From Prevotellaceae bacterium (GTDB lineage Bacteria; Bacteroidota; Bacteroidia; Bacteroidales; Bacteroidaceae), in the NCBI GenBank assembly GCA_022508665.1, contig JAFLUT010000008.1, positions 1-40,461 of the forward strand: a stretch of 40,461 nucleotides of DNA, written 5' to 3'. Below, in pieces: positions 1-40,461 of the stretch. The position numbers and the translations under genes are program-made. The notes under the pieces are model-generated. The model saw only the letters and a program-made list of their open reading frames with translations. It was not told where the DNA came from and did no database searches. How positions within the stretch are numbered: the stretch's first letter is position 1; the number at the start of each line of letters is the position of its first letter.

Positions 1-47
1 TATAATTTGTCACGGCTGACTATTGTAATCGTGAACGGCAGGGAGTT

Positions 48-1550
48 TCAGAGGGGTGCTGGCATGGTTTGCTCCTTTTTCCAGTTGACGAAGAACACTC
101 TTTGGGTGGCTCGGGTAATGGCGGTGTAGAGCCAGCGGAAATAGTCGGGGCCGAGCATATCGTCAGTCATGTAGCCTTGGTCTATGAAGACGTTGGCCCA
201 TTGTCCGCCTTGGGCTTTGTGGCAGGTGACGGCGTAGGCGTACTTGATTTGCAGGGCATTGTAATATGGGTCTTGGCGCAGTGCTTTGAGTTTGTCGGTC
301 TTGCTGCGAAGGGTTGGGTCGCCGTTGTAGTCATCCATTATATTATTAAATAATGTGTCCTGTTGTTCCTTTGTGAGCGACGGTGACTCGGATTGCAGCG
401 TGTCGGTAAGCACGGTGAGTTCCATTGTGAAGTTGTCGTAGTCAGGAAATTCGAGTTCTGCGTCGACGAAAGTGAAGCCGTAGAAAGAACGCTCGTTGCG
501 GATGCGCCGCACGGTGGCTGTGTCGCCATTGGCGATGAAATCGAATGGCGTAATGTCGGCATCCTTTATTTCCTTGCCCTCTTTCTTTGCGTTATCTATA
601 TATTCCTTGTTGATTTTTTCAGTCCAATAGTAGTTGTTCTTCGCCACCATTAGCATGTCTCCGCTTTCCAGTGCTTCCTCTTTCCAGAGTATTCTTGCTC
701 GGATGCCGTTATTATAGACGTTTGCCCTTTTGTTGCTCCTTGTCACAACGATAGTCTCGTCCTCCCCGTCTCGGCTGTAGCACTCTTCGAGAATTTCTAT
801 AAGGTCATTTCCCTGCACCGTCATCACATCTGCAAACCCTTTGAAACGTATCTTCGGCATTGTGAAGATGTCCTCATTCTCCATTATATGCCGCAGGTTT
901 GTAGCGTTCCAAAGAATGCCCGATTGTTCTGTCTGCCGAACAACCTCTGTCAATGTATGGCTGATTACACGCATGCCGAAACTGCTCAATACGTCATCCT
1001 GCAATGCAGGGCTTTCTCCGTCGCCGACGGGGGGGAGTTGTGCAGTGTCGCCCATGATGATGAGTCGGCAACCTTTTCCGCCATACACAAAATGTATCAT
1101 GTCGTCAAGCAGTCGCCCTGTGCCATAAAGGCTGCCGCCGCTTAGGAACTCATCGTTAGCAATCATCGACGCCTCGTCGCAAATGAATAGGAGGTTTTGA
1201 CGCATATTGTAGTTGAGAGTGAAAATGCTGTCTTTGTCGATAGACTTCTGGCGGTAGATGCGTTTGTGGATAGTGTATGCAGGATGTTCGGCATAGAGCG
1301 AAAACACTTTTGCTGCCCGTCCTGTGGGAGCCATTAGCACGCACTCTCTGTCCAACTGCTCCATTGTCTTTACCAATGCGCTCATAAGCGAGGTTTTTCC
1401 TGTGCCGGCAAACCCTCGCAGAATGAAAACGCTATCTCCGTCGGACGAGAGGATAAAGTCGCAGAGCAAATCAATGACTTTTGACTGGTCGGCTGTCGGT
1501 TTTAGCCCGAAATTTTGCAAAATCAACTCTTTTAGGTAGTCTTTAATCAT
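48..1550 (-). CDS. RecD-like ATP-dependent DNA helicase (AAA family)
   Basis: A 500-residue superfamily 1 helicase-like ATPase, probably acting in DNA repair or recombination. A Walker A motif (GFAGTGKTS) lies at about residues 46-54. A Walker B-like segment (LLFICDEAS) follows near residue 120, and GDTAQLPPVGDGES is the helicase motif III region. The C-terminal UvrD_C_2-type part (YAYAVTCHKAQGGQW, near residue 440, then YTAITRA) is typical of RecD2/TraA-like helicases. It is shorter than RecD2 (about 700-800 residues) because it lacks the long N-terminal region, as in the short RecD-like proteins common in Bacteroidetes. The ATG at 1550 gives a compact start, with A/T-rich DNA just upstream. 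It is transcribed away from the next gene. The family is clear; the exact role is not known. Confidence 0.88.
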   Translation of the reverse strand: MIKDYLKELILQNFGLKPTADQSKVIDLLCDFILSSDGDSVFILRGFAGTGKTSLMSALVKTMEQLDRECVLMAPTGRAAKVFSLYAEHPAYTIHKRIYRQKSIDKDSIFTLNYNMRQNLLFICDEASMIANDEFLSGGSLYGTGRLLDDMIHFVYGGKGCRLIIMGDTAQLPPVGDGESPALQDDVLSSFGMRVISHTLTEVVRQTEQSGILWNATNLRHIMENEDIFTMPKIRFKGFADVMTVQGNDLIEILEECYSRDGEDETIVVTRSNKRANVYNNGIRARILWKEEALESGDMLMVAKNNYYWTEKINKEYIDNAKKEGKEIKDADITPFDFIANGDTATVRRIRNERSFYGFTFVDAELEFPDYDNFTMELTVLTDTLQSESPSLTKEQQDTLFNNIMDDYNGDPTLRSKTDKLKALRQDPYYNALQIKYAYAVTCHKAQGGQWANVFIDQGYMTDDMLGPDYFRWLYTAITRATQRVFFVNWKKEQTMPAPL

Positions 1551-1601
1551 CTTTTTTCAAAAAAATGCTACAATATGTGTTCCCAATTCAAAATTTATCC
1601 T

Positions 1602-1609
1602 TATTTTTG
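1602..1609 (+). promoter_or_regulatory. Candidate -7 box for the 1718 gene
   Basis: TATTTTTG fits the Bacteroidetes -7 consensus TAnnTTTG and lies about 108 bp before the start codon at 1718. No clear TTTG -33 element sits at the ideal 19-20 bp; a TGTG occurs 22 bp upstream. This is a pattern match only. Confidence 0.4.
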
Positions 1610-1717
1610 CGACACGAATATAGCGAAAATTTCTGAACTGAACGAAATAATGGGGAAAAACTCGTGTTTCGGTCAGTAAAATTAGGGCATAAAGATAAAA
1701 AACTAATAAAACATATC

Positions 1718-2467
1718 ATGAAAAAAATCATTGTAAATGGACTTTTGTGCCTCTGCACTGTTGGTCTTATCGTAGCATGCTTCTTCAGCATCTACAACGA
1801 CATCGCCTTCGACGACGAGAAGGCTGCGCGTGAAAAGTTGGTTATCGCTCGACTCATGGAAATCCGTGACGCCGAGGAGCAGTACAAGATGACTTTCGGC
1901 GAGTATTGCGGTACTATCGACTCTATCATCGATTTCGTGAAGAACGGCAAGACTGTTGACAAGATTATCAAGGAAGGCGAACTGACAGACGACCAGTTGG
2001 AGGCTGGTATGACTGAGCGCGAGGCTGTAGCCAAGGGCATCATCAAGCGTGACACTGTGTGGATTACTGCTGCCGAGAAACTGGGTATCAAAAATCCCGA
2101 CTCTCTCAAGTATGTGCCAGTAGGTCGCAAGGCTAACGGTTCGTTCACCATTGTTCGGTCAACATTCGACCCTTCGGTTTATGACACTATCTATCAAGGT
2201 GTGATTGAACTTCGCAAGAAGGCAACGTTCAACATGAAGTCTAACGAGTTCGACATGCTCGTTGAGTTCCGCGCTCGCATGGATGACTACTTGGACGGCA
2301 TGAGCGAGAAGAAAATCAAAAACTTGAAGTCAGACCTCAAGAAGCGTGCAAGAAACCGTGCTGAGTTGATGCTTGACAACGAGGACAACACTGAGGGCGA
2401 ATGGTACGGTCTTCGCATTGGCGACCTTGACGACCCGAACAATAAAATGGCTGGTAACTGGGAGTAA
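1718..2467 (+). CDS. Membrane-anchored protein of unknown function, faintly pseudopilin-like
   Basis: A 249-residue protein. The open frame extends upstream to 1664, but the ATG at 1718 begins a proper N-terminus: two lysines, then one hydrophobic helix (about residues 6-24). After the helix comes a charged alpha-helical stretch ending in EEQYKMTFGEYC. This Y-x(n)-G-x-Y arrangement recalls the helix-to-globular junction of type II secretion pseudopilins, but there is no obvious prepilin peptidase site. The remainder is polar and repeatedly charged, with no enzyme motif. The next gene (DUF3822) starts 25 bp after the stop and probably shares the transcript. Function unknown. The pseudopilin resemblance is my inference from a short stretch and is weak. 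Confidence 0.75.
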   Translation: MKKIIVNGLLCLCTVGLIVACFFSIYNDIAFDDEKAAREKLVIARLMEIRDAEEQYKMTFGEYCGTIDSIIDFVKNGKTVDKIIKEGELTDDQLEAGMTEREAVAKGIIKRDTVWITAAEKLGIKNPDSLKYVPVGRKANGSFTIVRSTFDPSVYDTIYQGVIELRKKATFNMKSNEFDMLVEFRARMDDYLDGMSEKKIKNLKSDLKKRARNRAELMLDNEDNTEGEWYGLRIGDLDDPNNKMAGNWE

Positions 2468-2492
2468 TTCTAAAAGATAGAGAGCAAAGTAG

Positions 2493-3305
2493 ATGCCAGA
2501 AGATAAAATCACCAATAAAAGTTTGTCCATTCGGGTCTGCTCGAATGGACTTTCTTTTTGTACATTCGCTCCGGGGCGAGAAGAGCCGTTTGAGTATAAG
2601 GCGTGGGATGTGAACCACACCATTTCTCTTACAGCCAATCTGAAAGACGCTCTGATGAATGAACCAATGCTGAAGCAGGAGTATATGCGTGTGAATGTGC
2701 TGATAACGACGCCTCATTTCACCACCGTGCCTGTGGCGATGTTTCAGAAGGAGGACATACAGTCTGTGTATCAGTTTGTCTTTCCGAAAGACAAGTCTCA
2801 GCATGTGAGTTACAACGTGTTGCGCCGCTCGGGCATAGCCATTGTGTTTGGACTTGACCGCAACATCCACCAACTGCTGCTGGACGATTTTCCTCGTGCT
2901 CGCTTCTACGCCTCTGCCAGTACGCTCATCGAGTTTTTCAGCGAAAGAAGCATGATGGGCAAGGGCAAGAAGATGTTTGTGTATCTGCATGAGAAAGAAA
3001 TGACTGTATATGCTTTTGAGCAAGGGCGTATGCTGTTTGTCAACACTTTTCCTGTAGGCGGTGTGGCAGATATGCAGTATTATGTGCTGAGTGTGTGGAA
3101 AGAATTAGGTTTAGACCAGATAGACGACTCCCTTTTTGTCGTGGGCGACAACGACGGACAGTGCAATGATTTTGCTGAGAAGATAAAGTATTTTCTGCAA
3201 AACGTGTCGCTCATCGACCGGAGCGAGGACTTCAAGGACAGGCTGACGCAAGGCAACAATCTTCTTCCTTACGATTTGCAGACACTCTTGATTTGCGGTT
3301 TCTGA
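2493..3305 (+). CDS. DUF3822 family protein
   Basis: A 270-residue soluble protein with no signal peptide or membrane segment. It matches, as I remember it, the Bacteroidetes family DUF3822, usually encoded directly upstream of rsmD, as here. The segment at about residues 165-200 (FVYLHEKEMTVYAFEQG, then LFVNTFPVGG) has the alternating strand pattern of the second half of actin-like folds of the PilM/GspL kind. That is fold-level inference, not a motif match. The gene lies 25 bp after the membrane-anchored protein and 58 bp before rsmD, so the three probably form one operon. No function is established. Confidence 0.8.
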   Translation: MPEDKITNKSLSIRVCSNGLSFCTFAPGREEPFEYKAWDVNHTISLTANLKDALMNEPMLKQEYMRVNVLITTPHFTTVPVAMFQKEDIQSVYQFVFPKDKSQHVSYNVLRRSGIAIVFGLDRNIHQLLLDDFPRARFYASASTLIEFFSERSMMGKGKKMFVYLHEKEMTVYAFEQGRMLFVNTFPVGGVADMQYYVLSVWKELGLDQIDDSLFVVGDNDGQCNDFAEKIKYFLQNVSLIDRSEDFKDRLTQGNNLLPYDLQTLLICGF

Positions 3306-3363
3306 CAATTGGTAGCCTTCCTATCTTCTCTATAATATCATAAAAACTTATAACATCTATCCA

Positions 3364-3903
3364 ATGCGAATTATACGAGGGAAATATAAAGGGCGTCATA
3401 TACCGACACCTACAGGCTTTAAGGCACGCCCGACAACCGATTTCGCCAAGGAGGGGCTGTTCAATATACTCGAGAACGTCTATATTGACTTTTCCTCATC
3501 GCCAACTGCTCTCGACCTTTTCGCTGGCACAGGGTCAATAGGTTTGGAATTCGCCTCTCGTGGATGCGAAAAGGTCATTTCTGTTGAAAAAGATTTCAAG
3601 CATTGGCAATTCCTCGCGAAAGTGCAGAAAGAACTGCAAGCAAAAGAGTGGCTTCCATTGAAAGGCGATGTGTTCAGATATGTACAGAGCAGCAAAGAGC
3701 GTTATGACATTATCTTTGCTGACCCTCCATACGTCCTCGAAAACCTAAAAGACATTCCAGACATCGCTCTCCGCTTGCTTGCTGACGATGGCTTGCTGAT
3801 ACTCGAGCATGGGGGCAATTACAGTTTCTCCGAGCATCCTTGTTTCATAGACCACCGTAAGTATGGGAGTGTCAATTTCTCTTTCTTCAAGCAGAAGGTA
3901 TAA
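3364..3903 (+). CDS. rsmD: 16S rRNA (guanine966-N2)-methyltransferase RsmD
   Basis: A 179-residue class I SAM-dependent methyltransferase of normal RsmD length. It starts with the family-typical MRIIRGKYKGR. The SAM-binding motif I (LDLFAGTGSIGLEFASRG) is near residues 49-66, and the catalytic N6/N2-MTase motif DPPY is in DIIFADPPYVL near residue 120. The enzyme methylates G966 of 16S rRNA in the small-subunit head. It is third in the apparent operon after the DUF3822 gene. The last codons (FKQKV and stop) lie inside a 46-bp sequence that is repeated immediately downstream; see the separate repeat entry. Confidence 0.93.
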   Translation: MRIIRGKYKGRHIPTPTGFKARPTTDFAKEGLFNILENVYIDFSSSPTALDLFAGTGSIGLEFASRGCEKVISVEKDFKHWQFLAKVQKELQAKEWLPLKGDVFRYVQSSKERYDIIFADPPYVLENLKDIPDIALRLLADDGLLILEHGGNYSFSEHPCFIDHRKYGSVNFSFFKQKV

Positions 3904-3977
3904 ATAAATTTTAATGACGGGTATCACATGCTTTAAGCAGAAAGTATAAATAAATTTTAATGATAGGCAACGCATGC
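3886..3977 (+). repeat. 46-bp tandem duplication spanning the rsmD stop codon
   Basis: Copy 1 is 3886-3931 and copy 2 is 3932-3977, directly abutting. I count 39 of 46 identical positions. The shared core is GTATAAATAAATTTTAATGA. Copy 1 contains the last six codons and stop of rsmD; copy 2 is intergenic and leads up to the relA start at 3998. Confidence 0.85.
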
Positions 3978-3997
3978 ATATCGTAACAAATATTTAG

Positions 3998-6217
3998 ATG
4001 AAAGAGGTCGCTACAATCAGAGAAGAGGAGAAGCAGGAGTTTCTTGCTGCCTTCCGCACATTGCAGGGATTGGTGGATGATGTGCTTAATCCCGATGATT
4101 TTCATAAGATAAAAGAGAACCTTGCGAGCGCTGTGAAGTCGGACATGCTGTATAGGGATAAGTTTGGCTTGAACCCTATTTTGTTTGACTTGCAGACAGC
4201 AATAATAACGGCGGAGGAGATTGGTCTGAACCGTGCGTCCATTGTCAGCATCTTGATGCATGACTGCGTGGCAATCGGCGTGATAGACATTGAGTATGTG
4301 AGGAGAGAGTTTGGAGAAGATGTGGCGAAAATCATCAAGGGATTGTTGCGTGTGAATGACCTCTATGCCAAAAATCCCTCGATAGAGACCGAGAATTTCC
4401 GTGACCTATTGCTGTCGTTTGCCGAAGACATGAGGGTCATCTTCATCATCATAGCCGACCGTGTGAACCTGATGCGGCAGATAAAGGACAAGGGCGAGGA
4501 GGAAGAGCGCAAGCGCGTGGCTACTGAGGCGGCGCATCTGTATGCGCCATTGGCACACAAGTTAGGTCTGTACCTCATCAAGAGGGAATTGGAGGACTTG
4601 TCGCTTAAGTATTTAGAGTCCGACGTATTCTACATGATAAAGGAGAAACTGAGCGCTACTCGCGAAGTCCGTGACCAGTATATAGCCAACTTCATCGCCC
4701 CCATAGAGCAGAAATTGACGGAGGCAGGGCTGAAATTCCACATAAAGGGCAGGACGAAATCTATCCACTCCATTTGGCAGAAGATGAAGAAGCAGAAGTG
4801 CAAGTTTGATGGCATTTACGACCTCTTCGCCATACGGGTGATACTCGATTCGGACTTAGACAAGGAGAAGCAAGACTGCTGGCAGGTGTTCAGCATCGTC
4901 ACCGACATGTACCGCCCTAACCCGAAGCGTCTGCGTGACTGGCTCAGTGTGCCGAAGTCTAACGGCTATGAGTCGCTGCACATCACGGTCATGGGTCCCG
5001 AAGGCAAGTGGGTAGAGATACAGATACGTACGGAACGCATGGACGAGATAGCCGAGCGTGGTTTGGCTGCCCACTGGCGATATAAGGGCGTGAAAGACAG
5101 TGGAAACAAACTGGAGGAATGGCTGAAAGACATCCGCTCTGCCCTCGAAAATCAGACTACCACCGATGAGCAGTTGGTGGACCAGTTCAAGGTTGACCTT
5201 TACAGCGACGAGGTGTTTGTCTTCACTCCCAAAGGCGACCTATTCAAACTGCCGAAGGGGGCTACCGTACTCGATTTTGCTTTCCAGATACACACCAACG
5301 TTGGCTCGCATTGCGTGGGCGGCAAAGTGAACGGCAAGAATGCCCACATACGCACGGTGTTGCAGAGCGGCGACCAAGTGGAAATCCTCACTTCGCCCAA
5401 GCAGTTGCCCAAGCGTGACTGGCTGAACATAGCCATAACCTCCAAGGCACGCAGCAAAATCCGCCAGTCGCTGACCGAGCAAGAGATGAAGGTCTCTACA
5501 TTTGCCAAGGAGACGCTAGAGCGGAAGTTCAAGAACAAGAAGATAGAACCGGACGAGTCGGTGATGATGAGGCTTATCAAGCGGCTTGGATATAAGCACG
5601 TTGCCGAATTCTACAAAGCCATTGCTGAGGAGATACTCGACTTAAACACCGTCATTGAGCAGTATCAAGAGATTGTGGCTCGTGATGCCAATCCCAGCGC
5701 TTTCTCTGGCGAACAGCGAAGTGCCGACACCTACGTGGCGACGCAGCAGGACGACCGCACTTTGGAGGGTTCTGACGTGTTGGTTCTCGACAACAATCTG
5801 AAAGGGGTGGAGTACAGCCTTGCCAAGTGCTGCAACCCCATTTATGGCGATGACGTGTTCGGCTTTGTCACTATCAACCGAGGAATAAAGGTGCATCGCA
5901 AAGACTGCCCCAATGCCGACCGACTGCGTGAACACATGGGCTATCGCATTCTCCGTGCGAGGTGGGCTGGCAAGGGCAGCAAGCAGTATCCCGTTACTCT
6001 CCACGTGGTGGGGCATGACGACATAGGCATAGTGAACAACATTACGTCTATCATAAATCACGAAAAGGGCGTCATGCTTCGTGGCATCAGTATACAGTCG
6101 TCAGAAGACGGCCTCTTCTCCGGCACTATCACAGTGATGATTGCCGACCAACAGCAACTGACGCAGATGATAAAGAAGATTTCCACGGTGAAAGGAGTGA
6201 AGAACGTGACTCGGTAG
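3998..6217 (+). CDS. relA: RelA/SpoT-family (p)ppGpp synthetase with degenerate hydrolase domain
   Basis: A full-length (739 residues) long RSH enzyme that makes the stringent-response alarmone (p)ppGpp. Order: N-terminal HD-type domain (about 40-200), synthetase domain (about 240-350, with GRTKSIHSIWQKM, YDLFAIRVIL and SNGYESLHITV), TGS domain (about 405-465, VFTPKGDLFKLPKGATVLDFAF), a Cys-rich stretch (LAKCCNPIYGDD, later HRKDC) and a C-terminal ACT domain. The HD pair is present (His88-Asp89), but the following Glu-Asp of the hydrolase signature HDxxED is replaced by Ala92-Ile93. The usual first metal-binding His is Asp64 by my alignment, and ADRLHNMR has become ADRVNLMR. Hydrolysis is therefore probably lost, making this the synthetase of the pair. 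A separate SpoT-type enzyme is expected elsewhere. Confidence 0.93.
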   Translation: MKEVATIREEEKQEFLAAFRTLQGLVDDVLNPDDFHKIKENLASAVKSDMLYRDKFGLNPILFDLQTAIITAEEIGLNRASIVSILMHDCVAIGVIDIEYVRREFGEDVAKIIKGLLRVNDLYAKNPSIETENFRDLLLSFAEDMRVIFIIIADRVNLMRQIKDKGEEEERKRVATEAAHLYAPLAHKLGLYLIKRELEDLSLKYLESDVFYMIKEKLSATREVRDQYIANFIAPIEQKLTEAGLKFHIKGRTKSIHSIWQKMKKQKCKFDGIYDLFAIRVILDSDLDKEKQDCWQVFSIVTDMYRPNPKRLRDWLSVPKSNGYESLHITVMGPEGKWVEIQIRTERMDEIAERGLAAHWRYKGVKDSGNKLEEWLKDIRSALENQTTTDEQLVDQFKVDLYSDEVFVFTPKGDLFKLPKGATVLDFAFQIHTNVGSHCVGGKVNGKNAHIRTVLQSGDQVEILTSPKQLPKRDWLNIAITSKARSKIRQSLTEQEMKVSTFAKETLERKFKNKKIEPDESVMMRLIKRLGYKHVAEFYKAIAEEILDLNTVIEQYQEIVARDANPSAFSGEQRSADTYVATQQDDRTLEGSDVLVLDNNLKGVEYSLAKCCNPIYGDDVFGFVTINRGIKVHRKDCPNADRLREHMGYRILRARWAGKGSKQYPVTLHVVGHDDIGIVNNITSIINHEKGVMLRGISIQSSEDGLFSGTITVMIADQQQLTQMIKKISTVKGVKNVTR

Positions 6218-6276
6218 GGCGATTAGTGATTTGACCATTCTCTATTCACTCTTTACCTTGCTAATTGCTTGACCAG

Positions 6277-6750
6277 ATGAAAGTTTCATTGATACTCGTT
6301 GGCCGCACGGTCAACAAACACCTCGCAGAACTTATAGACGACTACGCTTCCCGTGTGAAGCACTATGTCGGCTTTGACATCACAGTACTCCCCGAACTGA
6401 AAAACACCAAGAGCCTGTCTGCCGACCAGCAGAAGCAGCAGGAGGGAGAATTGATATTGCGACAGTTGCAGCAGGGAGACCATGTCGTCCTGCTTGACGA
6501 ACACGGCAAGGAAATGCGCAGCATAGAGTTTTCAAGATATATGGAGAAGAAGATGCAGTCCGTCAGCAAGCGCCTCGTCTTCGTCATTGGCGGCCCCTAC
6601 GGCTTCTCCCCCGACGTCTATGCCCGAGCCAATGACAAACTCTCCCTTTCCCAAATGACTTTCTCGCATCAGATGATACGCCTCATCTTTGTCGAGCAAC
6701 TGTACCGTGCCATGACGATAATGAGAGGAGAGCCGTATCACCATGAGTGA
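6277..6750 (+). CDS. rlmH: 23S rRNA (pseudouridine1915-N3)-methyltransferase RlmH
   Basis: A 157-residue SPOUT-class methyltransferase of exactly the usual RlmH length. It methylates pseudouridine 1915 in helix 69 of 23S rRNA. The start at 6277 (MKVSLILVGRT) is chosen over an in-frame TTG four codons upstream because it matches the family N-terminus. The SAM-binding trefoil-knot motif is seen in LVFVIGGPYGFSPDVY, followed by LSLSQMTFSHQMIRLIFVEQLYRA and the C-terminal YHHE. It lies 59 bp after relA on the same strand and is convergent with the GH16-GH43 gene. Confidence 0.95.
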   Translation: MKVSLILVGRTVNKHLAELIDDYASRVKHYVGFDITVLPELKNTKSLSADQQKQQEGELILRQLQQGDHVVLLDEHGKEMRSIEFSRYMEKKMQSVSKRLVFVIGGPYGFSPDVYARANDKLSLSQMTFSHQMIRLIFVEQLYRAMTIMRGEPYHHE

Positions 6751-6798
6751 CATGCCTGTGAACAAAGGTGGTTGATGCCGAAGCGCAAGGTTTAATCT

Positions 6799-6867
6799 TC
6801 GCTTGAACCTTCCCTCAATTCTCACTCGAACTTTCTCGAAATATTCACTTGAACTCTCCCTCAATCA
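6799..6867. repeat. Three 23-bp imperfect tandem repeats at the 3' end of the GH16-GH43 gene
   Basis: Units at 6799-6821, 6822-6844 and 6845-6867 all carry TC(A/G)CT(T/C)GAAC at the same position. The first and third also share TCCCTCAAT. The third unit covers the last codons and stop of the glycosidase gene (minus strand); the other two lie just beyond it. Confidence 0.7.
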
Positions 6868-8692
6868 TCTTCCCTACAACCAGTTTCTCCCCCGACAAAT
6901 CGACCTCGAAGAGTTGCGGTATGCGGATATAGCGTCCTGCTACATTCTTGTGGCTATGCACCGACATGAGCCACCTGCCATCGAAGGTGCGGAACAGCAT
7001 GCCGTGACCGAAGTTTGGCGGTGTTACGGGGAGAGGTTCTTGCGTCCACCGACCGTGCAGAGTGCCGTTGTCAGAGTACGCTACCCCTTGCGTGTAGATG
7101 TCGTCTATCCAGCTCGTCCATATCATGCCGAGGCGACCAGTGCCAGTGCGGAAAAGGTAAGGGCCGTCAGTCACCTTGTTAGGGCGCACTTTGCCGTTCT
7201 CCACCTCACGGCTCCATGGCGAATCGGAGGCACGGAAAAGGACTTTCCCCTTGCCCACAGAGCCAGAGAGGTCGGGCTTCAGTTCGATGCACTCTATTGT
7301 GCCGTCCCAGTTTTGCAGCCATTCGCCACAGTAAATCATGTAAGGCTTTCCGTCGGTGTCAACCCAAAATGTGCCGTCCAGCGTTGGCTGCTTTTCAGGA
7401 AGATATGTCGGGTCAGCCATCGGTCGGTAAGGCCCTCTCGGCGTGTCAGCCACAAGCACATGGGAGGCACGGCGAGGAATGACGTTGCCTCGCACAGTGT
7501 CTATCTTTATGTCGTTGTTTGTGAATGTTGCGAAATAATAATATCTGCCATTGTATTTATGCAGTTCCGCCGCCCATATCTGAGGGCGTTCCCCCATCCA
7601 CGACTTCGGGTCGGTGTCTGCCACACGATACGGACCAGTCCATTGGTTCAAGTCGGGACTTGTGTAGAGCAGTCCGCCCGTGCCAGTCATGTAGTAAGTG
7701 TTTGAAACAGAGTCGGCAAGGATGCAGGGGTCGCTCAGACGGATGCTGTCGCGAGGCACGGTGCGCACCCTCATGCCGCGGTCTCTCCTCTGCCTCTCGC
7801 TCGTCGCCTCCGAGCCGATGAACGCCTGCATGCCCTCCTTCTGATACACCCTCACATAGTCTATCTCATACCTCATCGGCATCGCCCCATCGTCAATCTT
7901 CCCTCCGTTGTCGCCTCCTATGGCGAGATTGAGCAGCAGATATTGCGGACGAGTGAACGGGTTGATATGCTGACCAATAGAGCCGTTCACCGTCTGCGAG
8001 AGCGGAATGTCGTTGAGCAACTCGTCGTCAAGATAGATGCGTATCGCCTCCTCCGTCCAGTCCATCCTCCACACGTGGAACTTCTCCGCCCACTGCGGGT
8101 CTTTCTCCGTAAAGTGGCTGAACGGTATCTTCTGCGAGTTCCACACAGCATTATATTGCCTGTCATTGCCCCACGCCGCATTGGCGAGAATGTGCGGCAC
8201 ACCCTTTATTCGGTAGTATTCCATCACGTCAATCTCACCGCACGAAGGCCACGGCATATCCTTTCCCAACAACCAGATGGCTGGCCACGCCCCACCTTCC
8301 GTCGGTATCTTCGCCTTCACCTCCAGTCGTCCGTAAAGGAAACTGAACGAGCGGCTCGTCGTAAGCGAGGCAGAGGTATATTCAACAAACTCCCTCTCGC
8401 TCCGCCAGTCACGTCTCCCCTCCTTCCTGTACAAAGGGTTAGGGCGATGCTCCTTCCTTGCCTCAATCACAAGACATCCGCCCTCCTGCCGTGCGTTCTC
8501 ACCCTGATACCATTGGTCTTCGTGGTTTCGTACAAAGCCCTGCTCTGGACTCCACACCTCAGCATTATATGCCCCGTCAGTATTAAATTCCTCGCTCCAC
8601 ACCAACCTCCATTCCTCCTGAGCATTGAGTGCAGACGAGAAAAGCGATGCCGACACCACAACAGCCGTCGTCAAAAAAGATGTTCGTTTCAT
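6845..8692 (-). CDS. Secreted two-domain glycoside hydrolase, GH16 plus GH43
   Basis: A 615-residue exported enzyme. The signal peptide is about residues 1-25 (cleavage after ALNAQ). Residues 26-285 form a GH16 jelly-roll domain with the active-site signature EIDVMEYY, giving nucleophile Glu153 and acid/base Glu158, and the flanking AWPAIWLLG. This domain hydrolyses beta-1,3 or beta-1,3/1,4 glycans or galactans. Residues 310-615 read as a GH43 five-bladed propeller: LSDPCIL (base Asp321), LDGTFWVD (Asp439) and VTDGPYLF. In most GH43 enzymes the last motif is EGP, so the general-acid Glu position is Asp509 here. The pairing suggests an endo-enzyme coupled to a side-chain or exo-acting enzyme on one polysaccharide; the substrate cannot be read from sequence. 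It is monocistronic, with no SusCD pair nearby. Confidence 0.9.
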   Translation of the reverse strand: MKRTSFLTTAVVVSASLFSSALNAQEEWRLVWSEEFNTDGAYNAEVWSPEQGFVRNHEDQWYQGENARQEGGCLVIEARKEHRPNPLYRKEGRRDWRSEREFVEYTSASLTTSRSFSFLYGRLEVKAKIPTEGGAWPAIWLLGKDMPWPSCGEIDVMEYYRIKGVPHILANAAWGNDRQYNAVWNSQKIPFSHFTEKDPQWAEKFHVWRMDWTEEAIRIYLDDELLNDIPLSQTVNGSIGQHINPFTRPQYLLLNLAIGGDNGGKIDDGAMPMRYEIDYVRVYQKEGMQAFIGSEATSERQRRDRGMRVRTVPRDSIRLSDPCILADSVSNTYYMTGTGGLLYTSPDLNQWTGPYRVADTDPKSWMGERPQIWAAELHKYNGRYYYFATFTNNDIKIDTVRGNVIPRRASHVLVADTPRGPYRPMADPTYLPEKQPTLDGTFWVDTDGKPYMIYCGEWLQNWDGTIECIELKPDLSGSVGKGKVLFRASDSPWSREVENGKVRPNKVTDGPYLFRTGTGRLGMIWTSWIDDIYTQGVAYSDNGTLHGRWTQEPLPVTPPNFGHGMLFRTFDGRWLMSVHSHKNVAGRYIRIPQLFEVDLSGEKLVVGKMIEGEFK

Positions 8693-8743
8693 AGTGGTTT
8701 AAGATTAAAAGTCATTTTTACGTTATTAGGTCATATTTTGCCA

Positions 8744-8751
8744 CAAAGATA
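8744..8751 (-). promoter_or_regulatory. Candidate -7 box for the GH16-GH43 gene
   Basis: On the minus strand this reads TATCTTTG, an exact TAnnTTTG match, 52 bp before the start codon at 8692. The -33 element is not clear. Confidence 0.55.
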
Positions 8752-9035
8752 GGCAATCTTTCCGACATAAACGACACAATCTCAGATAAAAATAACATTT
8801 CACCATACAGTACAACAATACTCCGCCTCGTCTGTACCTTGCCAACAATATGTTGAAAAGCAGATTGTTATTATGACAGGTGGCGGGCTTTCATCTGCAT
8901 CGTTACCCTAACTCACCACCTCACGAGGTATCCCGTCTCATCCCTCTCTTTCATTTCAGCCATTCTGCCGTAGAATATGTATGTAATTTTGCAAAATCGT
9001 AATAAATTTGTTCGTGTAGATTGGCGGAAACTTCG
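8752..9035. other. Intergenic region between divergent genes, no gene seen
   Basis: No frame here looks coding. I see one extra TAATTTTG at 8984-8991 on the plus strand, which is a second possible -7 box for the cupin gene, and a short CCTC/GAGG inverted repeat near 8920. Nothing else can be supported. Confidence 0.5.
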
Positions 9036-9043
9036 TAATTTTG
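9036..9043 (+). promoter_or_regulatory. Candidate -7 box for the cupin/CMD gene
   Basis: TAATTTTG matches TAnnTTTG and ends 21 bp before the start codon at 9065. An identical box is at 8984-8991. A TTTG at 9007-9010 is 25 bp upstream, longer than ideal. Confidence 0.45.
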
Positions 9044-9064
9044 TAGAATAAATAGTTTTTTGAT

Positions 9065-10294
9065 ATGAAACATCTGCTCGTTATAATCGCCCTGTTGCTC
9101 TCTATGGCATTGGGCAATGCACAGGAAAACAATCAAAATCAAGTAGTAATGAAAGAAAATGTAGATTTTAGCGTATGGCCTAAAGGTGAGCCTAACGCTT
9201 TGGCTCAGTATTTTACAGGCAACAGCTACGTTGCTCCAATGGGGGCAGAGAATGGCGGACTTATCAACGTAACTTTCGAGCCTCGATGCCGTAATAACTG
9301 GCACATTCACCACAAGTCGGTGCAGGTGCTTGTGTGTGTAGCAGGTCATGGTTGGTATGTGGAGGAAGGAAAAGAGCCTGTGGCAATGAGTGCAGGGTCG
9401 GTTATCGCCATCCCTGCCGAGGCAAAGCATTGGCACGGAGCGGCAAAGGACTCGTGGTTTCAGCATCTGACATATATGGCGAATGCGGAAGAAGGGGCTT
9501 CCCATGAATGGCTGGAGCCTGTCACGGACGAGGAATATGACCGTCTGCCCGCAAGCGGAGAAGGCGAAGGATGTTTGGGCAATGATGCAGACCTCAATCG
9601 CACCGACCCCGAATTTACGGAGAGGTTTGACAAATTCGCCTTCGGAGAAGTGACAGAGAAAGTGAGCGACCGCCTCAACGACCGCACACGCTTCATTTGT
9701 TACCTCGCCACGCTGCTGGGATGTCAGGGCATAGACGAATACCGCACCCTTCTGCCTGCCGCTCTCAACATGGGAGTTACGCCAGTGGAAGTAAAAGAGG
9801 TTGTATATCAGTCGGTTGCCTACCTCGGCATCGGGCGTGTCTATCCTTTCTTGAAAGCCACTAACGAAGTTTTTGAGGCAAAAGGCATAGCCCTTCCTTT
9901 GCCTCCGCAAGGGCAGACAACTATGGAGAACCGTCGAGAGGCTGGCACACAGGCACAGGTGGACTGCTTTGGCGAGGGCATGCGTGACTACTGGAAATCT
10001 GGCGATGCCGACATCCGCCATATCAACGAATGGTTGGCGGCAAACTGCTTCGGCGACTACTACACACGCACAGGGCTTGACCTCCCAATGCGTGAACTCA
10101 TCACGTTTTGTTTCCTTGTGGCGCAGGGAGGATGCGAACCGCAGGTGAAGGCTCACATTGCAGGCAACTACAACGTTGGCAACGACAAGGATTTGCTTCT
10201 CGCCGTTGTATCTGCCAACATCCCCTTCATCGGCTATCCTCGCACTCTCAATGCATTGAGCTGCATAAGAGAAGTGGAGCAAGCAGGAAAGTAG
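9065..10294 (+). CDS. Secreted cupin plus double carboxymuconolactone-decarboxylase-like protein
   Basis: A 409-residue protein with a signal peptide (about 1-20, ending LGNAQ). Residues 45-140 are a cupin barrel: WHIHHKSVQVLVCVAGHGWY carries the first metal-binding His cluster, and AIPAEAKHWHGA the second. Two AhpD/CMD-type helical domains follow: about 195-275 (DRTRFICYLATLLGC, then NMGVTPVEVKEVVYQ) and about 320-405 (LPMRELITFCFLVAQGGC, then VKAHIAGN). The second keeps the Cys...His pair of the family; the first keeps Cys but not His. CMD-domain proteins include decarboxylases and thiol peroxidases, and cupin-CMD fusions occur in Bacteroidetes, but the reaction here is unknown. Export to the periplasm is notable for a family that is mostly cytosolic. 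Followed by a long inverted repeat. Confidence 0.88.
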   Translation: MKHLLVIIALLLSMALGNAQENNQNQVVMKENVDFSVWPKGEPNALAQYFTGNSYVAPMGAENGGLINVTFEPRCRNNWHIHHKSVQVLVCVAGHGWYVEEGKEPVAMSAGSVIAIPAEAKHWHGAAKDSWFQHLTYMANAEEGASHEWLEPVTDEEYDRLPASGEGEGCLGNDADLNRTDPEFTERFDKFAFGEVTEKVSDRLNDRTRFICYLATLLGCQGIDEYRTLLPAALNMGVTPVEVKEVVYQSVAYLGIGRVYPFLKATNEVFEAKGIALPLPPQGQTTMENRREAGTQAQVDCFGEGMRDYWKSGDADIRHINEWLAANCFGDYYTRTGLDLPMRELITFCFLVAQGGCEPQVKAHIAGNYNVGNDKDLLLAVVSANIPFIGYPRTLNALSCIREVEQAGK

Positions 10295-10325
10295 ATAATA
10301 TATACGGACTACTGGGCGACAGATG

Positions 10326-10387
10326 TATAGACCTTTATAGATGCGATTGTGTCTATAAAGGTCTATAATTATCTATAAAAGTCTGTA
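10326..10387. repeat. Three copies of a 16-bp box, two forming a perfect inverted repeat
   Basis: TATAGACCTTTATAGA (10326-10341) is the exact reverse complement of TCTATAAAGGTCTATA (10352-10367), with 10 bp between. A third copy in direct orientation (10372-10387) matches the second at 14 of 16 positions, 20 bp downstream start-to-start. The hairpin could end the cupin/CMD transcript, but no U-tract follows. The third copy at about two helical turns fits a protein-binding array better. It lies about 136 bp before the promoter of the Nudix regulator. Confidence 0.75.
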
Positions 10388-10424
10388 CTATCCTCCCTTT
10401 ATGCCATTTCTTCTTTTCGTATGA

Positions 10425-10458
10425 TTTACGATATTGGCGTATCTTTTCTTATCGTAAA
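10425..10458. promoter_or_regulatory. Inverted repeat upstream of the Nudix regulator, possible operator
   Basis: TTTACGATA (10425-10433) and TATCGTAAA (10450-10458) are perfect inverted arms separated by 16 bp. It is 65 bp before the -33 box of the regulator gene, a plausible place for autoregulation. No experimental link. Confidence 0.4.
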
Positions 10459-10522
10459 ACATAAGAAATATAACTGTCTGATATAAAAGTTTATAATAAA
10501 ATGTAAAAAAGATTGTTTTTTC

Positions 10523-10553
10523 TTTGGAGATTAAAAAGAAAGAGATAACTTTG
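10523..10553 (+). promoter_or_regulatory. Promoter of the Nudix-type regulator gene
   Basis: TTTG at 10523-10526, 19 bp, then TAACTTTG at 10546-10553, a full match to the Bacteroidetes sigma-ABfr consensus. It ends 21 bp before the start codon. Confidence 0.75.
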
Positions 10554-10574
10554 CAAGCGAAAGATTGACAGACA

Positions 10575-11279
10575 ATGAACGTTGCTATAAATCCATACGT
10601 CTCTGTAGATTGCGTTTTGCTCGGTTTTGACGGACAGCAACTGAACGCTTTGGTCATAAGGCAGAGTGGGGTAGGAGGCGAGGACAGCACGGGGAGTTAC
10701 AAGTTGCCCGGCAGTCTTATATTTATGGACGAAAACCTCGACGAGGCGGCGCAAAGAGTGCTGAAGCAGTTCACGGGTTTGGTGCAGGTCAACATGATGC
10801 AGTTCAAGGCGTTTGGTGGAGCGGACAGACTGAAGAACCCTGCCGACAGTGTATGGTTGGAGCGTTTTCACAATCTTGACCACCATATAGAACGTATCGT
10901 AACCATTGCTTATACCTCATTGCTGAGGATTGACCGACGCATGGAGAAACTTGACGGAGGTTATGAAGCACGATGGATGCCTGTTGGAGAACTCCCCCCA
11001 ATGGCATTTGACCATAATGACATTGTGCGTGAGGCGGTGGAGAGCATTAGGCAGCGCACATTGTTAGACCCGACACTCCTTTTCGACCTTCTTCCACGGA
11101 AGTTTACAGCAACCCAACTGAGGGTGCTGATGGAGACGGTGCAGGGAGTTAGGCTTGATGTAAAGAATTTCCACAAGAAAATGGCGACCATGCCATACGT
11201 TGTGCCGCTGGAGGAAAAGGAAGACGGAGTTAGCCACAGGGCGGCGAGATATTATAAATTCAAGAGAAGAAAGAAGTGA
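10575..11279 (+). CDS. Nudix-related transcriptional regulator (NrtR/AraR-like), probable xylose regulator
   Basis: A 234-residue protein with an N-terminal Nudix fold (about 8-145) and a C-terminal winged-helix part (about 160-230; FTATQLRVLMETVQG, LDVKNFHKKM, ARYYKF), the layout of NrtR-type sugar regulators. The Nudix box at residues 46-69 is degenerate. Against Gx5Ex7REUxEExGU, the first Glu (Glu53) and the Arg (Arg61) remain, but the Glu residues of REUxEE are Val, Gln and Phe, so hydrolysis is very unlikely and the domain should act as a ligand sensor. In Bacteroides, related proteins control arabinose and xylose genes. The position two genes before xylA supports a xylose role, but that is inference. 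The exporter gene begins 4 bp after its stop. Confidence 0.88.
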   Translation: MNVAINPYVSVDCVLLGFDGQQLNALVIRQSGVGGEDSTGSYKLPGSLIFMDENLDEAAQRVLKQFTGLVQVNMMQFKAFGGADRLKNPADSVWLERFHNLDHHIERIVTIAYTSLLRIDRRMEKLDGGYEARWMPVGELPPMAFDHNDIVREAVESIRQRTLLDPTLLFDLLPRKFTATQLRVLMETVQGVRLDVKNFHKKMATMPYVVPLEEKEDGVSHRAARYYKFKRRKK

Positions 11280-11283
11280 AAGA

Positions 11284-11604
11284 ATGGATTGGATGATTCT
11301 TATCATTGCAGGGCTAATGGAAGTGGCTTTCACGTTCTGTCTCGGCAAGACCAAAGGAGCGGTTGGCACGGAATGTTATTTGTGGTGGGGAGGCTTTCTC
11401 GTGGCGCTGACACTGAGTATGGTGCTGATGTCAAAAGCCGCCAAGACAATTCCTATCGGAACGGTTTATCCCGTGTGGACAGGCATTGGAGCAGTGGGAG
11501 CAGTCATCGTTGGCATAGTGTTTTTCCACGAACCGACGAACTTTTGGAGACTGTTTTTTATCACAACGTTGATAATCTCCATTGTAGGCTTGAAACTTGT
11601 ATAA
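11284..11604 (+). CDS. Small multidrug resistance (SMR) family transporter, SugE/Gdx-like
   Basis: A 106-residue integral membrane protein with four hydrophobic helices, the standard SMR size. The start at 11284 (MDWMILIIAG) is chosen because it sits 4 bp after the regulator stop and matches the family N-terminus. The essential membrane Glu is in helix 1 (AGLMEVAF). The signature VWTGIGAVGAVIVGI in helix 3 and the ending SIVGLKLV are typical of the SugE/Gdx branch, which exports guanidinium or small cations as a dimer. It lies between a sugar regulator and xylA, 42 bp before xylA, so it is probably co-transcribed. A link to xylose use is unexplained. No guanidine riboswitch is visible. Confidence 0.9.
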   Translation: MDWMILIIAGLMEVAFTFCLGKTKGAVGTECYLWWGGFLVALTLSMVLMSKAAKTIPIGTVYPVWTGIGAVGAVIVGIVFFHEPTNFWRLFFITTLIISIVGLKLV

Positions 11605-11646
11605 ACATAAATTAAAACAATATCTTAATCTTAAAACAACAAAACT

Positions 11647-12960
11647 ATGGCAAAAGAGTATTTTCCAGAGATTGGCAAAATCAAGTTTGAAGGCAAGGAC
11701 TCAAAGAACCCTATGGCTTTCCATTACTACGATGCAGAGAAGGTAATCATGGGCAAGCCTATGAAGGAGTGGCTTCGCTTCGCTATGGCGTGGTGGCACA
11801 CACTCTGTGCTGAAGGCGGCGACCAGTTTGGCGGCGGCACAAAGACTTTCCCATGGAATGCTGGTGCAGATGCTGTGACTATCGCTAAGCAGAAGGCTGA
11901 TGCAGGCTTCGAGATTATGCAGAAACTCGGCATCCCTTACTACTGCTTCCACGATGTAGACCTCGTGAGCGAAGGCAATTCAGTAGAGGAGTATGAGGCA
12001 AACCTCGCTGCTATCACTGACTATCTGAAGGTGAAGATGGAGGAGACTGGCATCAAACTTCTTTGGTCAACAGCCAACGTGTTCGGCAACGGTCGCTATA
12101 TGAACGGCGCTTCTACCAACCCTGACTTCGACGTTGTTGCACGTGCTATCGTTCAGATAAAGAACGCTATCGATGCAGGTATCAAACTTGGCGCAGAGAA
12201 CTACGTGTTCTGGGGCGGTCGCGAGGGCTACATGAGCCTCCTCAACACCGACCAGAAGCGTGAGAAGGAACACATGGCAACTATGCTCACTATGGCTCGC
12301 GACTACGCACGCAGCAAGGGCTTCAAGGGTACTTTCCTCATCGAGCCTAAGCCAATGGAGCCATCTAAGCATCAGTATGACGTTGACACAGAGACTGTCA
12401 TCGGCTTCCTCAAAGCACACAACCTCGACAAGGACTTCAAGGTGAACATCGAGGTGAACCACGCAACTCTCGCAGGTCACACCTTCGAGCATGAGTTGGC
12501 AGTGGCTGTGGATAACGGCATGCTCGGTTCTATCGATGCTAACCGTGGTGACTATCAGAATGGCTGGGACACTGACCAGTTCCCAATCGACCAGTACGAA
12601 CTCGTTCAGGCATGGATGGAGATTATCCGTGGTGGCGGTCTCGGCACAGGCGGCACAAACTTCGACGCTAAGACACGCCGCAACTCTACCGACCTCGAGG
12701 ACATCTTCATCGCACACATCGCAGGTATGGACGCTATGGCACGTGCGCTTGAGTCGGCAGCGAAACTGCTCGAAGAGTCTCCTTACAAGGCAATGAAGGC
12801 TGCTCGCTACGCATCATTCGACAGCGGAATGGGCAAGGACTTCGAGGACGGCAAACTCACTCTCGAGCAGGTGTATGAGTACGGCAAGAAGGTTGGCGAG
12901 CCTAAGCAGACATCGGGCAAGCAGGAACTCTACGAGGCAATCGTTGCGATGTACGCATAA
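11647..12960 (+). CDS. xylA: Xylose isomerase
   Basis: A 437-residue class II xylose isomerase (D-xylose to D-xylulose), a cytoplasmic metal-dependent TIM barrel. Signatures are [11 protein letters not shown], the YCFHDVDL active-site His region (about residue 102), VFWGGREGY, the metal-ligand motif [15 protein letters not shown], and [15 protein letters not shown]. The length is normal for the Bacteroidetes/class II type. No TAnnTTTG promoter is seen in the 42 bp upstream, so expression probably comes from the regulator promoter at 10523. The usual partner xylB (xylulokinase) is not in this window. Codon use is strongly biased (for example ATC, AAG, CTC), as expected of a highly expressed gene. 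Confidence 0.97.
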
Positions 12961-12970
12961 GGCGGCATTC

Positions 12971-13381
12971 ATGAAAATCTCACATTTTAGAATATCAAAA
13001 GGCAAGGGGGGAATAATCCTCCTTGCCTTTGTTGTTTTCATCGCTATCTATTTTCTGGGCAACCCGTCCAGTTCGGCATGGTGGCTGAAATGCCCTCTCC
13101 ATGTCCTCACGGGGTGGCAATGCCCTTTCTGCGGAATGCAACGCCAACTCCATGCGTTGCTCCACCTTCGCATAGCCGAGGCATGGCGGCTCAACCCAGT
13201 CCTCTTGCTTTCTTATCCATACCTTTTGCTGCTACTTCTTGCATCCGTGTGTCCCAGCATCCTCATCACTCAGCGCCTATCACCGCGCCTCCGTCGTCTA
13301 CTTGCTGTTGGCGTTAGCGACCGAGTCCTGTTTGTTTTCTTTGCCGTATTGCTGTTGTGGGGTGTTGTGAGAAACTGCTGA
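12971..13381 (+). CDS. DUF2752 family membrane protein
   Basis: A 136-residue integral membrane protein matching DUF2752. The start at 12971 (MKISHF), 10 bp after the xylA stop, is preferred over a longer frame that would overlap xylA by 86 bp. Three hydrophobic helices are seen (about 15-30, 72-90, 115-130). The family signature CPLHVLTGWQCPFCGMQR lies near residues 43-60, with the cysteine pattern CPxCG that may bind metal or form a disulfide. Function unknown. Confidence 0.85.
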   Translation: MKISHFRISKGKGGIILLAFVVFIAIYFLGNPSSSAWWLKCPLHVLTGWQCPFCGMQRQLHALLHLRIAEAWRLNPVLLLSYPYLLLLLLASVCPSILITQRLSPRLRRLLAVGVSDRVLFVFFAVLLLWGVVRNC

Positions 13382-13402
13382 TGATTTGAGTACATTTTCA
13401 CT

Positions 13403-13486
13403 AAGGATGTCAGTCCTTCACGGCGGAGGACTGTAATCCTTTGCTGTGAAGGATTGTAGTCCTCCAAATAAAGGACTGGAACCCTT
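13403..13486. repeat. Cluster of four related 16-17 bp imperfect palindromes (repeat locus A)
   Basis: Units are AAGGATGTCAGTCCTT (13403-13418), GGAGGACTGTAATCCTT (13425-13441), AAGGATTGTAGTCCTCC (13449-13465) and AAGGACTGGAACCCTT (13471-13486). The second and third form a stem-loop with a 7-nt loop and two mismatches. A related cluster lies at 28231-28320. It sits between convergent genes and could fold on either strand. Confidence 0.75.
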
Positions 13487-13543
13487 GACGGTTTGTACAT
13501 CTTGCGGATGCTCTTTCCTTGTTTTATGGCAAAAGGGGTAATA

Positions 13544-13562
13544 AACTGTCGGTCAGACAGTT
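13544..13562. terminator. Small hairpin between convergent genes, weak terminator candidate
   Basis: AACTGTC (13544-13550) and GACAGTT (13556-13562) are perfect 7-bp arms with a 5-nt loop, 20 bp beyond the ispE stop. No strong U-tract follows on either strand. Confidence 0.35.
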
Positions 13563-13581
13563 CTCTCGATGCTTCTTGAAC

Positions 13582-14412
13582 CTATCGTGCAGATGTAGCC
13601 TCAATAATAAACATCTTTGAATTCATTTCGTTTATATTTACGGGATTGTCGAAGATGCCGAATACGCTTGAACCGCTCCCTGACATGCTTGCATATAGCG
13701 CTCCTGCGTCATACATGTTCTTTTTAATTGACGCAATCTCTGGATATTTCGAGAACACGCTTGCTTCAAAGTCATTCACAACAGTGTCTTTCCATTCTTC
13801 GATAGGCTGCGCCAGAAGTTCTGTCAACGAGCGCTGCGGACGCTGCACCTTCACGTTGGCGTAGGCGTCTTTTGTGGAAACAAATATGTCTGGCTTGACA
13901 AGCACGATGGTCTTGCCTGACAAATCGACTTCTATCGGGTGAAACACGTTGCCAATCCCTGTTGCAAACACGGGTTTGTTCTTGATGAAGAAAGGGCAGT
14001 CAGCGCCCAAACGAGCGCAGTACTCTTCCATCTGCTCGTCTGTCAGTCCGAGGGCAAACTGTTCGTTTATCGCTTTAATGGTGAATGCTGCGTCAGCCGA
14101 GCCGCCTCCCAGTCCTGCGCCAGTGGGGATATGTTTGTTCAGCGCCAGCCTCATTGGTGGAATGTCGAAGTCGTGCTTCAGCAATTTGTATGCCTTTACA
14201 ACCAAATTGTCGTCAGGCGCCCCCTCGACAGCAGTCCCTCTCACCTCCAATGTGTATCCGCATTCCGGGGCGTTGTCGCCACACTCTTCAATCTCTATTG
14301 CATCTTGCAGGTTTATGGGGTAAAACACTGTCTCGAGGTCGTGATAGCCGTCTGGTCGCTTTGCCACCACATTCAGCCCTATGTTTATCTTTGCGTTTGG
14401 ATATACAGTCAT
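13582..14412 (-). CDS. ispE: 4-diphosphocytidyl-2-C-methyl-D-erythritol kinase
   Basis: A 276-residue GHMP-family kinase of normal length that phosphorylates CDP-methylerythritol, the fourth step of the MEP isoprenoid pathway, in the cytoplasm. Signatures are the N-terminal [27 protein letters not shown] split by strands, the ATP-binding loop [14 protein letters not shown] (near residue 95) and the C-terminal [12 protein letters not shown]. The start at 14412 follows a well-formed promoter. Divergent from fabI. Confidence 0.95.
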
Positions 14413-14434
14413 GGTATTATTTACTTTGGCGCTA

Positions 14435-14465
14435 CAAATATACGATAAAGTATTTACACATCAAA
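14435..14465 (-). promoter_or_regulatory. Promoter of ispE
   Basis: Read on the minus strand: TTTG (14465-14462), 19 bp, then TATATTTG (14442-14435). Both elements and the spacing fit the Bacteroidetes consensus; the start codon is 22 bp downstream. Confidence 0.72.
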
Positions 14466-14567
14466 AATATCCGTTTGTATTTTCAAAAATGATATGTTGC
14501 TTTATTGTTTAACAGTTGTTGAAAACCGCTAAATGCTTTGTTAGTTGTATATTTGCCAATTTATTCG

Positions 14568-14575
14568 TAACTTTG
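14568..14575 (+). promoter_or_regulatory. Candidate -7 box for fabI
   Basis: TAACTTTG, an exact TAnnTTTG match, 51 bp before the fabI start. A second match, TATATTTG, is at 14548-14555. Neither has an ideal -33 partner, so which is used is unclear. Confidence 0.5.
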
Positions 14576-14626
14576 CAGCCAAATCAATAAGGTAAAGTAT
14601 TTTTATAACAAAAAACGAATAGGATT

Positions 14627-15490
14627 ATGGCTTACAATTTGCTTAAAGGAAAAAGAGGTATTATTTTCGGAGCGCTCAACGACCAGTCTATCGCATGGAA
14701 GGTGGCTGAGAGGGCAGTGGAAGAGGGCGCTCAGATTGTGCTGACGAATACTGCGGTGGCTTGCCGCATGGGAACTATCGCGGAGTTGGCTGAGAAAACC
14801 AACGCCACGGTGATTGCTGCCGATGCTACGAGTGTGGAGGATTTGGAGATGCTGTTCGGCGAGGCGCAGAAGGCTTTGGGAGGAAAGATTGACTTTGTGC
14901 TTCACTCTTGCGCAATGAGTGCGAACATGAGGAAGAAGCGTACATACGACGACCTCGATTATAGTCTGCTGGATAAGACACTTGACATTTCGGCTATCTC
15001 GTTCCATAAGATGTTGCAGGTGGCAAAGAAGATGGATGCTCTGGCAGAGGGGGCGAGTGTGCTTGCTCTGACGTATGTCGCAAGCCACCGCACGTTCTTC
15101 GGATATAACGATATGGCAGATGCGAAGTCGCTGCTGGAGTCTATCGCCCGTTCTTTCGGATATATCTATGGACGTGAGAAGAATGTGCGTGTGAACACCA
15201 TCAGTCAGTCGCCAACATACACTACGGCAGGTTCGGGCATAAAGGGCTTTGACGGACTCTATGACTTCAGCGACCGCATGTCACCTCTCGGCAATGCGAG
15301 TGCTGACGAATGTGCCGATTACTGCATCGTGATGTTCTCTGACTTGACGAAGAAGGTGACTATGCAGACCCTGTTCCACGATGGCGGCTTCTCAAATATG
15401 GGTATGTCGCTCCGTGGCATGACGCAGTATAACAAGTCGTTCATCGAGGAGAATACTGACAAGGAGACCGGAAAGATTATTTACGGATAA
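14627..15490 (+). CDS. fabI: Enoyl-[acyl-carrier-protein] reductase (NADH) FabI
   Basis: A 287-residue short-chain dehydrogenase of the FabI type, the last reductive step of each fatty-acid elongation cycle. The divergent nucleotide-binding motif typical of FabI (GIIFGALNDQSIAWKVAERA) is at about residues 10-29. The catalytic Tyr-x6-Lys is YNDMADAK, and the substrate loop is QSPTYTTAGSGIKGF. It is somewhat longer than the E. coli enzyme (262 residues), as is usual in Bacteroidetes. Monocistronic or followed by the GH31 gene 31 bp downstream, though the two share no obvious function. Confidence 0.95.
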   Translation: MAYNLLKGKRGIIFGALNDQSIAWKVAERAVEEGAQIVLTNTAVACRMGTIAELAEKTNATVIAADATSVEDLEMLFGEAQKALGGKIDFVLHSCAMSANMRKKRTYDDLDYSLLDKTLDISAISFHKMLQVAKKMDALAEGASVLALTYVASHRTFFGYNDMADAKSLLESIARSFGYIYGREKNVRVNTISQSPTYTTAGSGIKGFDGLYDFSDRMSPLGNASADECADYCIVMFSDLTKKVTMQTLFHDGGFSNMGMSLRGMTQYNKSFIEENTDKETGKIIYG

Positions 15491-15521
15491 TCTATATCTA
15501 TACTAACCTATACCTATTTAT

Positions 15522-17903
15522 ATGAATATGAAAAAAGTCTTGTTGTTTGCCGTGTGCTTTGCCATGATGTGCGGAGCGTCGGCACAAAAAGTGGAGTTCT
15601 TCACTCCGAGCATCGTGCATATCGTGAAGGACGCAGGAGAAGCGTCAGAGAAGAAGTCGGAGGTGGTCATCGCCATGCCCGAGAAAGTGAAAGTGGCTGA
15701 AAGTGAGGCTGATGGGGCTAAGACCTATAAGTCGTCGGCTTTGACTGTCACTGTGAAAGATGGTCGTGTGACTTTCGCCGACAATAAAGGTAATGTGTTG
15801 CTCAAGGAGGGCGAACATCGCTTCACGCCTATCAATGAAGGCATAGATGCTGGCTCATATAAAGTGAGACAGTGCTTTGCCATAGAAAAGGACGAGCCAA
15901 TCTATGGTCTCGGACTGTTGCAGAACGGCAAGATGTCGCAGCGTGGCGAACACAGAATGATGCAGCAGTCAAACCTCGACGACTACAGCCACTTCTGGCA
16001 GAGCATAAAGGGCTACGGTGTTTATTGGGACAACTACTCGCCCACGAAGATTGACGACAACGAGACATTGGAGTTGGAAAGCCAAGTGGGCAGCGGGGTA
16101 GACTACTATTTCATGTATGGCGGCGATGCCGACGGAGTGATTGCACAGATGCGTTGGCTGTCGGGCAAAGTGCCTATGCTTCCGCTGTGGACATACGGCT
16201 TCCATCAGAGTCGTGAGCGATACAAGAGCCAAAGGGAACTTCTTGAGGTGGTGAGGAAATACCGCGACCTCGGTGTGCCTTTCGACGGCATCATTCAGGA
16301 CTGGCAGTATTGGGGTTCTAACTACACATGGAACGCCATGGAGTTCATCAACGAAGACTTCGGACAGGCACAGCGTATGATTGACGAGGTGCATGAGAAG
16401 AACGCCCACATGAGCATCAGCATTTGGGCATCTTTCGGACCTCAGACGAAGCAGTATGCCGAGATGAAGGAGAAGGGCATGCTGCTGAGTTTCGAGACAT
16501 GGCCTCAGAGCGGACTGAGTTTCTGGCCTCCGAGAATGGACTATCCGAGCGGTGTGCGTGTATATGATGCCTACAATCCCGAGGCACGCGACATCTATTG
16601 GAACCATCTTTCTCGTCTGCACAAGATGGGCATTGATGCGTGGTGGATGGACTCTACCGACCCCGACCACCACAGTTATAAGGACAGCGACCTCGACGAA
16701 CGCACGGCAATGGGTTCGTATCGCAGCGTGAGAAACATTTTCCCGCTGAAGACTGTGGAGGGCGTGTATGACCATCAGCGTGCGGTAGATAGCACCAAGC
16801 GTGTCTTTATCCTTACTCGCAGTTACTTTGCAGGTCAGCAACGTACGGGAGCGAACACATGGAGCGGCGATATTGGCTCGTCGTGGGATAGTTTCCGCAA
16901 GCAAATACCTATCTGTCTGAACTACACGCTGACAGCCAACCCTCATGTGAACTGCGACATCGGCGGTTTCTTCGCAGGGGCATACAATACGCAAGGGGCA
17001 AACTCCGCAGTCCGCAATCCGCAGTATCAGGAACTCTATGTGCGTTGGATGCAGTTCGGAGCATTCATGCCGATGATGCGTAGCCACGGCACGGACGTAT
17101 ATCGCGAACTCTATTACTATGGCAAGCAGGGCGAGCCTGTGTATGAGGCGTTGGTGGATGCGGTGAAACTTCGCTATCGCTTCCTACCTTATATATATAG
17201 CACCTCATGGCAGGTGAGCAAGAACGACGACTCTTTCATGCGTGCCTTGTTCATGGACTTCAAGGACGACAAAGCGACATGGGACAACAACCGCGAGTAT
17301 ATGTTCGGCCGCAACGTGCTTGTATGCCCTGTGCTGAACCCTCTCTACACCACCGAGAAGGTAGTAAAGACCAACGAAATGACTGGTTGGGACAAGCAGG
17401 AGACACACGATGCCGCCACTGGTTATCCGCAGATGAACTGGCAAAACAACAAGCAATATGAAGTATATCTGCCAGCAGGTGCAGAGTGGTATGACTACTG
17501 GACAAACAAGAGATTGCAAGGCGGACAGACCCTCACAGCCGATGCTCCTCTGAGCCACTCGCCTCTCTACATCAAGGCAGGTTCAATCCTTCCTCTCGGT
17601 CCCGATGTGCAGTATGCCAATGAGAATAAGTTCGACAACCTCGACATCGTTGTCTATCCTGGCGCTGATGCAGAGTTCACTCTCTACGAGGACGAAGGAG
17701 ACAACTACAACTATGAAAAGGGCAAATACTCCACCATCCGTCTCACATGGAACGACAAGGCTAAGACGCTGACTATTGGCAAGCGTCAAGGCTCATTCGA
17801 CGGTATGGCTCAGCAGCGCACTTTCCATGTGAAGGTCGTAGGCGGAACAGAAAAGACTGTTTCGTATGGTGGAAAGTCAATCGTGCTTAATCAAGGGAAG
17901 TAA
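15522..17903 (+). CDS. Secreted GH31 family alpha-glycosidase
   Basis: A 793-residue exported glycoside hydrolase. The signal peptide is at about residues 1-22 (CGASAQ); a second ATG two codons in is an equally good start. An N-terminal galactose-mutarotase-like beta domain (to about 200) precedes the GH31 barrel. The nucleophile is Asp377 in WWMDSTDPD, and the acid/base is Asp450 in TWSGDIGSSWDSF. FEHRYYAGQQR-like residues are represented by RSYFAGQQRTGANTW. A C-terminal DUF5110-type beta domain (about 690-790, LYEDEGDNYNYEKG) completes it. GH31 enzymes act on alpha-glucosides, alpha-xylosides or alpha-galactosides. The sequence resembles Bacteroidetes enzymes annotated as alpha-glucosidase or alpha-xylosidase; I cannot separate these. 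Confidence 0.92.
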   Translation: MNMKKVLLFAVCFAMMCGASAQKVEFFTPSIVHIVKDAGEASEKKSEVVIAMPEKVKVAESEADGAKTYKSSALTVTVKDGRVTFADNKGNVLLKEGEHRFTPINEGIDAGSYKVRQCFAIEKDEPIYGLGLLQNGKMSQRGEHRMMQQSNLDDYSHFWQSIKGYGVYWDNYSPTKIDDNETLELESQVGSGVDYYFMYGGDADGVIAQMRWLSGKVPMLPLWTYGFHQSRERYKSQRELLEVVRKYRDLGVPFDGIIQDWQYWGSNYTWNAMEFINEDFGQAQRMIDEVHEKNAHMSISIWASFGPQTKQYAEMKEKGMLLSFETWPQSGLSFWPPRMDYPSGVRVYDAYNPEARDIYWNHLSRLHKMGIDAWWMDSTDPDHHSYKDSDLDERTAMGSYRSVRNIFPLKTVEGVYDHQRAVDSTKRVFILTRSYFAGQQRTGANTWSGDIGSSWDSFRKQIPICLNYTLTANPHVNCDIGGFFAGAYNTQGANSAVRNPQYQELYVRWMQFGAFMPMMRSHGTDVYRELYYYGKQGEPVYEALVDAVKLRYRFLPYIYSTSWQVSKNDDSFMRALFMDFKDDKATWDNNREYMFGRNVLVCPVLNPLYTTEKVVKTNEMTGWDKQETHDAATGYPQMNWQNNKQYEVYLPAGAEWYDYWTNKRLQGGQTLTADAPLSHSPLYIKAGSILPLGPDVQYANENKFDNLDIVVYPGADAEFTLYEDEGDNYNYEKGKYSTIRLTWNDKAKTLTIGKRQGSFDGMAQQRTFHVKVVGGTEKTVSYGGKSIVLNQGK

Positions 17904-17981
17904 AAGGTGGCTTTCATAACATTTTTATATGTCATCTAAATGTTTTTCACTAAAATATGATGTGGTTTGTTATAAAAGCAG

Positions 17982-17989
17982 TACCTTTG
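17982..17989 (+). promoter_or_regulatory. Candidate -7 box of the leu operon
   Basis: TACCTTTG, an exact TAnnTTTG match, 18 bp before the leader-peptide ATG at 18008. A TTTG lies only 12 bp upstream, so the -33 element is uncertain. The position puts transcription start just ahead of the leader ORF, as attenuation needs. Confidence 0.6.
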
Positions 17990-18007
17990 TAGCGAATTTA
18001 AGAGATT

Positions 18008-18103
18008 ATGGCATCATTTGGTAACATAGCACAACTAATCCTTCTTTCTCTACGACTTAGTGAGCCGTGGGTGAGAAAGGCGTGTGTGTACCAGTGTGCA
18101 TAG
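18008..18103 (+). CDS. Leucine-rich leader peptide of the leu operon
   Basis: A 31-codon ORF with ATG at 18008 and TAG at 18101. Residues 10-17 read LILLSLRL, five leucines in eight codons (CTA, CTT, CTT, CTA, CTT) with no leucine elsewhere. It lies between the -7 box and a terminator that precedes leuA. Ribosome stalling on these codons when charged tRNA-Leu is short would cover the RNA segment at 18044-18050 and free the segment at 18071-18080. Product probably has no function of its own. Too short for ordinary gene calling. Recognised from composition and context, not homology. Confidence 0.82.
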   Translation: MASFGNIAQLILLSLRLSEPWVRKACVYQCA

Positions 18104-18158
18104 CGATACAGAGACAATGTTTAACCTTTCTCACGACTGTGGGGAAGGTTTGTTTTTG
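18044..18158 (+). promoter_or_regulatory. Transcription attenuator (antiterminator/terminator switch) of leuACD
   Basis: Three mutually exclusive pairings can be read. Segment 1 (CTTTCTC, 18044-18050) pairs with GAGAAAG (18073-18079). Segment 2 (GTGAGAAAGG, 18071-18080) is the exact complement of segment 3 (CCTTTCTCAC, 18125-18134), the antiterminator. Segment 3 also pairs with segment 4 (18139-18150) to form the terminator. Segment 1 lies inside the Leu codons of the leader peptide. Stalling would block 1:2, allow 2:3 and let transcription reach leuA; free translation would allow 1:2 and 3:4 and stop it. Confidence 0.82.
18123..18158 (+). terminator. Intrinsic terminator within the leu leader
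   Basis: AACCTTTCTCAC (18123-18134), loop GACT, GTGGGGAAGGTT (18139-18150): a 12-bp stem with two G-U pairs, followed by TGTTTTTG. It lies 53 bp before leuA, so it must be conditional. Confidence 0.85.
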
Positions 18159-18210
18159 TATAGAATGGCATACGCCTCATAGTCTTGAGATATAAAATTT
18201 ACAAACATAT

Positions 18211-19710
18211 ATGGCAGACAGATTATTTATTTTTGACACAACGCTCCGCGACGGCGAACAAGTGCCGGGATGTCAACTCAACACGGTTGAGAAGATACAG
18301 GTGGCGAAGCAGTTGGAAGCATTGGGCGTTGATGTCATTGAGGCGGGTTTCCCCATTTCCAGCCCGGGCGATTTCAACAGTGTGGTTGAGATTTCTAAGG
18401 CTGTGACGTGGCCTACCATTTGTGCATTGACCCGTGCGGTGCAGAAAGACATTGATGTGGCGGCAGAAGCATTGCAGTATGCCAAGCACAAGCGAATACA
18501 CACGGGCATTGGCACATCGCCTTCGCACATCAAGTTCAAGTTCAACTCCACTCCCGAAGAAATAATAGAGCGTGCTGTGGCTGCGGTGAAATATGCCAAG
18601 AAGTATGTGGAGGATGTGGAGTTCTATGCCGAAGATGCTGGTCGCACGGACAACGAGTATCTTGCCCGTGTGATAGATGCCGTTACGAAGGCTGGTGCTA
18701 CGGTGTGCAACATCCCCGACACGACAGGTTTCCGTGTGCCAAACGAGTATCAGGAGAAAATCAAGTATCTCTACGAACACGTCGATGCGTTTGCGGCAGG
18801 GAAATCAATCCTCTCCACCCATTGCCACAACGACCTCGGCATGGCGACAGCCAACACCGTGGCAGGTGTGCTGGGCGGTGCAAGACAGGTGGAGGTGACT
18901 ATCAACGGTATTGGCGAGCGTGCAGGAAACACGTCTCTTGAAGAGGTGGCAATGATATTCAAGACTCATCCCGACCTCGGCATTGAGACGAACATCAACA
19001 CCACGAAGATTTATCCGACGAGCCGCATGGTGTCGAGCCTTATGAATATGCCTGTGCAGCCAAACAAGGCGATTGTGGGCAAGAACGCCTTTGCACATTC
19101 GAGCGGCATACATCAGGATGGTGTGCTGAAGAACGCTTCCACCTACGAAATTATGGATCCGAAGGATGTGGGTATCGACGACAACGCTATCGTCTTGACC
19201 GCTCGTTCTGGTCGTGCGGCATTGAAGCACCGTCTGCATGTGAATGGCGTGGATATTGATGGCGAGAAGTTAGACAAGATATATGAGGAGTTCCTCAAAC
19301 TGGCGGACAAGAAGAAGGAAGTGACCGACGACGATGTGCTTGTATTGGCAGGTGCAGAACGCTCGGAAACTAATAACGTGAAACTCGACTACTTGCAGGT
19401 GACTACAGGCAAGGGCGTTCGTTCCGTTGCAAGCATCGGTCTTCAGATTGCCAACGAACACTTCGAGGCTGCGGCATCGGGCAACGGCCCTGTGGATGCT
19501 TCCATCAATGCTTTGAAGACAATCATAAACCGTAAGATGACCCTCAAAGAGTTTACCATTCAGGCAATCTCTAAAGGTTCTGACGACCTCGGAAAAGTCC
19601 ACATGCAGGTGGAGTACAACGGTCATCTCTACTACGGTTTCGGAGCAAACACTGACATTGTGACTGCATCTGTTGAGGCTTACATCGACTGTATCAATAA
19701 GTTTAGATAA
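18211..19710 (+). CDS. leuA: 2-isopropylmalate synthase
   Basis: A 499-residue enzyme that condenses acetyl-CoA with 2-oxoisovalerate, the first committed step of leucine synthesis. The HMGL-like TIM barrel begins with the signature [15 protein letters not shown], and the metal site is [14 protein letters not shown] (near residue 200). [13 protein letters not shown] follows in the subdomain. The C-terminal leucine-binding regulatory domain (about 385-499) is intact, so feedback inhibition by leucine is likely. It is placed under the leader attenuator and followed 80 bp later by leuC. Confidence 0.96.
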
Positions 19711-19715
19711 ATATA

Positions 19716-19742
19716 GGTTAGAGGTTATGGGTTAGAGGTTAT
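19716..19742. repeat. Two 13-bp direct repeats between leuA and leuC
   Basis: GGTTAGAGGTTAT occurs at 19716-19728 and 19730-19742. It is followed by the C/T-rich pair CGCCTCTCAC and CGCCTCTTAC (from 19749). Purine-rich and pyrimidine-rich halves could pair loosely in RNA. No function is evident. Confidence 0.6.
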
Positions 19743-19790
19743 TTTATCGCCTCTCACCTTTCGCCTCTTACTTCTAAAACCTTTTAATTT

Positions 19791-21182
19791 ATGGGTAAGA
19801 CATTATTCGATAAAATTTGGGACGCACACGTTGTTCAGAACGTGGAAGACGGCCCTACACAACTGTACATCGACCGCCTGTATGCTCACGAAGTGACAAG
19901 TCCGCAGGCTTTCGACACACTGAGAGACAAGAAGATAAAGGTGTTCCGCCCCGACCACGTTGTGGCGATGCCCGACCACAACACCCCTTCCGACCAGCAG
20001 GAGGTCATCCACGACCCTGTTGGCAGAAAGCAGGTCGAGACACTCGCTGCCAACTGTGCCGAGTTTGGCATAAAGCACTTCGCAATGGGTACGAAAGACA
20101 ACGGCATCATCCATGTCGTTGGCCCTGAAAAAGCCCTCTCGTTGCCCGGTATGACTATCGTTTGCGGCGACTCCCACACCTCTACTCACGGTGCAGTAGG
20201 TGCTATCGCAATGGGCATCGGCACAAGCGAGGTGGCACAGGTGTTGGCTTCTCAGTGCATCCTTCAGAGCAAGCCAAAGACTATGAGAATAAACATTGAA
20301 GGCGAACTTCCCAAAGGCACAACGGCTAAGGATGTGGCACTCTACATCATGGCTCAGATGACCACTTCTGGAGCAACGGGATATGCCGTTGAATACGCAG
20401 GTTCGGCAGTACGCAACATGAGTATGGAGGGTCGTCTGACACTCTCCAACCTTTCTATAGAGATGGGTTCTCGTGCGGGTCTGATTGCTCCAGACGAGAC
20501 AACATTCGCCTACCTCAAAGGCCGCGAATATGCCCCCAAAGGTGCTGACTGGGACAAGGCGGTGGAGGAGTGGAAACAACTCTATTCCGACGAAGATGCC
20601 GTGTTCGACAAAGAGGTGACTTACCGTGCTGAGGACATCGCTCCACGTATTACATACGGCACAAATCCGGGGGCGGGCATTGCCATCGATGAGGCTATCC
20701 CTACACTCGAAAGCATCCCCGAAGCAGACAGAGGACAGTTCCTCAGTATGCTTGAATATATGCAATTCCAGCCCGGACAGAAACTCGAAGGTGTGCCTGT
20801 TGATTATGTCTTCCTCGGCGCTTGCACCAACGGCCGCATTGAAGATTTCCGTGCCTTCGCCTCTGTAGTGAAAGGCAAGAAGAAAGCCGACAACGTGGTG
20901 GCATGGCTCGTTCCGGGCTCATGGCTTGTTCGTCAGCAAATCATTGACGAAGGCATCGACAAGATATTGGAAGAAGCGGGCTTCGAACTGCGACTCCCTT
21001 CATGCTCATCGTGTCTTGCGATGAACCCCGACAAAGTGCCTGCCGGCAAACTGTCAATATCTACAAGCAACCGCAACTTCGTAGGTCGTCAAGGACCGGG
21101 GGCACGCACCATCCTTGCCAGCCCCCTCGTAGTGGCTGCATCGGCAATCACAGGAGTAGTAACAGACCCAAGAAAATTGTAA
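19791..21182 (+). CDS. leuC: 3-isopropylmalate dehydratase, large subunit
   Basis: A 463-residue aconitase-family subunit that with LeuD isomerises 2- to 3-isopropylmalate. It is a normal length. Signatures are [35 protein letters not shown], and the [4Fe-4S] ligands in [14 protein letters not shown] and [14 protein letters not shown] (three cysteines of the cluster: one in the first motif, two in the second). The leuD start follows 4 bp after the stop, so translation is probably coupled. Confidence 0.97.
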
Positions 21183-21186
21183 GACT

Positions 21187-21801
21187 ATGGCAAAAGAAAA
21201 ATTCGACATCATACAGTCAACTTGCATCCCCATCGAGATTGACAATTGCAACACCGACCTCATCATCCCTGCCCGCTATTTGGCAAGCACCACTCGCGAC
21301 CCCCAGTTCTTCGGCGATGCCTTCATGCACGACCTCCGTTTCGATGCTGACGGCAAGCCCGTGGCAGACTTCGTTATGAACAAGGCAGAGTATTCTGAAG
21401 CACCTCGCAAAGGAGTACACGAAATCATCGTAGGCGGTCAAAACTGGGGTTCTGGCTCAAGTCGCGAACATGCCGCATGGGCAATCGCTGGCTACGGAGT
21501 GCGTGTGGTCATATCCAGTTCCTTCGCTGACATCCACCGCAACAACCTTCTCAACTGCTTCGTTCTCCCCGTCATCGTCAGCAAGAAGTTTCAGCAGGAA
21601 CTCTTCGAGAGCATTGCAGCCAATCCTCAGACAGAGGTCAAGGTAGATGTTCCAAATCAGACCGTCACCAACCTCGCCACAGGGCATTCCGAGCATTTCG
21701 ACATCAACTCCTACAAGAAATACTGCCTCATGAATGCCTACGACGACATCGACTTCCTCCTATCAAACAAAGAGAAGATAGAGGCATACGAGGAGAAATA
21801 A
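21187..21801 (+). CDS. leuD: 3-isopropylmalate dehydratase, small subunit
   Basis: A 204-residue swivelling-domain partner of LeuC, normal length. Signatures are the N-terminal DNCNTDLIIPARYL and the GQNWGSGSSREHAAWAIAGYGVRVV substrate loop, read in two parts around the Ser-Arg-Glu-His core. It is the last gene of the operon: a perfect 17-bp terminator follows 31 bp after the stop. leuB (3-isopropylmalate dehydrogenase), often next in Bacteroidetes, is absent here. Confidence 0.97.
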   Translation: MAKEKFDIIQSTCIPIEIDNCNTDLIIPARYLASTTRDPQFFGDAFMHDLRFDADGKPVADFVMNKAEYSEAPRKGVHEIIVGGQNWGSGSSREHAAWAIAGYGVRVVISSSFADIHRNNLLNCFVLPVIVSKKFQQELFESIAANPQTEVKVDVPNQTVTNLATGHSEHFDINSYKKYCLMNAYDDIDFLLSNKEKIEAYEEK

Positions 21802-21832
21802 GATAGTGTAAATAAAATTCATACATTATTAT

Positions 21833-21874
21833 AAAATAAGGCTACTGATGTGATGAAATCAGTAGCCTTATTTT
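21833..21874. terminator. Bidirectional intrinsic terminator between leuD and the AraC gene
   Basis: A perfect 17-bp stem (21833-21849 and 21858-21874; core AAGGCTACTGAT) with an 8-nt loop. A-tracts on the left and T-tracts on the right let it end both the leu transcript and the convergent AraC-gene transcript. Confidence 0.92.
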
Positions 21875-21895
21875 TATCCATTCAAATTTATTGAA

Positions 21896-22753
21896 TTATC
21901 TCATCGTTTCCCTATATTCCTGTGGCGTCTTCCCCGTTATCTTCTTGAACAGACGAATGAAATAGGAGTGGTCGCTGAAGCCCAATGTGTAGGCAAGTTC
22001 TTTGATAGAGATATTTTCAGTAAGCAGATACAGTTCGGCTTTCTCGATTTTTTTGCGGTTGATGTATTGCAAAGGAGATATATTCAAATAGCGTTTGAAT
22101 AGACGTATGAGATAAGGCTTGGTGACATTGGCAACATCTGCCAAATCATCAATATCAATGTCGTCGTAGATGTTCTTGTGGATATATTTTAGAGCATTTC
22201 CCACTCTTTCATCCTTTGTCCACATTTTGAGTTTTGCCTCAGCCATAAACCGTGAGAAGAGGATGAGAATACAGCCACGTAGCCACATCTTCTGATAGAT
22301 AGGCATATCGCTATATCTCTTTGCGTAGTCGGTAAATTTTGTCGTGTTATCGTATGATTTAGGGTCGTAGTTGAGTAGTTGAGCGTCGGGATATTCTCGA
22401 CACATGGCGGCAAACAATTGCTCATCGCCTTCTTGTGCAGTCACTTCTGTAGGAAAATCGTAGAGTTCAAACACGTTGGTCTCTTTCTTGAAGCCTTCAT
22501 AAACGTGCAGATAGTAGTGGACAAACCTGCCGTGGCATTCGTAACTGTGCATCGTGTATGCAGGTATTATGTACAGATGCCCCGGTGTTAGTGTATATAT
22601 TCTGTCTGGCAGATGTAGTCGTGCTTCTCCCTCAGTCACACAGTATATGCGTGTGAATGGTGAACTGACCTGTTGCCAGTTCCAGTTTCCGTCCATTATT
22701 CCCAAACCAACATTCAGCATTATGGTGTTGAGTGATTCTATTGGCATTTCCAT
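21896..22753 (-). CDS. AraC family transcriptional regulator
   Basis: A 285-residue regulator. Residues 25-110 form a cupin-like ligand-sensing barrel (GHLYIIPAYTMHSYECHG). The C-terminal 100 residues carry two helix-turn-helix motifs: DIDDLADVANVTKPYLIRLFKRYLN-type helix pair near 195-220, and the AraC signature ISIKELAYTLGFSDHSYFIRLFKK near 250-272, ending GKTPQEYRE. The gene is divergent from the GH29 fucosidase gene with 164 bp between, so it is likely a local sugar-responsive activator of that gene. The ligand is unknown. Confidence 0.92.
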   Translation of the reverse strand: MEMPIESLNTIMLNVGLGIMDGNWNWQQVSSPFTRIYCVTEGEARLHLPDRIYTLTPGHLYIIPAYTMHSYECHGRFVHYYLHVYEGFKKETNVFELYDFPTEVTAQEGDEQLFAAMCREYPDAQLLNYDPKSYDNTTKFTDYAKRYSDMPIYQKMWLRGCILILFSRFMAEAKLKMWTKDERVGNALKYIHKNIYDDIDIDDLADVANVTKPYLIRLFKRYLNISPLQYINRKKIEKAELYLLTENISIKELAYTLGFSDHSYFIRLFKKITGKTPQEYRETMR

Positions 22754-22780
22754 AACTCAATATGTATGTTAATATAGTGA

Positions 22781-22812
22781 CAAAGGTAGTGAATATAAAG
22801 GGATAAAACAAA
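22781..22812 (-). promoter_or_regulatory. Promoter of the AraC gene
   Basis: On the minus strand: TTTG (22812-22809), 20 bp, TACCTTTG (22788-22781), then 27 bp to the start codon. Good match to the Bacteroidetes consensus. Confidence 0.7.
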
Positions 22813-22874
22813 GAAAAGCGCATTTTGTCCTATTCTTGTATCATAATGTGAAATTAAGGTAATAGTTTTTGGCT

Positions 22875-22882
22875 TACCTTTG
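22875..22882 (+). promoter_or_regulatory. Candidate -7 box of the GH29 gene
   Basis: TACCTTTG, 35 bp before the ATG at 22918. No good -33 TTTG is present, which would fit a promoter that depends on an activator such as the divergent AraC protein. Confidence 0.55.
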
Positions 22883-22917
22883 CCACATAGAAATGATAAC
22901 CTAAAAAACTATTAACT

Positions 22918-25900
22918 ATGAACAAAAAGTTTTTGTTAGCAGCATTGGCTGCAATGACCCTTTCTGTCCACGCACAGAAGACTGATGTAGAGGTGCAGAC
23001 AGGGCAGTACTTACCCGATTGGGAGTCGCTCAGTGCGTGGGAATGCCCCGAGTGGTTCAAAGACGCTAAATTTGGAATTTGGGCTCATTGGGGACCTCAG
23101 TGTCATGCCGAGGCAGGAGACTGGTACGCACGTTTCATGTACTATAATGGCACGAGTGCTAACACGTGGCACAAAAGCCATTTTGGTGACCCCTCAGTGT
23201 TCGGCTTGAAAGAACTATGCAACGACTGGAAAGCACAGAACTGGAATCCCGAGGCATTGGTCAACCTGTACAAGAGCGTTGGCGCACGTTACTTTATGGC
23301 GCTTGGCAATCACCACGACAATTTCGACCTCTGGAACAGCCCTTACCAAGAGTGGAACTCCGTGAATATCGGTCCAAAGAAAGACATCATCAAGGGATGG
23401 AGCGATGCCTGCAAAAAGGCAGGGCTGCCACTTGGAGTGAGCATCCATGCCAGCCACGCATGGACTTGGCTCGAGCCATCTCAGTCGTATGACGGCAATC
23501 TGACCAAAGAGGATGGCATAGGCAAATGGTGGGAAGGTTACGACCCGCAGGAACTTTATGCGCAGAAGCATGCTCACAGCACAGGTTGGACTAATTCGGG
23601 AACAATACACAGCCAATGGGACTGGGGCAATGGTGCAAGCCTCCCTTCTGCCGAATACAAGCAGAAGTTCCAAAATCGTGTGTTGGAGATGATAAACGAT
23701 TATGCTCCCGACATGATTTACTTCGACGACACAGCCATGCCTTTCTATGGATGTGACGACGAGATTGGCAAGAACATCCTCGCACATTATTATAATAATA
23801 GCGCTGCGAAGCACGACGGCAAGCAACAGGTCATTGCTACAGGAAAGCAGTTGACAACCGACCAGAAGGACTATATGATGTGGGATGTAGAACGAGGCAT
23901 TCCCGACAGGATGCAAGAGCAATACTGGCAGACCTGCACCTGCATTGGCGACTAGCACTACAATCAGAATACCTACAACAAAAATTCCTACAAGAGCGGT
24001 GCTACCGTTGTGCGAATGCTCGTAGATGTCATTTCAAAAAACGGCAACCTGCTGCTCTCCATTCCAGTGAAAAGCGATGGTACAATTGACGATAAGGAAG
24101 AGGCTATCCTCGCCGACATCAAGGCATGGATGGACATCAACAGCGAGTCGGTGTATGGCACTCGCACATGGAAGACATTTGGTGAAGGTCCATTGGCAGA
24201 TGCAGACAATCCGATGAACAACCAAGGTTTCAATGAGGGACTTAGTTACTCATCCCAAGATGTGCGTTATGTACAGAAAGACGGCACGGTTTATGCCACC
24301 ATTATGGCGTGGCCATCCGCAGGGCAATTCTCTTTCAGCAGTTTCTCGCTTGCATCGCCATATTATAGTGGTAAAGTGACTGCTGTTAAGTTGCTCGGCT
24401 ATGGTGAAGTTGAGTTTACACAGGGTCTTGAAGGTCTGACAGTAACTATACCTTCCACTCACCCTAATGAGATTGCTCCTGTTTTCGCTATCACTGCCGA
24501 AGAGGCAACCCTTTCGGCATATGAGACTTTGCAGGAGTTGATTTCTTCTCTTGAAACGTATGTTGTAGCAATGAATAAAGAAGCCAGTTACATCAATACT
24601 GGCAAACCTAACACTCTGTATATGGCAACTCTCCAAACAGCCATTGACGAGGCAAAACAAGTGGCGGAAAATGCGTCAGATGTAGACATAGCCGCAGCGC
24701 ATGAAAAACTGGCGAAGGCATACAGCGACTTCAAGCAGGACGGCTACAACAAAGGCGGCCTCTTTGACGGTGCTTACGAGTCAGATGTAACGGTAGAATA
24801 TCTGGTAGAGGCGTCGGGCTTCACACGCTCAGCAGGTGGCAACAGCCGTTTCGGCGCACCTAAGAACTGGACGGTGGAGAACTTCAACATCCCCAACGGA
24901 GGTGACGGAACAAAGGCAGGTTTGGACAAGTATTCGGGCAAGGACGCCCTGATGCTCGGCGTGTGGAACGACCGAGGCAGCAACACCAGCGGCGACTTGA
25001 CCAACGCTCGCATCTACCGCAAGGTACATCTTTCAGAAGGTTCGTACTATTTCGGAGCAGGTTACAATACTCGCTATGGCATTGGTGCGACTGCGTATAT
25101 GTTTGCTTCAACCGACCTTTGCAACACCTCCGACATTCCTGCCAAGTCCATTGCCTACTATCCTATAGCAAGTGCCACCGAAGACCTTCAACTGTGCGGA
25201 TTATGGTTCAATGTGAAGGAAGAGCAAGATGTGTATCTCGGTTTTCAGGTAGATTTGGCCAATGGCTCTGCCACACAGGAGTTCCGTGCCGAGAAAGTGG
25301 CACTCTATCGCCTTGCCGATGTCAACGAGTCTGCCCTCCGAACCCTCGTGTCCGACATTGACAAGCAACTGAAGGGTATGAAAGTTAACGACAACACAGG
25401 ATACTATAACCGTGAGGCATGGGCAGCGATGCGCGCCACCGTTGACAACGTGCTTGAACAACTCAATGGAATGTCAGCCGATGACTCAGAGAATACCTAT
25501 TACGCTCTGACCAAACAGTGGGAAGATTATCTTGCCAACGCAAAGAACAAAGGAGGGCTGGTCGATGTTGACGGCAGTCAAGACATCACTATCGAAGCAT
25601 TGAAAGAGAACAAAAATTTCAGTCGTGCTAACACAAGCGTGAAGACACGTTTTGCCACTCCCCTTTATTGGACAGTGGAGAACTTCAACATCCCCAACGG
25701 TAGTGACGGAGTGAAGAATGGGCTTGACAAATATGAAGGTACAGATGCCTTAATGCTCGGTGTATGGAATGACAGAGGGAATAACACAAATGGAGATTTG
25801 AAAAACGCTCGCATCTACCAGAAAGTGACGTTGGAAGCAGGTCGCTACTTCTGGGGTGCATCATTCAACGCACTCTACCAACTCAATCAGGCATACATCT

Positions 25901-26277
25901 TTGTGAGCGATGCTTTGCTTCCTACAAGCGAAATGGAAACCTCCTCGCTGGCTTACATCAACATCAATGAATGTGACAAAAATGGGCAGACTTACGGATT
26001 GTACTTCACGCTTGAACAACCACAAGAGGTGTACATTGGCTTTCAAGCAGACCTTTCTGCTGGCTCTGCCACACAGGAGTTTCGTGCAGAGACCATTTCG
26101 TTGCTGACGTATAATGGCGGTGGAGTGGTTGGTGTTCAAAACATTGAGGCTGATACCCTATCCAACACACCTGCTGAGTTCTTCACTTTGCAGGGCATAC
26201 GTCTGAATGCCGCTCCTCATAGTGGTTTCTACATCGTCCGCAAAGGAAGTGCTACGTACAAGTATTACAAACAATAG
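22918..26277 (+). pseudogene. Secreted GH29 alpha-L-fucosidase, interrupted by an in-frame TAG
   Basis: One reading frame of 1,120 codons, broken only by TAG at 23953-23955 (codon 346). Before it: signal peptide (1-20) and most of the GH29 barrel, with FGIWAHWGP, ALGNHHDNFDLW (about 128-139) and the nucleophile region MIYFDDTAMPF (Asp270). After it the same domain continues without a gap (HYNQNTYNKNS, then MLVDVISKNGNLLLSIPVK). GH29 enzymes of this type have Trp here (CIGxWHY), so a TGG-to-TAG change fits. Downstream are a beta domain (about 430-520), a helical FIVAR-like region (about 525-610), two homologous beta domains (about 620-800 and 880-1075, both with WTVENFNIPNG and DALMLGVWNDRG), and a C-terminal sorting-like tail (FFTLQGIRL, GFYIVRKG). 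Two products result: 345 residues and, from an internal ATG at 24010, up to 755. Activity is unlikely without readthrough. Confidence 0.88.
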
Positions 26278-26294
26278 TTCGTGTTAATCTCGCA

Positions 26295-26336
26295 AACAAA
26301 GAACCGCAATAGCACTGGCTGTTGCGGTTCTTTGTT
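26295..26336. terminator. Intrinsic terminator after the GH29 gene
   Basis: AACAAAGAACCGCAA (26295-26309) and TTGCGGTTCTTTGTT (26322-26336) are perfect 15-bp arms around a 12-nt loop, 17 bp after the GH29 stop and before the convergent TfoX-like gene. The A-rich and T-rich arm ends suggest two-way use. Confidence 0.8.
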
Positions 26337-26357
26337 GTATAGGGAATCGCCTACATC

Positions 26358-26672
26358 TCATTTCTTCACCTTTGGCTTTGGTAACTCCTCGCATGTTGCC
26401 TTAACGATGTCAGAGATATATGCGTGGTCGTCCACATCTTCAATGAGGAAATAATCTTTTGCCCCCTCGTATGGAGGACGCCGTACAACCTCTTTCAGCA
26501 TTTTCTCACCTGCCTTGGTGGGTTTCATATAGAACTTGTCGTCACAGATAAGTCCGAAAATCTTGCCGTTGCAATATATTCCGTAGTCACCAAACATCTT
26601 TTTGGCAACAATCTCACCTGCACCCGAGCATTGGTCGGATATGTACTGTACGAAATCAGCGTTGCTTGCCAT
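26358..26672 (-). CDS. TfoX/Sxy N-terminal domain protein
   Basis: A 104-residue protein matching the TfoX N-terminal domain (VAKKMFGDYGIYCNGKIFGLI, then DDKFYMKPT and PPYEGAKDYFLIE). The start at 26672 (MASNADF) is preferred over an in-frame ATG at 26726 because a TATCTTTG promoter box overlaps the longer version. It lacks the TfoX C-terminal domain, as do most stand-alone family members. In Haemophilus, Sxy/TfoX activates competence genes; for these short Bacteroidetes proteins the role is not known. Confidence 0.88.
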   Translation of the reverse strand: MASNADFVQYISDQCSGAGEIVAKKMFGDYGIYCNGKIFGLICDDKFYMKPTKAGEKMLKEVVRRPPYEGAKDYFLIEDVDDHAYISDIVKATCEELPKPKVKK

Positions 26673-26723
26673 AGTCTTTTCCTCTTTTAGAGTTTTCTTT
26701 TCGTGTCGTATGTTACCCTTTGG

Positions 26724-26731
26724 CAAAGATA
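26724..26731 (-). promoter_or_regulatory. Candidate -7 box of the TfoX-like gene
   Basis: Minus-strand TATCTTTG, 51 bp before the chosen start at 26672. The -33 partner is not ideal (TTTG only 12 bp away). Confidence 0.5.
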
Positions 26732-26752
26732 GTGATTATTTCTCAAATAGAT

Positions 26753-26783
26753 GTTGCTGTTTCCTCTGTTTTTCGTATCTTTG
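26753..26783 (+). promoter_or_regulatory. Promoter of radA
   Basis: GTTG (26753-26756), 19 bp, TATCTTTG (26776-26783), then 22 bp to the ATG at 26806. Good spacing and an exact -7 box. Confidence 0.68.
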
Positions 26784-26805
26784 CACAAAGCAAACGCTTT
26801 TTACT

Positions 26806-28209
26806 ATGGCAAAAGAAAAAGTAGCATACGTCTGCACAGCATGCGGCTACGACAGTCCGAAGTGGATTGGCAGATGCCCTGCATGCGGCGAATGGAACAC
26901 GCTGGTGGAGCATAAGTTGGGAAAGAAAACACCTGCCCTGTCGGCGAGGGGAGACTTCGGCAACGAGTTGAAGTCAAGCCCCATATCCATATCGAAGATA
27001 AAGACCGACGACGAGCCACGCATCAACCTGCTTGACAGCGAACTGAACCGCGTCTTGGGCGGCGGACTCGTGCCGGGCAGCCTCATCCTGTTAGGAGGAG
27101 AGCCGGGCATAGGCAAGTCGACTCTGATATTGCAGACGGTGCTGAGGCTGAAGGGTAGGAGAGTGCTGTATGTGAGTGGCGAGGAGAGTGCGCGCCAGTT
27201 GAAGTTGAGGGCAGACAGACTCGTGGAGAAGTATGAGGACGGAGCAATGAGCGAAGCACTTGCTGACGTGCAGGTGGTGTGCGAGGCAGTGCTTGAAACA
27301 GTGTTCGAGCATATCAAAGCAGTTGAGCCAGACATCGTTGTGATAGACTCCATACAGACCATTGCCACCGAGACGGTAGAGTCCTCGCCCGGCAGCGTGA
27401 GCCAAATCCGCGAGTGTGCGGCGATGATATTGAAGTACGCCAAAGAGAGCGGCACACCCGTAATCCTCATAGGACACATAAACAAAGAAGGCTCAATCGC
27501 AGGGCCAAAGATACTGGAACACATGGTCGACACCGTCTTGCAGTTCGAAGGCGACCAGCACTACATGTACCGCATCGTCAGGTCTATCAAAAACCGCTTC
27601 GGCTCAACTGCCGAGTTAGGCATCTACGAGATGGTTCACAACGGGCTGCGTCCCGTAGAGAACCCCTCCGAACTGCTGCTCAGCGACGTGCGAGAAGGCG
27701 AAGAACTGAGCGGTGTGGCTGTCGCCTGCTCCATAGAGGGAGTGCGCCCCCTGCTCATCGAGACTCAGGCGCTTGTCAGCACGGCGGCATACGGCACGCC
27801 CCAACGTTCAGCCACTGGCTTCGACCTCCGCCGACTGAACATGCTTTTGGCAGTGCTGGAAAAACGTGTCGGCTTCAAGTTGCCTCAGCGCGACGTGTTC
27901 ATCAACATCGCAGGAGGCATCCGAGTGACCGACCCAGCCATCGACCTCAGCGTCATAGCGGCAGTGCTGTCGAGCAACGTCGACACAGGCATCTCTCGCG
28001 ACATCTGTTTTGCTGGCGAAGTGGGATTGAGCGGCGAGGTGCGCCCCGTCAGCCGCATAGGGCAACGCATAGCGGAAGCCGACAAACTGGGCTTCCGCAA
28101 AATAATCATCCCCCGTGCCAACATGAACGGATTGGACAAAAAGAATTTCAGCATTGACATTGTTCCTGTGCGAAAAGTGGAGGAGGCTCTCAGAGAACTT
28201 TTTGGTTAG
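26806..28209 (+). CDS. radA: DNA repair protein RadA (Sms)
   Basis: A 467-residue RecA-like ATPase that promotes branch migration during recombination repair. The start at 26806 (MAKEKVAYVC) is chosen because the promoter lies just upstream and the family begins this way; the open frame extends further. The N-terminal zinc finger is CTACGYDSPKWIGRCPACGEW. Walker A is GGEPGIGKST (about 98-107), the RadA-specific motif is KNRFGSTAELGIYEM, and the C-terminal part is a Lon-like domain (about 290-467, DVFINIAGGIRVTDPAIDLS). All key motifs are intact. Confidence 0.97.
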   Translation: MAKEKVAYVCTACGYDSPKWIGRCPACGEWNTLVEHKLGKKTPALSARGDFGNELKSSPISISKIKTDDEPRINLLDSELNRVLGGGLVPGSLILLGGEPGIGKSTLILQTVLRLKGRRVLYVSGEESARQLKLRADRLVEKYEDGAMSEALADVQVVCEAVLETVFEHIKAVEPDIVVIDSIQTIATETVESSPGSVSQIRECAAMILKYAKESGTPVILIGHINKEGSIAGPKILEHMVDTVLQFEGDQHYMYRIVRSIKNRFGSTAELGIYEMVHNGLRPVENPSELLLSDVREGEELSGVAVACSIEGVRPLLIETQALVSTAAYGTPQRSATGFDLRRLNMLLAVLEKRVGFKLPQRDVFINIAGGIRVTDPAIDLSVIAAVLSSNVDTGISRDICFAGEVGLSGEVRPVSRIGQRIAEADKLGFRKIIIPRANMNGLDKKNFSIDIVPVRKVEEALRELFG

Positions 28210-28230
28210 ATCTCTGTTATTCACTCAAAA

Positions 28231-28320
28231 TTCCAGTCCTGGACTGGAATCCTTTATTAGGAGGATTATTATCATCCATTACGAGGACTGAAGTCCTCCA
28301 CAGTAAGGGACTGTAAGTAT
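28231..28320. repeat. Cluster of palindromic repeats related to locus A (repeat locus B)
   Basis: TTCCAGTCC-T-GGACTGGAA (28231-28249) is a perfect inverted repeat. GAGGACTGAAGTCCTC (28283-28298) has perfect 7-bp arms. Between and after them are degenerate copies (GGAGGATTATTATCATCC, AGGGACTGTAAG). The shared core AGGACTGnAGTCCT links this to 13403-13486. It follows radA by 21 bp and might serve as its terminator. Confidence 0.7.
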
Positions 28321-28448
28321 TCGCCTATGAGTGCCGTGTACAAGTTGGTTTCATCAAATCGAGTTTCAAGAAACTTATGGGATTACAAGCAACATCTTTC
28401 TCTGAATACAAGATACTATCTTTATCAAAGAATGTGTTTTGTAAGAAC

Positions 28449-28484
28449 GAAAGGATCCACAAATTGATACTTGTAGATCCTTTC
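28449..28484 (-). terminator. Hairpin downstream of the transglutaminase-like gene
   Basis: GAAAGGATC (28449-28457) and GATCCTTTC (28476-28484) are perfect 9-bp arms, extended by partial pairing into the loop. It lies 20 bp beyond the stop at 28505 of the minus-strand gene; the downstream side is only moderately U-rich. Confidence 0.55.
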
Positions 28485-28504
28485 ATATCGCTTAATGGGT
28501 AATG

Positions 28505-30028
28505 TTATTTAGTCTTGATGACTTCTGCTGCCGTTCGTTTGAATTTCGGCATTGACTGTCCGATGTCGGCATTGATGTAGGTCGGGTCACATACTGTATA
28601 GCGCCTGCCGCCTATCATCATATAATCGCCAGACACTTCTGTATCAAAGCATACTGCTGTCGCCAAATGTCCAGGATAGTGGAGCAACACAACATCTAAT
28701 CCCAACAACTCACGAACCAGTATAGAATACAAAATAGCACGGTCTTCGCAGTCGGAATAGGGATAATATAGAGTCTCGTCAGCAAACAGTGGACGTTCGT
28801 ATCCAAACTGTTCATCGTCAGTTGCATACTCGAATGCTGTCTGAACAAAGTGCAACAGGACATTGGCGGCTGTTGGTTTATTTTTGCCGGCAATGGAGTT
28901 ACGCAGCGAGGGATATAACTGTTCTTTCGTTTGCTGGCTCAATGAGGCATTTGCATAGATATCCCAATTATTACTCAATGGATAATCATTATAGAACGCT
29001 ATCAAACATTTGTTTACCGAAACATCCACTGCTAACTCCTTGTCGTGTTTAGACTGTAAATGACGCGGAACGGTTGCATCTACGACAAGTGCTGGCTGTT
29101 CTGCAATTTGCAGTGAGAAATTCTGTTCTTTGGGAAACTCGCGTGTAAGAACATTGAACGCCCCCTTACGCATAGATTTATCAACTATATAATAACGTTT
29201 ACCGCCAATCATCAGATATGAATACATATATATCTTGTCATCTGACGGCAACAACAGAACAAGTCTATTATCTGCACGACCTATACGCACCTTGTATCCC
29301 GACTGAATCAGGATATACATCTGCATAAGACGTGCTTCATTGAGTTGGTTTGCCGGAAAGAATGCTGTCGTCATTTGTTCTACGAAACGGACATATCCCC
29401 AGTCTGGCAAATGTAATTTGTCACGATAATCCAGACACCGTGCTACGGTGGGCAGGTATTCGTCCGAAGACAATACCATCCAACCATCGGCAACAGCATT
29501 TTCAGTCGCATTTGTCAGCTTAAACCGATGTTTGTTTTCAAGCGGCATTTCGTACTTCTGTCCGTAGAATGTAAATACAAATACGGGGTTGATAGGTTTT
29601 GCCGGTTCAACAGGTTTAGGCGTATCTGGCTTGGACAATATCGGTTTGTCAGGTTTTGGCAATGGCACGATCGGCTGTGGCGGCTCTACTGGTTTTGGCA
29701 CAGGTTTTACTTCATCAAATGGTATCGGGTCGTTCGATGGCGGCGTATCAGGGTCTTTGATGACAGGCTTGGGCGGTTCGGGCGAATCAGGAACCGGCTC
29801 GGCAGGTTTCGATTGATATTCGGGCCACGCCTGACGCATATACTCGGCAAATTCGGCATTTATGCGGTCGCGGTACTCTTTGAAATTACGTTCTTTGTCC
29901 GATTTGTACTGATTGAATTCCGACTGTACCTTTTTCTTATATTCGTCAAATGATTGGGCTTGTGCCTCAGATATACAGATTATCAAACAGACAAAAACAA
30001 ATAGATATTGTATAGAGGATTTATTCAT
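28505..30028 (-). CDS. Secreted protein with tandem transglutaminase-like domains
   Basis: A 507-residue exported protein. The start at 30028 gives a signal peptide (1-24, ISEAQAQ); an upstream in-frame ATG would bury it. Residues 25-65 are charged and helical (coiled-coil-like), and 65-150 are a Pro/Lys-rich linker. The C-terminal domain has the papain/transglutaminase triad order: Cys427 (SDCEDRA), His454 (PGHLATAV) and Asp481 (CDPTY). An upstream segment aligns with the same pattern (EARLMQMYILIQSGYKV, then MIGGKRYYIVDKS against MIGGRRYTVCDPT), but its Cys and His positions are not conserved, so it looks like a degenerate first copy. Probable role: thiol protease or cross-linking at the envelope. 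Last gene of the minus-strand envelope cluster; 309 bp separate it from the next annotated ORF. Confidence 0.82.
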   Translation of the reverse strand: MNKSSIQYLFVFVCLIICISEAQAQSFDEYKKKVQSEFNQYKSDKERNFKEYRDRINAEFAEYMRQAWPEYQSKPAEPVPDSPEPPKPVIKDPDTPPSNDPIPFDEVKPVPKPVEPPQPIVPLPKPDKPILSKPDTPKPVEPAKPINPVFVFTFYGQKYEMPLENKHRFKLTNATENAVADGWMVLSSDEYLPTVARCLDYRDKLHLPDWGYVRFVEQMTTAFFPANQLNEARLMQMYILIQSGYKVRIGRADNRLVLLLPSDDKIYMYSYLMIGGKRYYIVDKSMRKGAFNVLTREFPKEQNFSLQIAEQPALVVDATVPRHLQSKHDKELAVDVSVNKCLIAFYNDYPLSNNWDIYANASLSQQTKEQLYPSLRNSIAGKNKPTAANVLLHFVQTAFEYATDDEQFGYERPLFADETLYYPYSDCEDRAILYSILVRELLGLDVVLLHYPGHLATAVCFDTEVSGDYMMIGGRRYTVCDPTYINADIGQSMPKFKRTAAEVIKTK

Positions 30029-30212
30029 ATTCACTGATAGATGTACATTTGTAGCTGAATTGATTAATATTTGTAGCGGTTCTTTTTTCTGTAAGGCTTT
30101 CTCTTTTGTATTCGTGGACAGATTATGTAGCAATACGGTTAGCCTACTCTTGATATTCTACCTTCTGATTCCGTTATGGTTTTCATAATTCCATCATCCG
30201 AGAACGATTTTA

Positions 30213-30404
30213 TTATATAAAACATTGGTAATTAACCAATGAACCTTTGCCTATTGAGATTGTAAAGGTCTTTCGTCCGTCATATGTAACGCTGGACACA
30301 GTCTCGACTCGACAGTAATCATAACTGATGCTTGTATTTATAGATTTATTACTACTATCTGTGTGGTCTCTGTAGAAACGACTGCAACGGTCTCCATGGA
30401 ATGG
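30213..30404 (-). pseudogene. Out-of-frame continuation of the small secreted protein gene
   Basis: In the shifted frame relative to the 30338-30553 ORF, 63 codons are open from 30404 down to a TAA at 30213. They read like real protein (SRFYRDHTDSSNKS, then VTYDGRKTFTISIGKG), while the in-frame tail of the ORF is short and low-complexity. The two frames overlap from 30404 to 30338, so a single-base shift there would give one protein of about 112 residues. It could be a mutation, a sequencing error or programmed frameshifting. Confidence 0.55.
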
Positions 30405-30553
30405 TTATTTATATATTTATTGAAGGCGTCCATAAATCGTATAATCGGGTCGTGATGCTCAGATATCCTGACCCAATATGAAACCTTCTGCGCGTTAACA
30501 TTATTATAGGATAGTATTGCTAAAGAATAAAATAATATGGTTAGATATTTCAT
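30338..30553 (-). CDS. Small secreted protein, probably frameshifted
   Basis: A 71-residue ORF with a signal peptide (about 1-21, NNVNAQ) followed by KVSYWVRISEHHDPIIRFMDAFNKY. No family is recognised. It begins 11 bp after the stop of the one-helix membrane protein gene, so it belongs to the same minus-strand operon. The true product may be longer, running out of frame to 30213; see the neighbouring entry. Confidence 0.55.
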   Translation of the reverse strand: MKYLTILFYSLAILSYNNVNAQKVSYWVRISEHHDPIIRFMDAFNKYINNHSMETVAVVSTETTQIVVINL

Positions 30554-30564
30554 ACTCGATGTCT

Positions 30565-30963
30565 CTATTTTTCAAAAAACAGGTGCATCTTCTTTAAAAA
30601 CTCATCTCTATTGTTGCGTATTTTATTAATTTCATCAGAAGATAAGTATGATGAATCGTCAGTTCCTAATTGTTTCTTCTCATGGGATGCAGGTACTGTT
30701 GTATTTCTTGAAATACTATCTCGTATTAATATTGGAGCAGGTCTTTCAATAATTACTACAGAATCTTTACGAAGTTTTTCTATAATAGGAGTAATCTCTA
30801 TTTTAAAATTATAAACTTCATTCATAGCCACATATGCAATATAACAACCTATGCCAGCAAATATGCAACTTATTATACCAGAAAGACCAATAACGAAATG
30901 CCATATTTTGATGACTACAACCCAGATATTAAATAATTTATTTATCATATCATAATAGAACAT
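30565..30963 (-). CDS. One-helix membrane protein of unknown function
   Basis: A 132-residue protein. A strongly hydrophobic region covers about residues 12-47 (VVVIKIWHFVIGLSGIISC, then IFAGIGCYIAYVA), enough for one long or two short helices. A polar tail follows with a linker (RPAPILIRDSIS) and a basic, helical C-terminus (NRDEFLKKMHLFFEK). A second ATG at residue 6 is a possible start. Its gene follows the LPP20-like gene by 16 bp and precedes the small secreted gene by 11 bp. AT-rich codon use. No homologous family recognised. Confidence 0.65.
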   Translation of the reverse strand: MFYYDMINKLFNIWVVVIKIWHFVIGLSGIISCIFAGIGCYIAYVAMNEVYNFKIEITPIIEKLRKDSVVIIERPAPILIRDSISRNTTVPASHEKKQLGTDDSSYLSSDEINKIRNNRDEFLKKMHLFFEK

Positions 30964-30979
30964 TATGCAATCATTTTTG

Positions 30980-31879
30980 TTAGAATGTTATTGATGCCGT
31001 CATCATCGGATTACCTTCTGTTGATATAGTAGGTATGAATGTATATGTATTTCCATTAGGACGTTGATGAACAACAATTCGACGCGCCCCTGGGGTAACG
31101 ATTGCATCAATTAAGTTGTATACATACAATGCTGAAACGGCTCCGATACAAATGTTGCGACCTGTTGCAAAATGGTCGCGTTTGGTTGCGTATGCACGTT
31201 TAAGGTCTGCATTGTGCGTTTTGGCAATTTTACTCACATAATCGGCTCGTTGAGTTTCTGTAAATATGATACCTCCAACTAATGCGACCGTACCGCCAAG
31301 GATCAAACCGCCTTTTAAGTACGAACCTTTGTGGATTTGTGCCGCACCGGGTATAAGTGCCAATCCCCAAGTTGCAGGATCGGATGCGTAGTTAGTTGTC
31401 AATTCTACATTGTCGAACAACGGTGCTTGGCCCAATTCTGATTTGGCGTATAACTTTGTCATATAGTAATTGCCAGAATTGTCTCGTGTCCAGTATTCAT
31501 CGATATTTTCAACAAACAGATGGATCTCTTTGCTTTTTACTGAAGTGGTTGTTACTGCATTATAGTCTACCCGTTCTGTAAGCTTGCCGTTATCCCATAA
31601 TTGCGACAACTTTTCGTTGGATTTATAATCCGATGTAACAACCACACCAGTAGAAAGTCCTGAAGACGATATGAGCTCTGACAAACATTGATTCCGTACA
31701 GCATCCAACGAAGTGGCACTAGCAGAGGCTATTTCATACTTGAACGATGAGTTAGTTGGAGCTGGCAATTTGTGCAACCATTTCGGTCTTAACTTATCCG
31801 AAGTTGCTGTTTGAGCTGATGCTGCCATTATATAAAACAGCAACATCAGCGATGATAATATAAGTGTTTTACGTATCAT
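30980..31879 (-). CDS. LPP20-like exported protein with membrane segments
   Basis: A 299-residue protein with a signal peptide (about 1-22, MAASAQ). Residues 30-150 recall LPP20/FlgP-type domains: RPKWLHKLPAPTNSSFKYEI opens it, with an Ala-rich helix after. Two hydrophobic segments follow (about 185-210, GGLILGGTVALVGGIIF; about 240-262, ICIGAVSALYVYNLIDAI), then a beta-rich tail ending TASITF, the aromatic C-terminus often seen in outer-membrane-associated proteins. The gene begins 3 bp after the stop of the next LPP20-like gene, so the two are tightly coupled. The LPP20 link is a weak, fold-level resemblance. Confidence 0.72.
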   Translation of the reverse strand: MIRKTLILSSLMLLFYIMAASAQTATSDKLRPKWLHKLPAPTNSSFKYEIASASATSLDAVRNQCLSELISSSGLSTGVVVTSDYKSNEKLSQLWDNGKLTERVDYNAVTTTSVKSKEIHLFVENIDEYWTRDNSGNYYMTKLYAKSELGQAPLFDNVELTTNYASDPATWGLALIPGAAQIHKGSYLKGGLILGGTVALVGGIIFTETQRADYVSKIAKTHNADLKRAYATKRDHFATGRNICIGAVSALYVYNLIDAIVTPGARRIVVHQRPNGNTYTFIPTISTEGNPMMTASITF

Positions 31880-31882
31880 AAT

Positions 31883-32524
31883 TTACTGTGCTTGATTCTT
31901 CTTTTTGTACTCTTCGAGACCTGCAGACATCTGTTTAATGAATCGGTCGCGGTCATATTGAATACCAATAATTCCTTCACGGTCAAGTGTGTTGTCAAGT
32001 TTCTTGTTGAAATCTTCTTTAGAACTGCGTATCTCGTAACATACATAAACCTGTATGCTGCCATCCGATAAATCGAAAGTATCATTCCATATTTCTTTGG
32101 AATTTTCAATTTCTTGAGACACAAAAAGCGACATAACTTCTTCCGCTAATGTTTCTGCTGAACCTTTTAAGTTTTGTTGAGCGTTCATTGTGTAATCCTG
32201 GGCTGCACCTTCTATTGCAACTTTCATCATTTGGGCCAACTCTTCGCGAGCCATACGTCGGGCCTCAGAGATAGCAGCTTTCTCGACATACGATGTCGCA
32301 GTACCATATGCACGCCATTTATCACAATCTTCACTTGCCAAAACAATACTTTGTACTCTTTCACGAATTGTCCTACTTGGTCTCTGTTGAGCAGACTGCT
32401 GTTGCTCCTGTTGAACCCTCCATTGCTGATACTGATAATCAGTCGAAGGGGTTTTCTTCGATGTGCCGCAGGATGAAAGCAGCAAAGTCGTTGCCGTAGC
32501 GACCATAACTAAAATCTTGTTCAT
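31883..32524 (-). CDS. LPP20-like lipoprotein
   Basis: A 213-residue lipoprotein. The lipobox LLSSC puts the lipidated Cys at residue 19. A Gln-rich spacer (about 33-47) is followed by a helical region (GTATSYVEKAAISEARRMAREELAQMM split over two helices), which is the A-rich pattern of LPP20-type domains, and a beta segment (GSIQVYVCYEI). It sits in the operon between the FN3-like lipoprotein (46 bp upstream) and the LPP20-like membrane protein (3 bp downstream). Likely periplasmic or surface-exposed. Function unknown. Confidence 0.75.
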   Translation of the reverse strand: MNKILVMVATATTLLLSSCGTSKKTPSTDYQYQQWRVQQEQQQSAQQRPSRTIRERVQSIVLASEDCDKWRAYGTATSYVEKAAISEARRMAREELAQMMKVAIEGAAQDYTMNAQQNLKGSAETLAEEVMSLFVSQEIENSKEIWNDTFDLSDGSIQVYVCYEIRSSKEDFNKKLDNTLDREGIIGIQYDRDRFIKQMSAGLEEYKKKNQAQ

Positions 32525-32570
32525 AATTGTTTGTTTTTTGAGTGTTAATAAATTGTTATTGTTATAATTG

Positions 32571-34724
32571 TCAATACGTTGTAAATCTTACACTTTCACC
32601 ATAATAGTATTTACTGCCTACTTTTACATAAGCCCTGATGTAATAGGTCTGCATATCCGACAGATTGTTTACCGTTGTCGAAAATTTTCCCGTTCCGCTA
32701 CCTGTCAATGATATATTTGTTCCATTACCGACGGTCGGGTTCGAGGTTGTGGAGTAGACAAATCCGCGACCATTATATGCCGGTGAGCCTACTGACAATA
32801 CCGTAGCATTGAATGTCGCACACCACTGATAGAAATAACCACCGCCAAATTGGTCGACTTTTGTGAGCGATGTAACGGCGTCGGTACGAACAGTCGGCTC
32901 AGCAGTTGTTGTAAACGAAATAGTGTTACCATAAACATACTGGTCGTCTTGTACGGCAAATGCTCTTACATAATAGGTTGTTCCGGCCTGCAGATTTGAG
33001 ACTGTTTCGTTGTAACTGCCTGCTGATGATATATATTTGACAACCTTATCATTCGCAATGGTCGGTGAAGAATTCGTATTGCTGTAACAGAACCCGCGCT
33101 GCGTATATGCTGGAGAGCCGACATCGTTGATTACGCCGTTCAGTTTTGCAGACGTGGTCGAGACTTCAGTTGTTGCCGATGTACTGACAGAAACTTGCCG
33201 AAATTCAGTAGTAAACGAAACGGTATTGCCGTATATAGGATTCCCGTCCTGGATAGCATACGCACATACATAATAAGTAATCGGATAATCAAGTCCCGAA
33301 ACCTGTAACGAAAAACTACCTGTTCCGCTACCACTAACTGCTTTGCGGTTTGTTGCAATATTGGGATTGCCGTTTGTGGAGTAACAAAAACCTCGTTCTG
33401 TATAAGCAGGCAAGCCTGCGTCAGAGATTGAGGCATTAAATGTTGCTGTTGTCGAAGTAACTTGTGTTACGGATGATGTCGTAATGGATGTAGTGTGTTG
33501 ATTCGTTGTAAATGATACAATATTGCCATAAACGGTTTCACCAGCTTGGATAGCATAAGCACGTACATAATATGTAACTGGATAATCCAAATTCGTTACC
33601 TGTAGCGAGAAATCTCCTGCGCCAGAACCGCTTACTGGTTTGCGGTTGTCGGCAATCGTCGGTGTGTTCCCTTTGGAAAAACAAAAACCTCTTTCCGAAT
33701 ATGCAGGCGCACCGATATCCAATATAGAGGCATTGAATGTAGCCGTAGATGCGCCAATTTGGGTAACAGCAGACGTCGAAAGCGTTGTTGGCTGCTGCGA
33801 TGTTGTGAATGACACTATATTTCCGTATATAGTATTACTATTCTGAATAATATATGCACGAGCATAATATGTTTGTATAGGCGAAAGTCCATCAATATTA
33901 CATGAAAATCTTTTGTCCGATGTAACTGGAGATGACAATTTTTTGATACAGGCCGAGACAGTGGGTGTCGATTGCGTATCATAAACAAAGCCACGTTCGG
34001 TATATGAAGGCTGTCCAGGATTTGTTATCTCACCGTTAAGAGACGCAGACGTGTTTGCGACATTCGTAACATTTAGCGTGTTTACCGAGGCACCTGCATT
34101 ATTGACCGCCACAACTTTAACCTCGACATTTCCGTTGCCGCTTGTCGAACGAACCACAATAGTAGCCTCATTGTTACCAACTGGTAGTTTGCTTCGGTCG
34201 ATATTCGCAACAATGGTTGCCGTTTTGCTAAAACCTAATATATCCACTTCGGGATCGGTGGAGAGCCATTCGCATCCGCCAGTTTCTACTCTATATGCCA
34301 AGTCTGTATATCCTGAGTTGACGATTGTAAACGAAAGAGTAGTCAAATTCTCGCCGAAATCCAGCAATGTTTTATCTGCCGTAATCGATGCAGGTATACG
34401 GTCAATTGTCATATGTACAGAAGTGGGTGTCCCGGCTTTAACAGTGGCATTGACAGTATTGGGTGTGTAACCCTCTTTTCGTATCGAGAGCGTATATTCA
34501 CCCGACTCGAGGTTTACAAACGAGAACGAACCATCGCTACCCGTGACGGTCGAACTACCGCCAGGGACGATGCTGACATTCACTGTTGCGACAGGTTCAC
34601 CAGTTGTGCGGTCGGAGACACTGCCAACGATGTTACCGACTTTCGATTCCTCTGTGATATCGTTTGAGCATGAGCAAATGATTGCCGCTGCCAATATGGA
34701 ACAAAACAAATAAAATCGTTTCAT
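32571..34724 (-). CDS. Lipoprotein with CarboxypepD_reg, BACON-like and five FN3-like repeats
   Basis: A 717-residue lipoprotein. The lipobox is IICSC near residue 19. About 30-110 is a CarboxypepD_reg beta-sandwich (GSVSDRTTGEPVATVNVSIV, GSFSFVNLESGEYTLSI). About 112-210 is a BACON-like sandwich (LDFGENLTTLSFTIVNSG). Five repeats of about 95-100 residues follow. Each has (Y/P)AYxxRGFxYS near the start, GSGxGxFSxxVxxL in the middle and TYYVRAYAIQ...YGNxVSFTT at the end. Such chains are typical of surface adhesins or glycan-binding stalks in Bacteroidetes. Repeats 2 and 3 are also alike in DNA. The gene lies 14 bp after the small CarboxypepD_reg lipoprotein gene. No catalytic domain. Confidence 0.85.
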   Translation of the reverse strand: MKRFYLFCSILAAAIICSCSNDITEESKVGNIVGSVSDRTTGEPVATVNVSIVPGGSSTVTGSDGSFSFVNLESGEYTLSIRKEGYTPNTVNATVKAGTPTSVHMTIDRIPASITADKTLLDFGENLTTLSFTIVNSGYTDLAYRVETGGCEWLSTDPEVDILGFSKTATIVANIDRSKLPVGNNEATIVVRSTSGNGNVEVKVVAVNNAGASVNTLNVTNVANTSASLNGEITNPGQPSYTERGFVYDTQSTPTVSACIKKLSSPVTSDKRFSCNIDGLSPIQTYYARAYIIQNSNTIYGNIVSFTTSQQPTTLSTSAVTQIGASTATFNASILDIGAPAYSERGFCFSKGNTPTIADNRKPVSGSGAGDFSLQVTNLDYPVTYYVRAYAIQAGETVYGNIVSFTTNQHTTSITTSSVTQVTSTTATFNASISDAGLPAYTERGFCYSTNGNPNIATNRKAVSGSGTGSFSLQVSGLDYPITYYVCAYAIQDGNPIYGNTVSFTTEFRQVSVSTSATTEVSTTSAKLNGVINDVGSPAYTQRGFCYSNTNSSPTIANDKVVKYISSAGSYNETVSNLQAGTTYYVRAFAVQDDQYVYGNTISFTTTAEPTVRTDAVTSLTKVDQFGGGYFYQWCATFNATVLSVGSPAYNGRGFVYSTTSNPTVGNGTNISLTGSGTGKFSTTVNNLSDMQTYYIRAYVKVGSKYYYGESVRFTTY

Positions 34725-34738
34725 AATATTATGTTTAT

Positions 34739-35119
34739 TTATTTCTTCGGGATAATAGTTAATTGAATATCCACCTGCTGTATCTCACCGCTTATTGCTG
34801 TAACAGTCTTGCGATTTGGCTGATAGTCTAATTTCTGTACAGTAACGGTGTATTGCTGTGCATCAAGTCCTTCAAATTGGTAAAATCCGTTTGAATCAGT
34901 CTGTTTGGAAAGACCTAATGGCGACAATGTAACACTTGCATTCTGGAGAGGTTCACCTGTTTGATAATCCGTTACATGTCCTTGAATCTTTGCAAAAATC
35001 TCATAGTCATTAGTACTTGAACAACTGGTTACAAAAACTAACGACATAAATACAAATGTGCATTTTAGCACATTACAAAACAATGAAAACTTGTTCCTCG
35101 AAATAAAATAGTAACTCAT
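34739..35119 (-). CDS. Small CarboxypepD_reg lipoprotein, first gene of the envelope operon
   Basis: A 126-residue lipoprotein. After a hydrophobic helix the lipobox FVTSC places the Cys near residue 33, leaving a somewhat long n-region. Residues 40-125 are a single CarboxypepD_reg domain (GHVTDYQTGEPLQNASVTL, GFYQFEGLDAQQYTVTV), homologous to the N-terminal domain of the next protein. It is first in the minus-strand cluster and is preceded by an unusually long leader (promoter at 35684-35712). Confidence 0.8.
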   Translation of the reverse strand: MSYYFISRNKFSLFCNVLKCTFVFMSLVFVTSCSSTNDYEIFAKIQGHVTDYQTGEPLQNASVTLSPLGLSKQTDSNGFYQFEGLDAQQYTVTVQKLDYQPNRKTVTAISGEIQQVDIQLTIIPKK

Positions 35120-35250
35120 AGTTATTTTTTCTTTCTGTTATATTATTGTATAGTTTTTACTGGACTAATGTTTCAGAGTGACAATAATGAATATTACGTG
35201 CTTCACCAATGTACTCAAGATAAACCGAAATTCTATTATAATTACTATAC

Positions 35251-35340
35251 AAAAAAAGACGTGGTACTCTGACCTGTAGCCCGTCCCACGTTCTGAGGCT
35301 CTCGCATTGCCCGAAATAGTTGAACGAGCAACGCAGAACC
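35251..35340 (-). ncRNA. Strongly folded RNA element ending in an intrinsic terminator
   Basis: Read 5' to 3' on the minus strand. GCGTTGCTCG (35334-35325) pairs with CGGGCAATGC (35313-35304) in a 10-bp stem with two G-U pairs and an 11-nt loop. GGTTCT (35340-35335) pairs with AGAAC (35294-35290) around it. ACGTGG (35291-35286) pairs with CCACGT (35264-35259), and then C plus seven U residues follow (35258-35251). It is 132 bp before the first envelope gene. It could be a stand-alone small RNA or a leader that ends transcription conditionally. I do not recognise the family. Confidence 0.6.
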
Positions 35341-35633
35341 CACGCCGATGTGTTTATATAATAATCCCTCTACATTCCAAAATCTTCTTATTATAATTAA
35401 AAGTATTGAAGAACATAAAGAAATGCTTATAAAAACATCCCATGAGCATCTACTGTTGCTTAGTCCTGACTATTTCGAGAAATTTGCGAGATTTCAGAAC
35501 GTCAAGAACAAAGCGTATCGTAAACGCTTTCTTAATATAGTAACCCTCCCTCCCGACTTTACTACGGACAGGAAATAATCCTTACCGCAGCACGGCGTGA
35601 GTATGTCTTGAACCTTTCTTTGACTGGGGTAAA

Positions 35634-35649
35634 AACAGACGCTTCTGTT
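35634..35649 (-). terminator. Short terminator-like hairpin early in the leader
   Basis: Minus strand AACAGA, loop AGCG, TCTGTT, followed by further U residues. It lies about 30 nt after the expected start of transcription. The stem is only 6 bp, so it is weak. Confidence 0.35.
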
Positions 35650-35683
35650 ATGCCTTGCCAGATTCAGACTCCGAGAATTGTTG

Positions 35684-35712
35684 CAAAGATAGGTATATTT
35701 TTAAATAGCAAA
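35684..35712 (-). promoter_or_regulatory. Candidate promoter of the envelope operon
   Basis: Minus strand: TTTG (35712-35709), 17 bp, TATCTTTG (35691-35684). The -7 box is exact; spacing is slightly short. It would give a leader of about 560 nt before the start at 35119. No better promoter box is seen nearer. Confidence 0.5.
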
Positions 35713-35886
35713 AAATAATAGAGCGTAAAAATTCAAAAAGTCTTTAATCATGCTTTTATACAGAACTTTATTGTTATTTGTGTTTTAGAAGATTTAAAAT
35801 ACACAGAGTGGAGAAGTTTGTGCATTGGCAAATGCGCTGATTAACACCGCTTTATGGTTTTCTTGGGAAAAGATGTGCAAAAATGT
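35713..35886. other. Intergenic AT-rich stretch, nothing identified
   Basis: Lies between the divergent promoters of the envelope operon and the TetR gene. One minor inverted repeat (GCATT/AATGC near 35825). No coding signal. Confidence 0.4.
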
Positions 35887-35918
35887 TTTGTGGGTTTAGT
35901 ATTTTTTGTGTAATTTTG
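35887..35918 (+). promoter_or_regulatory. Promoter of the tetR-fabG operon
   Basis: TTTG (35887-35890), 20 bp, TAATTTTG (35911-35918), then 33 bp to the chosen ATG at 35952. This also argues against the longer start at 35883, which would lie upstream of the promoter. Confidence 0.75.
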
Positions 35919-35951
35919 CAGTCGGAAAATAAAAAAAACAATCTGTGCATT

Positions 35952-36545
35952 ATGTCGGTCTTGAAGACACGAGAACTTTTGGTAGATGTGGCTCGTAAAC
36001 TTTTTGCAAAGAATGGCTTCGAGAATACGTCGATGAACGACATTGCGGTGGAGGCAAACAGAGGACGCCGCACATTATACACATATTTCAATAGTAAGGA
36101 GGAGGTTTATCTGGCGGTAATCCAGACGGAACTGGAGCGTCTGTTCGAGCGTATGGAGGAGGTTGCCCGCAAGAATATCTCGCCCGAGGAGAAGATTTTG
36201 CAGTTGATTTTTGCGCATCTTGACGTGATGAAGGAGGCGGTGTATCGCAACGGCAATCTGAGGGCTGAGTTTTTCCGCGATATATGGAAAGTGGAGGCGG
36301 TGAGAAAGAACTTCGACAAGAACGAGATTAACCTGTTCCGACGCATCATGAATGAGGGCATCGACAAAGGGGTGTTCGATATCCGCAACGTGCGTCTGAC
36401 GTCGGAAATAACTCACTATTGCTTGAAGGGATGCGAAGTGCCGTACATCTATGGCAGATACGCTGCGCAGAGTGCGGAGGAACTTTATCCGTATGTGCGC
36501 AACATTGTGTATAAGCATTTTTGCAGGAACAGAAATTATAACTAA
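35952..36545 (+). CDS. TetR/AcrR family transcriptional regulator
   Basis: A 197-residue regulator. The helix-turn-helix lies at about 8-52 (ARKLFAKNGFENTSMNDIAVEANRGRRTLYTYFNSKEE, in two helices plus turn), the classic TetR signature. The rest is the helical ligand/dimer domain, without a recognisable ligand motif. The fabG gene begins 3 bp after its stop, so it likely senses or controls lipid metabolism, by analogy with FadR/FabR-type regulators. That is inference from position. Confidence 0.9.
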   Translation: MSVLKTRELLVDVARKLFAKNGFENTSMNDIAVEANRGRRTLYTYFNSKEEVYLAVIQTELERLFERMEEVARKNISPEEKILQLIFAHLDVMKEAVYRNGNLRAEFFRDIWKVEAVRKNFDKNEINLFRRIMNEGIDKGVFDIRNVRLTSEITHYCLKGCEVPYIYGRYAAQSAEELYPYVRNIVYKHFCRNRNYN

Positions 36546-36548
36546 TAT

Positions 36549-37313
36549 ATGACTATGGGACTTTTAACTGGTAAGACGGCACTCGTCACAGGTGCTGCAC
36601 GCGGCATCGGCAAGGCTGTCGCTATCAAGTTTGCACAGGAAGGTGCTAACATCGCATTCACTGATTTGGTTCTCAACGACGACATGGCGGCTGGTCTTGA
36701 AGCCACTCGCAAGGAGATTGAGGCATTGGGCGTTACTTGCCGTGCATACGCAGGCAATGCGGCTGACTTCGCTGAGACTGAGGCGGTGGTGAAGAAGATA
36801 CACGAGGACTTCGGCTCTATTGACGTGCTTGTGAATAATGCAGGTATCACAAAGGACGGTCTGATGCTCCGCATGACTGAGGCTCAGTGGGATGCCGTGC
36901 TGAACGTTAACCTCAAATCAGCTTTCAACTTCATTCACGCTTGCGCTCCTATCATGCTCCGTCAGCGTGGTGGCTCTATCATCAACATGTCGTCTGTGGT
37001 GGGCGTGCATGGCAACGCAGGTCAGTGCAATTACTCTGCTTCAAAGGCAGGTATGATAGGTTTGGCAAAGTCTATCGCACAAGAGTTGGGTCCTAAGGGT
37101 GTGCGTGCTAACGCTGTTGCTCCGGGCTTCATCGAGACTGCCATGACTGAGCAGTTGCCAGAGGAAGTACGCAAGGCTTGGATGCAGAAGATACCTCTCC
37201 GTCGTGGCGGCAAGGTGGAGGACATCGCTAATGTCTGCCTCTTCCTTGCGTCGGATATGTCAAGTTATGTATCAGGTCAGGTGATACAGATTGACGGCGG
37301 CATGAATATGTAA
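36549..37313 (+). CDS. fabG: 3-oxoacyl-[acyl-carrier-protein] reductase FabG
   Basis: A 254-residue short-chain dehydrogenase; an ATG two codons in (36555) would give 252. The NADPH-binding motif TGAARGIGKAVA is at about 15-26, the structural NNAG at about 96-99, catalytic Ser in INMSSVVG, and YSASKAG carries the Tyr-x3-Lys. IPLRRGGKVEDIANVCLFLASD and GQVIQIDGGMNM are FabG-typical C-terminal motifs. It reduces 3-oxoacyl-ACP in fatty-acid elongation. It is coupled with the upstream TetR gene, an arrangement that suggests regulation separate from the main fab genes. Confidence 0.92.
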   Translation: MTMGLLTGKTALVTGAARGIGKAVAIKFAQEGANIAFTDLVLNDDMAAGLEATRKEIEALGVTCRAYAGNAADFAETEAVVKKIHEDFGSIDVLVNNAGITKDGLMLRMTEAQWDAVLNVNLKSAFNFIHACAPIMLRQRGGSIINMSSVVGVHGNAGQCNYSASKAGMIGLAKSIAQELGPKGVRANAVAPGFIETAMTEQLPEEVRKAWMQKIPLRRGGKVEDIANVCLFLASDMSSYVSGQVIQIDGGMNM

Positions 37314-37331
37314 AATAATTTACGATTTGAC

Positions 37332-37355
37332 GATTTACAATGTACATCGTAAATC
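37332..37355. repeat. Inverted repeat after fabG
   Basis: GATTTAC (37332-37338) and GTAAATC (37349-37355) are perfect arms with a 10-nt loop, 18 bp after the fabG stop. No U-tract follows, so it is a weak terminator or a binding site. Confidence 0.4.
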
Positions 37356-37361
37356 ACATCT

Positions 37362-38036
37362 ATGCAAGTAATCTACGAGGACAATCATATCATCATTGTT
37401 TCCAAGACATCGGGCGAAATCGTGCAGGGCGACAAGACTGGCGATAAGCCTCTGAGCGAAACAGTGAAGCAATACATCAAGGAAGCATACGCCAAGCCTG
37501 GCGATGTTTTCCTTGGTGTTGTTCATCGTCTTGACCGCCCTGTGTTCGGGCTTGTCTTGTTTGCACGAACATCAAAAGCGCTTGCACGTATGAACGCAAT
37601 GTTCGCTAATGGCGAAGTTCACAAGACGTATTGGGCAATAGTGAAGAATGCCCCATCCGAACCGCAAGGCACTCTCACCCATTGGCTTGTTCGCAACGAA
37701 AAGCAGAACAAGTCCTACGCTTACGACAAGGAAGTGCCAAACAGCAAGAAAGCCGTGCTTGACTATCGTGTAATTGGCAAATCCGACAACTACACTCTCA
37801 TTGAAATAGACCTTAAAACTGGTCGCCACCACCAGATACGATGCCAACTCGCCAAGATTGGCTGCCCCATCAAAGGCGACCTTAAATATGGCGCTAAACG
37901 CTCCAATCCCGACGGCAGCATCTCCCTTCTTAGCCGCACGATGGAGTTCGTTCATCCTGTCAGCAAAAAAGAAATTGCCGTCACAGCACCTGTGCCTGAC
38001 GACAATCTTTGGAAATCATTTTCTATATCTGTATAG
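37362..38036 (+). CDS. RluA family RNA pseudouridine synthase
   Basis: A 224-residue enzyme with the RluA catalytic signature HRLDRPVFGLVLFAR (Asp near residue 53), the KTYWAIV strand and GRHHQIRCQLAKIG. There is no S4 domain, which resembles short single-domain members of the family. The RNA target cannot be assigned from sequence. It ends 2 bp before the convergent M16 gene. Confidence 0.92.
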   Translation: MQVIYEDNHIIIVSKTSGEIVQGDKTGDKPLSETVKQYIKEAYAKPGDVFLGVVHRLDRPVFGLVLFARTSKALARMNAMFANGEVHKTYWAIVKNAPSEPQGTLTHWLVRNEKQNKSYAYDKEVPNSKKAVLDYRVIGKSDNYTLIEIDLKTGRHHQIRCQLAKIGCPIKGDLKYGAKRSNPDGSISLLSRTMEFVHPVSKKEIAVTAPVPDDNLWKSFSISV

Positions 38037-38038
38037 AA

Positions 38039-39295
38039 TTATTGCTCTTCTATACCCTCTTCCCCTTTGCTCATATACCACAGCACGCTTGCCTTTTCTC
38101 TCTTCAGCACGTTGCGACACACCTGCATAAAGCGTTCCTGTGTAATGCTCCGATAACTTTCCACCTCTTTTTCAGCCCATTCCGCATTACCGAGCATCTC
38201 GTAGAAAGCGAGTTGGGCGGCGAGTTTCTGGCGATTGGTGCGTTCCTCCATGAAGTTTGCCTCGAACTTGTTCTTCACCTTTTCGAGTTCTGCCGATGTG
38301 ATGCCTTGATGCAGAAGGTCATCTATCTCGTGCCATACCGCTGCCTCAGCATCCTCCATAGAGGTCTCTTCCGACGGCATACCACAAATGAACAGTTGAC
38401 CACCGTCGAGCCGAGGGGCGATGTAAGCGTCTATGCTTGTGAACAGATGCTGTTCCTCCACTAAATGCTGGTTCAGTCGGCAGGATTTGCCAATGGAAAG
38501 AATGTCGGAAATCATGTCGCAACAGTGAAAATCGGGATGGGTGATGCCTGCGATAGGGAATGACAGATACAGCACGTTTGCTGGCACATCCCTCTCCACA
38601 ATCTGCCTCCGCTGCTCCGTCTGTTCTGGCTCTTGAGGGATGGGTGTTGTGTCGATATTGCGACGAGAAATAGGGGCAAACCACTTCTCCGCCAACCGCA
38701 TAGTCTCCTCCATCGTAATGTTTCCCACAACAGAAAGAATGGCATTGTTAGGTGCATAAAAACGATAAAAGAAATCCTTTACCTCATCCATTGTCACGTC
38801 GGCAATGTGGCTCAGTTTCAATCCAATAGTAGGCCAACGATAGGGATGCACCTTATACGCCAATGCCGACATAAGATGACTAATATCGCCGTATGGCGGT
38901 GTAATGTAATGCTGCTTGAACTCCTCCATCACGACTTTGCGTTGCACCTCCAAACTTTCTGGTGTGAAAGCAAGGGCATTCATCCTGTCGCTCTCCAACC
39001 AAAAGCCCGTTTCCACGTTCACGGCAGGCACTGTCAGATAGTAGTTGGTGTAGTCGCTCGTGGTGAAAGCATTGTTGTCGCCACATGCCAACTGCAACGG
39101 CGTATCGTAGTCGGGAATGTTGGCGCTACCTCCGAACATCAGATGTTCAAACAGATGCGCAAACCCTGTGTGTTCTTCACTCTCATTGCGACTGCCTACC
39201 TTGTAAAGAACATTCAGCGTCACCATCTGAGTGGAGGTGTCCTGCCAATGAACAACCTTCAGCCCATTATCTAACGTGCATCTATTCAACAACAT
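38039..39295 (-). CDS. M16 family zinc metallopeptidase
   Basis: A 418-residue insulinase/pitrilysin-type peptidase. The inverted zinc motif HxxEH is HLFEH (His47, Glu50, His51), and the third ligand is expected in VVMEEFKQHY (Glu about 127). The peptidase_M16 C-terminal domain spans about 165-400. No signal peptide is present. It is about 420 residues, the size of single-half bacterial members, which act as dimers. Its start overlaps the end of the cyclophilin gene by 14 nt in another frame, so translation is likely coupled. Confidence 0.92.
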   Translation of the reverse strand: MLLNRCTLDNGLKVVHWQDTSTQMVTLNVLYKVGSRNESEEHTGFAHLFEHLMFGGSANIPDYDTPLQLACGDNNAFTTSDYTNYYLTVPAVNVETGFWLESDRMNALAFTPESLEVQRKVVMEEFKQHYITPPYGDISHLMSALAYKVHPYRWPTIGLKLSHIADVTMDEVKDFFYRFYAPNNAILSVVGNITMEETMRLAEKWFAPISRRNIDTTPIPQEPEQTEQRRQIVERDVPANVLYLSFPIAGITHPDFHCCDMISDILSIGKSCRLNQHLVEEQHLFTSIDAYIAPRLDGGQLFICGMPSEETSMEDAEAAVWHEIDDLLHQGITSAELEKVKNKFEANFMEERTNRQKLAAQLAFYEMLGNAEWAEKEVESYRSITQERFMQVCRNVLKREKASVLWYMSKGEEGIEEQ

Positions 39296-40109
39296 ACGCT
39301 CTCGTCACCCTTATTTCTTTCAGTGGCACATCCTGTCCATTAGTCTTCACTCTTTGTATCGTCTCAACCACCTTCATTCCTTCCACCACTTCGCCAAACA
39401 CCGTATATTCGCCATCCAACCAAGGCGCTCCGCCATGCACTTTGTATGCCTTGCGCACCTCTTGCGGATAGGTGATAGGTGGATTTTCCGACACTTCCCA
39501 CTTAGCCTCGTCTTGCAGTTTCTCCAACAGATTGCTCAGTCCGTCGCGGTCGCGGTCGGCACGCAATGCGTCAAGCCTCTCCTTCTGTTCCATCTGTTTC
39601 TTGCCATACAAAATCTCCGCATCCCTCTGTTCGCGAGCCTTCTCAAACGAGTCGAGGTCATCGTCCGAACACACCCTTCCTGTCACAATGTAAAACTGAA
39701 ACTTATCGCTCATCCGCTCCGGGTTCTCATCATCGCCATCCCTTGCCGCAGCCAACACGCCTCTCCTGTTGAAATGCTTTGGCCACACGACCTCGGCAGG
39801 TATCCTCTCCGCCAACGTGTCACCCTTCTCGTCCCTCTTCACCTCATACCCCACAGGTCTCGTGGCAGGGTCGCCCGTCTGCACCATAAAATTACGAATT
39901 ACCCGATGGAACAGCACTCCATCATACATTCCACTTCTCACGTTCTGCACAAAGTTATCCCGATGTCCAGGAGTATCATCATACAACTTCACCCTAATCT
40001 CGCCCACCGATGTCTCCAATACCACCTCGGTCTCCTTTTCTCTTTGGCTCGTACACCCCACGCACACAAGGCAACAAGCCCAAAGCATCACTGCAAAAAT
40101 CTTTTTCAT
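39282..40109 (-). CDS. Cyclophilin-type peptidyl-prolyl isomerase lipoprotein
   Basis: A 275-residue lipoprotein (lipobox CVGC, Cys near 19) with a cyclophilin domain: VVLETSVGEIRVKLYDDTPGHRDNF opens it, GVLFHRVIRNFMVQTGD carries the catalytic Phe-His-Arg, and the ending FGEVVEGMKVVETI is standard. About residues 160-215 are a charged, helical insertion (EKAREQRDAEILYGKK, RADRDRDGLSNLLEKL) not found in minimal cyclophilins; such insertions occur in Bacteroidales homologues. It would assist folding in the periplasm or at the outer membrane. First gene of a two-gene operon with the M16 peptidase. Confidence 0.93.
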   Translation of the reverse strand: MKKIFAVMLWACCLVCVGCTSQREKETEVVLETSVGEIRVKLYDDTPGHRDNFVQNVRSGMYDGVLFHRVIRNFMVQTGDPATRPVGYEVKRDEKGDTLAERIPAEVVWPKHFNRRGVLAAARDGDDENPERMSDKFQFYIVTGRVCSDDDLDSFEKAREQRDAEILYGKKQMEQKERLDALRADRDRDGLSNLLEKLQDEAKWEVSENPPITYPQEVRKAYKVHGGAPWLDGEYTVFGEVVEGMKVVETIQRVKTNGQDVPLKEIRVTRAYVVE

Positions 40110-40158
40110 TCAACTAAATTTATAAATTATGGCATCCACGCCACCCATTTTATCACCA

Positions 40159-40189
40159 CAAAGTTACTCCTTTTTCTCTTTTCCGCAAA
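40159..40189 (-). promoter_or_regulatory. Promoter of the cyclophilin-M16 operon
   Basis: Minus strand: TTTG (40189-40186), 19 bp, TAACTTTG (40166-40159), then 49 bp to the start codon. A full match to the Bacteroidetes consensus. Confidence 0.75.
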
Positions 40190-40232
40190 ACTTCTATATA
40201 GAAAAAGACCACCATTGCCCCCATATTAAATC

Positions 40233-40272
40233 ATGAAATCCGTGCAACTAAATATGGTTGCACGGATTTCAT
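40233..40272. terminator. Intrinsic terminator hairpin
   Basis: ATGAAATCCGTGCAAC (40233-40248) and its exact reverse complement (40257-40272) make a 16-bp stem with an 8-nt loop. It is T-rich on the plus-strand side (TTTGTTATTTATTATTT). No plus-strand gene lies immediately upstream; it most likely ends a minus-strand gene beyond the window edge. Confidence 0.7.
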
Positions 40273-40461
40273 TTGTTATTTATTATTTACATTTCTTACT
40301 TCACCTCCTCGAAAATTGCTGCTGCTGATTATCAGCAACTTACAGATTATCTGGTACAAATAAGGAGCGTCATAAGCATCCTTAATGTTATCAATCAACA
40401 ACTATCAAGAAGCATCCGTGTGATGCTCTTTCGATTCTATTTTGTCCTTTTCTCTGTTTTT
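40273..40461. other. Window end, no gene identified
   Basis: No frame stays open long enough to be a gene. A short hairpin, AGCATC/GATGCT around 40412-40426, and the palindrome TGCTGA-TTA-TCAGCA at about 40322-40336 are present. Confidence 0.4.

Follow-up and report, generated by a model that had tools for sequence, protein, structure and literature searches.

A conserved leader element with the anatomy of a ribosome-mediated leucine attenuator upstream of leuACD in Bacteroidales

Main finding

The region preceding the leuACD genes of a Prevotellaceae bacterium is, as judged from its sequence and from that of its relatives, a real and conserved element with the anatomy of a ribosome-mediated leucine attenuator, belonging to a Bacteroidales family for which no Rfam match was found. 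The element combines a leucine-rich leader ORF, mutually exclusive 2:3 and 3:4 pairings, the codon-to-arm spacing of an attenuator and the cognate leuA, leuC and leuD genes downstream. We consider it very probable that it acts as a transcription attenuator for leucine mediated by the translating ribosome.

Attenuation of this kind depends on tight coupling between transcription and translation, a subject little studied in Bacteroidota to our knowledge. Translation in this phylum starts largely without Shine-Dalgarno sites. For flavobacteria, part of the text of PMC9723704 describes these sites as absent.

Anatomy of the leader region

The window, that is, the whole stretch of DNA analysed, comprises 40,461 nucleotides (forward strand of contig JAFLUT010000008.1, assembly GCA_022508665.1) from a 2.67-Mb draft genome. 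The features relevant to this study are the following:

17982-17989, + strand: Bacteroidota-type -7 promoter box TAccTTTG (predicted promoter, from sequence)
18008-18103, + strand: leader peptide ORF of 31 codons, MASFGNIAQLILLSLRLSEPWVRKACVYQCA and stop (from sequence and translation; frame and Leu codons conserved)
18035-18058, + strand: control region, codons 10-17, LILLSLRL (CTA ATC CTT CTT TCT CTA CGA CTT)
18040-18070, + strand: putative 1:2 'protector' hairpin (from MFE and pair probabilities)
18071-18080, + strand: arm 2, 5' arm of the antiterminator, GTGAGAAAGG, within the leader ORF
18101-18103, + strand: leader stop codon, 20 nt past arm 2 (from sequence)
18123-18134, + strand: arm 3, 5' arm of the terminator, AACCTTTCTCAC, of which 18125-18134, CCTTTCTCAC, also pairs with arm 2
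18139-18150, + strand: arm 4, 3' arm of the terminator, GTGGGGAAGGTT
18151-18158, + strand: U-rich tract 3' of the terminator stem, TGTTTTTG, 6 U of 8 (from sequence)
18211-19710, + strand: leuA, 2-isopropylmalate synthase (NF002086, 722 bits, cut-off 532; TIGR00973, 650 bits, cut-off 599)
19791-21182, + strand: leuC, 3-isopropylmalate dehydratase large subunit (TIGR00170, 612 bits, cut-off 560)
21187-21801, + strand: leuD, 3-isopropylmalate dehydratase small subunit (TIGR00171, 145 bits, cut-off 116)

The original prediction had described a promoter box, a 31-codon ORF and five leucines within codons 10-17, and all of these were recovered when the window was read and translated. The leader has leucine at codons 10, 12, 13, 15 and 17 only, two of the five codons being the rare CTA. 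The proposed competition between two structures was also borne out at the level of sequence, arm 2 (18071-18080) being the exact complement of 18125-18134, which is itself part of a terminator arm. The terminator stem (18123-18134 with 18139-18150) contains 12 pairs, 2 of them G-U, and the U-run that had been placed at 18151-18158 is present as a U-rich tract, although not as an uninterrupted run. Arm 2 does lie inside the leader ORF, but the distance to the stop is 20 nt and not the 21 nt given before. In the window, the first base of the last Leu codon is 15 nt from arm 2 and the leader stop is 107 nt from leuA. Regarding the sequestration of GAGAAAG by CTTTCTC within the Leu codons, the latter motif was located at 18044-18050, but the proposed register was absent from the folds that sequester arm 2; the core of the 1:2 hairpin consists instead of CUACG (18050-18054) paired with CGUGG (18066-18070), and approximately 18040-18049 pairs with arm 2 in a register that varies between folds.

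Folding of the 201-nt region 18010-18210 resulted in a z value of -3.86, with none of 200 shuffles being as stable. A run of 10 pairs between leader and terminator arm appeared in 0 of 300 dinucleotide shuffles when only Watson-Crick pairs were counted, and in 1% of them when G-U pairs were allowed; furthermore, this pairing was found again at the same place in relatives.

Downstream of leuD, the ORFs at 22918-23955 and 24010-26277, which we take to be of the fucosidase type, apparently correspond to one glycosidase split in two, the second ORF starting in a seemingly internal stretch. The split could be either a sequencing error or the sign of a pseudogene.

Conservation of the leader in related genomes

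A DNA search revealed the leader in 11 of 13 same-genus genomes, the window's own included, and in none of eight genomes from other families of the order. A total of 91 sequences was then scanned: the window, ten same-genus places and 80 LeuA loci kept of 587, the best LeuA matches being largely from rumen and gut Bacteroidaceae and Prevotellaceae assemblies. A Leu/Ile-rich leader ORF together with a terminator was present in 47 of the 91 sequences, 42 of them distinct. Under the filter used, leader plus terminator were absent or missed in 44 of the 80 LeuA loci, including L061, whose match was removed as due to chance (70-nt gap, unrelated hairpin); a leader-like ORF without a passing terminator was seen in at least four further loci (L068, L076, L079 and L080). 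Of the 42 distinct leaders, 36 have the strict box TAnnTTTG at most 60 nt ahead of their start.

Leu codons not conserved in close relatives had been named as grounds for refuting the attenuator, but they are conserved: in the 14 of 18 window-type leaders that were aligned, leucine at window codons 12, 13, 15 and 17 was kept in 14, 13, 14 and 14 of the 14, respectively. Synonymous variation was observed at Leu codons 12, 13 and 15, and third codon positions were the most variable in these 14 leaders (31 further bases vs 19 and 22 at the other positions).

Six loci (L011, L018, L019, L050, L065 and L088) carry short leaders whose stop falls in or just before arm 2. A ribosome terminating on such a leader would directly mask arm 2, unlike the situation in the window.

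Pairing and covariation of the alternative stems

The antiterminator helix 2:3 was paired in 91.0% of cells across 25 sequences, vs 38-67% when the arms were slid, and the number of cells changed on both sides (11) exceeded that in shuffles (2.6; 0 of 500 as high). Two of the five measures of 2:3 covariation did not rise above shuffles: 52 of the 500 shuffles had as many pairs altered on both sides, and 430 had as many pair types. One broken pair each was found in L009, L010 and L051-L055, and RNAalifold drew the antiterminator without any structure being supplied. The terminator helix 3:4 was 95.8% paired in 42 sequences, with changes on both sides at 7 of its 12 pairs (0 of 500 shuffles).

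Arm 3 is common to both helices, and at some columns arms 2, 3 and 4 change together. The three arms read A/U/A in L006, L051 and L053 vs G/C/G in most other sequences (L055 shows A/U/G), and C/G/C in L037, L039, L042 and L043 vs U/A/U in 15 others; in L050, a matching one-base insertion in arms 2 and 3 was seen by eye. Leaders of the Bacteroides/Prevotella type mostly carry GGAAGTGAG or a near variant as arm 2, encoded by Gly-Ser-Glu/Asp codons; its pairing partner CTCACTTCC belongs partly to the stem and partly to the loop of the terminator.

The 1:2 hairpin is stable in the window folds and its core columns are mostly intact in close relatives, with covariation in the relatives' alignment not above that of shuffles. 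Of the three stems in which the original prediction had suggested looking for covariation, 2:3 and 3:4 show it, including some three-way compensation, but the 1:2 core does not beyond shuffles. The description of the element as a complete leucine attenuator is supported as an interpretation, 'complete' being slightly too strong for an element whose third stem is weak, since the register named for it was not drawn by folding and its core lacks covariation beyond shuffles.

Three related loci, L011, L018 and L019, had suggested that leaders with a stop in arm 2 have lost the 1:2 stem. This idea was discarded after it failed over 78 of 84 leaders, where the probability of arm 2 being unpaired did not vary with the distance to the stop (Spearman -0.09, p 0.46). 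Local fold energy varied with stop distance in the same leaders (rho -0.28, p 0.012, not corrected for relatedness), and the folds of L011, L018 and L019 are very stable through another pairing.

Ribosome spacing, codon usage and folding of the growing transcript

In 55 of 76 leaders, 13-18 nt separate the last Leu or Ile codon from arm 2, vs 10% in leaders whose residues upstream of arm 2 had been permuted; because the leaders are related, the 55 are not independent cases. The 76 were drawn from 84 leaders, five of which precede ilv genes, after eight were dropped for an arm 2 that was short or badly placed. Assuming a ribosome footprint of -17 to +13, we infer that 13-18 nt is the distance at which a stalled ribosome covers arm 1 and stops just short of arm 2.

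The codon CTA accounts for 27 of 102 Leu codons in 18 same-type leaders (two of five in the window leader) vs 11 of 303 in ten window genes, with a Fisher p of 4e-10 calculated on leaders that are not independent. Rare-codon bias is likewise a trait of the enterobacterial leu leader. As an account of attenuation leaders generally, such a bias is called oversimplified in a section of PMC1183508.

When the growing transcript was folded with a ribosome placed on any one of the five Leu codons, mean 2:3 pair probabilities were 0.90-1.00 for transcript ends at 18134-18146; a ribosome at codon 10 left the 1:2 core unblocked. With no ribosome, or with a ribosome at the stop codon, the 1:2 hairpin forms first (0.92-0.94 at 18118-18128) and 2:3 competes afterwards at equilibrium. 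With the ribosome at the stop, equilibrium favours 2:3 while 18134-18146 emerges, so that the leucine-replete 'off' state needs 1:2 to form first and to hold; in these models, the replete state appears to be the least secure step of the switch. After the complete stem has emerged, the terminator is favoured at equilibrium in all ribosome states tried. For this reason, folding the full leader at equilibrium with footprints was rejected as proof of switching, and the switch would have to be kinetic.

Proposed mechanism

According to the mechanism that we propose, RNA polymerase would initiate within a few bases downstream of the box at 17982-17989, and a ribosome would begin translation of the 31-codon leader. 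A shortage of charged tRNA-Leu would stall this ribosome on the Leu codons; halted at codons 12-17 it would cover arm 1, its leading edge remaining just short of arm 2 even when the stall is at the last Leu codon. The free arm 2 would then pair with arm 3 as the latter leaves the polymerase, no timely terminator would form, and leuACD would be transcribed. When leucine is plentiful, the ribosome would run through arm 2 toward the stop, arm 2 being first masked and then presumably captured by the 1:2 hairpin; arm 3 would pair with arm 4, and transcription would end near 18157.

Distribution of the element and sister leaders upstream of ilv genes

A covariance model was derived from the 42 sequences and used at E 0.01 for family and order and at 0.001 for the phylum, the window's own genome being counted each time. 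Of the genomes sampled, 99 of 151 in the window's family, representing 19 of 22 genera, gave a match, as did 34 of 119 in the order and 3 of 118 in the phylum sample (two besides the window's own); these counts are lower bounds because the filters were strict. Reading of 60 chosen matches revealed leuA as the next gene in 42. Among the other 18, all of the 17 listed open with an ilvD-like and then an ilvB-like ORF, followed in 15 by an ilvN-like ORF (identified by motif; ilvD and ilvB of L160 were verified by HMM). An Ile/Val/Leu-rich leader was read in 12 of the 18 ilv loci, as in L160 (MNLHTSINLAVLHIIRVVVVTLGA) and L114 (MKLLNTVLVVVVVVVLKNIE), a count flattered by a script that selects the ORF richest in these residues, and no convincing leader was found in L153-L158. 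The leaders upstream of ilvD-ilvB in L108, L114, L116, L123, L125 and L159-L165 are attenuator-like, with similar arms and, in several cases, runs of valine codons.

The window genome has a single match to the model. Its ilvD gene is preceded by a box and a terminator-like hairpin with no leader ORF seen (L186, approximately 1320-1446, C130), perhaps the remains of a decayed ilv attenuator. Given its frequency in the family and its position ahead of leu or ilv genes wherever it was read, the element would be a natural system, tunable by amino acids, in which to test the coupling of transcription and translation in gut and rumen bacteria.

Leader codons and the presence of a CimA-like gene

In many relatives, a second LeuA-like gene follows leuD. 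Its best matches were the Leptospira citramalate synthase (3ble, E 1.5e-111) and NF042433, which indicates a likely CimA; the assignment is likely rather than proven because the full-length copy in the window genome scores 616 against an NF042433 cut-off of 950. With 'in operon' defined as lying no more than 4.5 kb past leuA in the same orientation, cimA was in operon in 18 of 34 genomes, elsewhere in 13 (window genome included), not found in two and unresolved in one; no close cimA-like gene was found in L062 (G039) and L065 (G042).

In these genomes and four further operons, the leader contains at least three isoleucines in 22 of 22 cases with cimA in the operon and at most two in 15 of 15 cases without it. 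In a set enlarged with loci from the 60 matches read, at least three isoleucines were present in 54 of 55 leaders with cimA after leuD, the exception being L137 with two, and in none of 16 leaders with cimA elsewhere or absent, a group that includes the window's genus and others. Left out of this set were L146 and L147 (LeuA start not located), though both have cimA and Ile-rich leaders, as well as L084, L120 and L140 (contig ends or no leader) and L116 and L123 (leuA behind ilv genes). The window leader itself retains two Ile codons, so that 'Leu only' describes an ideal.

The LeuA tree requires the state of cimA to change four times and that of isoleucine four or five times (smaller and enlarged set, respectively). 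The supported independent contrasts, three in the smaller set and two in the enlarged one, are all in the predicted direction, with sign-test p values of 0.25 and 0.5 that cannot reach significance because the contrasts are too few; shared ancestry could explain the remaining association.

The separate cimA of the window genome has its own TAccTTTG box just upstream, where no Ile leader, and no leader ORF or terminator, was seen. The detached cimA of G107 has its own Leu/Ile/Val ORF and terminator. In G075 (L166, C6), a single Ile/Leu/Val leader with terminator precedes cimA-ilvE-ilvD-ilvB-ilvN-ilvC-leuA-leuC, ilvE being identified by HMM and the other genes by motif.

We incline, though only just, to the view that a single branched-chain attenuator platform is common to Bacteroidales, its control codons having been retuned by evolution to the current genes of the operon: Ile, Val and Leu before ilvDB, Ile and Leu before leuACD with the CimA-like gene, and nearly Leu alone without it, the window lineage having lost this gene from the operon and most Ile codons from the leader. 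If leader codons do track operon content, attenuator peptides would be a sequence-only readout of the operon product, useful for gene-function annotation. This retuning to gene content is the part of the analysis most worth a specialist's time.

Alternative explanations

The terminator is situated approximately 220 nt past the stop of a glycosidase-like gene (15522-17903) on the same strand, and it could be argued that the hairpin only terminates that gene, the small ORF being incidental. The element, however, accompanies biosynthesis operons, leuA being next in 42 of 60 model matches and an ilvD-like ORF first in 17 of 17 examined of the other 18; moreover, the ORF, with a promoter box ahead of it in 36 of 42 cases, keeps its Leu codons and their spacing, which makes this explanation highly improbable. 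It is also quite unlikely that a protein or a ligand governs the terminator, in the manner of a riboswitch or a T-box, with the peptide only shielding the RNA or aiding reinitiation at leuA. In favour of this, the letters of the arms are conserved as well as their pairing, and part of PMC4833913 puts forward reinitiation at leader ORFs in Bacteroidetes for spacings of 11-14 bp; but the leader stop is much farther from leuA in the window, no Rfam match reached the gathering score, and the amino-acid content of the peptide tracks the pathway of the operon.

By the footprint logic used above, any stall at codons 12-17 would act alike, and the leader might sense translation generally, as under antibiotic or ribosome stress, and not leucine. 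What is conserved and retuned, however, is the Leu/Ile codons, with enrichment of the rare CTA, and general sensing has in our opinion very little chance of being correct. Leucine attenuation by the translating ribosome is the reading that we retain in the comparison below.

Relation to known systems

Comparison of window positions 17000-19000 with 4227 Rfam families resulted in four matches at E up to 5, among which RF00512, RF01692 and RF00230 did not appear; the lowest E-value (0.11) corresponded to a viral frameshift element on the other strand, below the gathering score, and was judged to be due to chance. Seven related loci likewise gave no Rfam match at gathering score, T-box RF00230 included. 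The Bacteroid-trp RNA (RF01692), presumably a trp leader, is like the window's element a cis-regulatory RNA of the same phylum; unlike it, Bacteroid-trp has no match in the window's own genome (0 of 1), the control being matched in Bacteroides ihuae. It is listed for Bacteroidetes in the portion consulted of PMC2864571.

A further case from the phylum is the proposal for Flavobacterium psychrophilum, where leader-peptide attenuation was inferred before amino-acid operons, in sections of PMC9723704 that also give the TAnnTTTG consensus; phylum, type of operon and proposed mechanism coincide, and the organism differs in being outside Bacteroidales. For B. thetaiotaomicron, sORFs 'reminiscent of leader peptides' are mentioned in part of PMC7366714, whose main text contains no mention of leucine, leuA or ilv. 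In Staphylococcus aureus, a leucine-rich attenuator peptide for branched-chain synthesis is reported in PMC5794164; by its description it shares pathway and Leu-rich leader with the window's element, and it comes from another phylum. In the portion of PMC3766115 seen, only His, Leu, Thr and Trp leaders are treated, and attenuator motifs are supposed to be of gamma-proteobacterial origin with very few transfers, a picture that the window's attenuator family, as far as that portion goes, does not readily fit.

A literature search, with most subscription papers outside its reach, returned neither an experiment on an attenuator of this kind in Bacteroidota nor any account of the cimA link. Vitreschak 2004 (FEMS) is said to name candidates in Bacteroidetes/Chlorobi and may already list the leu candidates of the phylum, as may Lopatovskaya 2010. 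The reference system is the enterobacterial leu attenuator (leuL of E. coli and Salmonella; Rfam Leu_leader, RF00512), in which a short ORF with clustered, partly rare Leu codons is followed by competing 2:3 and 3:4 hairpins ahead of the leu genes. The element of the window lacks a match to RF00512 and differs from that system in its Bacteroidota box, in an arm 2 located within the ORF with the stop 20 nt beyond, and in its leuACD operon; it shares with it the clustered and partly rare Leu codons, the alternative 2:3 and 3:4 pairings that come next, and the leu genes that follow.
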